Source: Ignavibacteria bacterium (GTDB lineage: Bacteria > Bacteroidota > Ignavibacteria > Tepidaquicellales > Tepidaquicellaceae). From it: a stretch of 64,000 bases of DNA. How positions within the stretch are numbered: position 1 is the first letter of the stretch; each line of letters opens with the position of its first letter. Below the pieces are notes generated by a model that had not been told where the DNA came from, did no database searches, and worked only from the letters and a program-made list of their open reading frames with translations. Below are positions 1 to 64,000 of the stretch, one piece after another. The translations under genes and the position numbers were made by a program. The stretch lies in the NCBI GenBank assembly GCA_019187405.1, contig JABAQZ010000015.1, positions 1 to 64,000 on the forward strand, in the 5' to 3' direction.

Positions 1-186
1 ATTCCTCTAGTGAGGGCGGCAACAAAAAATTCTGATCGTAATTTGCTTTAATCTGATGTGACATTCTTTTTAAATTTGTTTTGCAAATATAATCATTTTT
101 TATCAATATGTTTTGAGACACTCTCAAAAAATGGGGAGGGACTTGTTGTTTTTCATTTTTCTAACAGCTCCCTTCCCCAGCATGGG

Positions 187-292
187 GAAGCGCTGGGGAT
201 GGGGTGTCGTCAAAGCGTTGGGGATGGGGTTTCAAAGCGCTGGGGATGGGGTCTCAAAGCGCTGGGGACAGGGTTTCAAAGCGCTGGGGATT
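187..292. repeat. G-rich 22-bp tandem direct repeat, about 4.5 copies
   Basis: The unit starts CAAAGCGCTGGGGATGGGG and is 22 bp long. Clear copies begin at 211, 233, 255 and 277 (the last truncated), and a diverged copy begins near 187. Copies differ by single substitutions, for example GCGTTG for GCGCTG at 211 and GGACAGG for GGATGGG at 255. The period is not a multiple of three, so a selected peptide repeat is unlikely. Function is unknown. Confidence 0.85.
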
Positions 293-310
293 AAGGGAGA
301 GCATTATCTG

Positions 311-336
311 CGCTCCCAATCGGGAGATTGGGAGCG
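311..336. repeat. Perfect 11-bp inverted repeat, 4-nt loop
   Basis: CGCTCCCAATC (311-321) is the exact reverse complement of GATTGGGAGCG (326-336), with GGGA between them. RNA from either strand would fold into a strong hairpin. No U-rich tract follows on either side, so an intrinsic terminator is not supported. Confidence 0.6.
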
Positions 337-751
337 AGGTGCTGAAAAAATGGAGAGTGACTTAGGGAGGGGTACTTAAGTGCAGTCAGCGTTCAAAGTC
401 TGGCGATAGTGAACGAGTAGAAAGGGACGCTGTTTTTACAAAAAATTAATAGAATGAAAAAGTTGTTTGGAATTTGAAATAAAAAGTTTTATATTGCAAC
501 TGTTAAATCCCAAAAACAAATTACTTTAAAGAATTTGCATAAGTTATTTTACTTTAACGGAATTCTTTGTTTAATAGAAAGTAATAATGAAGATCATTTT
601 TATTTTCTCATACCCCAAATTTAATCCCCAAAAAAATTAAAATTCTTATTGTTTAACTTTATTCAAATAACTTAACTAAGTTTATAAAATGAAAGTTAAC
701 TATCATAATTTAAGGCATATTATTGCCGATTAAGTAATCAATTAATTTGTA

Positions 752-3700
752 ATGAAAAAATATCTACTTATTTTAACTTTAATGCTGTTAACTACCCAAA
801 TTAATTCGCAGGATTACTATAGTTATAAAGGAAAAAGAATATTGCTGCAGCAGAGATTGGATAAAATTGCAGTGATATTAAACGGAGCAAAAATCTCCGA
901 GCAGGAAGTAAGCAGCAGACTTCAGAATCTATTATTATCAGGGGACAAACTTGTCAAAGCTGGAAAATCAGTTTATGTAATTAATTTTACTCAAAGCAGA
1001 CAGCCGGCTGATATAAGCACATATATGGAGTCTGTAAAGCGCGGATGGAGTTATATAAAATTTATTACTCCGGTTTATTTTGGTACTTCAAAATCAGTTA
1101 CGCAGATTCCTACCGACAGGATACTTGTTAAGTTAAAAAGCAACCGTGATGTTGAAAAAATAAAATCTTTTACAGCGACAAACGATTGCGTAATAGAAGG
1201 TCAGTTCGGTGAAGGAGACGGGTTTATTATTTCAACTAAAGAAGGAGATGCAAGAAACGGCTTAGTCCTGTCAGATTTGTATTATTCAAGCGGATATTTT
1301 GAATATGCTGAACCTGATTTTGTATTCCCGGAAAGATGTCTGCTTCTTTCTGTTCCAAATGATCCCATGTATCCGATTCAGTGGGCATTAAAAAATTCGG
1401 GACAACTGATTCAGACGGGAAGTCCGTTTTTAATTTACGGGGATGCATCATCAGTCAATGGCATTCCGGGAGCAGACATGAATGTAGAATCAGCATGGGA
1501 TATAACCACCGGTTCAGAAAATGTAAAGATAGGAATTATAGACACCGGCATAGATTCTCTACATCCTGATCTGCAGATGTCAGGGCATATACTACCTGGA
1601 TATGATGCATTTAATGATTTAGAGGGTTCAGCGATAGATGTTGGAAATCACGGAACTTCAACTGCAGGACTTGCTGGAGCAGTGATGAATAACGGCATTG
1701 GAATTTCCGGCGTTGCTCCTTCGTGTCCGATAATGTCTATCTGTATATTTGATATTAACGGTTCGAGTTCAAGTATAATAATTGCACGAGCATTTGATAC
1801 AGCAAGAGTCAGGGGAATAGACGTTTTGAGCAACAGTTGGGGTGGCGGAACACCGCAGTCAATAATTACTGACGCTGTTGATAATGCGGCGCTAAATGGA
1901 AGAAACGGACTGGGATGTGTAATATTGTTTGCATCGGGAAATGACGGAAGGAATCCTCCGATATATCCGGCTGTACTTCCAAATGTGATTTGTGTCGGAG
2001 GATCAACTCCTCATGATCAAGCAAAAGCGCCGGGAACGGGAAATCAGTTTTTCTGGGGAAGCAATTACGGCGAGGATGAAATGGGAGATCTTGATCTTAT
2101 TGCGCCGACTAATTGTGCAACATTGCTCTCAGGAGGAGGATATGAAGAAAATTTCTGGGGAACGTCGGCAACGTGTCCGAATGCGGCTGGAGTTGCTGCG
2201 CTTGTTCTCTCTGTAAATCCGGTTCAAACAAGAATTCAAGTGTATGAAAATATTTTAAGAGGTTGTGATAAAACTGATAACGTACCATATAATATTCAGA
2301 AGCAGTTTGGAAAGTGGAGTCACTATTATGGATACGGAAGAATAAACGCGCTTAATTCGATGAAGCTTGCAATGGGAGATGACATTACACCGCCTGCCAT
2401 TTCGCATGAAAATGTTTCATCAACAGCTAGTACTTATCCGGTAATAATAAATGCGGAAATAACTGATCAAAACGGAAACAGCGTGCCGGTTATGGGAGAA
2501 TATCAGCCGAAAGTATTTTACAAAATAAAAAAGACAACATCAGCTTGGACCGCTTATGATTCGGTTACTGCATATTCGGTATCGGGAAATAATTTTTCGT
2601 TTAAAATTCCATCAATGGGTTGGGAGACACAGGTAAAATATTATATTAAAGCTTTTGACAATGCGGGGAATATAACGACTTTCCCGAAGCATGCTCCTAA
2701 TCCATTCTGGACTTGTTACTATGCTGTTGGAAACATTACATCTGAGAAGAAAAAAATTCCGCGTTTCACCGGGGCTGATTTTGGAGCTACACTATCCAAT
2801 GCGGTTAGTTTCTCGAGTTTTAACATACTTAATGCCAAGTTTGTAATTCACATGAGGCATACGTATCTCGATGACGAAGTGATACAGATATTAAGTCCGA
2901 TTCCCGATGCAAACAACAACAGAAAATGTCTTTTTTCTACAAACGGTAATGACGGTGATAATATTTACGGAGCTGAGGTTTATGATTTGGCTCAGGATTT
3001 TTGGAGTAATTCTACGCCACCGTATCTTTCGGGAAGTTTTAAGCCTGAATATAATCTTCGCGGTCTCAATGGTTTTAGCGCCGGAGGCAGCTGGAGAATA
3101 CTGCATTTTGACAGGAGTCTAACGGATTATGCATTCTTTGACAGCGTATTCATTATTTTAAGCAGGACAACCGGAACTCCGAGTCCATCGGTTAGATTGA
3201 ACCAGCCATCAGATTCAATCGTAGATTTTGGTGATGTTACATTTCCTGAAATTGCTGAGAAAAATTTTTATCTGAAAAATACGGGAACATCAAGCATGAG
3301 CATACCTGCTTATTCATTTGAAGGAGAATTTGCCGAGTTGTTTTCCTTAGTAAATACACCTGTTACTTCCGTTGCTCCGAATGACAGCGCATTATTCAGA
3401 ATAAAGCTGAATACGCTTGCGGGAAATTACGCGGCTTCGGGAATGAACGGAGCGGAAAATGCTGTGTTTAAAGTCATGACAAACGATCCATCAAAACCGG
3501 AATTCAGAATTTCGCTACAGACTTCCCGAAAACTCGTTCACAATCCTAAGAATCTTGATTTGAATGTACTCATTGAAGGACTTTATAATCCAAACATTAA
3601 TCAAATGATATCCGACAGTATAAAGGTGTATCTGAGAAATTCAACTGCACCTTATGCTGCAGTTGATTCCTCCTTCGGAATTATTGATCAGACGGGACAT

Positions 3701-4081
3701 GGTACGATTATTTTTGATAATGCTGAGAATAATACTGCATATTATATTGTAGTTAAGCACAGGAATTCAATCGAAACATGGAGTGCAGTTACAATGAGCT
3801 TCATTGATTCGCTTATGAGTTATAATTTTACTGTTTCAGATACTACAGCATACGGAAACAATCTTGTACAGGAAGGAAGCAGGTTTTGCATATTCAGCGG
3901 TGATGTAAATTTTGACGGTTCAGTTGATGCAGAAGATGCAGGCAGGATTGGAAACTCCGCAATTCAATATCAGACGGGATATAAAATCGAAGATTTAAGC
4001 GGTGATCTTATAATTGATGCAGCGGATAACATGATAGTTGATAATAACGTCAGGAAATATATAATTGTTGTTTCTCCCTAA
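752..4081 (+). CDS. Secreted subtilisin-like serine protease (S8) with dockerin-like C-terminus
   Basis: An 1109-residue exported endopeptidase. An N-terminal signal peptide (about residues 1-19) is followed by a propeptide-like region. The S8 catalytic domain has Asp264 (GIIDTGID), His300 (NHGTSTAG) and Ser472 (GTSATCPNAAG), so all three triad residues are present. About residues 670-810 resemble a proprotein-convertase P-domain (the SWRILHFDR stretch), and about 820-925 resemble an ASPM/SPD-2/Hydin-type Ig fold. The last ~170 residues form a module with two Asp-rich calcium-loop-like motifs (SGDVNFDGSVD and DLSGDLIIDAAD). The same module ends two other secreted proteins at 53531-54757 and 55099-57756. 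There is no T9SS sorting domain, although neighbouring secreted proteins have one. The gene is monocistronic, with a strong terminator at 4106. Protease assignment is secure; substrate is unknown. Confidence 0.93.
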   Translation: MKKYLLILTLMLLTTQINSQDYYSYKGKRILLQQRLDKIAVILNGAKISEQEVSSRLQNLLLSGDKLVKAGKSVYVINFTQSRQPADISTYMESVKRGWSYIKFITPVYFGTSKSVTQIPTDRILVKLKSNRDVEKIKSFTATNDCVIEGQFGEGDGFIISTKEGDARNGLVLSDLYYSSGYFEYAEPDFVFPERCLLLSVPNDPMYPIQWALKNSGQLIQTGSPFLIYGDASSVNGIPGADMNVESAWDITTGSENVKIGIIDTGIDSLHPDLQMSGHILPGYDAFNDLEGSAIDVGNHGTSTAGLAGAVMNNGIGISGVAPSCPIMSICIFDINGSSSSIIIARAFDTARVRGIDVLSNSWGGGTPQSIITDAVDNAALNGRNGLGCVILFASGNDGRNPPIYPAVLPNVICVGGSTPHDQAKAPGTGNQFFWGSNYGEDEMGDLDLIAPTNCATLLSGGGYEENFWGTSATCPNAAGVAALVLSVNPVQTRIQVYENILRGCDKTDNVPYNIQKQFGKWSHYYGYGRINALNSMKLAMGDDITPPAISHENVSSTASTYPVIINAEITDQNGNSVPVMGEYQPKVFYKIKKTTSAWTAYDSVTAYSVSGNNFSFKIPSMGWETQVKYYIKAFDNAGNITTFPKHAPNPFWTCYYAVGNITSEKKKIPRFTGADFGATLSNAVSFSSFNILNAKFVIHMRHTYLDDEVIQILSPIPDANNNRKCLFSTNGNDGDNIYGAEVYDLAQDFWSNSTPPYLSGSFKPEYNLRGLNGFSAGGSWRILHFDRSLTDYAFFDSVFIILSRTTGTPSPSVRLNQPSDSIVDFGDVTFPEIAEKNFYLKNTGTSSMSIPAYSFEGEFAELFSLVNTPVTSVAPNDSALFRIKLNTLAGNYAASGMNGAENAVFKVMTNDPSKPEFRISLQTSRKLVHNPKNLDLNVLIEGLYNPNINQMISDSIKVYLRNSTAPYAAVDSSFGIIDQTGHGTIIFDNAENNTAYYIVVKHRNSIETWSAVTMSFIDSLMSYNFTVSDTTAYGNNLVQEGSRFCIFSGDVNFDGSVDAEDAGRIGNSAIQYQTGYKIEDLSGDLIIDAADNMIVDNNVRKYIIVVSP

Positions 4082-4105
4082 ATATATTAATAATATTACT
4101 TACAG

Positions 4106-4135
4106 ACGGCAATGAAACATTTCATTGCCGTTTTT
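4106..4135 (+). terminator. Intrinsic terminator after the subtilase gene
   Basis: ACGGCAATGAA (4106-4116) pairs perfectly with TTCATTGCCGT (4121-4131) around an ACAT loop, and a T-rich tract follows. It lies 25 bp after the subtilase stop codon. Confidence 0.9.
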
Positions 4136-4258
4136 ATTTTCCTTTCGATAGAATAATCAGAATTTAAATTAGAAATTAAAATTTTTCTCTTTGCCAAACA
4201 CTCATCTCGCGATTAAATTGACACTGAGGTTTTGAGAATGCGACGAAATCGCTTTGGT

Positions 4259-4266
4259 TATCTTTG
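4259..4266 (+). promoter_or_regulatory. Possible promoter box TATCTTTG ahead of the JAMM gene
   Basis: TATCTTTG matches the Bacteroidota -7 consensus TAnnTTTG. It lies 68 bp before the preferred ATG at 4335 and after the subtilase terminator. A TTTTG tract at 4230-4234 could serve as a -33 element, though the 24-bp spacer is rather long. A single short match is weak evidence. Confidence 0.35.
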
Positions 4267-4334
4267 CTTTTCAAAACAAAAGGTATAATAATTTTCGGTT
4301 TAAAATTTTTTTCGAGTTGACTATATTGCATCGA

Positions 4335-5471
4335 ATGAAAATAGATTTAACCGAAAATAAGGGAAACGGCGAATGCATAGCCTCTGAATTTCCCGACGAT
4401 ACTCTTTATACAGGTACAGATAAAGGCACGGATGAATTTAAAATCTTCATCAAGCAGAAGACCCTTAACGAGATGGATGATCATCTTATGAGCGATGTAT
4501 TGAATGAGCTTGGAGGTGTAATGACAGGTGATTATTGTATTAATGACGAAAGTGAAAAATTCATTAAGATAGACGGCTTCATACCCGCGCTTCACACGCA
4601 AGCTTCTGCTTCAAGACTAACATTTACCCACGATACATGGAGTCACATAAATACGGAGCTTGAAACGAGATTTCCCGGAAAGAAGATCCTCGGCTGGTAT
4701 CATTCTCATCCGGGGCACACTGTATTTTTTTCTAACTATGATGTTTTCATTCAGGAAAATTTTTTTAACATGGAATACATGGTAGCTTATGTATTTGATC
4801 CAACGATAAAAGAAAGAGGATTTTTTTTCTGGAAAGAAAACAAGACTGTCAAAGCAAAGGGTTTTTACATATATGAAACCGGAGATAATATTCCGGTACA
4901 TAATTTTATCACTAGTTATGATAATGATGTTAAAGAGGAATCATTGCCTTCCAAAGAGTTGTCGTTTAAGGATAAAATATTAAAATATTTTCCGTTTGTA
5001 TTTGCAGGATTAAGCGTATTGATATTGATTATTCTGATTTATGGTATAATTCAGATAAATGCAGGTAAAAATAATATGAAGTCGCTTGAGATGGAAATTG
5101 AAATTCTAAAACGTGAGAATGAAAAACTTTCGGAAAAGGTCAAAGAAATATCATTAAGCAAATATCTGGAAAACTTTAACGAGACGCTTACTGAGAGCAA
5201 AATTAAAGATAAGGAAGATATTAGCTTAAAAGATAATGCTTCAGTCAAAAGCGCTGATAATAAAGTGAATTCCGGTACTTCTGATACTGTCAGTAACAAG
5301 GAAATTCAGGATAACAGAGAGTATGTCGTTAAGGCAGGAGATACGCTTGAAAGAATATTAATAAGCCATAATATCAGCAGGGAAAAATTAAAAGATATTA
5401 TGTTAAAAAATAGCATTAAAAAATCTTCGGATCTTAAAATTGGCATGGTAATTTTGCTGCCCAAGCAATAA
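4335..5471 (+). CDS. Membrane-anchored JAMM/MPN metalloprotease with C-terminal LysM
   Basis: A 378-residue protein counted from the ATG at 4335; the frame is open from a TTG at 4254, but that extension looks non-conserved. An N-terminal Mov34/JAB (MPN+) domain has Glu58 in NELGGVMTG and the full HxHx10D zinc motif, His123, His125 and Asp136 (HSHPGHTVFFSNYD). These are the ligands of an active JAMM isopeptidase. One transmembrane segment follows (about 219-241), then a coiled-coil-like charged stretch (about 248-290) and a C-terminal LysM domain (about 329-378, EYVVKAGDTLERI). There is no signal peptide, so I infer a cytosolic JAMM domain and a periplasmic LysM that holds peptidoglycan. The next gene is an E2-like protein, which suggests a ubiquitin-like conjugation or deconjugation role. 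No E1 or ubiquitin-like gene is visible nearby. Domain calls are confident; the function is inferred. Confidence 0.88.
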   Translation: MKIDLTENKGNGECIASEFPDDTLYTGTDKGTDEFKIFIKQKTLNEMDDHLMSDVLNELGGVMTGDYCINDESEKFIKIDGFIPALHTQASASRLTFTHDTWSHINTELETRFPGKKILGWYHSHPGHTVFFSNYDVFIQENFFNMEYMVAYVFDPTIKERGFFFWKENKTVKAKGFYIYETGDNIPVHNFITSYDNDVKEESLPSKELSFKDKILKYFPFVFAGLSVLILIILIYGIIQINAGKNNMKSLEMEIEILKRENEKLSEKVKEISLSKYLENFNETLTESKIKDKEDISLKDNASVKSADNKVNSGTSDTVSNKEIQDNREYVVKAGDTLERILISHNISREKLKDIMLKNSIKKSSDLKIGMVILLPKQ

Positions 5472-5521
5472 ACATAGATTAGAAAAATTAATAAAAGCAA
5501 ATTTTAAAAAAATCAGATTAA

Positions 5522-6055
5522 GTGAGTCCGAGACACAGAAGATTAATATCAGACTTTAAAAAAATGAAAGAGGAGTTTTCTGAACATCCTTACATAAGTT
5601 TTGAATATGAAGGCGAAGATCTGCCTCCGGAAAAGTATTTTGTTTATTACAGGAACATGAAAGGATTGAGACTTATACGGAATGAAGGTCAGGAAAAGAA
5701 AGAGTTGGAAATAGTTAACGAGCATAAGATTGAGATTTATCTGCATGCTGATTATCCGAGACTAAAGCCGCAGTGTTATATTTTATCCGGTTCGTTCCAT
5801 CCGAATTTCAGAATGGCATCGCCAAATGACATCTGCATCGGAGATTACTGGGCATCCGGAGAAACAATAATTGACATAATTTATCAGATTGGAGAAATGA
5901 TTTCTTATCAGAGTTATAATGTAACGAGTCCGCTGAACGGGATAGCAGCTAAGTGGGCAAAAGAGAATCTGAATCTTTTTCCCATTGATAATATAAATTT
6001 AAGGCAGGGAGAAATCATAATTAGTCTTACTGACAAAAATGATAATACCGTATAA
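5522..6055 (+). CDS. Prokaryotic E2-like (ubiquitin-conjugating fold) protein
   Basis: A 177-residue protein with a GTG start. It shows the E2 core pattern: a YPRLKPQ strand, then FHPNF (His93-Pro-Asn95), then Cys105 in NDICIGDYW, a Trp five residues later, and a helix ending in an LNGIAAKWAKEN segment that matches the eukaryotic N-x-x-A-A helix. Cys105 sits where E2 enzymes hold their thioester cysteine, with two extra residues between HPN and Cys compared with typical eukaryotic E2s. The gene lies 50 bp after the JAMM-LysM gene and its end overlaps the carbonic anhydrase-like gene by 17 bp, so the three probably form one operon. I infer that it carries a ubiquitin-like protein or another thioester-linked group. 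The partner E1 and modifier are not in this window. Fold assignment rests on motif order, not on a database search. Confidence 0.78.
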   Translation: MSPRHRRLISDFKKMKEEFSEHPYISFEYEGEDLPPEKYFVYYRNMKGLRLIRNEGQEKKELEIVNEHKIEIYLHADYPRLKPQCYILSGSFHPNFRMASPNDICIGDYWASGETIIDIIYQIGEMISYQSYNVTSPLNGIAAKWAKENLNLFPIDNINLRQGEIIISLTDKNDNTV

Positions 6056-6560
6056 AAATAAAAATCCGCAAATTGACGAAAGCGTATTCATTGCTGCGGG
6101 AGCTGTAATAACAGGAGACGTAAAAATAGGAAAGCATTCGAGCGTATGGTTTAATGCTGTGATAAGAGGCGATGTAAATCACATAGTAATAGGAGAGCAT
6201 ACAAATATTCAGGACGGTTGCATACTGCATGTGACAAACGGAAGACATCCGCTAAAGATTGGCGACTGGGCGACTATAGGTCACAATGCAATCATTCACG
6301 GAAGTACTGTAAAAAGCTTAGTGCTTATTGGAATGGGAGCAATACTTTTGGATGATTCAGAAGTTAATTCAAACAGCATTGTAGCAGCCGGTTCGGTAGT
6401 AAAAGAGGGATTTATAATTCCTGAAGGAGTTCTTGCTGCGGGAGTTCCTGCAAAAATAATCAGAGACATAACAGCAGACGAGATTTCAAAAATAAAACTG
6501 AGCGCAGAGGGGTATGCGGGATATGCGGAAGAATATGCTAAAGTGACATATATTCCTTGA
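6039..6560 (+). CDS. Gamma carbonic anhydrase-like hexapeptide-repeat protein
   Basis: A 173-residue left-handed beta-helix protein of the YrdA/PaaY/CaiE type. The hexapeptide pattern (IxxxAxVxGDVxIG) runs through the N-terminal two thirds. The family's zinc ligands are visible: His in CILHVTNG and the two His of TIGHNAIIHG. Members are trimeric and bind zinc at subunit interfaces; carbonic anhydrase activity is shown for some and not for others, so the exact activity is open. Its ATG lies inside the end of the E2-like gene (17-bp overlap), which suggests translational coupling. Whether this reflects a working link with the JAMM/E2 pair or only gene order cannot be told. Confidence 0.88.
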   Translation: MIIPYKNKNPQIDESVFIAAGAVITGDVKIGKHSSVWFNAVIRGDVNHIVIGEHTNIQDGCILHVTNGRHPLKIGDWATIGHNAIIHGSTVKSLVLIGMGAILLDDSEVNSNSIVAAGSVVKEGFIIPEGVLAAGVPAKIIRDITADEISKIKLSAEGYAGYAEEYAKVTYIP

Positions 6561-6649
6561 AAATCCAAAGGGTTAAAAAAAATTATATTCAATTGACAAA
6601 ATTAAATTATATAGATATTTTTAAACAGTTTTTTAAAAATCTCAATATT

Positions 6650-6654
6650 GGAGG
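6650..6654 (+). promoter_or_regulatory. Strong Shine-Dalgarno GGAGG before the cold shock gene
   Basis: GGAGG stands four bases before the ATG at 6659. Most genes in this window have only A/T-rich sequence at this place, as is usual in Bacteroidota, so a near-perfect site marks this gene as likely to be initiated unusually efficiently. Confidence 0.6.
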
Positions 6655-6658
6655 ATAA

Positions 6659-6865
6659 ATGCCGAAAGGTAAAGTAAAATGGTTTGATAACAAAAAAGGA
6701 TTCGGATTTATAGTATCCGATGACGGGAAAGATGTATTTGTACATTTTTCAGATATTGTTTCAGAAGATTCATACAAGTCACTGCATGAAGGAAATGATG
6801 TCGAATTTGAAATTTCTGAAGAAGGTAAGGGTTCAAAAGCGTCGCAAGTAAAAGTAATTAAATAA
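6659..6865 (+). CDS. Cold shock protein (CspA family)
   Basis: A 68-residue single cold-shock domain, the usual family length. RNP1 (KGFGFI) and RNP2 (VFVHF) are both intact, with the N-terminal [11 protein letters not shown] typical of the family. It is a cytosolic single-stranded nucleic acid binding protein and RNA chaperone. The gene stands alone: a 98-bp leader precedes it, with TTGACA at 6593 as a possible -35 element, and a terminator follows at 6891. Together with the strong ribosome-binding site this suggests an abundant transcript. Whether it is cold-induced or constitutive cannot be told from the sequence. Confidence 0.95.
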
Positions 6866-6890
6866 GAATATCTTAGAATTTAAAATTAAA

Positions 6891-6923
6891 AGCCCTAATT
6901 GGATAATTCAGTTAGGGTTTTTT
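6891..6923 (+). terminator. Intrinsic terminator after the cold shock gene
   Basis: CCCTAA (6893-6898) pairs with TTAGGG (6912-6917), followed by six T (6918-6923). The stem is short and the loop is 13 nt, but its place just after a monocistronic gene supports it. Confidence 0.7.
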
Positions 6924-6945
6924 AAATAGCAGGGGATAAAATCTT

Positions 6946-7371
6946 TTGACAAAGAAATCCGGTCATAATTTTCAGGAAGACTTAAGAAAAATAGAGGAGT
7001 TATTCTCGGAATCTTTTAACAAAACGGAAAATTCCTATACCATCAGCATAAGGAATGAAAAAATAAATTCCGTAATATTCGTTGAAATAATACCTGATGA
7101 AGAATCAACTTACCTGATTTCAGTATATACAAACAACACACATTTGCAATTACAATCCTGCTCAAACATGCTTATCAGCGAGATGCTTGAGGAAGCCGTG
7201 TTTATTTCCGAAACACCGGAAAAAATATCCGGTCTGATAATCTCGAAGCAGGGTGATTGTTCACTTTATTCCAATGTGGATAAAAGGCTGTTAAGTTCAG
7301 ATTTTTCCGGACTAAATTCGGAAAAGCTGCTGGCAGCGATGGCATTATCCATCACCGAAACAATCAACTGA
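6946..7371 (+). CDS. Conserved-looking hypothetical protein
   Basis: A 141-residue soluble protein that I do not recognise. It starts at a TTG, with an AGGGG ribosome-binding site at 6931-6935. The N-terminal 30 residues are charged and probably helical, the middle alternates polar and hydrophobic residues as in a beta-sheet, and the C-terminus is helical (LLAAMALSITETIN). No signal peptide, transmembrane segment or metal motif is seen. The alpha/beta order recalls small chaperone-like folds, but this is only an impression. It precedes ybeY by 46 bp and may be co-transcribed with ybeY-smg-topA. It does not end in Gly-Gly, so there is no reason to take it as the missing ubiquitin-like partner of the upstream E2. 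Confidence 0.7.
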   Translation: MTKKSGHNFQEDLRKIEELFSESFNKTENSYTISIRNEKINSVIFVEIIPDEESTYLISVYTNNTHLQLQSCSNMLISEMLEEAVFISETPEKISGLIISKQGDCSLYSNVDKRLLSSDFSGLNSEKLLAAMALSITETIN

Positions 7372-7417
7372 CACAGTCAAGGAGTTTTATTAAAACTGAA
7401 TTTGTTAAAGCGGAAAA

Positions 7418-7861
7418 TTGAAATTAAACATGATTTATAATACCGGATTTTTCAAAAGCAGATTAAAGAAAGATAAGCTGAAAAAAATTTCAAATAATCT
7501 CATACTCCGGATTCAGAAGGAAGAGAAAGTCAGATTTGGAGAAATAAATCTGATTTACTGCGGCGACAAAGAAATCAGAAAAATCAACAAAGAATACCTT
7601 GGACACGATTATGAAACAGATATTATCACATTTCATGATACCGACGAGAAGGGAAACATCGAAGGTGAACTGCTTATATCAACAGACACGGTAAAAAGAA
7701 ATTCCGAAAGCTATTCGGTTACATTGGCTCAAGAGCTATTCAGAGTAACGGCACACGGATTATTGCACTTATGCGGATACGATGACAAGACAAGAGCGGG
7801 AATTAAAGAAATGAGAGAAAAGGAAAATTATTATTTAAAAAAAATAAGACTTTCTTTTTAA
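7418..7861 (+). CDS. ybeY: Endoribonuclease YbeY (rRNA maturation factor)
   Basis: A 147-residue protein of the UPF0054 family, a metal-dependent endoribonuclease acting in 16S rRNA 3'-end processing and ribosome quality control. The metal-site motif reads HGLLHLCGYDD. The two His of HGxLH are present, but the third position, His in the common HGxLHLxGYDH form, is Asp here. The N-terminal part has the expected INLIYCGDKEIRKINKEYLG pattern and TDIITF. The TTG at 7418 is taken as the start; an ATG four codons later (7430) is equally possible. The stop abuts the ATG of smg, so the two genes are in one operon. Confidence 0.92.
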   Translation: MKLNMIYNTGFFKSRLKKDKLKKISNNLILRIQKEEKVRFGEINLIYCGDKEIRKINKEYLGHDYETDIITFHDTDEKGNIEGELLISTDTVKRNSESYSVTLAQELFRVTAHGLLHLCGYDDKTRAGIKEMREKENYYLKKIRLSF

Positions 7862-8317
7862 ATGCAGGAAAAAATAATAGAAATAATAGTTTTAATATTA
7901 AACGAATTACGAAACAGCAAGCACATAAATGAAATTGACATTAAGAAGCTCAACAGGGACGGATATACGGAAGCTGAAATCAATGCCGCTTTTGCATGGG
8001 TATTTTCAAAGCTTGATTCGGGAGAAAAGCTTTTTAATGAGCGTCAGGCCGAAACAAAATCACACAGGTTTTTTCATCCATCCGAATTAAGCGTACTTGA
8101 TACTTCTGCAACCGGGTATCTGATACAGATGAAGGAGCTTGGAATACTATCTGATCCTGATCTGGAACTCGTAATAGATAAAGTACTAATGGCAGGTTAT
8201 CAAAAAGCCGGAATTGAGGAGATTAAGCTGATAATTTCATCACTGCTGTTTGACTTTGACGAAAAGACAAACCTAATTAACAGAATGGTACTTCAAAACA
8301 ATGACACTGTTCACTGA
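7862..8317 (+). CDS. smg: Smg/DUF494 family protein
   Basis: A 151-residue protein of the Smg (DUF494) family: an N-terminal helix with KIIEIIVLILNELR, a DGYTEAEINAAFAWVF segment, and the FFHPSELSVLDTSATGYL block that is diagnostic of the family. The biochemical role is unknown. In many genomes smg lies just upstream of topA, as it does here (51 bp), and it directly follows ybeY with no gap. It is probably cytosolic. Confidence 0.85.
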   Translation: MQEKIIEIIVLILNELRNSKHINEIDIKKLNRDGYTEAEINAAFAWVFSKLDSGEKLFNERQAETKSHRFFHPSELSVLDTSATGYLIQMKELGILSDPDLELVIDKVLMAGYQKAGIEEIKLIISSLLFDFDEKTNLINRMVLQNNDTVH

Positions 8318-8368
8318 TTTCATTTGTGCCTGCCTTCTTTTATTAAAAAAAGTTCATAAAAAATATAA

Positions 8369-10714
8369 ATGGGAAAATCATTAGTAATAGTAGAATCACC
8401 GTCAAAAGCTAAAACGATTAACAAATATCTCGGAAAAGATTTCGTTGTTGAAGCAACAATAGGACACATTAAGGATCTGCCGAAGAGTAAAATGAATGTT
8501 GACATCGAAAACGGGTATGCCGGAACATATAATGTAATACCCGGTAAAGAAGATGTGATAAAACATTTGAAGAAAATTGCAAATACTTCGGAAAAAATTT
8601 TCATAGCAACTGACCCTGACCGTGAGGGAGAAGCAATAGCATCCGACATTGCCGATGAAATTACGAAGGATAAGAAAAAAATTCTTCGAGTACTGTTTAA
8701 CGAAATTACAAAACCCGGTATCGAAGAAGCGATGAAAAACGGAAGACAGATAGATCAGAATCTTGTGGATGCCCAGATGGCAAGAAGAGTAATGGACAGG
8801 ATACTCGGATACAAGGTAAGTCCATTTTTATGGAAGACGATGTACTTTGGATTATCTGCCGGGAGAGTGCAGTCCGTAGCATTAAAGATTATCTGCGAAA
8901 GAGAAGAGGAAATTGAAAAATTCGTTCCCAAAGAGTATTGGTCGATTGAAGGAATGTTTTCCAAACTTTCCGGAAGGTCAAGACCGTTTAAAGGCAAGCT
9001 TTTTAAGATAAATGATGATACTCTGAAATTTGACGGGGAAAAGCCTTGTATAGAAAGCATCGAGCAGGCTCATAAAATTATTCAGGATTTAAGAGACAAT
9101 AAATTTAAGATAACGGAAATTCAGGTTAAAGAAGTTAAGAGAAATGCACCTGCACCGTTTACGACAAGCGTATTGCAGCAGACTGCATCCACGCGGCTTG
9201 GATTTTCTCCGAAGAAAACAATGATGCTTGCACAAAAGCTTTATGAGGGTATCGAGGGAAGTAAAGAAGAAGGTCTGGTCGGGCTGATAACTTACATGCG
9301 AACTGATTCGACAAGAGTCAGTGAAGTTGCAGTTGAATCGGCAAGAGAATTTATCAAAGGTAATTACGGAAAGGAATTTCTTCCTGAGAAAGCCAAAGTA
9401 CATAAGTCCAGGAAAAAAAATACACAAGATGCACACGAAGCCATAAGACCGACTGATGTTAACAGAAGACCTGAAGACATGAAAAAGCTCGGAAAGGATC
9501 TTCATGCTCTTTATGATCTTATCTGGAAAAGATTTGTGGCATCGCAGATGTCGCAGGCTGTGCTTGATCAGAAGACAGTAATAATCAGGGCATTATCACC
9601 GAGAGGCGACAAAAATGTATATCTGTTTAAAGCAACCGGCAGCGTGATGAAGTTCAGCGGATTTCTCAAAGTTTATGAAGACGTTAAGGAAGATACAACA
9701 GACAAACCGGAAACTGCAGAGCAGGATGAAGAAGATTTGACGATGATACCGGCAGATTTAAATGAAGGAGATTTTTTGAAGATCACAGGTCTCGAGAAGT
9801 ATCAGCATTTCACAAATCCTCCGCCGAGGTTTACAGAGAGCAGCCTGATCAAACAGCTTGACAAGCTCGGTATCGGCAGACCGAGTACATTTGCTGCGAT
9901 TGTTTCAACGGTTATTAACCGGATGTATGTAAATGTAATTGACAGAAAACTGCATGCTACTGTGCTGGGAAGGACTGTAAACAAAATATTATCCGAATAT
10001 TTCCGTGACGTGATAAACGTAAACTTTACAGCGCAGATGGAGGAAGAGCTTGATACGATTGCAAACGGGGAAAGCACATATAAAAGAGTACTCGATGATT
10101 TTTACATACCGTTTAACAAAGACATACTTGAAGCAGAATCACTGGCTGCCGATATAAAAAAGAATCTCATTGAACCAACAGATATATCGTGCCCCGAATG
10201 TGGCAGTGAAACAGGCGCAAAGATGATAAAAAAATGGAGCCGAAACGGACAGTTTCTATCCTGCGAGAGATTTCCCAAATGCAAAGGTGCATTGCCGCTC
10301 GAACAGCCGGATGAAAAGGAGCTTGAGGCAGCGAAGGACATTGTATGTGATTTGTGCGGGGCTTCGATGGCAATAAAAATCGGAAAGTTCGGGAAGTTTT
10401 ATGGGTGCACGAATTATCCTAAATGCAAAGGTATAAAGCCCGTAACTCTTGGCATCAAATGCCCTAAGTGCGGTAAGGGAGAAATTCTTCAGCGAAAAGC
10501 AAAACGCGGCAGGATATTTTTTGGATGTACAAAATATCCGGAATGTGATTTTATAACGAATTCACTTCCAGTAATACAAGAATGTACAAACTGCAAAAAT
10601 AATTATCTAATAAAAAAATCGACAAAGAAAGACGGAGAATATCTTGAGTGTCCAGAATGTAAATCCCGTTTTGATTTAGTGAAAGAGGAAGTCCGCGAAA
10701 CACAAGGCAGTTAA
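8369..10714 (+). CDS. topA: DNA topoisomerase I (type IA)
   Basis: A 781-residue enzyme that relaxes negative supercoils by cutting one strand. The N-terminal Toprim domain (SLVIVESPSKAKTINKYL, then TDPDREGEAIA) is followed by the topoisomerase core with the catalytic Tyr309 in GLITYMRTDSTR. The C-terminus carries four Cys-rich zinc ribbons: CPECG, CDLCG, CPKCG and CTNC, each followed by a matching CxxxxxPxC- or CPEC-like half. Length is normal for a bacterial TopA with zinc fingers. There is no Shine-Dalgarno before the ATG. It is probably co-transcribed with ybeY and smg. Confidence 0.98.
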   Translation: MGKSLVIVESPSKAKTINKYLGKDFVVEATIGHIKDLPKSKMNVDIENGYAGTYNVIPGKEDVIKHLKKIANTSEKIFIATDPDREGEAIASDIADEITKDKKKILRVLFNEITKPGIEEAMKNGRQIDQNLVDAQMARRVMDRILGYKVSPFLWKTMYFGLSAGRVQSVALKIICEREEEIEKFVPKEYWSIEGMFSKLSGRSRPFKGKLFKINDDTLKFDGEKPCIESIEQAHKIIQDLRDNKFKITEIQVKEVKRNAPAPFTTSVLQQTASTRLGFSPKKTMMLAQKLYEGIEGSKEEGLVGLITYMRTDSTRVSEVAVESAREFIKGNYGKEFLPEKAKVHKSRKKNTQDAHEAIRPTDVNRRPEDMKKLGKDLHALYDLIWKRFVASQMSQAVLDQKTVIIRALSPRGDKNVYLFKATGSVMKFSGFLKVYEDVKEDTTDKPETAEQDEEDLTMIPADLNEGDFLKITGLEKYQHFTNPPPRFTESSLIKQLDKLGIGRPSTFAAIVSTVINRMYVNVIDRKLHATVLGRTVNKILSEYFRDVINVNFTAQMEEELDTIANGESTYKRVLDDFYIPFNKDILEAESLAADIKKNLIEPTDISCPECGSETGAKMIKKWSRNGQFLSCERFPKCKGALPLEQPDEKELEAAKDIVCDLCGASMAIKIGKFGKFYGCTNYPKCKGIKPVTLGIKCPKCGKGEILQRKAKRGRIFFGCTKYPECDFITNSLPVIQECTNCKNNYLIKKSTKKDGEYLECPECKSRFDLVKEEVRETQGS

Positions 10715-10799
10715 TTTATAAATAATGGCGCATTAATTTAAAAAATAAAATTTAAAATATGTATATTGTTTATCATAATATTAAATTAAGATTATTGCA

Positions 10800-12407
10800 A
10801 TGAAGAGAAGGGAATTCATAAAAGATACTGCAATTGGATGCTGCGGAATAGCAGTTGGCTCTGCTTTATTTGAAAAAGTTTTGGGAAATACATCATTTGA
10901 CAAGAACACCAATGAAGAAAATCTGCAAAAATTTCTTGCGCTGACGGAAGACGATTTCAATAAACTTGCCGATACGGCAATTTTTACTGCAAAAAGCAAC
11001 GGCGCATCTTATTGCGACATAAGAATTTGCAAAAACAGAATGCAGCAGATAAGTACAAGGGAGGACATGATAAGAGGAATTTCCGACAGCGAAGATTTGG
11101 GATTTGGAATCAGGGTGCTGATAAATGGGACATGGGGATTTGCTTCGAGCTATGCAGTTAATGAAAAAGAAGTTTCACAGATGGCAGTAAAAGCTTGTGG
11201 GATTGCAAAAGCAAATTCTATGCTCCAGAAAAAACCCATAGAGCTTGTAAAAGTAAAATCATATAACGATAAATATTTAACTGACATATCGATTGATCCA
11301 TTTGAAGTATCGATAACCGACAAAATAAACCTACAGCTGCATTTTAACAAACTTGCAATGACGGCTGGCGCGGATTATGTGGATTCATTCATGTGGTTTA
11401 TAAATGAGTGGAAGTATTTTGCTTCATCGGAAGGAACAAACATTACACAAGGATTATACAGGACATGGGGACAGACGACGCCGACAGTAATAGATAAAAG
11501 TGCGGGAAATTTTAAGTCGAGAAAAGTGTTATCTCCTCCATTGAGCAAAGGATTTGAATATTTTTATGATTATCCGTATGAAAAGGAAATCGAAACTGCC
11601 GTAGAAAATTCAAAGAAAAAACTTTCAGCGCCATCGGTCGAACCGGGTAAGAAAGATCTGATAATTCACGGCAACAATCTCTTTCTAACGATACATGAGT
11701 CTTGCGGACATCCGACAGAGCTTGACAGAGCGCTGGGTTTTGAGGCTAATTATGCAGGCACAAGTTTTATGACTCCGGATAAATTGAATAAGCTTCAATA
11801 CGGTTCGCCGATAATAAATCTCATTGCGGACAGAACACAGCAATTCGGACTTGCCACAAGGGGATATGACGATGACGGTGTTAAAACTACCGAGTGGCCA
11901 ATTGTGGAGAACGGAAAGTTTGTAAATTATCAGACCACGAGAGAGTTAGCCGGATATGTCAATCAGAGCGATTCATTCGGTTGTGCTTATGCTGACAGCT
12001 GGGCTTCGTTTCCCATTCAAAGGATGCCGAATATTTCTTTAAAGCCGTCAACTGAAAAAAGATCGCTCGATGATTTGATTTCGGATACAGAGGATGGATT
12101 GCTTGTTATCGGAGACAACAGTTGGAGCATTGACATGCAGAGATATAATTTTCAGTTTTCTGGTCAGGAGTTTTGGGAAATTAAAAACGGAAAAATTACA
12201 CAGATGATTGAAGATGCAGCTTATCAGGGGAATACGGTTGATTTTTGGAATTCTTGTGATGCTTTATGCGATGAATCGGAATATTATCTTGGAGGATCTT
12301 TATTTTGCGGAAAAGGCGAGCCCGGGCAGGTTTCGCCGGTAAGCCATGGGGCTGTACCTGCAAGATTCAGACAGGTAAACATTCTTAATACTAAATCACA
12401 AATTTAA
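10800..12407 (+). CDS. tldD: TldD-family metalloprotease with Tat-type signal
   Basis: A 535-residue member of the TldD/PmbA (modulator of DNA gyrase) metalloprotease family. The zinc motif HExxxH is intact (His299-Glu300-Ser-Cys-Gly-His304). The N-terminus reads KRREFIKDTAIGCCG and then GIAVGSALF, which resembles a twin-arginine (Tat) signal; canonical TldD is cytosolic. E. coli TldD/TldE form a heterodimer that processes modified peptides, and the next gene here is the PmbA/TldE-like partner, starting 10 bp downstream. I infer an exported or membrane-attached TldD acting outside the cytosol. If the partner lacks a signal, the pair would have to be exported together by hitch-hiking through Tat, or the signal is not used. 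Confidence 0.9.
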   Translation: MKRREFIKDTAIGCCGIAVGSALFEKVLGNTSFDKNTNEENLQKFLALTEDDFNKLADTAIFTAKSNGASYCDIRICKNRMQQISTREDMIRGISDSEDLGFGIRVLINGTWGFASSYAVNEKEVSQMAVKACGIAKANSMLQKKPIELVKVKSYNDKYLTDISIDPFEVSITDKINLQLHFNKLAMTAGADYVDSFMWFINEWKYFASSEGTNITQGLYRTWGQTTPTVIDKSAGNFKSRKVLSPPLSKGFEYFYDYPYEKEIETAVENSKKKLSAPSVEPGKKDLIIHGNNLFLTIHESCGHPTELDRALGFEANYAGTSFMTPDKLNKLQYGSPIINLIADRTQQFGLATRGYDDDGVKTTEWPIVENGKFVNYQTTRELAGYVNQSDSFGCAYADSWASFPIQRMPNISLKPSTEKRSLDDLISDTEDGLLVIGDNSWSIDMQRYNFQFSGQEFWEIKNGKITQMIEDAAYQGNTVDFWNSCDALCDESEYYLGGSLFCGKGEPGQVSPVSHGAVPARFRQVNILNTKSQI

Positions 12408-12416
12408 AAGACAGTC

Positions 12417-13754
12417 ATGATTTTAAGTAAAGAAGATGCTGAAAAGTTATTAAAAAAAATTCTTTCCTATTCAAAAGCCGAATCAGCTTCGGTTTCTATA
12501 AGAGGAAATAATAATTACAATCTCAGGTATGCATTAAATTCTGCTTCAACGAATGGATTTTCAGATTCTTTAAGCGCAACCATTACTTCAAACTTCGGCA
12601 AAAAATCAGGAAGCATTGCGTTAACACAGTTTGATGATACCGCAATTGAAAACAGCGTTAGAAAGTCGGAGGAGATTGCAAAGCTCACGCCTGATAATAA
12701 AGAGTTTATGCCTCCGTTGGAAAAACAGAGTGGTTATTATGAAGTTCAGGAATTTTTTGAAGACACTGACAATCTAACTCCGGAAAGCATATCTGATAAA
12801 ATTTCTTACACGCTTGAAAAGGCAGACTCCCAAGATTTGTTAGCTGCAGGACTTTTTAATAAGAAATCGGGATTTACTGCTTTAGGAAATACTAAAGATC
12901 TTTTTGCATATCATAAACAGACATTTTCAAATTTTTCTTCAACTATGCGTACTAAGGATTCTTCAGGTTCGAGTAAAACTGAAAAATCTTATGCGGATGT
13001 TAATCATTTGAATGTCCGAAATTTATCCGACAAGGTTGCCGAAAGAGCCGTATTGTCAAAAAATCCTCGTCCGTATGAACCGGGTAATTACGTTACCATA
13101 CTTGATTATGCTGCTGCATGCGATATGTTGAATAATCTGAGCTTTTATCTGAACAGGAGGAGTGCAGATGAAGGCAGGAGCTTTTTTTCAGACAAGGAAA
13201 GAGGAAATAAAATAGGTCAAAAGATAGTTAACGAAAAAGTTACAATATATTCCGATCCACAGTCAAGTATTGCCCCGGATTCACCTTTTACTTCTGAAGG
13301 TCTTCCGGTAAAAAGAACCAACTGGATTTCGGGAGGAACGCTCGAAAATTTATTCATGAACAGATACTGGGCAGAAAAGAAGAACAGCGAGCCGGTTCCT
13401 TTTCCCGGAAATTTAATAATGGAGGGCTCCACTAAAAGTCTTGAAGATTTAATTGAATCAACGGAAAAAGGAATATTTGTTACGAGATTCTGGTACATCA
13501 GGCAGGTAGATCCAAAGCAGGCATTGCTAACGGGATTAACACGTGACGGAGTATTTCTTATAGAGAACGGAAAGATAACTTCTGCAATAAATAATTTCAG
13601 ATTCAATGAATCACCTTTGAATGTGCTCAATAATATAATTGATATGTCAACTTCCGAAAAATCCTCAGGAAGCGAGACTGGTGATTCAAAGATTGTTGTT
13701 CCTGCCATGAAATTATCCGGATTTAATTTTTCAACAGTATCAGACGCCATTTAA
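12417..13754 (+). CDS. pmbA: PmbA/TldE-like partner of TldD
   Basis: A 445-residue TldD/PmbA superfamily protein without the HExxxH metal motif, as expected for the TldE/PmbA subunit. The N-terminal domain (about 1-210) and C-terminal domain (WISGGTLENLFMNRYWAEK and TRDGVFLIENGKI) match the family layout. No signal peptide or Tat motif is seen, unlike its upstream partner. It starts 10 bp after tldD and is followed 12 bp later by a Xer recombinase, so all three are probably one operon. Assignment as the inactive partner is from family knowledge. Confidence 0.85.
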   Translation: MILSKEDAEKLLKKILSYSKAESASVSIRGNNNYNLRYALNSASTNGFSDSLSATITSNFGKKSGSIALTQFDDTAIENSVRKSEEIAKLTPDNKEFMPPLEKQSGYYEVQEFFEDTDNLTPESISDKISYTLEKADSQDLLAAGLFNKKSGFTALGNTKDLFAYHKQTFSNFSSTMRTKDSSGSSKTEKSYADVNHLNVRNLSDKVAERAVLSKNPRPYEPGNYVTILDYAAACDMLNNLSFYLNRRSADEGRSFFSDKERGNKIGQKIVNEKVTIYSDPQSSIAPDSPFTSEGLPVKRTNWISGGTLENLFMNRYWAEKKNSEPVPFPGNLIMEGSTKSLEDLIESTEKGIFVTRFWYIRQVDPKQALLTGLTRDGVFLIENGKITSAINNFRFNESPLNVLNNIIDMSTSEKSSGSETGDSKIVVPAMKLSGFNFSTVSDAI

Positions 13755-13766
13755 TTTTTTAAAATC

Positions 13767-14702
13767 ATGGAAAAAGGATTTAATGAGATTACAGCAGAGT
13801 TTTTGGATTATCTGAAGATTAATAAAAATTACTCGGCACATACATTAATTTCATACCGCAATGATTTAAACGGCTTTATTGAGTTTCTCAGGGATTCAGG
13901 AATTAATGATGATAAATATGAAGGAAACATTGCTTCTCTAATTGAACAGGCTGATCTCGGGATGCTGAAATCATTTATTGCCGGCTTGTCTGATCCATTC
14001 AGACAGGGCAGCAAATATTCAAAGAAAACCATATCGAGAAAAATCTCCGCATTAAAGTCATTTTACAAATTTCTTTTAAAGAAAAAGTATGTAGAGAAAA
14101 ATTATGCGGCTTCGCTTGTGTTTCCCAAAACAGAAAAAAGACTGCCTTCATATCTGACTGAAAGCGAAATGGACAAACTTCTTGGTAAAAAATATTTTTC
14201 GGAATTAAATATTCTTGACAAAGCAGTCATTGAATTATTTTATAGTACAGGCATAAGATTATCCGAGCTTATAAATCTAAAGTTAAGTAATGTGAATTTC
14301 CGGGCAAAGACGGTTAAGGTTTTTGGAAAAGGTTCAAAGGAAAGAATTGTCCCTTTCGGGGAGCAAGCCTTGACTGCGCTGAAAAATTATCTGCAGATCA
14401 GACAGATAAGCAATACAAATAACTTAGATTTTTTATTTGTAAATAATGCTGGAAAGAAGCTTTATCCAATGTTTGTCAACAGAATAATAAGAAAGAATCT
14501 GTCTCGTGTAACCGAATTAAAGAAAAAATCTCCGCACATACTCCGCCACACTTTTGCTACTCATTTGCTCGATAACGGCGCTGATATCAGGGCAGTAAAA
14601 GAACTTCTTGGACATGAAAGTTTATCCACTACGCAAGTTTATACACATGTAACTCCGGAAAAACTTAAGAAAGCTTATAAGCAGGCACACCCAAGAGCAT
14701 GA
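13767..14702 (+). CDS. xerC: Tyrosine recombinase XerC/XerD-like (first of two)
   Basis: A 311-residue site-specific recombinase of full length. It has an N-terminal SAM-like core-binding domain (EFLDYLKINKNYSAHTL) and a catalytic domain with Arg164 (TGIRLSEL), Lys in KGSKER, HxxR in HILRHTFATH, His in LLGHESL and nucleophile Tyr292 (QVYTHV). Xer proteins resolve chromosome dimers at dif with FtsK. A second Xer protein is encoded at 21972-22886, so the window seems to hold the XerC/XerD pair. Which is C and which is D is a guess. The gene is 12 bp after the pmbA-like gene. Confidence 0.9.
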   Translation: MEKGFNEITAEFLDYLKINKNYSAHTLISYRNDLNGFIEFLRDSGINDDKYEGNIASLIEQADLGMLKSFIAGLSDPFRQGSKYSKKTISRKISALKSFYKFLLKKKYVEKNYAASLVFPKTEKRLPSYLTESEMDKLLGKKYFSELNILDKAVIELFYSTGIRLSELINLKLSNVNFRAKTVKVFGKGSKERIVPFGEQALTALKNYLQIRQISNTNNLDFLFVNNAGKKLYPMFVNRIIRKNLSRVTELKKKSPHILRHTFATHLLDNGADIRAVKELLGHESLSTTQVYTHVTPEKLKKAYKQAHPRA

Positions 14703-14765
14703 AGTCTTTGAATGTAATTTAAAGCATTTCATGACTAAGACCGAAAATTGATCAAAGTCTGAAAA

Positions 14766-16007
14766 TTATTTAATCAGCAGCATTTGTCTTGACAAATTTA
14801 CATCATCAGTGATCAAAGAATAAAAGTATAAACCGCTTGGCAAATTGGAACCATTGAAATTAATTTCATACACACCACCTTTATCTTTTGCAAGATTCAT
14901 TAATTGAATTTCTTTACCGAGTATGTCAGAAATTTTTATAGTTACATTTTTTCCGGAAGGAATGCTGAATCTTATCTTAGTTTCCGGATTAAACGGATTG
15001 GGATAATTCTGAAATAGTTTAAACTCATCCGCATTTTCAGTTGAGTTGTTTATTAAAACCGATCCGCCACCGCCATTTACGGTTTTAAGAATTTTTCCTG
15101 ACCATGAGCAGATGTATCCGGTATCTTTGGCAGGAAAATGAATTCCATAGAGATTTTCTGAAAGGGGAGTTGTCTGATTAAACCAGTTTAACCCTCCGTT
15201 TGTAGTCTTAACTGCATTTCCACCTGAAGTGCAACCGTAACCTGTGAGAGAATTGGTAAAACTCAATCTCCAGACTGCGTCTCCTGATTGATCCCTGACA
15301 ATTGACCAGTTTGCTCCGCCATTGGATGTTCTTCCTATTCTGCCTGCATTTGTAGAAAATACTCCGTTAAGTTCATCAAAAAAATAAACGTCTGTATTGA
15401 TTTCAAAACTAATATTCGGAGTATTAAGATTAATCCAGTTAATTCCTGCGTTAGTTGTTTTCAGAAGTATATTTGAGCCGCTGACAAAACCGGTTGTTTC
15501 ATTAAGAAAGTAAATTCCCTGAAAAGCATTTATCACTCCTGTATTGAGTAAAAACCAATTATCGCCGCGATTAGTAGTTTTTAAAATATTTCCTGCGCTG
15601 CCGGCAGAGTATCCCGTAAATGAATTTACAAAATCTATTGCCCACACCTGAAGATTTGTATCAGAATAAAGCGTTAACCAGTTTTGTCCGCCGTTATATG
15701 TTCTGAGTATTTTCCCATAATTGCCGCAAATAAAGACAGTATCAGGATGTAATATTTCAAATGCCATAAAGCGCTGAGCAGTGTAATGCGAATTTTGCGG
15801 TGTCCAGTTAATACCTCCGTTTGTTGTTTTATATATATTCATTGTCGAGCTGTTGTATAACACACCGGAATGAAAACCTGTATTTATATTATAAAACTTT
15901 ATCGCATAACAAGACTGCACGGGATTATTTGCATAAACCTGAATCCACTGAGAATAACCTTTAGAGCAGATGAGAAACAATAAAATAAATGAAATGATTG
16001 TTTTCAT
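14766..16007 (-). CDS. Secreted Ycf48-like beta-propeller protein with T9SS sorting domain
   Basis: A 413-residue exported protein. A signal peptide (1-19) is followed by about seven repeats around TTNGGxNW, the Ycf48/BNR-type propeller blade motif (KTTNGGINWTPQ, RTYNGGQNWLTL, KTTNRGDNWFLL, KTTNAGINWINL, RTSNGGANWSIV, KTTNGGLNWFNQ). The last ~85 residues form a type A T9SS C-terminal sorting domain (FQNYPNPFNPETKIRF, ending SRQMLLIK). It should be moved across the outer membrane by T9SS and attached or released there. It is convergent with the upstream recombinase gene. The ligand is unknown. Confidence 0.9.
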   Translation of the reverse strand: MKTIISFILLFLICSKGYSQWIQVYANNPVQSCYAIKFYNINTGFHSGVLYNSSTMNIYKTTNGGINWTPQNSHYTAQRFMAFEILHPDTVFICGNYGKILRTYNGGQNWLTLYSDTNLQVWAIDFVNSFTGYSAGSAGNILKTTNRGDNWFLLNTGVINAFQGIYFLNETTGFVSGSNILLKTTNAGINWINLNTPNISFEINTDVYFFDELNGVFSTNAGRIGRTSNGGANWSIVRDQSGDAVWRLSFTNSLTGYGCTSGGNAVKTTNGGLNWFNQTTPLSENLYGIHFPAKDTGYICSWSGKILKTVNGGGGSVLINNSTENADEFKLFQNYPNPFNPETKIRFSIPSGKNVTIKISDILGKEIQLMNLAKDKGGVYEINFNGSNLPSGLYFYSLITDDVNLSRQMLLIK

Positions 16008-16369
16008 TTTTTATTTTAAAAATATAGATTAAGGACCGATAAAGAAATTCAAAATTCAGTATTGAATGTTTATCATCATAAAAATCATTGGGAAGTTAAT
16101 ACTTGAGCCGATATACTCATGCAAACTAAGACAAATTTACATTTTATTAATGTCTTTATTAATTTTAATCATTTGATTGGATTCTAAGAATTTTCTAATT
16201 AAAAAATCCGTGTTAACATTAAAAAAATTTCAGGATAATATGTCATAAGAAAATGCAACTGTAAAAAAAGGATGATTACAAAAACTAAACCTGTAAAACG
16301 CTTACACAAATCATGCTGCATTTTACAGGTTAGTCACAGGAACTTAAACTTTTAAAATAAAATTACTAT
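16008..16369. other. Intergenic region between two minus-strand genes
   Basis: AT-rich. It holds the terminator of the DUF2807 gene (16280-16331) and presumably the promoter of the T9SS propeller gene. No open frame or RNA gene was seen. Confidence 0.5.
16280..16331 (-). terminator. Intrinsic terminator of the DUF2807 gene
   Basis: AACCTGTAAAA (16288-16298) and TTTTACAGGTT (16321-16331) are perfect reverse complements. Read on the minus strand, a T run (complement of 16280-16284) follows the stem. The 22-nt loop is rather long. Confidence 0.65.
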
Positions 16370-17098
16370 TTAATCATTTTTCTCTACTTTGCCGATTCCG
16401 TTTTTCTCCAACTTTCTGACAATGGCGTTGCCGGAATATGTAATATTACCAGTTCCGTTCAATGAGATGGAAAATTCACGATCTGCATAAACTTCTGAAT
16501 TCCCGGTTGAATTGTTTTCGATTTCCAGTTTATCCGCTTTAAGATCAAATGCTTTTACGTTGCCGATACTGTTTTGCTCAATGTCCACGATATCAGCATT
16601 TCCCGTCAGCGTTACATTTCCGATTGAATTGCATTCGAGAGTGAGTTTATTGCAGTCAATATCCATGATAATGTTTCCGATGGAATTGCTTTCGATTTCA
16701 ATATCTTTAAGTTTAAGTTTTCCGATTGTATTAAGATTTCCTGTACTATTGAGCTCTATGCTTTCAATATTTTTCAGAGTAATATAAGCTTTGAGTTTTG
16801 TCGAAGACTTTATTTCCGCTTTATCACGGGTGGAAATATCAAGGGTGTTGTTGCCGGACTTGAATTCAATATACGGGATAAGATTTTTATCTGCTTCTAT
16901 TTCCACTTTTTGAATATCCCCTTGTTGAATGAAAAGGTTGATGATTCCGTTTAATTCTATTTTTTCAAAAGCATCAACATATTTTGTTTCTTTAACAACA
17001 TTTCCATCTCCGTACAGATTTTGTGAAAAGCCTGCCGAGGCAATTGATGAGAATAAAATTATAAACACAGAAATCAGATTGTTAAAATAATTATTCAT
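16370..17098 (-). CDS. Exported DUF2807 (GIN-domain, auto-transporter head-like) protein
   Basis: A 242-residue protein with a signal peptide (about 1-25). The rest is one DUF2807 domain, a short right-handed beta-helix common in Bacteroidota and often called the putative adhesin head GIN domain. The opening VDAFEKIELNGIINLFIQQG is characteristic. Regular rungs of the form NSIGNV / NSTGNS recur about every 20 residues (IESNSIGNI, ECNSIGNV, EQNSIGNV, ENNSTGNS), which supports the helix. It has no T9SS domain. The role is unknown; such proteins are thought to sit in the periplasm or on the surface. Confidence 0.85.
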   Translation of the reverse strand: MNNYFNNLISVFIILFSSIASAGFSQNLYGDGNVVKETKYVDAFEKIELNGIINLFIQQGDIQKVEIEADKNLIPYIEFKSGNNTLDISTRDKAEIKSSTKLKAYITLKNIESIELNSTGNLNTIGKLKLKDIEIESNSIGNIIMDIDCNKLTLECNSIGNVTLTGNADIVDIEQNSIGNVKAFDLKADKLEIENNSTGNSEVYADREFSISLNGTGNITYSGNAIVRKLEKNGIGKVEKND

Positions 17099-17158
17099 GT
17101 TGTTTGTATAAAATTCTAAAATATTTAATTCAGTAAACGGATTTTATTTTTATAGGTT

Positions 17159-18688
17159 TCAATTACGATTATTCAGATAATTTGCGAGTCTCATTTCAAG
17201 AAAATTTTTGAAATCATAATCGTCATAAGAGAAAATTTCATCAAACATATCATCCGATTTTTGTCTGTTGTTTTGTCTGTCATAAATCTTTCCCAGTTCA
17301 AAATAAGCATGAGGTAAAATCCACAATTCGTTATCCGGTTTAATGGAAATGCACTTCTCAAAAAGTTTTACGGCTTTGTCAGATTCATTTTTATAGACAT
17401 GAGTTAATCCGAAATCAAAATAGAATCTAATTTTTTCATCGTTTGATGCATTCATCAGCAGATTTTGCTTTAACGCATCTTCGAATTCCTTAATTGCTTC
17501 ATCCAGTTTCAGCGATTCTCTTAAATTCATTCCGAGAATGTCAGCTCTTTCAATCTCGGTAATTGGGTTTTTCAGTTTTACAGTGGCATATCTGTAAAAA
17601 AACTTTTCTGCTTCACCATCTCTTTCGTTAATGAAGTCGCTTCTGACTTTAGAATAATATTCAAGCGCTTTTGATCTGTTTCCAGCTAGTTCAAATGCCA
17701 CACCGGCAGAGAAAATATGCACATTGAATCTGTCAAAGATGTTCAAATTCTTTATACTTTCTTCATAGAATATTGCAGCTTCGGCAAAATTATTTTCTCT
17801 GAAATTTGCAGTTCCAAGCAGGGCATTTGCTGATTTAACAATTTCTTTTTGAAAAGAAAATTTATTTAGAGAGAGTGCATCTTCGGCAGATTTAATACAT
17901 TCCGAATTATGACCGCTTTGAAGCAGCATACCTGAATACAGAATTTTAAAGACAGGACTTTCTGGGTAGTTATCCGATAATTCTTTTGAAAGCATGAGAG
18001 ATGTATTATCAGAAATTTCTTTTTCTTTAAGCGAAAAAAGACAGAGAAAAACCTTAGAATCCGTAACGGTAAACTTTCCTTTATTCATGGATTTCTTCAG
18101 CATGGACATGCCTTCAAAAATATTCCCATCAAATCCGATAAGTGAAAGCAGCCATTTAAATTTATCGGGTACAAATCCCAGAGCAATCTTATACAAACCG
18201 AGTCCCATGTATGCATCATAATAATCCGGTTTGATTCTGATAAGTTCAGTCAGTATTCTGTAGCCTTCGTTCCCATCAGAGGCAGCTTTCAAGAGACTTT
18301 CATTTAAATTAAGCAGCAGCAGTGATCTATAACTGTGAGAAACTCCTTTGTAATAAAGAGCGTCTGGATTATTTTCATCTTTATCAAGGATATCTTCGGC
18401 TTTTATGATTACATTATCCGAAAGTTCGGTGAATTTTTCGAGCATACTTTTATCACGCGAAGGCAGAGCTTTGTAAAAATACAGCAAGGATTCATAAAAA
18501 TATCCTTTCAGATCAGCCGGATACTTCTTTTGTATTTGTTTGAAAACGGATTCAGCTTCATCAAACTTCAAATCATATACGTAATTCAAACCGATTAAAA
18601 CTTCATCATCAGAATTTGAAAATGCTTTGTCGTTTTGAAAGATAAACAGTAATAAAAAAAGTATAGAAAATTTTTGGATTAATTTCAT
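17159..18688 (-). CDS. Exported TPR-repeat protein, function unknown
   Basis: A 509-residue protein with a signal peptide (residues 1-24) and tetratricopeptide-like helical pairs along its length, for example near 30-65, 155-200 and 390-500 (the last with KAVKLFEKCISIKPDN). No enzyme motif is seen. It is probably periplasmic or outer-membrane associated and a protein-protein interaction scaffold. It lies 60 bp upstream of the DUF2807 gene on the same strand, so the two may be co-transcribed. I do not recognise the family beyond TPR. Confidence 0.85.
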   Translation of the reverse strand: MKLIQKFSILFLLLFIFQNDKAFSNSDDEVLIGLNYVYDLKFDEAESVFKQIQKKYPADLKGYFYESLLYFYKALPSRDKSMLEKFTELSDNVIIKAEDILDKDENNPDALYYKGVSHSYRSLLLLNLNESLLKAASDGNEGYRILTELIRIKPDYYDAYMGLGLYKIALGFVPDKFKWLLSLIGFDGNIFEGMSMLKKSMNKGKFTVTDSKVFLCLFSLKEKEISDNTSLMLSKELSDNYPESPVFKILYSGMLLQSGHNSECIKSAEDALSLNKFSFQKEIVKSANALLGTANFRENNFAEAAIFYEESIKNLNIFDRFNVHIFSAGVAFELAGNRSKALEYYSKVRSDFINERDGEAEKFFYRYATVKLKNPITEIERADILGMNLRESLKLDEAIKEFEDALKQNLLMNASNDEKIRFYFDFGLTHVYKNESDKAVKLFEKCISIKPDNELWILPHAYFELGKIYDRQNNRQKSDDMFDEIFSYDDYDFKNFLEMRLANYLNNRN

Positions 18689-19033
18689 GAATAAGGAAAA
18701 CCTTTGAATTGAATATCGTTTATTGTGAAGGATTTGTTCAGTGAATAATTTTAATTTAAGATTAATTATTTGAAATAAATCAAGTTAACCGTTCATAAAG
18801 TAACTAAGTTTCTTGAAACGAATTGCACAAATTTTCACAAAGTAATTTTTGACAATTAGTGAAATTCGCGCCAATAAATGTTTTTGTGTTAAGAGCAGTC
18901 AACTTGAGCAAAAAAAAATATTTTAGAAATACAGTATTTAATATCAATTAATGCAAAATAGTGCTAAAATTTTGAATAAAAAAAAGTTGACAGATATAAA
19001 AATCTTTATCTTTATTTTAGCTGTCTATGTCTA

Positions 19034-19041
19034 TATATTTG
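19034..19041 (+). promoter_or_regulatory. TATATTTG promoter box ahead of the ABM-like gene
   Basis: A match to the Bacteroidota -7 element TAnnTTTG, ending 23 bp before the ATG at 19065. It lies inside the longer open frame that begins at 18951, so it supports the shorter start. Confidence 0.4.
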
Positions 19042-19064
19042 TGATTATTGAATTTAAATACAAT

Positions 19065-19364
19065 ATGCCGAAAATAATTTTTGAAATAAATTACAACATA
19101 TACCCCGGCAAGAGGGGAGAATATCTCGGTATCATAAACGAGTTAAAAAAGAACATTATGGAAAATCCGGGAAACAATTATTCTGTTTATGAAAACAAAA
19201 AGAACAGTAATAATTTTTCCGAGATATATATATGCAACAATGAAGATGAATTTGATGCGCTTGAAGATAATCAGAGCGAGAAAGTCGTTCAAATTACTCA
19301 AAGGTTGTTTGATGAATTCATTAAAGACAAAAAAGTAGTTTATTCGACGAAATACGAAGTGTAA
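19065..19364 (+). CDS. Small ABM-like (dimeric alpha/beta barrel) protein
   Basis: A 99-residue protein counted from the ATG at 19065. The frame is open back to 18951, but the extra 38 residues are Lys/Ile/Phe-rich, look like translated AT-rich leader, and contain a promoter-like TATATTTG. The body (MPKIIFEINYNIYPGKRGEY, a helix of about 12 residues, then YSVYENKKNSNNFSEIYICN and a second helix) follows the strand-helix-strand-strand-helix-strand order of antibiotic-biosynthesis-monooxygenase-like domains. No catalytic residue can be named. If the long start is right, the protein would have a transmembrane anchor. A strong terminator follows. Confidence 0.65.
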   Translation: MPKIIFEINYNIYPGKRGEYLGIINELKKNIMENPGNNYSVYENKKNSNNFSEIYICNNEDEFDALEDNQSEKVVQITQRLFDEFIKDKKVVYSTKYEV

Positions 19365-19687
19365 CGAAGACTTATTTTTGTTCTTAGATTAATTATATGC
19401 AAAACAGTCTCGAAAGAGACTGTTTTTTTTTAAAAAAAAACTGCACTGAAAAACTCAAAATTAAAATTAAAACATTATTTTTCTTACTAATAGGATATTC
19501 TCATTAATGAAGTTTTTTAAATCATGAATACATGTCAGGCAAATAGAATTTTAATTTGATTTGTGATTTTACGAGTAATAATCACTGCTTCAGGGTTGAA
19601 ATATTATGTTAACTTATTTCATTTCAATGAGAATTTAAATTGAGTAGTTTTATGTTAATTGCTGTATAAAGTAAAATTATTAATTGT
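19365..19687. other. Intergenic region before the PgpH-type gene
   Basis: AT-rich. It holds the terminator at 19401-19431 and presumably the promoter of the downstream gene. No gene or further structure was seen. Confidence 0.5.
19401..19431 (+). terminator. Strong intrinsic terminator with GAAA tetraloop
   Basis: AAAACAGTCTC (19401-19411) pairs perfectly with GAGACTGTTTT (19416-19426) around a GAAA loop and continues into a T run to 19431. The A-rich 5' flank and T run could also let it work on the other strand. Confidence 0.9.
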
Positions 19688-21979
19688 TTGGCTTTGAATT
19701 TATTTAACAAGCAAAATAAAAACTTAAAAACAGATTCCAATTCGGATTTCAAAACCAGCAACTCTGTCAAACTGATGATTGGCGTATTGACTGTTGTTTT
19801 GCTGTATCTGATGCTTCCAAGTTATAAAACGATCGAATCAAGTCATGAAGTCGGGGCAATTTGGTCATCCGAAGATCTTATCGCGCCTTTTTCATTCCCG
19901 ATTTACAAAGACGATAAAGAATATGAACAGGAAAAGAGTGATGTAATGAAGAACATTGCCATAGTCTTTGACAGAAAAAATAAAGCTGAAAATATATATG
20001 ACAGTCTGGAAAATCTTTCCGAATCAATACAAATAATTCTCATCGATGCTGAAGAACTCGAACAAAATAAAAATGGATATGTCAATTCCGAATCGCTTGA
20101 CAGCATTAAGGAAATACTTCCGGTAAAATTTACATTTCCCGAATGGGAATTAATGTATCAGAAATTCAGAAAAAATCAGAAAGAGAATCGGGAAATAACT
20201 ATAAAAGGATTTATTAACTCAATATATCAAACTTTAAAAAAGATCGAAGAACATGATATAATTAATTATGACAAAAAGGAAATATCTTCAAAGAAGATAA
20301 CTATTAAAAAGGAAAATGAAAAACTGCTGGAGGTTATAGATGCCAGCAGTGTTAAAGACAGAAATGAAGCATCATCTGAAATAAAAAGCGCACTGGAATA
20401 CGAACTTAATGATTCACTTCTGAGTTCTGCTGCTTTGAAAATTGCCGAACATTATCTTCAGGCAAACCTGATTTATAATAATGAATTAACAAGTGTAGAA
20501 ATTGAAAACAGAATTCAACAGATTCCCAAAACCATTGGTATTGTCAAAGAAAACGAAAGAATAATCAGCAAGCATGACCCGATTAACAGGTTTACAAAAA
20601 TGAAACTGGATTCTTATAAAAAAGTCAGGCTGGAAAAAATCGGAATGCAGGATATTTTACTGCAGGAAGTTGGGAAGTTATTTACGGTTATAATACTCAT
20701 GATTGTCTTAATAGTTTTTCTGTATTATATCAGACCCGGAATTTATCATGATAATCTAAAACTGCTAATCATTTCATCTCTGCTGATTATAGAAGGATTC
20801 TTTGCATATATCAGCATGAATCTTAATATCAATTTTCCGGTAGAGCTTTTTATTTTTGTTCCCGTAGCATCAATACTACTGACAATTATTTTTGATTCAA
20901 GGCTGTCGTTTTATGTTGTAACGCTGATATGTTTTCTGATTGCGGTGATAAGAGGCGGTGAATTTTCAATTGCGTTTATTTCATTCTGCGGCTCGGTGCT
21001 TGCAATATTCAGTGAAAGAGATATAAAAAACAGATCCCAGATTTTCAGGTCGTTTTTTTTCATACTAGTCGGATACAGTCTCTCGATAATTGCAGTTAAT
21101 CTTGTGAGAGTTGAAGATCTTCAGAAAGTCTGGCAGAAACTTATTTGCGGAGGACTTAATGCAGTTATGTCTCCTATAATTGCATACGGCTTGCTGATTT
21201 TTTATGAAAGAGTATTTAAAATTACTACAGATCTTACATTGCTTGAGTTATCTGATTTTAATCATCCACTGCTTAAGGAGCTATCATCTAAAGCTCCCGG
21301 TACATTTCATCACAGTATTATCATGGGAAACCTTTCGGAAGCTGCTGCAGAATCAATAAATGCTAATCAGATTCTTGCAAGAGTGGGGTGTTATTATCAC
21401 GACATCGGTAAAATATTAAAACCCCAGTTTTTCATTGAAAATCAGCTTGATCAGAATAATAAGCACAATGAATTAAATCCAAGCATGAGTACAAAGATTA
21501 TAATTGCTCACGTTAAAGAGGGAATTGAACTTGCAAAAAAGCATAAACTTCCAAATGAACTCATTGATTTTATTCCCATGCATCACGGAACTACTCTGGT
21601 ATCATTTTTTTATGACAAAGCTAAAAGTACAGCAAGAGAAGAAATATCTGATTATTCTTACAGGTATCCGGGTCCAAAACCTCAAACCAAAGAAACCGGC
21701 ATTGTGATGCTTGCTGATGCCATTGAAGCAAGTACAAGAGTTATTGAAGATCCCACACCTCAAAAACTTGAATTAAGAATTAAGGAAATAATAAGAGCAA
21801 GATTTATGGAAGGCGAGCTCGATGAATGCGATCTCACTTTAAAAGACCTCACCAAAATCAAAGAGAGTTTTCTCAAAATTCTTGTAGGCATACACCATCA
21901 CAGGATAAAGTATCCCGATAAAAACCAGCTTGATCTCGCAAATGAAATCAAACAAAAAGCAGTTTCAAAGAATGAATGA
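19688..21979 (+). CDS. pgpH: PgpH-type 7TM HD-domain phosphodiesterase
   Basis: A 763-residue membrane protein with the 7TMR-HDED / 7TMR-HD / HD layout. TM1 lies at about 29-46, an extracytoplasmic domain at about 50-325, a cluster of transmembrane helices at about 330-510, and a cytosolic HD domain after that. The HD motif is intact: TFHHSIIMGNL and then His571-Asp572 in CYYHDIGKI, followed by HH and D residues (PMHHGTT). The homologous PgpH of Listeria hydrolyses cyclic di-AMP; activity here is inferred from that. It starts at a TTG with no good ATG nearby. The end overlaps the next gene's ATG at 21972 (ATGAATGA). Confidence 0.88.
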   Translation: MALNLFNKQNKNLKTDSNSDFKTSNSVKLMIGVLTVVLLYLMLPSYKTIESSHEVGAIWSSEDLIAPFSFPIYKDDKEYEQEKSDVMKNIAIVFDRKNKAENIYDSLENLSESIQIILIDAEELEQNKNGYVNSESLDSIKEILPVKFTFPEWELMYQKFRKNQKENREITIKGFINSIYQTLKKIEEHDIINYDKKEISSKKITIKKENEKLLEVIDASSVKDRNEASSEIKSALEYELNDSLLSSAALKIAEHYLQANLIYNNELTSVEIENRIQQIPKTIGIVKENERIISKHDPINRFTKMKLDSYKKVRLEKIGMQDILLQEVGKLFTVIILMIVLIVFLYYIRPGIYHDNLKLLIISSLLIIEGFFAYISMNLNINFPVELFIFVPVASILLTIIFDSRLSFYVVTLICFLIAVIRGGEFSIAFISFCGSVLAIFSERDIKNRSQIFRSFFFILVGYSLSIIAVNLVRVEDLQKVWQKLICGGLNAVMSPIIAYGLLIFYERVFKITTDLTLLELSDFNHPLLKELSSKAPGTFHHSIIMGNLSEAAAESINANQILARVGCYYHDIGKILKPQFFIENQLDQNNKHNELNPSMSTKIIIAHVKEGIELAKKHKLPNELIDFIPMHHGTTLVSFFYDKAKSTAREEISDYSYRYPGPKPQTKETGIVMLADAIEASTRVIEDPTPQKLELRIKEIIRARFMEGELDECDLTLKDLTKIKESFLKILVGIHHHRIKYPDKNQLDLANEIKQKAVSKNE

Positions 21980-22886
21980 AGAATTCATGCTTCACAGGAA
22001 ACTCTTCATTAATTATCTTCGGAATGAAAAATCAGTTTCCGAAAATACTATTCAGGCTTATACTTTTGACCTCGATAAGCTTTTTGAATACTTGACCACA
22101 GAAAAATCTGTAGAAAAATTATCTAGTCTAACCGACGAAATGCTGAATGACTTTATAAAAAGTCTATACTTCGTAAAAAATGATATCGTATTTTCTTCAA
22201 AATCAATTGCAAGGATTATTTCAACATTGCGTACTTTTTTTAAATATCTCGATAATGAAAAAGTAATTAGCATCAACCCTGCTGAAAATTTGGAATCGCC
22301 AAAAATTCCGAAGATTCTGCCGGAAGTTTTGTCCGTAGAAGAAATGGAAAAATTACTTGAACTGCCAGACTCAGACAATAAGCTTGGCTTAAGAGATAAG
22401 GCATTGCTTGAAACGATGTATGCATCAGGTTTACGGGTTAGCGAAGTTATTAATCTCGAGATTTCAAATGTATTCTTTAATGATGGATTTGTCAGGATAT
22501 TCGGTAAAGGATCAAAAGAGAGGATTGTTCCCATCGGTAAAACAGCGCTTAAGTATGTTACAAGGTATGTTAAGGAGAGCCGTAATCAATTGAAAAGCAA
22601 AAATTCACAAAATTATCTTTTTCTGAATTTCAGAGGCGGAAAACTTTCAAGAATGGGAATACTTGACATAATAAGGAAATATTCTTCAATGGCAGGTATT
22701 AATAAAAATGTTCATCCGCATACTCTACGACATTCATTTGCAACTCATCTGCTTCAGGGGGGAGCTGATATAAGAATTATTCAGGAAATGCTCGGTCATT
22801 CAGATATTTCTACAACACAGATTTATACACATGTTGACAAAGAGTACCTAATAGAGGTACATAAAACTTTTCATCCGAGGAAATGA
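21972..22886 (+). CDS. xerD: Tyrosine recombinase XerD/XerC-like (second of two)
   Basis: A 304-residue recombinase from the ATG at 21972, which overlaps the stop of the pgpH gene and is therefore preferred to an in-frame ATG at 21930. The N-terminal core-binding domain (NYLRNEKSVSENTIQAYTFD) is followed by catalytic Arg155 (SGLRVSEV), GKGSKER, HTLRHSFATH, LGHSDIS and Tyr285 (QIYTHV). All catalytic residues are present. It resembles the Xer protein at 13767-14702 closely in the C-terminal half. It probably acts with it at dif. A 126-bp heptamer array follows 18 bp after the stop. Confidence 0.9.
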   Translation: MNEEFMLHRKLFINYLRNEKSVSENTIQAYTFDLDKLFEYLTTEKSVEKLSSLTDEMLNDFIKSLYFVKNDIVFSSKSIARIISTLRTFFKYLDNEKVISINPAENLESPKIPKILPEVLSVEEMEKLLELPDSDNKLGLRDKALLETMYASGLRVSEVINLEISNVFFNDGFVRIFGKGSKERIVPIGKTALKYVTRYVKESRNQLKSKNSQNYLFLNFRGGKLSRMGILDIIRKYSSMAGINKNVHPHTLRHSFATHLLQGGADIRIIQEMLGHSDISTTQIYTHVDKEYLIEVHKTFHPRK

Positions 22887-22904
22887 TGTTTTCAATTATC
22901 AATG

Positions 22905-23030
22905 TTCAATGTTCGATGTTCGATGTTCGATGTTCAATGTTCGATGTTCAATGTTTGATGATCAATGTTCGATGATCTATGTTCGATGTTCAATGTTCGA
23001 TGTTCAATGTTCAATGTTCAATGTTCGATG
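22905..23030. repeat. Heptanucleotide array TTCRATG, 18 units
   Basis: Eighteen 7-bp units without a single indel (18 x 7 = 126 bp). Nearly all are TTCAATG or TTCGATG; three are diverged (TTTGATG, ATCAATG, ATCTATG). It lies just after xerD. The period is not a multiple of three and no open frame uses it. The rest of the gap up to 23190 is plain AT-rich sequence. Confidence 0.95.
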
Positions 23031-23190
23031 TAGAATTTGTGTTGTATTGTTTTAGATTCGCTATTGTGGCGGAATTTTCTATAGAAGATTGACTTGGGAA
23101 GCTGAAATTAAGTTAAATTGAAATGCTGACTTAAAATACTTATATTTATAGCAATTAACAAATCTTAATAAACTTAATTAATTTTAAGAA

Positions 23191-24129
23191 ATGATTTATT
23201 ACAAGAATATTTTATTTTTAATTGTAACTCTTTTATTGGCAGGCGGAGCATTTTATCAAAGCGGATGTGCATCTGCAGAGTCGACTACTGGAAAACTTGC
23301 ATTTCAGCAGCAGGATTACATCAAAGCAGAAGCAGAACTTAAAAAAGGACTCGCAATTGATAATAAAGATGCAGAAGGCTGGTATATGCTCGGTTATTCC
23401 CAGGTTGAGCTTGGAAAGCTCGATGAAGCAAAAGAATCCTTTGGTAAAAGTTTATCCATATCAAATGCGTATTCAGATGCAATGAAATCATACTGGGTTG
23501 AAAAGTTTAATGCCGGAGCAAGGGAATTTCAAAACGGCATTGCTGCAGAAGAAAAAAAGGATAAAGCAGGAGCTAAAACTCATTATGAGGATGCTTTAAA
23601 ATATTTCACTGCTTCATCGGTAATAATGCCGGACAGTTTAAGATCTTTAAGTGCAATTGGTGAATCATATCTTGCACTTGGGATGCAGGATAAAGCAGTT
23701 GAAACATTCAAGGGAATTGCAGCAAAATCAAATAATCCAAAAGACGCTGAACGGGTTGCACAGGTATTGTTTGAATCAGGATTAAACATGATGTCTATGC
23801 AAAACTTCGAATCTGCCGAAAGAATGTTTAATGCAATTCTTAACATTCCTACTTTACAGAAGAATAATGTATATTATGAAACATCCGCATATAATCAAGC
23901 TCTTGCGCTCGCAAAAATTGGCGAAGGCATGAGAAGCAAGGATGAAAACAGTGATTACAAAGCTAAGTTTGCAGAGTCGTTAAACTTACTGAAACCTTTG
24001 ACGCAAAATCTTACTTCGAAAGAGCTGGAACCAAAGATTTGGGAACTTCTGGTATCTGTTTATGCAAGTTTGGGAATGAATGACGAAGCTCAGGATGCTT
24101 TGAAGAAAAAAGAATCATTCAAAAAGTAA
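23191..24129 (+). CDS. TPR-repeat lipoprotein
   Basis: A 312-residue protein with an N-terminal hydrophobic segment and a lipobox-like FYQSGC at about residues 23-28, so probably a lipoprotein. TPR pairs follow: TGKLAFQQQDYIKAEAELKK, then AEGWYMLGYSQVELGKLDEA, then further helices to the end. Function is unknown; such proteins scaffold envelope complexes. It is 12 bp upstream of the sppA gene and likely co-transcribed, which suggests an envelope-related role. Confidence 0.85.
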   Translation: MIYYKNILFLIVTLLLAGGAFYQSGCASAESTTGKLAFQQQDYIKAEAELKKGLAIDNKDAEGWYMLGYSQVELGKLDEAKESFGKSLSISNAYSDAMKSYWVEKFNAGAREFQNGIAAEEKKDKAGAKTHYEDALKYFTASSVIMPDSLRSLSAIGESYLALGMQDKAVETFKGIAAKSNNPKDAERVAQVLFESGLNMMSMQNFESAERMFNAILNIPTLQKNNVYYETSAYNQALALAKIGEGMRSKDENSDYKAKFAESLNLLKPLTQNLTSKELEPKIWELLVSVYASLGMNDEAQDALKKKESFKK

Positions 24130-24141
24130 ACAAAAATCACT

Positions 24142-25071
24142 GTGCAATCTAATTCTGGCCGCTGGTTTTGGGGAATATTTATTTCATTACTGATACTTGC
24201 AGTAATATTTACGGGGATCAGTTTTCTGTTTATGGCAAAGCTTGTAACTGAAAAAGGAAGATATTACGAAACTTCAGGAAGCGGCAGCGGAAAAATTGCA
24301 GTAGTAGATTTAAATTTTACCATTTTTACTTCTGAGCCGATAGTTAGACAGTTTAAGAAATTCGGAGAAGATAAATCGATAAAAGCAATCATACTTCATG
24401 TCAATTCTCCCGGAGGAGGCGTAGCTGCTTCACAGGAAATGTATGAAGCAATTAAGAAAGTCAGAGACAGCGGCAAGCCGGTAATTACTTCGGTTGCTTC
24501 ACTTGGAGCCAGCGGAGCTTATTATGCAGCATGCGGAGGAAACATAATTGTAGCAAATCAGGGATCGCTTGTCGGAAGTATAGGCGTGATTATGAATCTG
24601 ATGAATTTCAGGGAAATGGCTGAAAAGCTTGGTATATCAGAGACAATAATAAAGAGCGGTGAGCTAAAGGATGCCGGGAATCCTCTTAAAGAATTAAGTG
24701 AAAATGACAGAAAGTATTTTCAAGACATAGTGGATAATTCATACAGCCAGTTTCTGAAAGTAGTATCGGACAACAGAAAAATCGAAATTGAAAAGCTCAA
24801 AGAATATGCTAACGGGAGAGTATTTACCGGTTTGCAGGCAAAGGAAATCGGACTGATAGATTCGATCGGAACTTTTGAAGATGCCTTGAGAATTGCCGGT
24901 AACATGGCAGGAATTGAAGGCGAACCTTCAATAATAAGAGAAAAGGAAAGAAGGAATCTGATTGAAAGAATACTGGATACTTTTTCTGATAATAATTTGA
25001 AATCAATAAAAGATGATTTCAAAAATGAATTTCTTGATCAGCCGATTCTTCAGTACAGATTTGTATATTAA
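24142..25071 (+). CDS. sppA: Signal peptide peptidase SppA (S49)
   Basis: A 309-residue membrane-bound serine protease with a GTG start and one N-terminal transmembrane segment (about 9-31). It is the short bacterial SppA type, 36K-like. The catalytic dyad is visible: Ser124 in SLGASGAYYAA and Lys176 in KSGELKDAG, 52 residues apart as in Bacillus SppA. It degrades leftover signal peptides in or near the inner membrane. It sits between the TPR lipoprotein gene and the HU-family gene. Confidence 0.94.
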   Translation: MQSNSGRWFWGIFISLLILAVIFTGISFLFMAKLVTEKGRYYETSGSGSGKIAVVDLNFTIFTSEPIVRQFKKFGEDKSIKAIILHVNSPGGGVAASQEMYEAIKKVRDSGKPVITSVASLGASGAYYAACGGNIIVANQGSLVGSIGVIMNLMNFREMAEKLGISETIIKSGELKDAGNPLKELSENDRKYFQDIVDNSYSQFLKVVSDNRKIEIEKLKEYANGRVFTGLQAKEIGLIDSIGTFEDALRIAGNMAGIEGEPSIIREKERRNLIERILDTFSDNNLKSIKDDFKNEFLDQPILQYRFVY

Positions 25072-25087
25072 ATTTAAAATATAAAAT

Positions 25088-25381
25088 ATGACTAGAGCAA
25101 AAATCGCTTCGGTAATATCGGAAGCAACAGGATTAAGTAAAAAAGAAACAGAAATTGTTGTGGAAGGTTTTATTCGCTGCGTAATAGATTCGTTGAAAAG
25201 AAATGAAACAGTGGAGATTAGAGGATTTGGTACTTTTAAAAACAACATTAAACATCCCAGGATAGCAAGAAATCCAAAAACGGGAGAGAAAATATCACTG
25301 GGAAGAAGATACATTCCAATGTTTAAGGTTTCAAAGGAATTTAAAAAAGCAGTTCAGGACGAACTGACAGGAAAAAAATAA
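25088..25381 (+). CDS. HU/IHF-family DNA-binding protein
   Basis: A 97-residue histone-like protein. The helical N-terminus (MTRAKIASVISEATGLSKKE) is followed by the beta-arm with GFGTFKNNIKHPRIARNPKT, where the conserved Pro-containing arm inserts into the minor groove, and by a basic C-terminal tail. It is probably HU-like and cytosolic, acting as a homodimer. HU and IHF subunits cannot be told apart with certainty here. It lies 16 bp after sppA. Confidence 0.93.
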   Translation: MTRAKIASVISEATGLSKKETEIVVEGFIRCVIDSLKRNETVEIRGFGTFKNNIKHPRIARNPKTGEKISLGRRYIPMFKVSKEFKKAVQDELTGKK

Positions 25382-25425
25382 TTTTTTAATAATTAATCAT
25401 TTAAAAGAAAGGAATAAAAAGATAA

Positions 25426-25521
25426 ATGCCCTGCGGTAAAAAGAGAAAAAGACATAAGATGGCTACTCATAAAAGGAAAAAGAGATTAAGAAAGAACAGA
25501 CATAAAAAGAAAATAAGATAA
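25426..25521 (+). CDS. AURKAIP1/COX24-type tiny basic ribosome-associated protein
   Basis: A 31-residue, extremely basic protein, too short for most gene finders. It begins MPCGKKRKRHKMATHKRKK and ends in RHKKKIR. This is the pattern of the AURKAIP1/COX24 (DUF1713) proteins conserved in Bacteroidota, relatives of a mitochondrial ribosome protein, thought to be part of the ribosome. The gene lies 44 bp after the HU-family gene and is followed directly by a bidirectional terminator. Confidence rests on the strong similarity of the sequence to known members as I remember them. Confidence 0.85.
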   Translation: MPCGKKRKRHKMATHKRKKRLRKNRHKKKIR

Positions 25522-25530
25522 ATAAGTTTC

Positions 25531-25553
25531 AGCCGCCTTCACGGCGGCTTTCT
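25531..25553. terminator. Bidirectional terminator between the tiny basic gene and gltX
   Basis: AGCCGCC (25531-25537) pairs with GGCGGCT (25543-25549), with T-rich sequence on the 3' side. It lies between two convergent genes (the end of the 31-residue gene and the stop of gltX), so it may serve both strands. Confidence 0.75.
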
Positions 25554-27005
25554 TTAAATCCATTTTCCAAGAAATTTCAAAATTTTTTCTTTACCTAATA
25601 TTTCGGCTATTAGCGGAAGTTCCGGACCGTTTTCGCTCCCCGTTAATGCTATTCTAAGAGGTTTGAATAAGTTCTTCCCTTTAACTCCGGTTTCTTTTTG
25701 AACTTCACTCACGGCTTGTTTATAATTTTCTGCATTTACAAAATCCAGCTTTTCGATTTTACTTTTTAAAGCAGAAAATATTTTTTTACTATCATCATTT
25801 TCAAGGAGATCCTTTAGAGAAGCAGGCTCAGGCGTGATATCTTCCTGTATGAATATCTTCAGATGAATGGGAATTTCTTCAAGTTTATTCAGATATACAC
25901 GGATTGCTGAAAGTATCTTTTTGATATCATCAGATGAGCTTATGCCCGAATTTTTAAAATAGGGCAGAGACAATTCAATAAGTCTGTCAATGTCGTAATT
26001 TTTAATATAATAATTATTCATCCAATTCAGTTTTTCGGGATTAAAAACCGCGCCGGAGGTCTGCACTTTTTCCAGTGTAAAAATTTTACAGAGCTCATCA
26101 AGTGAGTAAAACTCATTTTCCTCGCCTTCGCCGGGATTCCATCCGAGCAGTGATATAAAGTTTATTAATGCTTCTTTAAGGTATCCTTTTTTCAGGTAAT
26201 CCTCGACAGCAACATCTCCCTGTCTTTTGCTCAACTTTGACTTATCTTTGTTGAGAATCAACGGTACATGCGCCATTTCAGGCGCATGCCATCCAAGCGC
26301 TTCGTAAATCAGTATATGCTTTGGAACTGACGTAATCCATTCTTCACCTCTAATGATGTGTGTAATATTCATTAGATGATCATCTACGACATTAGCAAGA
26401 TGATAAGTAGGAAAGCCGTCTGATTTTAAAAGTATCTGGTCATCGATAAGATTTGAATTAATTTTTATCACGCCTTTAATTGCGTCAGTAAATCTGATTT
26501 CACGATCGGCAGGAACTTTAAGCCTGATTACATGAGGCATTCCTTTTTGTAATTTATCACGAACCTCATCTTCGGATAAATTTCTGGCTCTTCCGTCATA
26601 CATGGTCTGCCTGCCCTCAAGCTGCTGAAGTCTTCTCATTTCATCGAGCTCTTCCGGAGTTTCAAATGCATAATAAGCTGCACCGTTATTAATAAGTTCA
26701 TCACAGTATTTCCGGTATATTTCCAACCGTTGAGATTGATAATAAGGTCCGTAATTACCTCCTTGAATGGGTCCTTCGTCAAATTCAATACCAAGCGAGC
26801 CCATAACTTTTATGAGATTTTCTACAGCGCCTTCGACTTTTCTCGTTTGATCGGTATCTTCAATTCTTAATATATTTTTCCCTCCCGAATGCTTTGCAAA
26901 AAGATAATTAAACAAAGCTGTTCGTAATGAACCGATATGAACGTAACCTGTCGGTGACGGGGCAAATCTTACTCTGATGGAATCCTGATTTTCTTTAATT
27001 GACAT
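25554..27005 (-). CDS. gltX: Glutamyl-tRNA synthetase
   Basis: A 483-residue class I aminoacyl-tRNA synthetase that charges tRNA-Glu. The HIGH-type motif is HIGS within APSPTGYVHIGSLRTALFNY, and the KMSKS-type motif is KLSKR (KDKSKLSKRQGDVAVEDY). The C-terminal anticodon-binding part is present, and the length is normal. Whether it is discriminating (Glu only) or also charges tRNA-Gln cannot be told. Its ATG shares one base with the rsmI stop (TAATG), so the two genes form an operon. Confidence 0.97.
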   Translation of the reverse strand: MSIKENQDSIRVRFAPSPTGYVHIGSLRTALFNYLFAKHSGGKNILRIEDTDQTRKVEGAVENLIKVMGSLGIEFDEGPIQGGNYGPYYQSQRLEIYRKYCDELINNGAAYYAFETPEELDEMRRLQQLEGRQTMYDGRARNLSEDEVRDKLQKGMPHVIRLKVPADREIRFTDAIKGVIKINSNLIDDQILLKSDGFPTYHLANVVDDHLMNITHIIRGEEWITSVPKHILIYEALGWHAPEMAHVPLILNKDKSKLSKRQGDVAVEDYLKKGYLKEALINFISLLGWNPGEGEENEFYSLDELCKIFTLEKVQTSGAVFNPEKLNWMNNYYIKNYDIDRLIELSLPYFKNSGISSSDDIKKILSAIRVYLNKLEEIPIHLKIFIQEDITPEPASLKDLLENDDSKKIFSALKSKIEKLDFVNAENYKQAVSEVQKETGVKGKNLFKPLRIALTGSENGPELPLIAEILGKEKILKFLGKWI

Positions 27006-27730
27006 TAAATGTTATTTATGATTATTACAAATTCGCCTTTTTGTTTTATGTTCATTTTTAAAATTTGTCTGACATTTCCCCTCAAAGTCTGCTCAAATTT
27101 TTTAGTCATTTCACGAGAAACTGATATTTCTTTATTGCCAAATATTTCCTGAATTTCTGTTAGTAATTTCTCAATTCTGTATGGAGATTCAAAAATTATG
27201 ATTGGCATTTTAATCGAGCAAAGACTGCTTAATACAGATTGCCTGTTTTTCTTTTGAGGCAGAAATCCCTGGAAATAAAAATATCTCAAGGTAAATCCTG
27301 ACAATACAAGCGCATGTATCAGCGAGCTGCATCCCGGAACCGAGTGCACTTTAATGTTTTCTTTTATGCATTCAGAAACCAGAATATTTCCCGGATCTGA
27401 AATGCATGGTGTACCCGCATCCGACACAAGCGAAACTATTTTCTCATTTTTAAGACTGCTAATTAGATATTGCAGTTTTGATGTTTCATTGTATGAATGA
27501 TAGCTGACCGATTTTGAGAAAATATCGTATTGCTTAAGCAGATGATTTGTAACTCTTGTATCTTCACACGCAATAATATCTGATTTAGCCAGCGTATTTA
27601 CTGCTCTGAACGATAAATCTTCTAAGTTGCCGATAGGTGTAGATACAATGTATAGTACTCCCGGTTCCGGATCAATCTCGGAAAATTTACTAATATATTT
27701 ATTATAAATTTGCTCTACTCGGTCTATCAA
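27005..27730 (-). CDS. rsmI: 16S rRNA 2'-O-ribose C1402 methyltransferase RsmI
   Basis: A 241-residue tetrapyrrole-methylase-fold protein. The family opening VLYIVSTPIGNLEDLSFRA and then CEDTRVTNHLL, VSLVSDAGTPCISDPG and the FFQGFLP-like YFYFQGFLP stretch are all present. It methylates the 2'-O of C1402 in 16S rRNA with S-adenosylmethionine. About 24 residues precede the usual start point, so a somewhat later start is possible. It directly precedes gltX. Confidence 0.95.
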   Translation of the reverse strand: MIDRVEQIYNKYISKFSEIDPEPGVLYIVSTPIGNLEDLSFRAVNTLAKSDIIACEDTRVTNHLLKQYDIFSKSVSYHSYNETSKLQYLISSLKNEKIVSLVSDAGTPCISDPGNILVSECIKENIKVHSVPGCSSLIHALVLSGFTLRYFYFQGFLPQKKNRQSVLSSLCSIKMPIIIFESPYRIEKLLTEIQEIFGNKEISVSREMTKKFEQTLRGNVRQILKMNIKQKGEFVIIINNI

Positions 27731-27822
27731 AAATTAATACCGGTTTTTACTGAATAAAAAACGTTAAAAATTATTTATATTCATAATAGCAATTTTGCTT
27801 TTTATATTAAATTTACAATTTA

Positions 27823-28575
27823 ATGTTGGTTATTGGTAAAAATCCGGTCCTTGAAATTCTTAAATCCACGCCCCGCGAATTAAACAAGATTGTCTTATTA
27901 AAAAAGCAAAATCCCGAGAAGACACTTGAATTAATCGTAAAAACAGCAAAAGAAAATTCCGTGAATCTGATATTTCTGAATTATTTCGAGTTTAAAAAAT
28001 TCTTCGATTCAAAGAATAAACAGGAAGGCATAGATCAGGGCGTAATTGGTTTCATAAAAGATTACAGGTATGTTTCAGTCAGAGATATTGCCGAAAGCAA
28101 CACAAAAATTCAAAATCCTCTGATTTTAATTTTAGACAGAATTACAGACCCGCATAATCTTGGAGCAATAATCAGATCTGCCGTTTGTCTCGGAGCTGAC
28201 GGAATTGTCATTCCGAGGCATGAATCTGCCGAAATAAATCATACTGTTATTAAGGCTTCATCCGGTTCGGTTAACTACATCCAAATTGCAAAGGAGACAA
28301 ATTTATCTAATACGGTTTTATTCCTAAAAGACAAAGGGTATTTTATTACAGGTACTGAAATGAATTGTACGAAAACAATTTTTGAAACTGATTTTAGAAT
28401 TCCACTTGCTTTGATAATTGGAAATGAAGGCGAGGGTATAAGGAGCAATCTTAAAAAGCATTGTGATTTTCTTGTCAGGATCCCAATGACCGGAAAATTA
28501 AATTCACTCAATGCTTCGGTATCTACTGCAATTTTTCTTTATGAAATATTCAGGCAAAAGAATTTAAAGTGTTAA
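27823..28575 (+). CDS. rlmB: SpoU/TrmH-family rRNA methyltransferase (RlmB-like)
   Basis: A 250-residue 2'-O-ribose methyltransferase. An N-terminal substrate-binding domain (GKNPVLEILKS to about 75) is followed by the knotted SPOUT domain with LDRITDPHNLGAIIRSA, a motif 2 segment LALIIGNEGEGI, and motif 3 with LNASVSTAIFLYE. The N-terminal domain suggests RlmB, which methylates G2251 of 23S rRNA, but other TrmH-type targets cannot be excluded. It is divergent from rsmI. Confidence 0.9.
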   Translation: MLVIGKNPVLEILKSTPRELNKIVLLKKQNPEKTLELIVKTAKENSVNLIFLNYFEFKKFFDSKNKQEGIDQGVIGFIKDYRYVSVRDIAESNTKIQNPLILILDRITDPHNLGAIIRSAVCLGADGIVIPRHESAEINHTVIKASSGSVNYIQIAKETNLSNTVLFLKDKGYFITGTEMNCTKTIFETDFRIPLALIIGNEGEGIRSNLKKHCDFLVRIPMTGKLNSLNASVSTAIFLYEIFRQKNLKC

Positions 28576-28630
28576 TTTTATTTCCAAATATTTTATAAGA
28601 GATTCTTTATAAGCTTTTCCTGATTAAAAT

Positions 28631-29983
28631 TTATTTGTTTTTATCAGGAATTGAAATGTTGTACTTTTTGATGAGATTATAAAGATGGCTTCTCTGAATT
28701 TTCAATGCTTCTGCTGTTTGAGATTTATTATAGTTATAATCATTCAGCATTTTAATGATAAACACTCTTTCAGATTCTGTTTGAAAATCATTTAAAGACA
28801 TATTTTTATTCAGCAAATCACTGAATTCCTTTACATGTTTTGAGCCGGGAAGGTCAATATCCTCATAGTCAATAGCTTTTTTATTAACGACAATAATGAG
28901 TCTTTCGACAAGATTTTTCAGCTCTCTGACGTTTCCGGGCCAGCGGAATGTAATTAATGTGCTTTTAGCTTTTTCAGTAAAAAATTTTTCCAGGAGATTG
29001 TTCTGATTGCAGAAATTTGACGTAAAATAGTCCACAAGTTCCGGAATATCTTCAGGCCTTTCTCTCAGAGGTGCGATATTTATTTGAAGCACATTTATTC
29101 TGTGGTAAAAATCTTCTCTAAATCTTCTTTCATTGACTTCTTCTTCAAGATCTTTGTTTGTTGCAAAAATAAATCTTACATCAAGTTGAATATCAATGTT
29201 GCTCCCTGATTTTGTAATTTTATTTGTTTCAATAACATTGAGAAGCTTTGACTGAATTTCGGTTGATAGATTTGATACTTCATCAAGAAAAATCGTACCG
29301 CCTTCTGCTTGTTCAAATTTCCCTGAAAAGTTTATACCGTTTTCGACTTTGCCAAACAGTTCACTTTCGATTTTATCTTCAGTCAAATTAGCGCTATTAA
29401 TTTCCACAAACGGCATTTCGGATCTTCCAGATTCCAAATGAATCTGCCTTGCTACAAGCTCCTTACCGGTACCGCTCTCGCCGGTTATGAGAACATTTGA
29501 GTTTAATCCAGCAAATTTATTTATTAGAGTATTTACCTCTTTGATTTTTTCACTTTTTCCGATAATGCGGTTTGCTTCGGAAAATTCTTTTTTAATTCTT
29601 CTTATTTCATCTTTGGATTTCTTGAAATCAATTGCATTTCTTATAATCATTATAAGTTCAGGCAAATCGGGCAGCGGTTTTAACAAGAATCCGTATGCGC
29701 CTTTCTTTGTTGCTTCAACCGCCGTATCAATTGTTCCATGTCCAGAAATCATTATCACAACACTATTTTTGTTTATTGCCATTATTTTTTCAAGCACTTC
29801 CAGACCGTCCATTTTCGGCATTTTAATGTCAAGCAATATAAGGTCAAATTCCTTCTCGCTTATTTTCTGCAAAGCACATTTACCGTCATAACATTCTTCG
29901 GTAATATACCCTTCGGAATTCAAAACCATTGAGATGCTTTCGGCAATACTCTTTTCATCATCAATTATTAATACATTATTCAT
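28631..29983 (-). CDS. NtrC-like response regulator lacking the GAFTGA loop
   Basis: A 450-residue response regulator: receiver domain (1-120, acidic pocket Asp8-Asp9, phosphoacceptor Asp52 in LLDIKMPKMDG), AAA+ domain (about 140-370, Walker A GESGTGKE, Walker B GGTIFLDEV) and a Fis-type helix-turn-helix (NYNKSQTAEALKIQRSHLYN). In sigma-54 activators, ELFG is followed by about 14 residues that include GAFTGA, then GxFEQA. Here only KVENGINFS (9 residues) lies between ELFG and GKFEQA, so the sigma-54 contact loop is missing. The protein may therefore regulate without sigma-54, as some NtrC relatives do. No histidine kinase is adjacent. It is convergent with rlmB. Confidence 0.92.
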   Translation of the reverse strand: MNNVLIIDDEKSIAESISMVLNSEGYITEECYDGKCALQKISEKEFDLILLDIKMPKMDGLEVLEKIMAINKNSVVIMISGHGTIDTAVEATKKGAYGFLLKPLPDLPELIMIIRNAIDFKKSKDEIRRIKKEFSEANRIIGKSEKIKEVNTLINKFAGLNSNVLITGESGTGKELVARQIHLESGRSEMPFVEINSANLTEDKIESELFGKVENGINFSGKFEQAEGGTIFLDEVSNLSTEIQSKLLNVIETNKITKSGSNIDIQLDVRFIFATNKDLEEEVNERRFREDFYHRINVLQINIAPLRERPEDIPELVDYFTSNFCNQNNLLEKFFTEKAKSTLITFRWPGNVRELKNLVERLIIVVNKKAIDYEDIDLPGSKHVKEFSDLLNKNMSLNDFQTESERVFIIKMLNDYNYNKSQTAEALKIQRSHLYNLIKKYNISIPDKNK

Positions 29984-30009
29984 TTTTCTTTATTCATAAT
30001 TTTTTAATT

Positions 30010-31473
30010 TCATTTAATCATTCCGGCAACTGATTTTGCGGAGAGAAAACAAAGAGGAATGCCTCCTCCTGGATTTGTATTGCCACCCGTAAAATATAGA
30101 TTGCCGAACTGGGAAGATTTATTTTTGATTCGTTTCATTAGTGTGTAAATGGAGTTGGACGAAAGACCATAAATGGATCCAAACTCGCTGTTATATAAAT
30201 TTTTAAACTCTTCTGGTGAATAAATCTCAGAAAAAATTATATGATTTCTAATACTGTCATCAAACAAATAGGAAAACCTGTCAAGCTTATTTAATACTTT
30301 TACAAAATATTCTTTTTTACTATTATCATTCCATTCAAATTTTCTGCTTAAATAAGGCACATTGACAAACAAAAACCAATTTTCCATGCTTTGAGGTGCA
30401 TCTACTCCGTTAAATTTTGATGAAACTGATAAATAAATTGTCATGTCATCAGCCGGGATTTTATTTTCATAAATGTCAATGTACTCGTTTTCATAATCAT
30501 TGCTGAAAAATACATTATGATAAGCAAGTTCTTTAAACTCTCTGTTTATGCCAAGCATCATAATAAATCCCGAACTTGACCAGTCCGTATTATCAAAATA
30601 ATTCTTTCCGGTCAGTTCTTTCATGTTGGTAAAATTTGATACCACATTTTCAAAACCTGTAGTTTCAGTAATTAAATTATCTTTATTCCTGAAAAAAAGC
30701 TTTTTGATGCGTTTCCCTTCTGATTCAATTTTTACCAGCTCTTGTCCGTATCTTATTTCAATTCCATATTCTCCGCATATTTTTTCCAATGCCAGAGCCA
30801 GACTATACATTCCATCTTTCAGATAGAATGAGCCGAATTCAAACTCAACATACGGTATGACGGAAAAAAACTGCGGAATCAGGTAAGGAGAAGATCCGGT
30901 AAAAGTTGCATATCTATTAATAATCTGTTTGAGTTTTTTTTCGCGAAAAAATTTGTTTGATACATCGTTAATTGATCTTCCCGAAACAAATTTTGTAAAG
31001 TTAGCTAAATATTTTTTAGAAAGATAATCTCTGATATTAAATTCAACTTTACCGAAAATGTCGTTATATAATTCAAAAAAATTTTTACTATAATCAATAA
31101 ATTTCGAGAAGTTAATAGATTCACTTTCTGAAAAAACTTTTTTCAGTTCATCTTTGCAGTAAGTTTTATTATTAAAGCTGTTGAATACAGTTCCGTCTTC
31201 CCAAAAATATCTGCAGGAGATTTCCGGTTTTATGAACTCGAGATAATCCTCTACATGTCTGCCGGTATCATTAAACAGATCAATTATTAGATCAGGCATA
31301 GTAATAACCGATGGACCGGTGTCAAATCTGAATCCGGATTTTCTGAATTCTCCCATTTTACCGCCTGCATAAAAATTCTTTTCATAAATTTCAACCGGTA
31401 TCCCTTTATCTGCAAGACGAATTGCAGTAACAAGACCACCGATTCCGGATCCGCAGATTATTGTCTTCATCAT
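30010..31473 (-). CDS. CrtI-type FAD-dependent carotenoid desaturase/oxidoreductase
   Basis: A 487-residue flavoprotein with an N-terminal Rossmann motif (IICGSGIGGLVTAIRLA), the GGKMGEF and FDTGPSVITMP segments typical of phytoene-desaturase-like enzymes, and the C-terminal FTGGNTNPGGGIPLC FAD motif. CrtI-family members desaturate, isomerise or oxidise carotenoids and related lipids; the exact substrate cannot be inferred, and no other carotenoid gene is in the window. Its start overlaps the stop of mutS2 by 4 bp (ATGA), so it is translationally coupled to mutS2. Confidence 0.88.
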   Translation of the reverse strand: MMKTIICGSGIGGLVTAIRLADKGIPVEIYEKNFYAGGKMGEFRKSGFRFDTGPSVITMPDLIIDLFNDTGRHVEDYLEFIKPEISCRYFWEDGTVFNSFNNKTYCKDELKKVFSESESINFSKFIDYSKNFFELYNDIFGKVEFNIRDYLSKKYLANFTKFVSGRSINDVSNKFFREKKLKQIINRYATFTGSSPYLIPQFFSVIPYVEFEFGSFYLKDGMYSLALALEKICGEYGIEIRYGQELVKIESEGKRIKKLFFRNKDNLITETTGFENVVSNFTNMKELTGKNYFDNTDWSSSGFIMMLGINREFKELAYHNVFFSNDYENEYIDIYENKIPADDMTIYLSVSSKFNGVDAPQSMENWFLFVNVPYLSRKFEWNDNSKKEYFVKVLNKLDRFSYLFDDSIRNHIIFSEIYSPEEFKNLYNSEFGSIYGLSSNSIYTLMKRIKNKSSQFGNLYFTGGNTNPGGGIPLCFLSAKSVAGMIK

Positions 31474-33818
31474 AACTCAGCTATTGTTACTCCCGTATCA
31501 CCTTCGTTCCAACTTCCAAGTCTGTATGATTTTACAATATTCATACCTTTGAGTATCAGGTGAACTTTTTCTCTTAATTTACCCGTTCCTTTGCCGTGAA
31601 TGATGCTTACTTCATGCAGTCCGTATTTTACAGAATCCAGAATAAACTTTTCCACTTCATCGGTTATTTCATCCGGATATTTTCCTCTGATGTCAAGTGA
31701 TATCGAGATATCACCGCTGTTTATTTCCACAGATGATTCCGATCCATAAACACGTTTTGCGTTTTCAAAACTTATCTTTTCAAGTTCATTTAACGAGGTC
31801 TTAATAACAATTCCGTTTGAGTTAACGGATGCTTTACCGTTAATAATGTCTATGACTTCACCGGTTGAATTTGTACCTTTAAAACGGACGGTATCGTTAA
31901 TTTTGATTTCTTCTTTAAGTACCGTTACGGAATCCACATCTTCTTCAATGCTCAAAATCTTCTCGGATTCTGATTTGAACACTGCTTTGATTTCCTTTGG
32001 CTGCAGCTTGTCTTCTCTAATTTTCTTAATTGTATTTTCAACAAGCTTATTGGCATTTTTAATTATATTTTCCGCTTCGATTTTTGCTTTAAACTTAAGC
32101 TCTTTCTCGTTCTTTTTGATTTCGTTCAATTTCTGTTCATAAAGAGAGATCAAACCTTTAAGTCTTGAATTATCTATGTCAAATTTATTTTTCAGATCAC
32201 TATATTTTTGCTTTGCTTCGTTTAGCTCTTTAAGAAGATCTTCAAGCCGGCTTTCATTTACATCGAGTCTATCATGAGCGTCTTTTAAAACTTTTTCCGG
32301 AAAATCAAACTTACCAGCAATCTCAAAAGTAAAGCTTTGTCCTGGAATACCGGTAATGAAATTAAAATTGGGAGATAATGTCTGAATATTGAATTCAAGA
32401 GATCCATTTTCGATTTTATCCGTGTTGTATGCAAACTCTTTCAATTCGCTGTTATGTGTGGTAACAATTGTATATGCATTTTTTTCAGAAAGGTAATTCA
32501 GGATCGAAGCAGAAAGAGCGCTTCCAAGTACCGGATCAGTTCCGCTTGCAATTTCATCAATAAGCACGAGAGAATCATCGTCGGCTTTCTCCATGATTTC
32601 TCTGATGGATTTTAAATGTGATGAAAATGTACTCAGATCATTTTCTAGTGATTGTTCATCTCCGATACTGATGAAAATTTTTTTAAACAATCTGAATTCA
32701 CTGTCAGGGTTTACAGGAACTAAAATTCCGGACTGGAGCATAATTTGAATCAATCCCACGGTTTTCAGGGTTACAGTTTTACCTCCGGCATTCGGACCTG
32801 AAATTACCAGAGTATTAAAGTTCTCACCGAGTTCAAGGTTGAGGGGAACCACCTCACTTCGTTTATGACTTTTTAGTAAAACCGGATGATATGCATTTTT
32901 TAGATTTAGGGAGCTTTTATCTATGAAAGGCATTACAGAAATTAATTCAATAGCATAACGAGCTTTTGCCTGAATAAAATCAATTTCAGATAATATTTCT
33001 GTATTCAGTTTTAATTCATCCAGGGAAGCTCTCAGTTGTTTTACAAGTTCTCTTAAAATGTTTTCAATTTCTCTTTTTTCTTCAAAATAAAGTTCGGTCA
33101 AATCATTATTCAGTTCGATAATTTCAGTCGGTTCTATAAATACCGTTGCTCCGGAAGCAGAGGAACTGTGGATGATACCTTGAACAAATTTTTTATTTTC
33201 TGTTTTTACCGGGATAACATATCTGCCGTCACGCTGAGTTATGATATCTTCTTGCGAATATTCTTTTTCGGATACTCTTTTTAAAATTGACGCGAGAGAT
33301 TTTCTCAGTCTTGATGATTGTGAATTTATCTGTTTTCTAATTTTATTTAAAACGGACGATGCATTATCCTTTACGTTTCCGTTTTCGTCTATTGTGATTT
33401 CAATGTTATGTTCAAGTATTTTGTCGAAGAAAAGATTTCCGGCTATTTTGAAGCAGTAACCTTCGTTAGTGTCATTTCGCTTACTTAACATTGAAAAAAA
33501 ATTTTTAAGTTTTCTGGATATACGCAAAAACTCAAGTACGTCTAAAAAATCCGAGGGAGAAATGAAAAATCCTTCAATCTTTATTTTACTTATTATTTCT
33601 CTTATATCTTTTAAACCATCAAGCGGAAGATCTCCTTCTAAGCTGAGAATGTTTTTCATCTCTGCTACTTTATCAAGTTCGGTGCGGAGATCATTCAGAT
33701 CGGTGATAAACTCAATTTCGACACACTTGTCTGCTCCCAAAGGAGAATAGGTATAATGTAATATTTTCCCCGTAATTTTATCAAACTCGAGTTTAGATTT
33801 AACTTCACTTAGATTCAT
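31470..33818 (-). CDS. mutS2: MutS2 protein with C-terminal Smr domain
   Basis: A 782-residue MutS-family ATPase without the mismatch-recognition domain. A core/clamp region is followed by the ATPase with Walker A GPNAGGKT (about residues 336-343), DDSLVLIDEIASGTDP and STFSSHLKSI. A coiled-coil follows (about 515-600), then a KOW-like part, then the Smr nuclease domain (SLDIRGKYPDE and HGKGTGKLRE near the end). MutS2 acts on branched DNA and, in other bacteria, on stalled or collided ribosomes; which applies here is open. It is coupled with the desaturase gene and lies 21 bp after cvpA. Confidence 0.95.
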   Translation of the reverse strand: MNLSEVKSKLEFDKITGKILHYTYSPLGADKCVEIEFITDLNDLRTELDKVAEMKNILSLEGDLPLDGLKDIREIISKIKIEGFFISPSDFLDVLEFLRISRKLKNFFSMLSKRNDTNEGYCFKIAGNLFFDKILEHNIEITIDENGNVKDNASSVLNKIRKQINSQSSRLRKSLASILKRVSEKEYSQEDIITQRDGRYVIPVKTENKKFVQGIIHSSSASGATVFIEPTEIIELNNDLTELYFEEKREIENILRELVKQLRASLDELKLNTEILSEIDFIQAKARYAIELISVMPFIDKSSLNLKNAYHPVLLKSHKRSEVVPLNLELGENFNTLVISGPNAGGKTVTLKTVGLIQIMLQSGILVPVNPDSEFRLFKKIFISIGDEQSLENDLSTFSSHLKSIREIMEKADDDSLVLIDEIASGTDPVLGSALSASILNYLSEKNAYTIVTTHNSELKEFAYNTDKIENGSLEFNIQTLSPNFNFITGIPGQSFTFEIAGKFDFPEKVLKDAHDRLDVNESRLEDLLKELNEAKQKYSDLKNKFDIDNSRLKGLISLYEQKLNEIKKNEKELKFKAKIEAENIIKNANKLVENTIKKIREDKLQPKEIKAVFKSESEKILSIEEDVDSVTVLKEEIKINDTVRFKGTNSTGEVIDIINGKASVNSNGIVIKTSLNELEKISFENAKRVYGSESSVEINSGDISISLDIRGKYPDEITDEVEKFILDSVKYGLHEVSIIHGKGTGKLREKVHLILKGMNIVKSYRLGSWNEGDTGVTIAEL

Positions 33819-33839
33819 ACTTTAAGAAAAGGTTTGTTG

Positions 33840-34346
33840 TCAGAGTTTTTTGATTTCCTCGTAGAAATTTTTTGCATCGGGAAACATTTTAATAATAAAA
33901 TTATATGTATCAGGGGCAATATTTACAATTCCGGAGTACAATTTTGATTTTTCGATTTCCTTTTTTGAGAAAATCTCAAATGCTACGGTAGTAATCAGTA
34001 AAAAAATACTTGCAAGTATCAAACCTTTAAACAACCCCAGAGCTGTTCCCAGTAATTTATCGACGGTTTTAGTAAATGCATTTATCCCTGACAGTTTTTT
34101 GGAAAAATAAATAAAAAACAAATAAGTAATAAGTAAAATGCAGATAAAGGAAATAAGACTCAGGATTTTTTGATTTAAAGGTAAGAAAGTAAGGTAATTA
34201 CCTACAATGTCATAATATTTTGTGGCAATGAAGAAACCGGCTAAAATACCGGAAAGTGAAAATACGCTTTTAAGAAATCCGTTTTTCAGACCAAACAGGG
34301 CTGGGATGCAAGAAATCAGAATTATGATTAAATCTATTGTGTTCAA
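33840..34346 (-). CDS. CvpA-family membrane protein
   Basis: A 168-residue inner-membrane protein with about four transmembrane helices (near 4-22, 27-46, 62-82 and 101-125) and the family-like opening TIDLIIILISCIPALFG, plus GLFKGLI in the last helix region. CvpA proteins are linked to colicin V export and to envelope stress resistance in some bacteria; the molecular role is not known. It is upstream of mutS2 on the same strand. Confidence 0.85.
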   Translation of the reverse strand: MNTIDLIIILISCIPALFGLKNGFLKSVFSLSGILAGFFIATKYYDIVGNYLTFLPLNQKILSLISFICILLITYLFFIYFSKKLSGINAFTKTVDKLLGTALGLFKGLILASIFLLITTVAFEIFSKKEIEKSKLYSGIVNIAPDTYNFIIKMFPDAKNFYEEIKKL

Positions 34347-34419
34347 TTTTAAAGAAACTTAACACCATATCTGAAAAATCGGCTGATGAAAATTTTAACG
34401 ACTAACTTAAATTTTAAAA

Positions 34420-34866
34420 TCAGGAAAGTTTTGACTTAACTAAATCCTGAATTATTTTACCGTCTATTTTTCCTTTAAGTTGCTTCATTACTTCTCCCAT
34501 AATTTTCCCGAAATCTTTTTGCGTTACTTCACCTGCATTGATAATGATATTATCTACAACAGCTTTAGCTTCATTTTCGGACATTTGTTTTGGAAGATAT
34601 TCGTTGATAACATCGAGCTGTAATTTTTCCCGGTCAACAAGTTCCTGTCTCCCGCCTTGCAAAAACATTTCCATGGCTTCTTTTCTCATTTTTGCCTGTT
34701 TGTTAAGCAATTGAATTTCCTCATCTTGAGTCATTTCTCGGTTCATTCCGGATTTGTCCATTTTCAATATTTCAGCTCTGATTGAACGAAGAGTATCTAT
34801 TCTCACCGAATCTTTAGCTTTAATTGCATTATTCAGGTCTATATTTATTTTATCTTTTAAGCTCAA
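34420..34866 (-). CDS. yqeY: GatB/YqeY domain protein
   Basis: A 148-residue helical protein matching stand-alone YqeY: LKDKINIDLNNAIKAKDSVR at the N-terminus and DFGKIMGEVMKQLKGKIDGK near the C-terminus. The domain is the tRNA-tail of GatB; free-standing members may bind tRNA, but the role is not settled. It lies 18 bp after the YfgM-like gene, in the same minus-strand run. Confidence 0.92.
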   Translation of the reverse strand: MSLKDKINIDLNNAIKAKDSVRIDTLRSIRAEILKMDKSGMNREMTQDEEIQLLNKQAKMRKEAMEMFLQGGRQELVDREKLQLDVINEYLPKQMSENEAKAVVDNIIINAGEVTQKDFGKIMGEVMKQLKGKIDGKIIQDLVKSKLS

Positions 34867-34884
34867 ATTTCTTATAAATTAAAA

Positions 34885-35556
34885 TTACTGATTTTTAATT
34901 GCTAATCTGTATTTTTCTGATTCCTGCAAGACCTTGGATTTTGGATATTTTTCTTTAATTTCTTCAAGAAGCTTCTTTGCTTTATCCATTTCATTCACTC
35001 TGAAATAATTTTTTGCAGCATAAAACAAATACTGGTCGCGAAAGGGATTTTCGCTGTCAAGGTTGGCTGCTTTTTCAAATAACTTTGCTGCATCACCATA
35101 CTGCTCTCTTGCTTCCTTTACTGATGCTTCACCGGCTTCCGCTGAAACCTTCAGCAAAATATTATTTCCTGAAAAATCGTTGTAATATTTTTCAGCATTA
35201 TCAAAGTCACGAAGATTAAAATAAGAATTGGCAAGCATTATCTTAGCAAGTTCACCACTTTCTGTAGAGCCATAGTCATTAACTAATGCAAGCAAACCCT
35301 TATTTAAACCAAGTGAATCTCCGTTAATAGCCTGCTGGAATTTTCCTGCTGAATAAATCTGCTGAATCTTAGATAGTTCAACAGCAGCTTTTTCCTCATT
35401 AGCTTTTCTTTTGTTATTCAAGAATATTATACCGGCAACTGCGACGGCAATAATAGTCAAAGCAATATAAACATGTTTCTTGTTCTTTTCAAAATAATCC
35501 ACTGCTTTATAATAAAAAGCCATCAAATTGTCTTCTGTATGATGTAGTTTTGCCAT
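34885..35556 (-). CDS. Membrane-anchored TPR protein, YfgM-like
   Basis: A 223-residue protein with a cytosolic N-terminus of about 25 residues, one transmembrane segment (about 29-47) and a TPR-containing extracytoplasmic part (KIQQIYSAGKFQQAI, then NSYFNLRDFDNAEKYYNDF and further pairs to the end). This matches the layout of YfgM/TPR_21 proteins, which assist periplasmic chaperones and the Sec translocon. Assignment to that family is tentative. Confidence 0.8.
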   Translation of the reverse strand: MAKLHHTEDNLMAFYYKAVDYFEKNKKHVYIALTIIAVAVAGIIFLNNKRKANEEKAAVELSKIQQIYSAGKFQQAINGDSLGLNKGLLALVNDYGSTESGELAKIMLANSYFNLRDFDNAEKYYNDFSGNNILLKVSAEAGEASVKEAREQYGDAAKLFEKAANLDSENPFRDQYLFYAAKNYFRVNEMDKAKKLLEEIKEKYPKSKVLQESEKYRLAIKNQ

Positions 35557-35864
35557 TAAAAATGTTTGATTTTAATATAATTTTCAAACCTGTAATATAA
35601 TTATTATTGAAGTGTATTTAAAGTGAATTTTAAATCAAAAATATGGACTTGATCAAAGGTAAGAATGGTTTAAACATGATATATAAATTTATGGGAAGTA
35701 TGATGAGTTGTCAAACATGAGCATTTACTATGATCTGATAGTGTTAATAATTGAAAAATTTAGGTCAACACACACTTATTTAAAACTGACTTAATTTATC
35801 TTAAACAAATATTTCAGTTTCAATTCTTTTTATTTTGGAATAATTTGTAGAAAAGAGATATTAA
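35557..35864. other. Divergent intergenic region upstream of rnhB
   Basis: 308 bp of AT-rich sequence between divergent genes. It presumably holds promoters for both sides. No open frame, hairpin with T-run or repeat was seen. Confidence 0.5.
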
Positions 35865-36467
35865 ATGATTGTTTGTGGAATAGATGAAGTCGGAAGAGGA
35901 CCGCTTGCAGGTCCTGTTGTAGCAGCAGCAGTGGTTTTTGAAAAAGATTTTTACATGGAAAAAGTAAAAGATTCAAAAGCCCTGAATGAGCACGAAAGGG
36001 AAGAGCTATATTACAGAATAATAGACAAATGTGAGGATTTCAGCATTGGCATTGTCGAAAGCGCAGATATAGATAAATACAATATTCTTCAGTCAACCAT
36101 GATTGCAATGAGAGAATCAATAATGAAACTCAAAATACAGCCGGATATATATCTAATTGATGGAAATTATTTCAAGTTAAAAAATAACGAACAGGATAAA
36201 TACAACTTTAGGACAATAGTTAAAGGAGATTCAACTGTATTTCAGATATCTTGTGCTTCAATCATTGCAAAGGTTATCCGTGATAACATAATGAAAGGTT
36301 TTCATCTCAGGTATCCTGAATATGATTTCCACAAGCATAAAGGTTATGCCACGTCTTTACATTATTCAAGAATTTTAAAATACGGAATATCTGCAATTCA
36401 CAGAAAGAGTTTTTTGAAGAATTTATTGATAGATCAGAAGAATTTGTTTCATGAATTGCATATATAA
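35865..36467 (+). CDS. rnhB: Ribonuclease HII
   Basis: A 200-residue RNase HII, which removes ribonucleotides from RNA-DNA hybrids and DNA. The N-terminal GIDEVGRGPLAGPVVAAA holds the catalytic Asp7-Glu8. Other acidic residues are in DSKAL and in YLIDGNY, with KGDSTVFQISCASIIAKV following. All key motifs are present. Its end overlaps the yraN-like gene by 17 bp. Confidence 0.96.
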   Translation: MIVCGIDEVGRGPLAGPVVAAAVVFEKDFYMEKVKDSKALNEHEREELYYRIIDKCEDFSIGIVESADIDKYNILQSTMIAMRESIMKLKIQPDIYLIDGNYFKLKNNEQDKYNFRTIVKGDSTVFQISCASIIAKVIRDNIMKGFHLRYPEYDFHKHKGYATSLHYSRILKYGISAIHRKSFLKNLLIDQKNLFHELHI

Positions 36468-36819
36468 AAACAAAATCGGAAAAGCCGGAGAATTAGCGGC
36501 AAAACATTTTCTAATAAGAAAAAATCTTAATTATATAAAAAGCAATTACAGATTTGAAAGAGCTGAAATTGATCTGATTTTTTCGGACGAAGAGAAGAAG
36601 ACACTAATATTTACGGAGGTCAAAACAAGAACGAGCAAGGCATTTGGAGATCCATTGGAGGCAATTACTTCAGTTAAACAAGCTCAAATCAAGAAAGCCG
36701 CAATGGGATTTGTCAGTGAGAACGAAGCTTATTCCGGGTATGAAATCAGACTTGATGTAATCACAGTTATGAAATCAGGTAACAAAACAGAAATCCGTCA
36801 TTATCCAAATGCTTTCTGA
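36451..36819 (+). CDS. YraN/UPF0102 family endonuclease-like protein
   Basis: A 122-residue protein of UPF0102, a PD-(D/E)xK-type fold. The opening NKIGKAGELAAKHFL and the motif RAEIDLIF, followed by FTEVKTRTSKAFGDP, provide the E..D..ExK pattern. The family often sits next to rnhB, as here (17-bp overlap). Nuclease activity is inferred from fold, not shown. Confidence 0.93.
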   Translation: MNCIYKNKIGKAGELAAKHFLIRKNLNYIKSNYRFERAEIDLIFSDEEKKTLIFTEVKTRTSKAFGDPLEAITSVKQAQIKKAAMGFVSENEAYSGYEIRLDVITVMKSGNKTEIRHYPNAF

Positions 36820-36820
36820 A

Positions 36821-37663
36821 TCAGAAAATAAAAGACATTCCGAGTTTAAAAGTATTATATCTCAACGGGGCGGTACTGGTAAAGGGCCAGTTCATATTAT
36901 CCTTTCTAAGCTGATAAAACCCATATTCATAAGCATTCTTTAAAATAAAATTTACAAATGAACCTGCTACCGGTGAATTTTTCATTATGGCATAAGAAAA
37001 TTGATTTAGCAATTCCAGACCAACGGCTTCAACCAATAGACTTGTCATATTTTCAAAGAATAAATGTCTCGGATAAATATCAGAAATTTCATACTTCGGT
37101 TCCAAGGAGAAACCGTTAAACAATTGGATGTTCACGCCGGCTTCTGTAATAGTTCCGAATCTGAATGTTCCAGCAAAATCGTCAAGTGCCGCATAATTAG
37201 ATTCTGTATTTAATTCGTTTTTATTGTAATTGAATTCTGTCCAACTTGCTGAACCTGAACTGTAGGGAAGAATGGAAACAGAGCCGAGCAGAACTCCATA
37301 ACCGGATTTATTCCCGAAGCCAAATCGCCACAATGTATTGTTAATATCAGAAAGACTTTGAGTTTTGCTTAAATTATTATCAGAGGCATTACTTAAGAAT
37401 AAAAATCTATTTTTATATTTAAGAACCTGCTTGCTGTATTTAGAAGTTTTTTCCTGAGTAAAACCCAGCTTAATTTCAAACATACCAGCATCGGAAATAC
37501 CTGGGTCAGAATATCCCAGTCTGATATGAGAGATGCCGTAAGATAATTCTATTGTAGGTTTATCAAATCTGATTTTAAAATCGTTGTCGAATTTACCGAA
37601 CCCAGATTGTGAAAATGATTTGGAGGAGAGTAAGATCAGAATAATTAATATTATTTTTCTCAT
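36821..37663 (-). CDS. Exported protein of unknown function
   Basis: A 280-residue protein counted from the ATG at 37663, where a clean signal peptide starts (MRKIILIILILLSSKSFSQ). The frame is open back to 37765, but the added 34 residues look like AT-rich leader. The mature part alternates hydrophobic and polar residues with many Tyr, Phe and Gly and ends in Phe (FKLGMSFIF), as in outer-membrane beta-barrel proteins. No family is recognised. It ends 1 bp from the convergent yraN-like gene. Confidence 0.7.
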   Translation of the reverse strand: MRKIILIILILLSSKSFSQSGFGKFDNDFKIRFDKPTIELSYGISHIRLGYSDPGISDAGMFEIKLGFTQEKTSKYSKQVLKYKNRFLFLSNASDNNLSKTQSLSDINNTLWRFGFGNKSGYGVLLGSVSILPYSSGSASWTEFNYNKNELNTESNYAALDDFAGTFRFGTITEAGVNIQLFNGFSLEPKYEISDIYPRHLFFENMTSLLVEAVGLELLNQFSYAIMKNSPVAGSFVNFILKNAYEYGFYQLRKDNMNWPFTSTAPLRYNTFKLGMSFIF

Positions 37664-37986
37664 TATATTATTTTTAATTATTAGACGAAAAATACTTAAA
37701 AATGTTTCTGTAAATAAAATAAAGAGCAAATAAAATAAACATATTTTACGATTAATGCATATCAAACCTGATCAAATCAATAGTAGGGTAAACAAATCAA
37801 AAGATAGAGAAATAAATCTGTTGAAAAAGAAACTGATGGTTATTTTACAATTCAATTGAGGTAGGGCAAAGGGGTTATTTTATGATATGAGCAAGTTAAG
37901 GAAAGTCAAATTGATAGTGAGAATACTTAAAGGGGGAGATTACAAATGAGAGTTATGAGTTTCTGGGGAAGTCTGTAATTTAGACT
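37664..37986. other. Intergenic region upstream of the repeat array
   Basis: 323 bp of AT-rich sequence without genes, presumably holding the promoter of the minus-strand exported-protein gene. The final ~25 bp resemble the end of the 183-bp connector of the array that follows (GAAGTCTGTAATTTA). Confidence 0.45.
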
Positions 37987-40900
37987 GCAACATAAAAGTT
38001 GTGCTACTATATTCGGCAACATAAATGTTGCGCTACTTTGTTCGGCAACATAAATGTTGCGTTACTTTATTCGGCAACATAAATGTTGCGCTACTTTATT
38101 CCGCAACATAAATATTGCGTTACTTTACACCGCAACATAAATGTTGCTCTACTTTACACCGTAACATAAATGTTGCGTTACTTTACACCGCAACATAAAT
38201 GTTGCGTTACTTTACACCGCAGATTAAATCCAATGGTACTTTTATTCTGTAGCATAAATAGTTGCTAATAAATGAGACTGACTAAAAGGAAGATCGTAGT
38301 TATGACTAAGTATTGAAAATTTAATTTGTTAATTAGAATTTTTGTTTAAGGAAGTTTGGAATGGAATGTATAAGTTATTGGTGAAGTCTGTAATTTACAC
38401 TGCAAAATAAATGTTGCGTTACTTTACACCGCAACATAAATGTTGCGCTACTTTACTCTGCAACATAAATGTTGCGTTACTTTATTCCGCAACATAAATG
38501 TTGCTTTACTTTACACCGCAGATTAAATCCCATGGTACTTTTATTCTGTAGCATAAATAGTTGCTAATAAATGAGACTGACTATAAGAAAGATCGTAATT
38601 ATGACTAAGTATTGAAGAGTTAATTTGTTAATTAGAATATTTGTTTAAGGAAGTATGGAATGGAATGTATAAGTTATTGGTGAAGTCTGTAATTTACACT
38701 GCAACATAAATGTTGCGCTACTGTACACTGAAACATAAATGTTGCGCTACTTTATTCCGCAACATAAATGTTGCGCTACAGTAATAAGTAACATAAATGT
38801 CATGCCACTTTAAACTGCAAATAAATGTTGCTTTACTTTACACCGCAGATTAAATCCCATGGTACTTTTATTCTGTAGCATAAATAGTTGCTAATAAATG
38901 AGACTGACTATAAGGAAGATCGTAATTATGACTAAGTATTGAAAAGTTAATTTGTTAATTAGAATATTTGTTTAAGGAAGTTTGGAATGGAATGTATAAG
39001 TTATTGGTGAAGTCTGTAATTTACACTGCAACATAAATGTTGCGCTACTGTACACTGAAACATAAATGTTGCGCTACTTTATTCCGCAACATAAATGTTG
39101 CGCTACAGTAATAAGTAACATAAATGTCATGCCACTTTAAACTGCAAATAAATGTTGCTTTACTTTACACCGCAGATTAAATCCCATGGTACTTTTATTC
39201 TGTAGCATAAATAGTTGCTAATAAATGAGACTGACTATAAGAAAGATCGTAATTATGACTAAGTATTGAAGAGTTAATTTGTTAATTAGAATATTTGTTT
39301 AAGGAAGTATGGAATGGAATGTATAAGTTATTGGTGAAGTCTGTAATTTACACTGCAACATAAATGTTGCGCTACTGTACACTGAAACATAAATGTTGCG
39401 CTACTTTATTCCGCAACATAAATGTTGCGCTACAGTAATAAGTAACATAAATGTCATGCCACTTTAAACTGCAAATAAATGTTGCTTTACTTTACACCGC
39501 AGATTAAATCCCATGGTACTTTTATTCTGTAGCATAAATAGTTGCTAATAAATGAGACTGACTATAAGGAAGATCGTAATTATGACTAAGTATTGAAAAG
39601 TTAATTTGTTAATTAGAATATTTGTTTAAGGAAGTTTGGAATGGAATGTATAAGTTATTGGTGAAGTCTGTAATTTACTCCGCAACATAAATGTTGCGTT
39701 ACTTTACTCCGCAACATAAATGTTGCGTTACTTTACTCCGCAACATAAATGTTGCGTTACTTTACTCCGCAACATAAATGTTGCGTTACTATATTCCGCA
39801 ACATAAATGTTGTGCTACTGTACACTGCAAAATAAATGTTGCGTTACTATATTCCGCAACATAAATTTTGCTTTACTTTATTTCGCAGCATAAATGTTGC
39901 GCTACTATATTTCGCAACATAAATGTTGCGCTACTTTATTCCGCAACATAAATGTTGCGTTACTTTATTCGGCAACATAAATGTTGCGCTACTTTATTCC
40001 GCAACATAAATGTTGCGCTACTTTACGCCGCAACATAAATGTTGCGTTACTTTACGCCGCAACATAAATGGGGCGCAACTGTACACTGCAACATAAATGT
40101 TGCGCTACTTTACTCTGCAACATAAATGTTGCGTTACTTTATTCCGCAACATAAATGTTGCGTTACTTTACACCGCAACATAAATGTTGCTCTACTTTAC
40201 ACCGTAACATAAATGTTGCTCTACTTTACGCCGCAACATAAATGTTGCGTTACTTTACACCGCAGATTAAATCCAATGGTACTTTTATTCTGTAGCATAA
40301 ATAGTTGCTAATAAATGAGACTTACTAAAAGGAAGATCGTAGTTATGACTAAGTATTGAAAATTTAATTTGTTAATTAGAATTTTTGTTTAAGGAAGTTT
40401 GGAATGGAATGTATAAGTTATTGGTGAAGTCTGTAATTTACTCCGCAACATAAATGTTGCGTTACTTTACACCGCAGATTAAATCCAATGGTACTTTTAT
40501 TCTGTAGCATAAATAGTTGCTAATAAATGAGACTTACTAAAAGGAAGATCGTAGTTATGACTAAGTATTGAAAATTTAATTTGTTAATTAGAATTTTTGT
40601 TTAAGGAAGTTTGGAATGGAATGTATAAGTTATTGGTGAAGTCTGTAATTTACTCCGCAACATAAATGTTGCGCTACTTTACACCGCAGATTAAATCCCA
40701 TGGTACTTTTATTCTGTAGCACAAATAGTTGCTAATAAATGAGACTGACTAAAAGGAAGATCGTAGTTATGACTAAGTATTGAAAATTTAATTTGTTAAT
40801 TAGAATTTTTGTTTAAGGAAGTTTGGAATGGAATGTATAAGTTATTGGTGAAGTCTGTACTTTACACCGCAACATAAATGTTGCGCTACTTTATTCCGCA

Positions 40901-41225
40901 ACATAAATGTTGCGCTACTTTATTCCGCAACATAAATGTTGCGTTACTTTACTCCGCAACATAAATGTTGCGTTACTTTACGCCGCAACATAAATGTTGC
41001 GTTACTTTATTCGGCAACATAAATGTTGCGTTACTTTATTCCGCAACATAAATGTTGCGTTACTTTACGCCGCAACATAAATGTTGCGCTACTTTACTCC
41101 GCAACATAAATGTTGCGCTACTTTACTCCGCAACATAAATGTTGCGTTACTTTACACCGCAGATTAAATCCCATGGTACTTTTATTCTGTAGCATAAATA
41201 GTTGCTAATAAATGAGACTGACTAA
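37987..41225. repeat. Composite palindrome array: 59 x 29-bp units with 183-bp connectors
   Basis: The 29-bp unit starts with the 16-bp dyad GCAACATAAATGTTGC (two 7-bp arms around AA), followed by a 13-bp linker with TACTTTA. Units occur in nine blocks of 8, 4, 5, 5, 5, 20, 1, 1 and 10 copies, 59 in all. Blocks are separated by a conserved 183-bp connector starting GCAGATTAAATCC. Connector copies begin at 38219, 38518, 38845, 39172, 39499, 40262, 40474 and 40686; a ninth at 41159 is cut after about 67 bp. The spacing fits 183 + 29n bp exactly, except three blocks with one 1-bp deletion each. Connectors hold a degenerate hairpin (TAGCA...TGCTA) and no open frame. The array is non-coding. It is not CRISPR: linkers are near-constant and connectors are identical. 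Confidence 0.95.
38518..39681. repeat. 327-bp tandem super-units inside the palindrome array
   Basis: Connector plus five units repeats three times with a period of 327 bp (38518, 38845, 39172), and a fourth connector follows at 39499. The copies carry the same degenerate units (for example ACATAAATGTCATGCC), so they come from recent duplication. Two connector subtypes alternate A-B-A-B: A has TAAGAAAG, GAAGAG and GTATGG; B has TAAGGAAG, GAAAAG and GTTTGG. This implies duplication of a 654-bp dimer. Confidence 0.85.
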
Positions 41226-41345
41226 TTGGGTGTCCCAGTGTCGAAGTCAGGTATTATTAAATAAATACTTTTTATAAAAAAAAAGCAAAAAAATCAGCAA
41301 ATTTTTTAATTTTTAAATCTTGGGTGTCCCAATGCTGAAGTCAGG
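41226..41345. repeat. Pair of 26-bp direct repeats with GGGTGTCCC core at the array edge
   Basis: TTGGGTGTCCCAGTG...GTCAGG (41226-41251) recurs at 41320-41345 with three differences. The first copy begins exactly where the last connector stops matching. Each copy holds the small palindrome GGGTGTCCC. No gene is nearby to claim it. Confidence 0.7.
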
Positions 41346-41420
41346 AAATAAATTTAAAATCAAATCTGAAGATAAAGCATTCCGGCTTTGGATAAATTAA
41401 GGAAACAAATATTTAATTAA

Positions 41421-42272
41421 TTAATATCTATAGCCTAAAGAAATCAAAATCCCGTATTGATTTACATTCCATCTTGTTTTATCTTTGTCGTAATCCAATC
41501 CGAGATATTTTAATCCTAATGTTGTATTCCAGTTTGGATTGAGGTCATACCCGAATCCACCCAACATCATAAAATTCCATGAGGAGCTGACGCCGAATCC
41601 ACCAAAGTCCGAACGAATATATGAAAACCACTTTTTCCCCATTAGAAATTTTGCATTAACACCAACAATCGGATCAACCCAGCTTGAATTTGAGCTCAAC
41701 ATTTCATTTGAAAGTCCTTTGTCTGAAGGAATTAAAGTAATTTCCGATTTGAGTGCCCAGATTCTTGCGCCTGCATATAAATCAACAAATGAAGTTTTAC
41801 CTTTATGCACATCATATCCGATTGACAGGTCTGTAATAAATTCTTTATTAGTGGTATTTGCAGAGTTTAATCCTGAACCTTCTGGAACAGTTGCTCCGAA
41901 ATTTTTAAGATTAATGTAAACAACATCGTAATAGAAAGAAACTTTTTTATATTTAAGTTTACCGCCTACCATAAAAGCAAATTTCATGTTTTTCAATCCA
42001 TCCGAAACGCTTTTTGAAAAATCATAATATTGAGGATAACCCGAAGGAATATTAGGTATGCTTAAAGTTCCTCCCGCGGCAATCAGCCATAAATAAGGAT
42101 TAATAGTAAACGAAATGTCCTTTTGTTTTACTTTTTTTGAGTCAATTGGATTTACATTTTTGGTTATACTGTTCAGTTTTTTAAAATCATTAATTTTCAG
42201 ATTATTAAAGTCCTGTGGGAAAGCAATTCCCGTCAATGCATAGAACATAATAAGCAATATTATTTTTTTCAT
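41421..42272 (-). CDS. Outer-membrane beta-barrel protein, function unknown
   Basis: A 283-residue exported protein with a signal peptide (1-19) and a run of amphipathic beta-strands rich in Tyr, Trp and Gly: FTINPYLWLIAAGG, VSFYYDVVYINL and more, ending in NQYGILISLGYRY with a C-terminal aromatic residue as in Bam-dependent barrels. No specific family can be named. The 149 bp before the repeat array hold its end. Confidence 0.75.
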   Translation of the reverse strand: MKKIILLIMFYALTGIAFPQDFNNLKINDFKKLNSITKNVNPIDSKKVKQKDISFTINPYLWLIAAGGTLSIPNIPSGYPQYYDFSKSVSDGLKNMKFAFMVGGKLKYKKVSFYYDVVYINLKNFGATVPEGSGLNSANTTNKEFITDLSIGYDVHKGKTSFVDLYAGARIWALKSEITLIPSDKGLSNEMLSSNSSWVDPIVGVNAKFLMGKKWFSYIRSDFGGFGVSSSWNFMMLGGFGYDLNPNWNTTLGLKYLGLDYDKDKTRWNVNQYGILISLGYRY

Positions 42273-42449
42273 GATTAATTTTTTGTTTTTAATTAATGAA
42301 GTAAAGTTATATAAATTTAACTATAAAATCTATTTTTTTAAAAAAAAGTTTTAATTATTTACTTAATATCAATTCAACGGATCTTTCAAACAGCAATTCA
42401 GAATTCTAAAAGTATAAAATAAAAAAATAAAATTAAAATTTTTGAAATC

Positions 42450-42491
42450 AAAAAATCCGGAACTATACATTGCAAATATATAAGTTCCGGA
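42450..42491 (-). terminator. Intrinsic terminator after the arylsulfatase
   Basis: TCCGGAACT (42456-42464) and AGTTCCGGA (42483-42491) are perfect reverse complements. On the minus strand six T (complement of 42450-42455) follow. The loop holds a minus-strand TATATTTG (42473-42480) that could also be a promoter for the downstream outer-membrane gene. Confidence 0.8.
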
Positions 42492-42509
42492 CTTCGGAAT
42501 ATTTTAATT

Positions 42510-44864
42510 TTACTGTCTTGCCATAATCATCTTCAAATCTGCTTCTTTGTCAACTATAAGTTCTCCGCTTACATCTACAGTAACAGTAAAAATCTTTCCA
42601 GTAAATTCATACGGAGGTTTATAATCGGGAATAGTAGGCGAACCCGGATCGCTTCCTACTGCAGCACCGGCGCCGAGACCCATTGATATCGGAAGAGTAT
42701 AAGGAATTTCAGTTTGTCCGACAAGCTTGTCATCAATGTAAAGCTGGGCATTCCCGCCTGCACCTCTTCCTTTCGCTGCATCAGGCTTTATTGTAACTTC
42801 AAATTCATATCTTAATTTATGCCTGCCTTCAGGTACATTACCTATTGATACAACTCTGAAATATTCTGCAGTTGCATAATTGTATGCAAAATGAAGTTTA
42901 TTGTCTTTCATGAAAAAAGTAAATCCACCGTCATTTCCACCCATTGAATATAAAACTCCTTCAGCTCCGCCTTTGGGAATTTCCACATCGGCAGTAACAC
43001 TGAAAGGTCGGTTTAATACATTCACAGCGGTATTAGATGGTATTACCTGTGTCTTCGGATAGTAAGTATAAGATGTTCTGCCAACAGTAATCTGAGGTCT
43101 TTCGTCTACAAATCTTGTGACACCTCTTGAATCAATCGGAAGTACTTTATATTTCCCGGCTTCCACATACCATTGTGCGATCATTCCAATCAGTTTTGCT
43201 CTGTTTTCCGCAGCAATATTTTTTGTTTCTGCAGGATCTTCATTAAGATTATACAGCTCCCAGTTATTTGCATCTAATTCCGCAAGTTTATCTTTATCAA
43301 TCGGAGCGCCAAATGTTAAACCTGATTCTGTAAATGATGTACCGGGCCACGGACAAACAGCTCTCCATCCGTCATGGTATAAAGAACGGTGTCCGAACAT
43401 TTCAAAGTATTGTGTTAAATGATTGCTCTTTGCTTTCTTATCGTTAAACGTATGAGCAAAACTGTGTCCTTCAATCGGCGATTGTGTTGTACCCTTAATT
43501 TGCTGTGGAGCTTCTATCCCCAATGCTTCAAGAACAGTCGGCACCATGTCAATTGCATGAGCGTATGCATCTCTGACTTCGCCTTTGCTTTTAATTCCCT
43601 TTGGCCAGTGAACCAAAAACGGGTCGCTGACGCCGCCTCTGTATGTTTCCCTTTTCCATCTTTTGAAAGGAGTATTTCCGGCATGAGTCCATCCCCAAGC
43701 ATAGTGGTTGAAATATTTTGGTCCGCCGATATCATCGATAGCTGCAATGTTTTGTTTTAAGTCTTCCGGAATGTTATTGAAAAATTTGTTTTCATTGACT
43801 GAGCCTGTTGGTCCGCCTTCCGAACTTGCTCCGTTATCCGATATAAACATAATCAAAGTATTATCCCATTGCCCGATATCTTTTAAGAATTGAAACAACC
43901 TTCCGTAATTATAATCAGTGTGTTCAAGAAATCCTGCAAAAACTTCCATCATTCTTGCATACAACTTTTTTTCATCTGCCGGTAATGAATTCCAATCCGG
44001 AACATCAGGATCGTGTCTTGAAAGCTCTGTATTCTTTGGAATGATTCCGAGTTCTTTTTGTTTTGCAAATACTTTTTCACGGTAATCGTCCCAGCCTCCG
44101 TCAAATTTGCCTTTATATTTATCAGCCCATTCTTTTGATACATGATGAGGGGCGTGCATTGCACCGGGGCAGAAATACAGGAAGAAAGGTTTGTCCGGAG
44201 CAATCTGCTTTGCATCTGCAATGAAACTAATTGCCTTATCAGTAAGATCTTCAGTCAGATGATAACCTTCTTCAGGAGTTTTTGGAGGTTCGACCTGATG
44301 ATTGTCATATACCAGTTCAGGATAATATTGATGAGTATCTCCTCCGAGGAATCCGTAATATCTTTCAAATCCTCTGCCAAGCGGCCAGCGGTCATAAGGA
44401 CCTGCGGGTGAATTTTGTTCAGCCGGCGTTAAATGCCATTTACCGATTGCATAAGTGTTATATCCGTTCTTTAAAAGTATTTCAGAAAGAAATCCGTTTT
44501 CAAAAGGAATATTACCGTTGCCCCCGGGATAACCTGTAGATCCTTCGGTAATGCATGACATAGCATTTGAATGATGATTCCTTCCTGTTAAAATACATGA
44601 TCGTGTCGGCGAGCATAATGCTGTAGTATGCATATTGTTGTACAACAATCCTTCTTTAGCAAGTGCATCAATGTTAGGCGTATTTATTGGACTTCCGTAA
44701 CATCCCATTTGTCCGAATCCCGTATCATCCTGTACAATGAAAATCACATTCGGAGCATCTTTTTTTGCTCTGTTTGGTTCTGGCCATGCAGGACTTGACT
44801 GATCAAACGTCCTTCCAATGACTCCGGGAAATGCAGCACCCGGTTTATATTCTTTTAAAGCCAT
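42510..44864 (-). CDS. Arylsulfatase with C-terminal lectin-like domain
   Basis: A 784-residue sulfatase of the alkaline-phosphatase superfamily that cleaves sulfate esters. Metal-binding Asp46-Asp47 sit in IFIVQDDTGFG. The modification site is Cys84-Ser-Pro-Thr-Arg88, where Cys would become formylglycine; GKWHL also matches the family. No maturase gene is in the window. No signal peptide or lipobox is seen at the N-terminus (MALKEYKPGAAFPG), and no T9SS domain at the end, so it looks cytosolic, or exported by an unrecognised route. About residues 600-780 look like a concanavalin-type beta-sandwich. Substrate is unknown. Confidence 0.93.
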   Translation of the reverse strand: MALKEYKPGAAFPGVIGRTFDQSSPAWPEPNRAKKDAPNVIFIVQDDTGFGQMGCYGSPINTPNIDALAKEGLLYNNMHTTALCSPTRSCILTGRNHHSNAMSCITEGSTGYPGGNGNIPFENGFLSEILLKNGYNTYAIGKWHLTPAEQNSPAGPYDRWPLGRGFERYYGFLGGDTHQYYPELVYDNHQVEPPKTPEEGYHLTEDLTDKAISFIADAKQIAPDKPFFLYFCPGAMHAPHHVSKEWADKYKGKFDGGWDDYREKVFAKQKELGIIPKNTELSRHDPDVPDWNSLPADEKKLYARMMEVFAGFLEHTDYNYGRLFQFLKDIGQWDNTLIMFISDNGASSEGGPTGSVNENKFFNNIPEDLKQNIAAIDDIGGPKYFNHYAWGWTHAGNTPFKRWKRETYRGGVSDPFLVHWPKGIKSKGEVRDAYAHAIDMVPTVLEALGIEAPQQIKGTTQSPIEGHSFAHTFNDKKAKSNHLTQYFEMFGHRSLYHDGWRAVCPWPGTSFTESGLTFGAPIDKDKLAELDANNWELYNLNEDPAETKNIAAENRAKLIGMIAQWYVEAGKYKVLPIDSRGVTRFVDERPQITVGRTSYTYYPKTQVIPSNTAVNVLNRPFSVTADVEIPKGGAEGVLYSMGGNDGGFTFFMKDNKLHFAYNYATAEYFRVVSIGNVPEGRHKLRYEFEVTIKPDAAKGRGAGGNAQLYIDDKLVGQTEIPYTLPISMGLGAGAAVGSDPGSPTIPDYKPPYEFTGKIFTVTVDVSGELIVDKEADLKMIMARQ

Positions 44865-45443
44865 AATTTTTGTGTTTGTTTTAAAGTTAATTTAAAAATA
44901 TTATTAATTAATTTTATAAAAAATCTTTTCATTTAAAATTCAATAATCTAAGGTATTTTATTGTTACAGAATATGCCGAAAATTTCAACTGCTACTGAAC
45001 TTTAGTTTTTCCTGCACATTTTAATTTTTGTAATTAATTTGTTAACACCTTTCGGCATCTTTCAGAATTATGAAAACGTCATTCCGGTATCAGCCATTTC
45101 GGTCACATTTCCTGCTGTGGGTTTTTTAGTTCTTTTAAATTGTTGTTCTTATCTGGAAATGTGCAGGCTATTTTACTTTAAAAATTTAAAAATAACAATT
45201 CAGTTATTTGGCAATTCAATAAAACGAACTATTATAGAAAGCTTTTTGATTTTCACATAAAATGAGAATCTTTTCAGCAAAGATTGCGCATGTATAGCTC
45301 GTGTGGCAGCCCCAAATGATTTTTTATATCATTGTTTACAAACATCAATGATGTATTAAATTCTAATTAATGAAAAAAAATCCCGATAATAAAATTACCA
45401 TCGGGATCTAAAATTAAAATAAAATTTCTTAGGACAAATGTCC
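44865..45443. other. Intergenic region, possible gene remnant
   Basis: 579 bp without a clear gene. A 73-codon plus-strand frame (45039-45260) has no family feature. On the minus strand around 45112-45060 the translation GNVTEMADTG recalls the second helix-turn-helix of AraC-type regulators, but stop codons follow at once, so at most this is a decayed remnant. The end holds the terminator of the Omp28-like gene. Confidence 0.35.
45373..45407 (-). terminator. Intrinsic terminator of the Omp28-like gene
   Basis: ATCCCGAT (45380-45387) pairs with ATCGGGAT (45400-45407). On the minus strand eight T (complement of 45373-45380) follow the stem. It lies 37 bp after the stop of the 45444-47282 gene. 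Confidence 0.85.
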
Positions 45444-47282
45444 TTATTTCACCAAAACCATTTTCTTTATGTCATTGAAGTAATCCGTTTTAATGCCGTA
45501 ATAATAAATTCCGCTCGGGAGTCCGCTTGCATTTAAGTTGTAAACATAACTTCCTGCGGGCAATATTTCATTTACAAGTCCCGATACCTCTTTGCCGAGA
45601 GCATCATAAACTTTAAGTGACACAAAGCTTGATTTGGCAATGTCAAATTTAATGCTTGTTGAAGGGTTAAACGGATTCGGAAAATTCTGATGCAGAGTAA
45701 ATCTGTCCGGTACATTCGAACTGTAATTTGAAATACCTACGTTAATTGTATCAAATATTGCTTTCTGTACAAGAATGTTATTTATTGGAATCTGCTGATT
45801 GAGATTCGGTCCCGTATATGAACCTACTCCGCTTCCTTCCCAAGACTGGAAGTAATAAGTCTTACCGTTATACTGAACGGGATTCTGACTTACTCCGAGT
45901 GTGATTGCTGATCCCGAATCATGAAATTCATTTCCACCGGTAACAGTTACCGGAATTCCGGATGGACTTACCTGTCCGAGCATTTTGTATTGTGTTTTGT
46001 AGTTTGCAATTTTATTTATTGGATCTAATCCTACCGTAATTGTCTGTGACTGAGATCCGCCTCCAGTCCAGTTAACAAAAACATATCTTGTATTTGCTAC
46101 AGTAATAGGGGAAACTGCTTCAAGTGTATGAGCTGAACCGATATCCCAGGTAAACAATTGTGCCGAATTAAAAGAAACTCCGTCAACTTTGTATTGTCCT
46201 GTAGATCTGTTAACTCCGAATAAAGCATAATTTTTTCCGACAAGATAATTTATAACTGTTTTATGAACTACGTTGCTTGTATTTGTACCAGAAACAATAA
46301 TTTTATGCGCGCCAACAGGAGCTGCCGAAGTAGAAGATACGCGTATATCCAGAGAATCGGGGAAATTACTTAATACATTGCCATTCGGAAAATCTATTGT
46401 AATTCCCGAGACGGGAGTTTCAAGTTCGGCAGTAAACGTAACAGCTGAATTATAACCTGACGCTGTTGCTGGAATCTTAACTTTGTAAACCGCATTTTGC
46501 GTTTGTCCCTGATTTACAACTTTGTAAGACGGCGCTGATACCAGATTGAAATTCAAAGTTGGCTTTGCACAGTTATGAATTTCATTTGCATAACCCTGAA
46601 CAAAAACCAAGTTCTGAATCTGATTAGGAACCCAAGCTGGGTCCATGGTATATGCATAATTCAATGTGATTTTTTCACCAGGCAGTAACGTTACAGGTAC
46701 ACCGTTTGCAGTGGGAAGCATTTTTCTCATTACATCGTGAAATGATGATTCACCGTTTGTACCAGGAGGCGTGGCATATTGAACAATTTTTTCTACCACA
46801 GCAAAATGAACAACTGCATTTGGATTTGAAATTGCATACTCACAATAAATATCAGCTCTTACATTTACATTGTTTCCATTGCGGGTTTCTGTAACAACAA
46901 TTGATACCGGACTTATGACCTGGCTTCTTGTATTATAAATTGACTGCAGTAATCCAAGTGAAGTTCCTCCTGAATAAGTTCCGTCAAAAAACCAATAGGG
47001 AATCGAGTTGACTCCATAAACAGTTCTTCTTGCGGTATTGTCAATCGGATTAATGTGATACATTGGATCATCTCCCGGCGCTGGCCAATTCATGTGATAA
47101 CTAATTCCAGTTGCTTTATTCGGATCAGCCCATGCAAGAAATGCTTCCATGTTGGGATTTGCGATAGCACAAGGTCCGCAAGTTGAACTGGTAAATCTTT
47201 CTACCAGTATGTTTCTGTCTCCTGAAAAAGAAGTATTTACAATGAAAACAGAAAAAAATAGAAATGTTAAAATTTTTTTCAT
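45444..47282 (-). CDS. Secreted Omp28/thioredoxin-like protein with T9SS sorting domain
   Basis: A 612-residue exported protein. Signal peptide (1-20) is followed by an Omp28-like thioredoxin fold with a CxxC motif, Cys35-Gly-Pro-Cys38 (ERFTSSTCGPCAIANP), and a YGVNSIPYWFFDG segment where the cis-Pro loop is expected. Central beta-sandwich domains follow (about 250-520). The last ~85 residues are a type A T9SS sorting domain (HQNFPNPFNPSTSIKF). A surface thiol-redox or adhesive role is possible. It is 57 bp downstream of another T9SS protein gene and likely in one operon. Confidence 0.9.
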   Translation of the reverse strand: MKKILTFLFFSVFIVNTSFSGDRNILVERFTSSTCGPCAIANPNMEAFLAWADPNKATGISYHMNWPAPGDDPMYHINPIDNTARRTVYGVNSIPYWFFDGTYSGGTSLGLLQSIYNTRSQVISPVSIVVTETRNGNNVNVRADIYCEYAISNPNAVVHFAVVEKIVQYATPPGTNGESSFHDVMRKMLPTANGVPVTLLPGEKITLNYAYTMDPAWVPNQIQNLVFVQGYANEIHNCAKPTLNFNLVSAPSYKVVNQGQTQNAVYKVKIPATASGYNSAVTFTAELETPVSGITIDFPNGNVLSNFPDSLDIRVSSTSAAPVGAHKIIVSGTNTSNVVHKTVINYLVGKNYALFGVNRSTGQYKVDGVSFNSAQLFTWDIGSAHTLEAVSPITVANTRYVFVNWTGGGSQSQTITVGLDPINKIANYKTQYKMLGQVSPSGIPVTVTGGNEFHDSGSAITLGVSQNPVQYNGKTYYFQSWEGSGVGSYTGPNLNQQIPINNILVQKAIFDTINVGISNYSSNVPDRFTLHQNFPNPFNPSTSIKFDIAKSSFVSLKVYDALGKEVSGLVNEILPAGSYVYNLNASGLPSGIYYYGIKTDYFNDIKKMVLVK

Positions 47283-47339
47283 AATATTTATTTATTAATT
47301 AAATTTTTAGAGATTTTAATAATCAAAATTAACTTATAA

Positions 47340-49433
47340 TTATTTTATAAACAACATTTTTTTTACTTTACTAACCCCGTTTACTTTTAATTCATATAGA
47401 TATATTCCGCTTGAAATGTTTTCCGCGTTAAAATTTACGGAGTATGCGCCGGATTGCTGTATTTCATCCGCAAGTCTTTTAATTTCTTTTCCTTGTACAT
47501 TATATACAGTTAATTTTACCTGTGAAGTTTTTGAAAGAACATATTTTATCTCAGTGGAAGGATTAAACGGATTGGGGTAATTTTGAAATAACTCGAATTC
47601 GGTTGGATCAATGTATGCAGAAAAATTTACTGTCGAAACTTTTTCATTTCTGAAATAATAAAGACCTCCTTTTATATTACCAACAAACAAATCAAAATCT
47701 GTGTCATTATCGATGTCGGTAAACGCCGGACAGGAATTCTGATGAACGTTAATATTCATAAACTCATTTGTAACAAGAACGAAGTTAGGCGTTGATGGGT
47801 TTCCTTCGTTTCTATAATATCTTATAGTACCGTTTTGAGCGCCTACAAATAAATCCAGATCATTATCATGGTCAAAATCGGTAAATCTTGGAACGGCATC
47901 GTCACCAACATCAATTGAATTATAATATGCAGTTCTCAATTCAAAATTAAAATTAACAGCAGAGCCGGTATTCTCATAATAAAAAATTCTGCCGTTTGAA
48001 GCGCCAATAAACAGATCATAATCGTTATCGTTATTTATATCGGCAAATACCGGTGATGAGCTCTGACCGACGGAATCAATGCCTATACTTTTTGCTGTTC
48101 CTTCAAAAGTAAAATTATAATTTGACGTACTGCCAGTATTTCTGTAAAACCAGATTGAATCTTTTATATAGCTTCCCAGCAGCAAATCTTTGTCGCCATC
48201 ATTGTCTATATCCGTAAATGCCGGAGAGTAATTAAAATTATTTGGCGATGATCTTATATTGAGCGAATCAACGCTTAAGTTAAAAGATGGACTCGAAGTT
48301 GTTCCCGTATTTTCGAAAATTCTTAGCTTTACCGGAACATCATTTCCTATTATAAGATCAAAATCCGCATCACCGTCAATATCTGAAAATACTATGCTGC
48401 TGCTGCCACCGACATCTACATTGTTAAGATAATTATCAGTCAATCTAAGAAAATTTGCGGCTTGAGGAGTTCCGTTATTTTTATACAAAACAAAATTATT
48501 CAAGTTTTGTGAAGAGTAAAGGACGGATATGAACATATCTTTATCACCGTCAGCATCGATATCGACAAATCTTGTCGAGTTATATCCCTGAGAAATGAAT
48601 GAAGAATTGTGCGGATATATTGAATCAGCAATAACAACATTAGGCGAATCAGGAGTGCCATCGTTTCTGATGAAATAAATTCCTTTCGAAAACAAGTCAC
48701 CCCAGAATAAATCAAAATCATTATCGGCGTCAATGTCAGTAAATTCAAGGCTGTTAGCTCCATGCCGGAAATTCAGAGCCGGTGAAATTATAATGAGATT
48801 TTGCCAGAAGTCAGTTATGTATTTAAAGCTAAAATTAGACTGACTGCCTATGTTTTCGTAATAAGTTACTGTGCCAAGCTGCTGACCTGTAAAGAAATCT
48901 TCATCACCGTCATTGTCCATATCACAGAAAACAGGCACACTGTTAGATTCACTGTAAATCACTGTATCGGTGTTTGTTCGTAATTCTTCAATTTCAAGAC
49001 TAAGAACAGGATTAGTTACATTACCTGTATTTCTGTAAAACTTAACTGTCTGAAATTCGCCTCCGGAAAACATGTCGTAATCCTGATCATTATCTATGTC
49101 GGTAAAATAAAACCAATTCTTTATGTATAAATTCTGAAATCTTAATGACACCAGTTTATATTGAGCATTTTGCGCCGTTCCGATATTTCTGTAAAAATTC
49201 AGAGTTGTATCAACATCAAAGAAAAACAAATCAAGATCGCTGTCGCCGTCAATGTCAATTAATTGATACCGGGAATTGTTATGTCCTCCATTAAAAGGCG
49301 CAACAGAATTATTTCCGTTCACAGTAAAATTAATTCCGTCGAATAACTGCGTGAAATTTTGCGCATTGGCTTGCGAAAAGCTGCTGATAAAAATAAAGCA
49401 CACTGCGAGAAATTTAATTGTTCGTAATACCAT
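47340..49433 (-). CDS. Secreted FG-GAP/VCBS repeat protein with T9SS sorting domain
   Basis: A 697-residue exported protein. After a signal peptide (1-24) come about ten repeats with calcium-loop-like cores such as DIDGDSDLDLFF, DMDNDGDEDFF, DIDNDGDKDLLLG and DFDHDNDLDLFVG, each followed by YRNTG or YENIG. This is the FG-GAP/VCBS propeller pattern. The C-terminus is a type A T9SS domain (FELFQNYPNPFNPSTEIKY). Its start overlaps the end of the GH3 gene by 20 bp, so the two are co-translated. Such proteins often bind surfaces or glycans; the ligand is unknown. Confidence 0.92.
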   Translation of the reverse strand: MVLRTIKFLAVCFIFISSFSQANAQNFTQLFDGINFTVNGNNSVAPFNGGHNNSRYQLIDIDGDSDLDLFFFDVDTTLNFYRNIGTAQNAQYKLVSLRFQNLYIKNWFYFTDIDNDQDYDMFSGGEFQTVKFYRNTGNVTNPVLSLEIEELRTNTDTVIYSESNSVPVFCDMDNDGDEDFFTGQQLGTVTYYENIGSQSNFSFKYITDFWQNLIIISPALNFRHGANSLEFTDIDADNDFDLFWGDLFSKGIYFIRNDGTPDSPNVVIADSIYPHNSSFISQGYNSTRFVDIDADGDKDMFISVLYSSQNLNNFVLYKNNGTPQAANFLRLTDNYLNNVDVGGSSSIVFSDIDGDADFDLIIGNDVPVKLRIFENTGTTSSPSFNLSVDSLNIRSSPNNFNYSPAFTDIDNDGDKDLLLGSYIKDSIWFYRNTGSTSNYNFTFEGTAKSIGIDSVGQSSSPVFADINNDNDYDLFIGASNGRIFYYENTGSAVNFNFELRTAYYNSIDVGDDAVPRFTDFDHDNDLDLFVGAQNGTIRYYRNEGNPSTPNFVLVTNEFMNINVHQNSCPAFTDIDNDTDFDLFVGNIKGGLYYFRNEKVSTVNFSAYIDPTEFELFQNYPNPFNPSTEIKYVLSKTSQVKLTVYNVQGKEIKRLADEIQQSGAYSVNFNAENISSGIYLYELKVNGVSKVKKMLFIK

Positions 49434-51204
49434 CTCCGTATTTGAATTCGTTATTTATAGTTACAGGTAATTTACCTTTGAATTTTATAGTTCCGTAAAA
49501 AGAATCAATTACTGAATTAATAGATGTTTCGGCGTCGGCATAAGCACAGATATATGCATCAACTCTGTTAAATCCCTGAATCAGATACGGATTGCCAAAT
49601 GATACAACAGCTGTTTTCTTTCCATTGTCTGCAAGACTATTTATTAATTCAATCTGAGTCTGAGGCAAACCGACAGTTCCGGTTTTTATTTTTACCTTTG
49701 CATAAATAGGAATTATTATCACATCATAATTTCTGGAGTCTGAGATAATTTCATCAACGTTTGCAACATCACCTGTCAGGTCGTAATATGAAACCTCGCT
49801 AAACTTATTTTTGTCGCTGAATTTCTGAAGAAAATAATCCGAGTTAGCTTTTTCGTTTCCGTTGTTAAGCGAAACTATAAGACATCGCTGATTTTGTGAA
49901 TTTGAAAAAGGAATAATGTTATCATTGTTCTTAACGAGAGTAACCGATTCATCGGCGATTTTCTGAGATAAGTCTGCAGCTTCCGGGGAATTAATAATTC
50001 CCGAAACTTTATCTGCATCCACATATTTATTTTGCTCAAGATTAAGCCAGTCTTTTGCATCGAGAATCTTTTTGACTGACTTATTAATCCTGTCTTCGGA
50101 TATCTGTCCGTTATTAACAGCATTTTCAATTGCGTTTATAAATTCGACCTCGCCTTGTTTGTTATTGGAAGTAGTTGGCATAAGTATTAAATCAATGCCG
50201 GCATAAATACAGTTTAGAGCAATTTCATCGGTTGAAAAATGTTTTAAAACTCCCGACATGTTTAAGGCATCGGTAACTATCAGTCCGTTAAATTTCATTT
50301 CATTAATAAGCAGCTGGTCAACAATGTTAGCTGAAAGCGATGCGGGCATGTTTTTATTTTTTTCATAGACGGGAATAGAAAGGTGAGCAATCATAACTGA
50401 TTTTACGCCAGCATTAACTGCATTCTTAAACGGAACCAGCTCGAGACTCTCAAGCCTTTCTTTACTGAAATTCAGAACAGGCAGATCGCTGTGAGAATCA
50501 ATGTCTGTATCACCATGTCCGGGAAAATGTTTTGCTGTTGCAATGATTTTCCCGTCCTGCAATCCCTTAATGAAACTCAGTCCCATTGATGAAACAAGCT
50601 CTGGATCTTCTCCGAATGAGCGGACATTAATAATTGGGTTCAGAGAATTATTATTTATATCCAGCACAGGCGCATAGTTTTGGTGAACTCCAATTGCTTT
50701 GCATTCTTTTGCAATCATTAATCCCATTTTGTAAGCAAGTTCCGGATTTCTTGTTGCGCCAAGCGCCATGTTATTCGGAAAAAGACTTCCGTCATCGAGC
50801 CTCATTCTTGTGCCGCGTTCATAATCAGCGGAAATCAACAAAGGTATTTCGGATAATGACTGAAGTTTATTTGTTAATTCAGCCTGCTGAATGGAATTAC
50901 CTTTGAAAAAAATTACGCCTCCGATTTTTTCATTTACGATTAAATTTTTTAGCCTGAGATAATCTTCTGAATTTTCATTGAGCGAATATCCGAAAGAATT
51001 TGTAATAATCATCTGAGCAATTTTTTCTCGCAAAGTCATCGAAGTCAGCTTTTGACGAATTCCGGAGTTTTCCTGCGGGGAGTATTTTCTGATGACGGAT
51101 TGATTTTCTTTAATGCTGAATGTTTTAAATACTGATTTGTAATCCGAAAAAATTAATGCTGACAGCGCCAGCAAAAAAACATTCAACGATAAAAGTTTCT
51201 GCAT
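49414..51204 (-). CDS. Exported glycoside hydrolase family 3 (NagZ-like N-acetylglucosaminidase)
   Basis: A 596-residue GH3 enzyme with a signal peptide (about 1-24). The diagnostic KHFPGHGDTDIDSHSDLP (about residue 225) holds the His/Asp pair used by NagZ-type enzymes as acid/base, and LIVTDALNMSGV holds the catalytic Asp. A C-terminal alpha/beta domain follows (about 380-596), as in two-domain beta-N-acetylhexosaminidases. NagZ relatives release N-acetylglucosamine from peptidoglycan fragments. A periplasmic place is inferred. It overlaps the FG-GAP gene by 20 bp. Confidence 0.92.
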   Translation of the reverse strand: MQKLLSLNVFLLALSALIFSDYKSVFKTFSIKENQSVIRKYSPQENSGIRQKLTSMTLREKIAQMIITNSFGYSLNENSEDYLRLKNLIVNEKIGGVIFFKGNSIQQAELTNKLQSLSEIPLLISADYERGTRMRLDDGSLFPNNMALGATRNPELAYKMGLMIAKECKAIGVHQNYAPVLDINNNSLNPIINVRSFGEDPELVSSMGLSFIKGLQDGKIIATAKHFPGHGDTDIDSHSDLPVLNFSKERLESLELVPFKNAVNAGVKSVMIAHLSIPVYEKNKNMPASLSANIVDQLLINEMKFNGLIVTDALNMSGVLKHFSTDEIALNCIYAGIDLILMPTTSNNKQGEVEFINAIENAVNNGQISEDRINKSVKKILDAKDWLNLEQNKYVDADKVSGIINSPEAADLSQKIADESVTLVKNNDNIIPFSNSQNQRCLIVSLNNGNEKANSDYFLQKFSDKNKFSEVSYYDLTGDVANVDEIISDSRNYDVIIIPIYAKVKIKTGTVGLPQTQIELINSLADNGKKTAVVSFGNPYLIQGFNRVDAYICAYADAETSINSVIDSFYGTIKFKGKLPVTINNEFKYGDGITNN

Positions 51205-51213
51205 GTGCCGGTT

Positions 51214-52002
51214 TTAAGATTTTTTGTTTTCAAGATTTTCCGTTGCAGCCGTAAAGTATTTCATAATTTCCATCGGAAGAGGGATAATCATGGTTGAAGT
51301 TTTTTCTGCGGCAATTTCAGACATGACCTGAAGATATCTAAGCTGTAATGCATTTTTATTTCTTCCGAGAATTTCCGCCGCTTCTGCTAACTTCTGAGCA
51401 GACATGAATTCACCTTCGGAGTTGATTATCTTTGCGCGCTTGTCTCTTTCTGCTTCTGCCTGTCTTGACATGGCTCTGATCATTTCCTGTGGAAGATCAA
51501 CATTCTTCAGTTCCACATTCAGCACCTGAATGCCCCAAGGCTCTGTTTCTTTGTCAATAAGTTCTCGAAGTCTTGAATTTACAAGCTCTCTGTGTGTCAA
51601 TAATTCGTCAAGATCACCCTGTCCTGTTACTGTCCTCAAAGTAGTCTGTGAAATCAGCGAAGTTGCATACATGTAATCCTCTACCTGAATGATAGCTTTA
51701 TTGGGATCAAACACTCTGAAATAAACAACTGCATTTACTTTTACAGATACATTATCTTTTGTAATGATATCCTGCGGGGGAACGTCAAGAGCGAATGTTC
51801 TTAAACTCAGTTTTATCATTCTGTCAAGAATGGGAATGAGAATTATCAGTCCGGGACCTTTAACTGCAGAAAATTTTCCCAAACGAAAAATTACTCCTCT
51901 TTCGTATTCATTCAGAACTCTGAAAGATCTGATTATTATGATTAAAAAAATGAATCCGAATATACCGCCGAATACAAATAACACCCCTGCTAAAGCTTCC
52001 AT
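51214..52002 (-). CDS. Slipin (SPFH/band 7 membrane protein)
   Basis: A 262-residue SPFH protein. One N-terminal hydrophobic hairpin or helix (about 4-26) is followed by the slipin/stomatin core: [36 protein letters not shown], then a helical coiled-coil part ([34 protein letters not shown]). Such proteins form oligomers on membranes. No NfeD-type partner is adjacent, which would be usual for some slipin operons. It lies 9 bp upstream of the GH3 gene and may be co-transcribed. Confidence 0.93.
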
Positions 52003-52074
52003 GGTTTTTTTAATTTATTTTTTAAAATTCTTATTGATAAATTATAAGATTACAATATACTGATTTTATGTTTT

Positions 52075-53067
52075 TTAACTGCATTCTGCATTGATGATTT
52101 CCTTATACTCTTCTTTAAACTCATTTAATCTCTGCAAAAGAGGATTTAGCTCGTTATATTCCATGAGTTCAAGTCTGAACCTGCTGACATTTTTTAAATT
52201 TCTCAGATATCCCGAATAATGCTTTCTGAATTCTCTGACTCCGTAAACTTCGCCTTTAAGCTCGCATGCAAGTTTAAGATGCTCGATGCAAACAGAAATT
52301 CTTTCTTTGATGTCCGGTTGCTCCTCGTGATGTCCATACTTCAGAAAATATTTCGTCTGCCTGAATATCCATGGATTTGTAATGGCAGCCTGACCAATCA
52401 TCACAGCATCCGGTTCAAAATTTTCAAACACAAATTTAACGTCTTCGGGAGATTTTATATTTCCGTTAAGTATAACCGGAATTTTTACACCGGCATCTTT
52501 AATCCTTTTAATCCATGTCCAGTCTGCATCGCCTTTGTTTCCCTGATTGCGAAGCCGGCAGTGAACAGTGAGCGCTTGAATGCCGATATCTTCGAGCTGT
52601 TTTGCAACATCCACTATTACTATCGATTTTTCATCCCATCCAAGTCTTGTTTTTAAAGTTACAGGCAGATTTACATTTTTAATAATCAGTTCCGCAATTC
52701 TTTTCATCTTCGGAATGTCTTTGAGAAGTCCTGCGCCTGCGCCTCTTAATGCTACATCTTTTACCCAGCATCCGCAGTTTATGTCAATGAAATCCGGTGA
52801 GACACTTTCAGAAATTTTTGCGGCTTCGACAAGAACTTCCTCATTGCCGCCGAATATCTGAATTGCAATGGGTCTTTCCTCTTTATAAAAAAAGAGTTTT
52901 TCTCTTGCTTTCCTTGCATCTCTAATTAAACCTTCAGCGGAAATAAATTCAGTATAAACAATGTCAGCACCCAGTCTTTTTGCAATCAATCTAAAAGGCG
53001 GCTCCGATACATCTTCCATCGGCGCAAGCAGAATTTTCTTCTCGAATATTTTACCGAATTCATTCAT
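52075..53067 (-). CDS. tRNA-dihydrouridine synthase (Dus family)
   Basis: A 330-residue FMN-dependent enzyme that reduces uridine to dihydrouridine in tRNA D-loops. The TIM barrel opens with KILLAPMEDVSEPPFR. The active-site motif reads INCGCWVKDV; most Dus enzymes have GCPVxK, so Trp stands where Pro is usual while the catalytic Cys is kept. LKTRLGWDE, LTVHCRLRNQG and MIGQAAITNPWIF follow, the last two near phosphate-binding positions. Assignment to DusB is tentative. Confidence 0.92.
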   Translation of the reverse strand: MNEFGKIFEKKILLAPMEDVSEPPFRLIAKRLGADIVYTEFISAEGLIRDARKAREKLFFYKEERPIAIQIFGGNEEVLVEAAKISESVSPDFIDINCGCWVKDVALRGAGAGLLKDIPKMKRIAELIIKNVNLPVTLKTRLGWDEKSIVIVDVAKQLEDIGIQALTVHCRLRNQGNKGDADWTWIKRIKDAGVKIPVILNGNIKSPEDVKFVFENFEPDAVMIGQAAITNPWIFRQTKYFLKYGHHEEQPDIKERISVCIEHLKLACELKGEVYGVREFRKHYSGYLRNLKNVSRFRLELMEYNELNPLLQRLNEFKEEYKEIINAECS

Positions 53068-53530
53068 TTGCTTGCAAGTTACATATTGTAATTTTAATTA
53101 AAAATTTAAAATAAATAATCTATTAAGATGATTAACCACTTCCGTCCAAATTAATTTGAAGTAGTAAAGTTAAGCATAAGTATTGGGTTTTTAAATTACA
53201 TGAAAATATATTTATGGCAAGTGTGATGTTGCTTGAAGATTAGAGAAACTTTTTTGTCAATTATTTCTTTAAAAAAGTTTTTATTGAATTTGAAAAATGT
53301 TTTGAATACTAAAGAATAAATATACAAATGTCATTAAAAATTAAACTTCTGTTGCATGCTGAACTTGAAATGTAATTACAAATAATGTAAAAACTTTTTG
53401 ACAGTAATTACACTGAACGGATTTTTCAAAGTATAAATTAACGTAACAATTAACTTTAGATACATTACAAACTTGATTTAGTTTAAAATCAGATTTAATT
53501 TTAATCAATAAAAAAACTAAATCATACAAA
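53068..53530. other. Intergenic region before the DNRLRE-protein gene
   Basis: 463 bp of AT-rich sequence between divergent genes. It should hold the promoters of the dus gene and of the 53531 gene. No open frame, clear hairpin or repeat was seen. Confidence 0.5.
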
Positions 53531-54757
53531 ATGAAAAAATTTGTTTTCAGTATTACAGGTATTTTGTTGTTTATTTTAATTTATCACAGCTCTGCTAATT
53601 CTGCGGGAATTACAATTACCGATACTTTAATAGCAACGATGGACAATACTTTATATGAAGATTCTGAAGGTCTTTACAGTAATGGATTAGGTCAGTATTT
53701 TTTTGCAGGGGTTAGCAATACCAATTCTATAAAGCGGGGTTTGCTTTACTTTAATCCTGAGTTTAATATTCCACCGGGAGCTGAAATATTGGACGTAAAA
53801 CTGAGATTGTATATGTCAAGAACAAACTCAGGCAGTAAGAATGTTGAAATATACAAAGTTGATAATAAGTACTGGGGTGAAGGTTCATCCGATGCAACCG
53901 GCGAAGAAGGTTCCGGTGCTTTAGCGGAAATGTATGATGCAACATGGATACATAATTATTATGATACGGAATACTGGCTAAATCCCGGAGGAGACTATGT
54001 TTCTTTGGTATCGGCAAGCACTATCGTGGATGGAATTGGCTACTATGAATGGTCATCACCTCAAATGATAGATGATGTAACAGATTGGATTAATTTTGAT
54101 TTGAACAATTTCGGGTGGATAATCATCGGAGATGAAACCTCAAATAATACTTCAAAGAGATTCAATTCAGTTCAGAATCCCGATTATGAAACCAGACCCA
54201 GATTAATAATTACTTATACCATAAATAATCCGTCTTTGATTTTCACGGCAATGACGGAAGGATTGCATCACGTGGATGAAGGATATGTCTTATCAGATAC
54301 ATTCAATGTTTTACTTAAGAATAATTTCCCACCTTATTCAACCGCTGATTCCGTTTTCAAAGTTCATGCATTTTTATCGGGTATTTCATTTCCAAATGCA
54401 ACAGCAGGAAGTTATTACATTGCATTAAAGCAAAGAAACTCCATTGAAACCTGGAGCAATGTTCCTAAAGCATTTACCATAGGTCCGGCTGCTTCGCATT
54501 ATTTTACAAACAATGATTCCTTGGCATACGGAAATAATATGGTATTGGAAAAATGGTATTACTGCATGTATAGCGGAGATGTGGATCAGAATGGAGTCAT
54601 TGATGGAACTGACGGAGGGATTATAGATAATGATATTTCAAATTTTTCTACAGGATACATTATAACAGATATTGACGGGAATTATGTTACCGACGGAACT
54701 GACGGAGCTATCTGTGACAATAATATAGCAAATTTTGTATCTAAGGTGACGCCTTAG
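53531..54757 (+). CDS. Secreted DNRLRE-domain protein with dockerin-like C-terminus
   Basis: A 408-residue exported protein. A signal peptide (1-24) is followed by a DNRLRE-type beta-sandwich (about 30-235: TLYEDSEGLYSNGLGQYFF, RGLLYFNP, then RPRLIITY). The rest is the C-terminal module shared with 752-4081 and 55099-57756: KQRNSIETWS, YGNNM, then two calcium-loop-like motifs (SGDVDQNGVIDGTDGG and DIDGNYVTDGTDGA), ending VTP. It has no T9SS sorting domain. The role is unknown; DNRLRE domains are found in surface and biofilm proteins. Confidence 0.85.
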   Translation: MKKFVFSITGILLFILIYHSSANSAGITITDTLIATMDNTLYEDSEGLYSNGLGQYFFAGVSNTNSIKRGLLYFNPEFNIPPGAEILDVKLRLYMSRTNSGSKNVEIYKVDNKYWGEGSSDATGEEGSGALAEMYDATWIHNYYDTEYWLNPGGDYVSLVSASTIVDGIGYYEWSSPQMIDDVTDWINFDLNNFGWIIIGDETSNNTSKRFNSVQNPDYETRPRLIITYTINNPSLIFTAMTEGLHHVDEGYVLSDTFNVLLKNNFPPYSTADSVFKVHAFLSGISFPNATAGSYYIALKQRNSIETWSNVPKAFTIGPAASHYFTNNDSLAYGNNMVLEKWYYCMYSGDVDQNGVIDGTDGGIIDNDISNFSTGYIITDIDGNYVTDGTDGAICDNNIANFVSKVTP

Positions 54758-55098
54758 ACATTTAAGTGATTTCTATGAATATCTTTAGTCTGTTTATTGT
54801 CTGAACTATTACTAATAAAATTATTGTGTTTACCGTGATTCATAAAACAAATTTTCAATTTTTATAATTATTTCAATCACAAAAGTTACAGTTCAGATAT
54901 AGCTTTGATACATATCAATAATCAGCATTGAGACATTACCATGATTCTTTGCGCTAAGTCCTAATCTACAATCATTTCAATCACAAAATTTATTATTATG
55001 GCATTAATTAATGTCATTTTGATTCAAATTGAATTAGTTATCCTCAAAAGTTAAATTAATTCAACCCAATATTTCTTTAAACTAAAATCCAATTAAAA
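54758..55098. other. Intergenic region with a short direct repeat
   Basis: 341 bp of AT-rich sequence. A 14-bp direct repeat TTTCAATCACAAAA occurs at 54871-54884 and 54975-54988, 104 bp apart. It could be a binding site, or chance. No other structure was seen. Confidence 0.4.
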
Positions 55099-57756
55099 AT
55101 GAAAAAGCTATTTATTGTTTGCTTGTTTCTGATTTTGTATTCAGGAATAATTAATATGGCAAATGCGCAATTGGGCGGAAATATTTCAATTCCGACAGAC
55201 ATAAGTACAATTGCACAAGCTATTGACTCATTAAATATAGTGGGAGTAAATTCCGGAGGAGTTGTTTTTAATGTAGCTGCCGGTCATACTGAAACGTCAT
55301 CAAATAAAGTTCTTACAATTTCAACCAATCCGCCGACTTCATTAAATAAGGTAACATTTGTAAAATCAGGTTCGGGTACAAATCCGCTGATAACTGCTGC
55401 TCCTGGATCTTCATCAACTGCAGACGGCATAATTAAGATCAACGGCGCTGATTATGTTACTTTTGACGGAATTGATTTGCTCGACCCAATTTCAAACACC
55501 GGTGATCAGGTAATGGAGTGGGGATATGCTTTGTTTAGAGCTGATATTGCAAATGGTACACAGAATACCATTATCAGAAATTGTACTATTACTCTTCAAA
55601 AGATCAGCGCATTGTCAATAGGAATTTATGTGGCTAATAAAGACATTAACGGAATTACAATAAATACTGATATTCCTTCGGGACTAAACAGTTACAATAA
55701 ATTTTACGGAAACAATATTTCAAATGTATATAAAGGCATTGTTGTTATATCCGCAACTACAATTAATCAAAAAGATTTTGACAATGAAGTCGGTGTAATA
55801 GGTCAGGCTTCAAATTCAATAACAAACTGGGGCGGAAGCACAATCTCTGCTGAAGGAATCAGATGTGAAGGACAGGTTAACATAAAAATTAACAACAACA
55901 TTGTCAACGGGGGAGCAGGAACTGGAGGCGCAGCTGCAACTGTCGGCATAATGGCTACACTTTTCGGTTCTTTACCTAATGCTGCAAATTATGAAATAAG
56001 TCATAATGTTGTTACAATATCAGCAAATTCTTCTTCGCAGGCTCACTACGGCATCAGAGCCCTTGCAAACGGAGATACCGTAAGAATTCATCATAACATA
56101 ATTGAGAATTGCGTTTCTTCACAGACTACTAATTCGTTTAATGCACTTGCTCATGATCCGGTTGGGACAGTAAATGCGGCATACATACATGATAATATAA
56201 TAAGGAATAACTCTCATTCAGGAACAGGAACTTCTACAATGCTTAATACAGGTTCAGCAAGCGGTTCAATAAATGATTTAAAGATTTATTCAAATCAGAT
56301 TTATGGTAATCAGAAAACCGGTGTCAGCGGTAATATGAGTTGTATAACCGTGCCGGATGGTTCAATCGAATGTTACGATAATCAGATTTATAATAATTCG
56401 ATTCCTAATTCCTCTGGAACATCAGCATCTACGATTTATGGTTATTTTAACAGTTTCAATAATCCTGTTAAGGAAAAAATTTACGGAAATGTAATTTATA
56501 ATTTGACTGTCGGAGGTTTTAATACTTCATCATCATCTATTATTGCAGGTATTAGATCGAATTTATCAACATCTTCGACTACCTTAAAGGAAATAAACAA
56601 CAATATTATTTACGATCTTTCATCAGTCAGCGGAAATACAACCTTAGGGGGAGTTATCGGAATTTGGAGCTCTGCTGGAGCGAATACAAAGATTTACTCA
56701 AATAAAGTTTATGATCTTACAAACAATGGTTCATCTGGCACATCAACAGGAGTATTTGTCACATCCGGAGCTTTAATAGAAATCAGAGATAATCTTATCT
56801 GGGATTTAAAAACTCCTAATTCTTCGGGCATAAATTCAATCGTGGGAATTTATTCATCCAGTACAACTACAAACAGTTCAATCGGAATTTTTGATAATTC
56901 CATTCAGCTTAATGCAAGTTCATCTGCGACAATATTCGGAACTTCAGGTGTTTTTGTAGCTGGTAATGCCACTGCAACAACTGCAGCCGTTGATATGAGA
57001 CACAACGTAATAATGAATCTTTCCACGCCGGGAACATCTGGTGGTTTTACAACTGCATATAGAAGATCTTCCATAAATCTGAATAATTATGCAATGACAT
57101 CCGATTCAAATAATTTTTATGCTGGAACTCCTGCCGCTAACAGAGTAATTTTTTATGACGGAACAAACAGCGACCAGACACTTGCTGCATATCAGACAAG
57201 AGTAGCGCCTCGTGATGCAAATTCAGTTTCGCAAATATCAAAAACTCTTAACCTTGCGATCAATCTCGAAGCATGTCTTGAGATCGATACAATTACAGTT
57301 GAAATAAGAGATACCGTATCGCCTTACACTGTTATCGACAATGCTGTGGGATTAGGCGGATTCGGGATGAAGCAGGTATTTACGTTTGACAATGTACAGA
57401 ATAATGTTTATTACTATATTGTTTTCAAACACAGAAACTCAATCCAGACTTGGAGCAAAGGAGGAGGAGAAAGATTTATCGATGGAGTTTTGAATTATGA
57501 TTTTACAACGGCCGCCTCACAGGCGTTTGGAAATAATATGATTTCGGTTGGAGGTAAATATTCTTTTTACACTGGTGATGTTACACAGGATGAAGTAGTT
57601 GACGGAAATGACGGCGCTCTGATAGATAATGATGCTTCGGCATTTGTGACGGGATATGTAAATACGGATTTGGATTGCAACAGTGTTGTTGACGGAGCGG
57701 ATGCTGTTTATGCCGAAAATAATGCAGCTAATTTTATAAATGTAATTAAACCGTAA
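55099..57756 (+). CDS. Secreted parallel beta-helix protein with dockerin-like C-terminus
   Basis: An 885-residue exported protein. After a signal peptide (1-23) there is a long right-handed beta-helix (about 80-690) with repeated ...NxIxN... rungs: KIYSNQIYGNQK, ECYDNQIYNNS, KIYGNVIYNLTV and KIYSNKVYDLTN. The helix is Ser/Thr/Asn/Gly-rich, as in surface adhesins and polysaccharide-active proteins; no catalytic residue is obvious. The C-terminal ~165 residues are the module shared with the subtilase and DNRLRE genes, with HRNSIQTWS, FGNNM, then TGDVTQDEVVDGNDGA and DLDCNSVVDGADA, ending VIKP. It has no T9SS domain. A terminator follows. Confidence 0.88.
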   Translation: MKKLFIVCLFLILYSGIINMANAQLGGNISIPTDISTIAQAIDSLNIVGVNSGGVVFNVAAGHTETSSNKVLTISTNPPTSLNKVTFVKSGSGTNPLITAAPGSSSTADGIIKINGADYVTFDGIDLLDPISNTGDQVMEWGYALFRADIANGTQNTIIRNCTITLQKISALSIGIYVANKDINGITINTDIPSGLNSYNKFYGNNISNVYKGIVVISATTINQKDFDNEVGVIGQASNSITNWGGSTISAEGIRCEGQVNIKINNNIVNGGAGTGGAAATVGIMATLFGSLPNAANYEISHNVVTISANSSSQAHYGIRALANGDTVRIHHNIIENCVSSQTTNSFNALAHDPVGTVNAAYIHDNIIRNNSHSGTGTSTMLNTGSASGSINDLKIYSNQIYGNQKTGVSGNMSCITVPDGSIECYDNQIYNNSIPNSSGTSASTIYGYFNSFNNPVKEKIYGNVIYNLTVGGFNTSSSSIIAGIRSNLSTSSTTLKEINNNIIYDLSSVSGNTTLGGVIGIWSSAGANTKIYSNKVYDLTNNGSSGTSTGVFVTSGALIEIRDNLIWDLKTPNSSGINSIVGIYSSSTTTNSSIGIFDNSIQLNASSSATIFGTSGVFVAGNATATTAAVDMRHNVIMNLSTPGTSGGFTTAYRRSSINLNNYAMTSDSNNFYAGTPAANRVIFYDGTNSDQTLAAYQTRVAPRDANSVSQISKTLNLAINLEACLEIDTITVEIRDTVSPYTVIDNAVGLGGFGMKQVFTFDNVQNNVYYYIVFKHRNSIQTWSKGGGERFIDGVLNYDFTTAASQAFGNNMISVGGKYSFYTGDVTQDEVVDGNDGALIDNDASAFVTGYVNTDLDCNSVVDGADAVYAENNAANFINVIKP

Positions 57757-57780
57757 ATTAATTTTCTTCTTTTAATTTTT

Positions 57781-57816
57781 AAAATCCCGGCGGATTATCT
57801 CTGTCGGGATTTTTTA
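57781..57816 (+). terminator. Intrinsic terminator after the beta-helix gene
   Basis: AAAATCCCG (57781-57789) pairs perfectly with CGGGATTTT (57805-57813), followed by T residues. It lies 25 bp after the stop. Confidence 0.85.
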
Positions 57817-57915
57817 TCTAATACATTAGTTTAAAAAAATATAAAAATTTTTGTGAATGAAAATTTAAAATAGTTAGTTTCCATTCTTAGAGAAATTTAA
57901 ATTCAGATTATCAGT

Positions 57916-58275
57916 ATGAATCTAAGACAGATAGCCTTGGCATTTTCAAATGGAAATTTTGAACAAACGATGGAATATTTTGCTGATGATGTTGAATGGA
58001 TTATTGTCGGTGAAAAAATATTTAAGGGAAAAAATGCGGTGATAGAGTATTGCAGAACTATTTCAGAATATTTTAATTCCGTTGAAACTGATTTTAAAAC
58101 TATAAATGTAATTTCATCTAACAAATGTGTCGCAGTAAGCGGAACAGCAGAGTTTAAAAGAAATAATGAAAGAGTTGCGTTTGTTTATGCTTGTGACATT
58201 TATGAATTTAATAATCTAAATAAGTTGAGAAGAATCACTTCATACTGCATTCAGGATAATATAGAATTTGTTTAA
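57916..58275 (+). CDS. SnoaL/NTF2-like protein
   Basis: A 119-residue protein with the NTF2-like alpha+beta cone fold: an N-terminal helix (RQIALAFSNGNFEQTMEYFADD), VEWIIVG, a helix FKGKNAVIEYCRTISEYF, then four strands ending in RRITSYCIQD. No catalytic residue or bound ligand can be named, and family members are diverse. It is cytosolic and monocistronic, and convergent with the tRNA gene that follows. Confidence 0.82.
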   Translation: MNLRQIALAFSNGNFEQTMEYFADDVEWIIVGEKIFKGKNAVIEYCRTISEYFNSVETDFKTINVISSNKCVAVSGTAEFKRNNERVAFVYACDIYEFNNLNKLRRITSYCIQDNIEFV

Positions 58276-58324
58276 TATCGCTACAGGCAGTTATCTGCAG
58301 GAATTGAACCAGTAAAAAAAAAAG

Positions 58325-58396
58325 CTCGACAGGCAGGACTTGAACCTGCAACCCTTCGGTTAACAGCCGAATGCTCCACCATTGAGCTACTGTCGA
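58325..58396 (-). tRNA. tRNA-Asn (anticodon GUU)
   Basis: Read on the minus strand, all four arms fold. Acceptor TCGACAG pairs with CTGTCGA, U8-A9 follow, the D arm is GCTC/GAGC, the anticodon stem TTCGG/CCGAA holds the loop CTGTTAA with GTT at 34-36, and the T arm is GCAGG/CCTGC around TTCAAGT. The discriminator is G, as in tRNA-Asn. The gene is 72 nt and does not encode CCA. A T-run follows (complement of 58314-58323). Confidence 0.95.
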
Positions 58397-58404
58397 GTAA
58401 TTTG

Positions 58405-58412
58405 CAAATATA
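58405..58412 (-). promoter_or_regulatory. Promoter box TATATTTG of the tRNA-Asn gene
   Basis: On the minus strand TATATTTG ends 8 bp before the tRNA 5' end, just where a -7 element should be. TTG lies 20 bp further upstream as a possible -33 element. Of the matches in this window this is the most convincing. Confidence 0.55.
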
Positions 58413-58470
58413 AATTGATTAGAGTTTTTAATCAATGTGAAAAAAATTAAATTCTCTAAAAATACTTAAG

Positions 58471-59661
58471 TTGGACAGCATTAAGACAGTTTCAGAACTG
58501 ACAAGAGAGATTAAAGAGCTTGTTGAGTATAATTTCGGGTTTGTTTTAGTAGAAGGAGAAATTTCAAATTTTAAACTTCATACGGCATCAGGTCATCTCT
58601 ATTTTACTCTCAAGGATGAAAAAGCTCAGATAAATGCCGTGATGTGGAATTCAAGAACTTTCAATCTGGAATTTAAGCCTGATAATGGAATGAAAGTTCA
58701 GCTTAAGGGTAGAATTACTTTATTTGAAAGCCGGGGGTCTTATCAAATTGATGTCTTTGAAATGAAACAGGCGGGTAAGGGTGATTTGTATGCTGAGTTC
58801 GAAAAACTAAAACTGAAACTTCAGAAAGAAGGCTTGTTTGATGCTGTCCATAAAAAGAGAATTCCCGATTTTCCTGAAAGAGTCGCCGTTATCACTTCCG
58901 AAAGCGGTGCAGCACTTCAAGATTTTATTAAAGTTACAAGAAAAAGATATCCATTTGTAAAACTATATCTGTTAAATGCCATTATGCAGGGAGACGGCTC
59001 AGCTGACAGCGTGTGCCGTGCAATTAAACATATTAACAAAAGCAGGCTTGGAATCGACGTAATGGTAATAACAAGAGGAGGTGGCTCGATAGAAGACTTA
59101 TGGAGCTTTAACAATGAAAATGTTGTAAGAGAAATTTTCAATTCGCATATTCCAGTTGTTACTGCAATCGGACATGAAACCGATTTTACTCTCAGCGATT
59201 TTGCCGCGGATATAAGAGCGGCTACACCTTCGGCAGCCGCAGAAAATATATTCAAAGATAAAAATGAAATGCTGAGAGTATTGGATCATGCTAATGAGGA
59301 ACTAAAGGATATTGTTAAAAGCAAAATTGAGAATCTGAAAAATCAGCTCGATAATATTTCCCGGAATTATTATTTCAGAAAACCTCAGGATATGCTTAAT
59401 GAATTCAAACTAAAAACCGATGAGATGTACAAAAAAATCTCGGACGTTGTCAGATTTAAGTTAAACAGCCTGAATCAAATTCTTAATACAACTGAGAAAC
59501 TGCTTGTAAATCTAAGTCCGGATCAGATTTTAAAGAGGGGATATACTATTGTTTTCAGAGAAGATAAAGTTTTGTCAAGAAAAAAATATTTGAAAAAAGA
59601 CGATGAGCTGAAGATTAAGTTTTATGATGGTGAGACTGGGGTGAAAGTGAGCAGTTTGTAG
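58471..59661 (+). CDS. xseA: Exodeoxyribonuclease VII large subunit
   Basis: A 396-residue protein starting at a TTG; no ATG is available near the start. An OB-fold (VLVEGEISNFKLHTASGHLY) is followed by the nuclease domain with FPERVAVITSESGAA, MVITRGGGSIEDLWSFN and IGHETDFTLSDFAADIRAATPSAAAE, and a coiled-coil C-terminus. Exo VII degrades single-stranded DNA. The last two codons and the stop (AGT TTG TAG) coincide with the first unit of the heptamer array that follows. It is separated from xseB by 676 bp; in most genomes the two genes are adjacent. Confidence 0.97.
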   Translation: MDSIKTVSELTREIKELVEYNFGFVLVEGEISNFKLHTASGHLYFTLKDEKAQINAVMWNSRTFNLEFKPDNGMKVQLKGRITLFESRGSYQIDVFEMKQAGKGDLYAEFEKLKLKLQKEGLFDAVHKKRIPDFPERVAVITSESGAALQDFIKVTRKRYPFVKLYLLNAIMQGDGSADSVCRAIKHINKSRLGIDVMVITRGGGSIEDLWSFNNENVVREIFNSHIPVVTAIGHETDFTLSDFAADIRAATPSAAAENIFKDKNEMLRVLDHANEELKDIVKSKIENLKNQLDNISRNYYFRKPQDMLNEFKLKTDEMYKKISDVVRFKLNSLNQILNTTEKLLVNLSPDQILKRGYTIVFREDKVLSRKKYLKKDDELKIKFYDGETGVKVSSL

Positions 59662-60205
59662 TTTGTAGTTAACAGTTAATAGTTTGCAGTTTGCAGTTTG
59701 TAGTTTGTAGTTAACAGTTGATAGTTTGCAGTTGATAGTTTGCAGTTGATAGTTTGCAGTTGGCAGTTAATAGTTTGCAGTTTGTAGTTTGTAGTTTGCA
59801 GTTGATAGTTTGCAGTTGATAGTTTGCAGTTGATAGTTTGCAGTTAATAGTTTGCAGTTAATAGTTTGCAGTTGATAGTTTGTAGTTTGTAGTATGCAGT
59901 TTGTAGTTAACAGTTAATAGTTTGCAGTTTGTAGTATGCAGTTTGTAGTATGCAGTTTGTAGTTTGCAGTTTGTAGTTTGCAGTTGATAGTTTGCAGTTT
60001 GTAGTTAACAGTTAATAGTTTGCAGTTTGTAGTATGCAGTTTGTAGTATGCAGTTTGTAGTTTGCAGTTTGTAGTTTGCAGTTGATAGTTTGCAGTTTTT
60101 AGTTAACAGTTAATAGTTTGTAGTTGATAGTTTGTAGTTGATAGTTTGTAGTTGATAGTTTGTAGTTGATAGTTTGTAGTTGATAGTTTGTAGTTAATAG
60201 TTTGT
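59653..60205. repeat. Heptanucleotide array AGTTNNN, 79 units
   Basis: Seventy-nine consecutive 7-bp units with no indel (79 x 7 = 553 bp). Common forms are AGTTTGT, AGTTTGC, AGTTGAT, AGTTAAC, AGTTAAT and AGTATGC. A 98-bp block of 14 units (59898-59995) is repeated exactly at 59996-60093. The array begins inside the end of xseA and fills most of the gap before xseB. The remainder (60206-60337) is plain AT-rich sequence. Reading frames hit TAG often, so it is not coding. Confidence 0.97.
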
Positions 60206-60337
60206 AGTAATATATAATTATGTAGATTATGATATAGAATTGGTGATTGAGTTTTGGGAGGTGATGAAGAATTTTGATTAGATAAATTTTATTATAATTG
60301 TAAATATGAATTTTAATAATACAATAAAATTTGAATC

Positions 60338-60565
60338 ATGGCAAAGAAAAAAGAAACAGTTGAAAATCCCGTAAGTAATTTCAGAAAATCGTTTAAGAGG
60401 CTTGAAGAGATTTTAGATAAGCTTGAAAATGAAGTGGAAGATGAATCACTGGAAGAAATCGTAAAAAATTACAAAGAGGGTCTTACTCTTCTTAAAGAAT
60501 GCAGAAAGATGCTTGCTGAAGCTGAACTTCAGATTGAAAAAATAAGCACTGAAGATAAAAATTAA
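60338..60565 (+). CDS. xseB: Exodeoxyribonuclease VII small subunit
   Basis: A 75-residue protein, mostly a helical hairpin, with the family core SFKRLEEILDKLENEVEDES, then LEEIVKNYKEGLTLLKECRK. It binds several copies per XseA large subunit. Unlike the usual direct neighbourhood, it lies beyond a 553-bp heptamer array from xseA. It is 33 bp upstream of dxs, a common gene order. Confidence 0.94.
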   Translation: MAKKKETVENPVSNFRKSFKRLEEILDKLENEVEDESLEEIVKNYKEGLTLLKECRKMLAEAELQIEKISTEDKN

Positions 60566-60571
60566 AAAACT

Positions 60572-60579
60572 TATATTTG
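60572..60579 (+). promoter_or_regulatory. TATATTTG box upstream of dxs
   Basis: A match to TAnnTTTG in the 33-bp gap after xseB, 19 bp before the dxs ATG. It could start a dxs-only transcript. No clear -33 element is seen. Confidence 0.35.
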
Positions 60580-60598
60580 TCAAATAATTTTTTTGAAA

Positions 60599-62518
60599 AT
60601 GAGCGATTATGATTTAAAAAATACAAAATTTCTCAAGGATGTAAATTATCCTTCAGACCTGAAAAAACTAAATCTGATGGATTTGAGGAATTTAGCTGAT
60701 GAACTAAGAGAGTATTTAATTGATACAATATCCAAAATAGGCGGTCATCTTGGAGCTTCATTGGGAGTGTGTGAGCTGACTCTTGCGCTTCATTATGTAT
60801 TTAATACGCCTGAAGATAAGATAATCTGGGATGTTGGTCATCAGGGATATATTCATAAAATTCTTACCGGCAGAAAAGAAGCATTAAAAACAATAAGACA
60901 AAAAAACGGAATCAGTGGTTTTCTGAAAAGAGATGAAAGCGAGTTTGATGTTTTTGGGGCAGGTCATGCTTCAACTTCAATTTCAGCTGCTCTTGGAATA
61001 GCAACTGCAAGAGATTTTCAGAATAAAAAGTATAAAGTAGTTGCGGTAATTGGTGATGGATCGATGACAGGCGGAATGGCTTATGAAGCAATGAATAACA
61101 TCGGATTGCTCAAAAAAGATATTATAGTTGTATTGAATGATAATAAAATGTCTATTGCACCCAACGTTTGGTCGCTTCAGAATTATTTTAACGAACTGAT
61201 GACAAACGATACTTATAATAAATTCAGAAGCAAGGTATGGGAAATGACGGGAGTATTGGATAAACGGACAAGCGACAGATTGCGGAGAGCTGCTGCAAAA
61301 ATCGAAGGCGGATTAAAGGGCGTCATTACACCTGGTATGCTCTTTGAAGCTCTTGGATTCAGGTACTTCGGTCCGGTAAACGGTCACAATGTTGTCAATC
61401 TTGTAAAGACGCTTGAAGAAATTCACAAGATGTCCGGACCTATACTTGTACATGTGATTACCGAAAAAGGCAAAGGTCCTTCTTATGCAACGGATCATCC
61501 TCAAAAAATACATGCTTTGAATCCATTTGATAAAACCACCGGAATCGAGCACAAGAAAATAAAAGTTACTCCATACACAAAAGTATTCGGCGAATCTCTT
61601 ACGGAACTTGCAAAGAAAGATGAAAAAATAATTGCCGTAAATGCTGCGATGCCTGACGGAACCGGATTAAATTACATGCAGAAAGAAATTCCCGAAAGAT
61701 ATTTTGACGTAGGAATAGCCGAGCAGCATGCTGTTACATTTTGTGCCGGGCTTGCCGCCGAAGGATTTACACCAGTTGCAGCGATATATTCGACTTTTCT
61801 TCAGAGAGCATTTGATCAGATAATACATGATGTTGCACTTCAGAAACTTCCTGTTGTTTTTGTTCTTGACAGGGCAGGACTTGTCGGTGCGGACGGACCT
61901 ACTCATCACGGAGCTTTTGATCTATCTTATTTAAGACTTGTGCCTGGAATGGTGATAATGTCTCCCAAAGACGAAGCTGAACTCAGAGACATGCTTTATA
62001 CAGCGACACAATATAAGAGAGGTCCGATAGCATTGAGATATCCGAGAGGAAATGCGGTAGGAGTGGAACTTCATGATTTTCAAAAAATTGATATCGGGAA
62101 AGGTGAGATTTTAAAAAGCGGCGAAGATGCAGCCATACTTGCAGTCGGTAATATGGTTAGCCATTCTCTGGCTGCTGCTGAATTACTGGAGAAAGCAAAT
62201 GTCAAAGCAGAAGTTGTAAATGCAAGATTCATAAAACCGCTTGACATTAAACTTTTGTCCGATATTTTCAGCAGATTCAGAAAAATAATTACAATAGAAG
62301 ACAATACAGTCTCCGGTGGATTTGGAAGCGCAGTTACCGAATTTGCAATACAGAATAATCTGAAAAATGATATATTAATTCATGGAATACCGGACAGATT
62401 CATTGATCATGGAAAACCGGAAGAATTATATGAAGAGCTTAAACTTGATGCAAAGGGAATTTCTGAAGTAGTAATTGAATTCTTATCAAGAGTGAAGTAT
62501 CATGATGAGAAGATTTAA
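60599..62518 (+). CDS. dxs: 1-deoxy-D-xylulose-5-phosphate synthase
   Basis: A 639-residue TPP-dependent enzyme of normal length, making DXP from pyruvate and glyceraldehyde 3-phosphate in the MEP isoprenoid pathway. The TPP motif GDGSMTGGMAYEAMNN (GDG...N), the catalytic-type VGHQGYIHKILTGR, and DVGIAEQHAVTFCAGLAAEG and TPIAAIYST-like TPVAAIYSTFLQRAFDQ segments are present. The ATG at 60599 is preferred to a TTG two codons earlier. Its end overlaps a lipoprotein gene by 17 bp. Confidence 0.97.
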   Translation: MSDYDLKNTKFLKDVNYPSDLKKLNLMDLRNLADELREYLIDTISKIGGHLGASLGVCELTLALHYVFNTPEDKIIWDVGHQGYIHKILTGRKEALKTIRQKNGISGFLKRDESEFDVFGAGHASTSISAALGIATARDFQNKKYKVVAVIGDGSMTGGMAYEAMNNIGLLKKDIIVVLNDNKMSIAPNVWSLQNYFNELMTNDTYNKFRSKVWEMTGVLDKRTSDRLRRAAAKIEGGLKGVITPGMLFEALGFRYFGPVNGHNVVNLVKTLEEIHKMSGPILVHVITEKGKGPSYATDHPQKIHALNPFDKTTGIEHKKIKVTPYTKVFGESLTELAKKDEKIIAVNAAMPDGTGLNYMQKEIPERYFDVGIAEQHAVTFCAGLAAEGFTPVAAIYSTFLQRAFDQIIHDVALQKLPVVFVLDRAGLVGADGPTHHGAFDLSYLRLVPGMVIMSPKDEAELRDMLYTATQYKRGPIALRYPRGNAVGVELHDFQKIDIGKGEILKSGEDAAILAVGNMVSHSLAAAELLEKANVKAEVVNARFIKPLDIKLLSDIFSRFRKIITIEDNTVSGGFGSAVTEFAIQNNLKNDILIHGIPDRFIDHGKPEELYEELKLDAKGISEVVIEFLSRVKYHDEKI

Positions 62519-62954
62519 CATATTAATAATTTTTATTTGTCTGGTTTCCGGATGCGGCTTGGATGATCCGGTCAATACGGCAGATGAAACTATTTTATTT
62601 CAAAGAGAAGGAATTGTAGAAAGTTTCGGCGGAGACTGCTCCGGTGTTCAGATTCGTACAAGTTCACTTAACATACATAACCTCGGGCAATTTGAAAATC
62701 TGAAGTTTGATTTCTCTGCATTTTCAGATGCAGATCTTTCTAGTATATCCATATTTTATATTTCTGAAGGTGAAACTGTAAATTTAATGAATCTGATCGA
62801 TCGTGATGAAATAAATTCCAGCAGGACATTTTCATGCGAATCACCGGAATTTAACGGTGAGTTGTTTCTCAGATTAACATTAAAATCTTCAGTCTGCACA
62901 GGACAAATTTTTCACATCGAAATGCGTGATTTAAAAGTTACCGGTTTAAATTAA
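62502..62954 (+). CDS. Putative lipoprotein of unknown function
   Basis: A 150-residue protein with a short signal peptide ending in a lipobox (CLVSGC, about residues 13-18). The mature part looks beta-rich, with four Cys (GGDCSGV, FSCES, SVCTG and the lipobox Cys). No family is recognised. Its ATG lies inside the end of dxs (17-bp overlap), so it is translationally coupled to dxs, though a functional link is not evident. The miaB start follows its stop by 1 bp. Confidence 0.75.
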   Translation: MMRRFNILIIFICLVSGCGLDDPVNTADETILFQREGIVESFGGDCSGVQIRTSSLNIHNLGQFENLKFDFSAFSDADLSSISIFYISEGETVNLMNLIDRDEINSSRTFSCESPEFNGELFLRLTLKSSVCTGQIFHIEMRDLKVTGLN

Positions 62955-62955
62955 A

Positions 62956-64000
62956 ATGAGTTTTATGGATATATCGAGATATATTTTGAATAATGCAGCC
63001 TCCCAAGATATCAAGACTGATTTCGGCAGGTTTAACGGAGACAAAAAAGTTTACATCGAAACTTACGGCTGTCAGATGAATTTTTCCGATACGGAGATAG
63101 TTCTCAGCGTATTAAATGATTTTGGCTATGCTGAATCCGGATCTGTCGAAAATTCAGATGTAATTTTGCTTAATACCTGCAGCATTAGAGAGAATGCAGA
63201 AAAGAAAGTTTACAGCAGACTGGAAGACCTGAAATTTCTCAAGAAAAAAAATCCGAATCTGATCATTGGAATTCTCGGATGCATGGCAGAGAGGTTAAGA
63301 AAGGATCTGATTGAAAAGAAAAAAATTGTTGACCTGATTGTCGGACCAGATGAATACAGAAAAGTCCCGTATCTCATTGAGAATTTAATTGAGACAGGTG
63401 AGAAAGGAATTGCAGTAAAGCTTTCTCGTGTAGAAACTTATGATGACATTACACCGGTAAGAAAAGAAGGAGTTACGGCATGGCTGTCTATTATGAGAGG
63501 ATGTGATAAGTTTTGTACTTTTTGCGTTGTACCTTTTACAAGAGGAAGAGAGAGAAGCAGAAATTTAAATAATATCTTAAAAGAAGCAGCAAGATTATAC
63601 CTGTCGGGAGTTAAAGATATCTGGCTTCTCGGTCAGAATGTAAATTCTTACAAGCATGAGGGAAAGGATTTTGCTGACTTGCTTAAAGCTGTAGCTATTG
63701 AACTTCCCGAGATGAGAATAAGATTTACAACATCACATCCCTATGATTTGTCAGAAAAGCTTCTCGATGTTATGGCGTCTCATGAAAATATCTGCAAGTA
63801 CATTCATCTTCCCGTTCAGTCGGGCTCTGACAGAATACTTAAAAAGATGAATCGTCTTTATACCGTCGAAGAATACATGAGAGTCATGCGAAAAGCGCGT
63901 GAGATGATGCCCGGAATAGGTTTGTCAACTGATATTATCTCATGTTTTCCATCTGAGACAGAAGACGAACATAAGATGACTCTTGATGTAATCAATGAGG
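62956..64000 (+). CDS. miaB: MiaB tRNA methylthiotransferase, truncated by the window edge
   Basis: The frame is open from the ATG at 62956 to the end of the window (348 codons), so only the C-terminal TRAM part is missing. It is a radical-SAM enzyme adding 2-methylthio to i6A37 in tRNA. The UPF0004 domain has Cys39 (YGCQMN), Cys75 (NTCSIRENAE) and Cys109 (GCMAER). The radical-SAM motif is Cys183-xxx-Cys187-xx-Cys190 (CDKFCTFC), followed by GQNVNSY and HLPVQSGSDRILKKMNR. The CSIRENAE form favours MiaB over the MtaB and RimO relatives. A second ATG at 62965 is also possible. Confidence 0.95.
   Translation, partial: MSFMDISRYILNNAASQDIKTDFGRFNGDKKVYIETYGCQMNFSDTEIVLSVLNDFGYAESGSVENSDVILLNTCSIRENAEKKVYSRLEDLKFLKKKNPNLIIGILGCMAERLRKDLIEKKKIVDLIVGPDEYRKVPYLIENLIETGEKGIAVKLSRVETYDDITPVRKEGVTAWLSIMRGCDKFCTFCVVPFTRGRERSRNLNNILKEAARLYLSGVKDIWLLGQNVNSYKHEGKDFADLLKAVAIELPEMRIRFTTSHPYDLSEKLLDVMASHENICKYIHLPVQSGSDRILKKMNRLYTVEEYMRVMRKAREMMPGIGLSTDIISCFPSETEDEHKMTLDVINE

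Follow-up and report, generated by a model that had tools for sequence, protein, structure and literature searches.

REPs, RAYTs and clusters of REPs are already known (PMC2817692, PMC3116915, PMC3733652, PMC6006769). The GTAG-tagged REPs and REPtrons of E. coli, Pseudomonas and Stenotrophomonas are built on a short, extragenic, multicopy palindrome in which a tag adjoins one side of the hairpin; the genome also encodes a cognate RAYT, with tagged hairpins close to its gene, and copies differ by compensatory changes in the stem (PMC2817692, PMC3733652). An invariant HxH motif together with Y-x3-N-P is the signature of class 2 TnpA_REP (PMC6006769), and the TnpA_REP enzymes known so far cut mostly at C|T (PMC8266576). 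GTAG-23 of T. roseum, which forms sizeable blocks at a small number of loci, and GTAG-1 of Thauera are concentrated in clusters, and large REP clusters consist of singletons or dimers that are tandemly repeated together with flanking DNA segments (PMC3733652). The tandem REP/REPIN clusters of P. fluorescens SBW25 are likewise ordered and include flanking sequence, and notable ones lie beside each RAYT (PMC3116915). How REPs spread and occasionally cluster is still debated, and the family described here, from an Ignavibacteria bacterium (assembly GCA_019187405.1), bears on that debate. Within a stretch of 64,000 nucleotides (contig JABAQZ010000015.1, positions 1 to 64,000; henceforth referred to as the window), we analysed a long repeat array which we consider, with a probability of roughly 80% and judging from sequence, to be a satellite-like run of head-to-tail units from a REP-type family cognate to a RAYT, seeded at few sites, then amplified locally with flanking DNA, and selfish or near-neutral.

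A unit scan of the window located 59 palindromic units between positions 37987 and 41150, arranged in nine blocks of 8, 4, 5, 5, 5, 20, 1, 1 and 10 units joined by a 183-bp connector, exactly as the original prediction had it. Its formula for the spacing of the connector starts (183 + 29n bp, with n = 4, 5, 5, 5, 20, 1, 1 and 10 after a first block of 8) was reproduced exactly, unit-to-unit spacings being 29 bp in 47 cases, 28 bp in three and 212 bp (29 + 183) in eight; the 1-bp deletion that it had placed in each five-unit block of the 327-bp super-units corresponds to the three 28-bp steps, one per super-unit. The blocks, whose tags and hairpins all lie on the minus strand, occupy positions 37987–38210 (8 units, GTRR tag plus hairpin), 38402–38509 (4), 38701–38836 (5, with one 28-bp step), 39028–39163 (5), 39355–39490 (5), 39682–40253 (20), 40445–40465 (1), 40657–40677 (1) and 40869–41150 (10). 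The eight complete connectors, given on the plus strand, follow blocks 1 to 8 at 38219–38401, 38518–38700, 38845–39027, 39172–39354, 39499–39681, 40262–40444, 40474–40656 and 40686–40868; their pairwise identity is 94–100%, connectors 2 and 4 being identical, as are connectors 6 and 7, and within the first ~60 bp of connector 1 two degraded units that keep the 29-bp register can be made out by eye. The 327-bp super-units are 99.1–100% identical to one another. The 16-bp core (16-mer) has 40 exact matches within the array, and TRF scores over it reach 2476. The claim that more than 3 kb are free of genes also held: the longest Met-started frame in the ~3.2 kb of the array interior is 32 aa, and an Rfam search of the window returned a tRNA as its sole match, with nothing inside the array.

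The right end of the array, at 41225, is made up of the initial 67 bp of a truncated ninth connector (41159–41225, plus strand). To the left, positions 37868–37986 (plus strand) are a diverged copy of the connector's final 118 bp, with a local score of 67 against a shuffle maximum of 50 (0/500), a similarity that hangs on the last ~25 bp, since once these were removed 83 of 500 shuffles were equally good. The first reading had overlooked this flank, together with the one-sided tag and the three sister arrays considered below. Because the array ends with the start of a connector and is preceded by a relative of a connector's end, the connector would be the right flank of an original REP block joined to its left flank, and 37868–37986 is probably that original flank and the source of the amplified connectors. 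The flanks of the other three arrays have no match to their own connectors, so the flank-capture model is borne out for the window array alone. Immediately outside the right end, the 26-bp direct repeat TTGGGTGTCCCARTGYYGAAGTCAGG occurs at 41226–41251 and 41320–41345 and nowhere else in the genome. Elsewhere the window holds further tandem repeats, with ~40 copies of 14/28-bp AGTTTGCAGTTTAT-like units at 59653–60208, and 7/14-bp TTCAATG units and 22-bp units at 22891–23031 and 188–291.

On the minus strand the unit reads GT[A/G][A/G]-N-GCAACAT-TT-ATGTTGC, with the consensus form GTAR-Y-GCAACAT-TT-ATGTTGC, and is followed by 8 bp. The tag is conserved on one side only, 5' of the hairpin, and conforms to GT[A/G][A/G] in 58 of the 59 window units (GTAA in 28, GTAG in 27, GTGG in three and GTTG in one), the stricter form GT[AG]G accounting for 30/59. 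Including the tag, the unit is 21 bp long and folds as single-stranded DNA at -7.4 kcal/mol (z -4.8) with the tag unpaired. Since a tag adjoining a hairpin is the anatomy of a REP element (PMC2817692, PMC3733652), we read the units as REPs and not as a symmetric protein site. All units of the window array are oriented head-to-tail.

The original prediction had called for a search of the rest of the genome and of relatives for the 16-mer and the connector. The genome (3.78 Mb in 38 contigs, here numbered with the prefix C) has 118 exact 16-mers, all within four intergenic arrays, and the tagged core was found in 3 of 391 genomes of the class. The reversed 16-mer pattern gave no genome match, so the abundance of the real pattern is far beyond chance. 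Besides the window array there are three sister arrays on two other contigs, at C1:284450–286225 (28-bp period, 160-bp step), C6:85070–86694 (29-bp period, 121-bp step) and C6:99008–99727 (29-bp period, 158-bp step); we refer to the two on C6 as C6:85k and C6:99k. The exact 16-mer does not occur outside the four arrays in this genome; a looser scan was near background among the matches listed, and decayed single copies may exist. A comparison of connectors among the four arrays gave a divided answer. Connector length is particular to each array, and the window and C6:85k connectors have no homology to those of other arrays, whereas the C1 and C6:99k connectors are homologous (score 75 against a maximum of 38 in 500 shuffles) although their contigs differ, which indicates that array material moved between both sites. 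The C6:99k and window arrays have in common the core, the 29-bp period, an AA before the tag and the 8-bp spacers TTTACTCC and TTTACTCT.

The C6:99k array adjoins a RAYT gene (C6:98295–98957, minus strand, 221 aa), the start codon of which lies 51 bp from the first core, and its 21 units are, as in the window, all head-to-tail. The encoded protein matched Y1_Tnp in Pfam slightly below the cut-off and REP_Tyr_transpos in NCBIfam with an E value of 8e-15 and 55 bits, below the curated cut-off of 80. It carries an HuH motif (H118-V-H120) and Y192-x3-NP, and in an alignment of 13 homologues the histidines, tyrosine, asparagine and proline are invariant, as in the class 2 signature. As a single sequence the protein gave weak matches to the PDB (the best, TnpA_REP, at E 0.09) and a profile was needed; that of its homologues matched the E. 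coli TnpA_REP structure 4er8 with an E value of 4e-10, better than IS200-type transposases. A RAYT with an HuH motif and a single tyrosine that adjoins its own REPs, as in a REPtron, is what this locus contains, though the NCBIfam score is below the curated cut-off. The array lies on the upstream side only, and no tagged hairpin occurs within 400 bp downstream. The window array itself has no adjoining RAYT, and a search of a contig collection for related loci returned one distant RAYT only. The C6 RAYT is probably the cognate enzyme of the window repeat family.

The three genomes with the tagged core, all of one family, are this genome, G004 (a sister genus, 53 copies) and G020 (three copies); a single 16-mer in a further genome, G029, has no tag and was set aside as probably a chance match. 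In G004 the tagged copies are scattered, several of them as inverted pairs with tags outside and ~40–60 bp apart (the HH/REPIN form), and inverted pairs are present in G020 too. Thirty G004 copies have compensatory changes at the stem base: 97.5% of cells are paired and 19 double-change cells were counted against 4.4 in shuffles, the shuffle count (0/500) being no probability since the copies are mutually related. No close RAYT homologue was found in the G004 assembly, although the repeats are present. One palindrome is thus in canonical REP form in the sister genus and in array form in this genome, and a literature search for the 16-mer found no mention of it.

RAYT-like genes elsewhere in this genome and in relatives are also accompanied by tagged palindromes. 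The 400-bp flanks of 37 RAYT-like loci contain 82 GTRR-tagged hairpins against ~1.3 expected from dinucleotide shuffles, and 24 of the 37 have at least one; since six locus ids duplicate a place, the distinct loci number 31, with 72 tagged hairpins and at least one at 20 of them. The palindromes vary from one RAYT locus to another and the tag is constant. A RAYT on C7 has 44-bp tandem repeats of GTAA-CACAGACTATCAGTCTGTG on both sides (12.8 and 11.6 copies), all on the RAYT strand, and this palindrome recurs at a RAYT-like locus on C11, in an array with a 40-bp period (15.6 copies). This second REP-like family, GTAR-CACAGACTATCAGTCTGTG, is located at L086:2969–4688 (C7) and L082:4271–4895 (C11), around the RAYT-like genes.

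Measured against published REPs, the family shares with the GTAG systems of E. coli, Pseudomonas and Stenotrophomonas all the features listed at the outset: its units are hairpin-forming palindromes in the 20–40 bp range, extragenic and present in more than 100 copies (118 exact cores). It differs from these systems in that about half of its tags are GTAA, no exact copies are scattered, every unit stands head-to-tail, an arrangement (HT) that among published dimers is absent or rare, and the C6 RAYT is not bracketed by a single inverted REP pair. The T. roseum and Thauera clusters, likened here from their published description, resemble ours in the concentration of REPs, but sequence and phylum differ. 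In SBW25 the largest cluster holds 12 REPs, mainly in inverted pairs, and the family is mostly dispersed, whereas here 59 units form one array. Subclasses 2.4 and 2.6 of TnpA_Y1 class 2 (PMC6006769), found in Bacteroidetes, resemble our system in the Y-x3-NP motif, in GT[AG]G (30/59 tags here) and double-foot REPs and in frame-keeping insertions. Genome-wide dispersal is seen in G004 and not here, where all exact copies are in the four arrays, and inverted REP pairs, the basic unit of a REPIN or BIME, are not found in the window array or the RAYT-linked array. Since dispersion, an inverted flanking pair and REPIN organisation are all lacking, we name this a RAYT-linked, REP-like array family and not a canonical REP family. 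It departs from known REPs in its tag, which is GTAA about half the time, in an orientation that never varies, in the lack of exact copies outside the arrays and in the 59 units that a single array contains; growth into long arrays that run one way, with no exact copy scattered elsewhere, is unusual. With this family, the range of GTA-tagged REP/RAYT systems comes to include a group for which a 2013 survey reported no GTAG repeats (PMC3733652). Sister genera hold one palindrome family in two states, scattered singles and inverted pairs or pure head-to-tail arrays, and several RAYTs with different tandem palindromes coexist in one genome; together these offer a natural comparison between the enzyme and host recombination as array maker.

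By the reading that we prefer, and in line with published enzymology (PMC8266576), a RAYT acting on single-stranded DNA would seed a REP at few extragenic sites; the units would next multiply where they stood, whether through slippage, through unequal recombination or through recurrent events promoted by the RAYT, and blocks would finally be duplicated along with flanking DNA, the 183-bp connector arising where right flank met left flank. Later growth of the array may come from slippage or recombination, CT, the main site of cleavage, being scarce beside the hairpins (1/53 window units and 0/21 in the C6:99k array); in the C1 array CT or CA stands directly 5' of the tag in 35/45 units, and CT is common in C1 and C6:85k. 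In its present state the array is most probably selfish or close to neutral, and it may influence transcription or DNA structure as a side effect; the selfish repeat family that the original prediction had listed among its options is the one that tagged palindromes of a RAYT/REP system bear out. Counting against a REP family with a cognate RAYT are the lack of a RAYT beside the window array, the RAYT score below cut-off, the GTAA tags (about half), the scarcity of CT and the lack of a close RAYT homologue in G004. A bolder alternative, which we regard as improbable, is that the RAYT itself builds the head-to-tail arrays, perhaps by nicking one strand again and again at codirectional hairpins and having it copied anew, and that REPs therefore stay local and do not become scattered REPINs; such arrays might later serve chromosome organisation.

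Plain satellite DNA, in which replication slippage together with unequal recombination multiplied a palindromic unit and the RAYT beside one array is a coincidence or later insertion, is somewhat less probable still. Local recombination predicts both the 99–100% identity of the super-units and the array-specific connectors, and the window array offers next to no CT site for RAYT cleavage. However, other RAYT loci of the same genome carry tandem repeats of different palindromes that are also tagged, tagged hairpins are strongly enriched at the RAYT loci of relatives, the sister genus has this tagged palindrome in dispersed form, and array material moved between contigs; plain satellite DNA leaves the tag, the RAYT association and the dispersed forms unexplained.

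There is little to recommend a binding array for a dimeric protein in chromosome partition (parS-like) or nucleoid organisation, which the original prediction had raised on account of the dyad. A 16-bp dyad at high local density would suit it, and the partition role gains from an unexpected coincidence, a parAB pair (C1:295776–297505, L108:2776–4505) ~10 kb from the C1 array, and from searches that found no canonical parS at up to one mismatch across the assembly, nor any at up to three mismatches within the 54 kb surrounding parB. However, nothing in the sequence speaks positively for the partition role: alongside its 53 copies of the same core, G004 keeps a canonical parS, 15 of 30 genomes searched have an exact canonical parS, and that of this genome may fall in an assembly gap. 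The symmetric site itself loses ground on two counts: what is conserved is asymmetric, a one-sided tag being unexpected in such a site, and other RAYT loci of the genome have repeats of unrelated palindromes. The dyad was also considered as parS and rejected, its core GCAACATAAATGTTGC differing from the canonical TGTTNCACGTGAAACA, which relatives retain.

Equally hard to sustain is a transcribed hairpin array that acts as RNA on adjoining genes by 3'-end protection or attenuation, roles that REPs have elsewhere (PMC3733652). The hairpins are stable in folding and the arrays are intergenic, often shortly downstream of a gene (~30 bp past the stop codon in L015), but the bordering genes differ at all four sites, with no conserved partner, and 59 copies far exceed the need of such a role. 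A CRISPR-like array or an assembly artefact, which evenly spaced direct repeats and an assembly broken into 38 contigs might suggest, is scarcely credible, since the spacers are 8 bp plus the tag and recur, whereas those of CRISPR are unique and ~25–40 bp, no cas-like gene was seen by eye among the adjacent ORFs listed (the original prediction, too, had noted no CRISPR feature), and arrays stand on three contigs with distinct connectors and unique flanks, though their copy number could still be wrong.

The survey of RAYT-like genes also gave several separate observations. On C4 (L081:3631–3808) a 16-bp array of TAAGACTTCAGTTGTT, in 11 copies and with no tagged palindrome, lies ~500 bp from a RAYT-like gene, and at 70 kb on C1 (L033:923–2501) a broken IS200-type transposase with an internal stop codon has 66-bp and 115-bp palindromic tandem repeats at its flanks. 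A RAYT domain also lies in frame inside an N6-adenine methylase ORF of this genome (G000, C22:6640–7191; L087:1346–5947, minus strand), which is 1533 aa long and in Pfam matches both Eco57I, at E 4e-35, and Y1_Tnp, at E 3e-7, with in-frame palindromic repeats flanking the RAYT domain. A similar arrangement is present in four relatives (L061, L062, L063 and L064); in four of the five cases the domain is near the motif DPACGSGAFP and the fifth is within another methylase type, which looks like repeated RAYT insertion without a break in frame or a true fusion.
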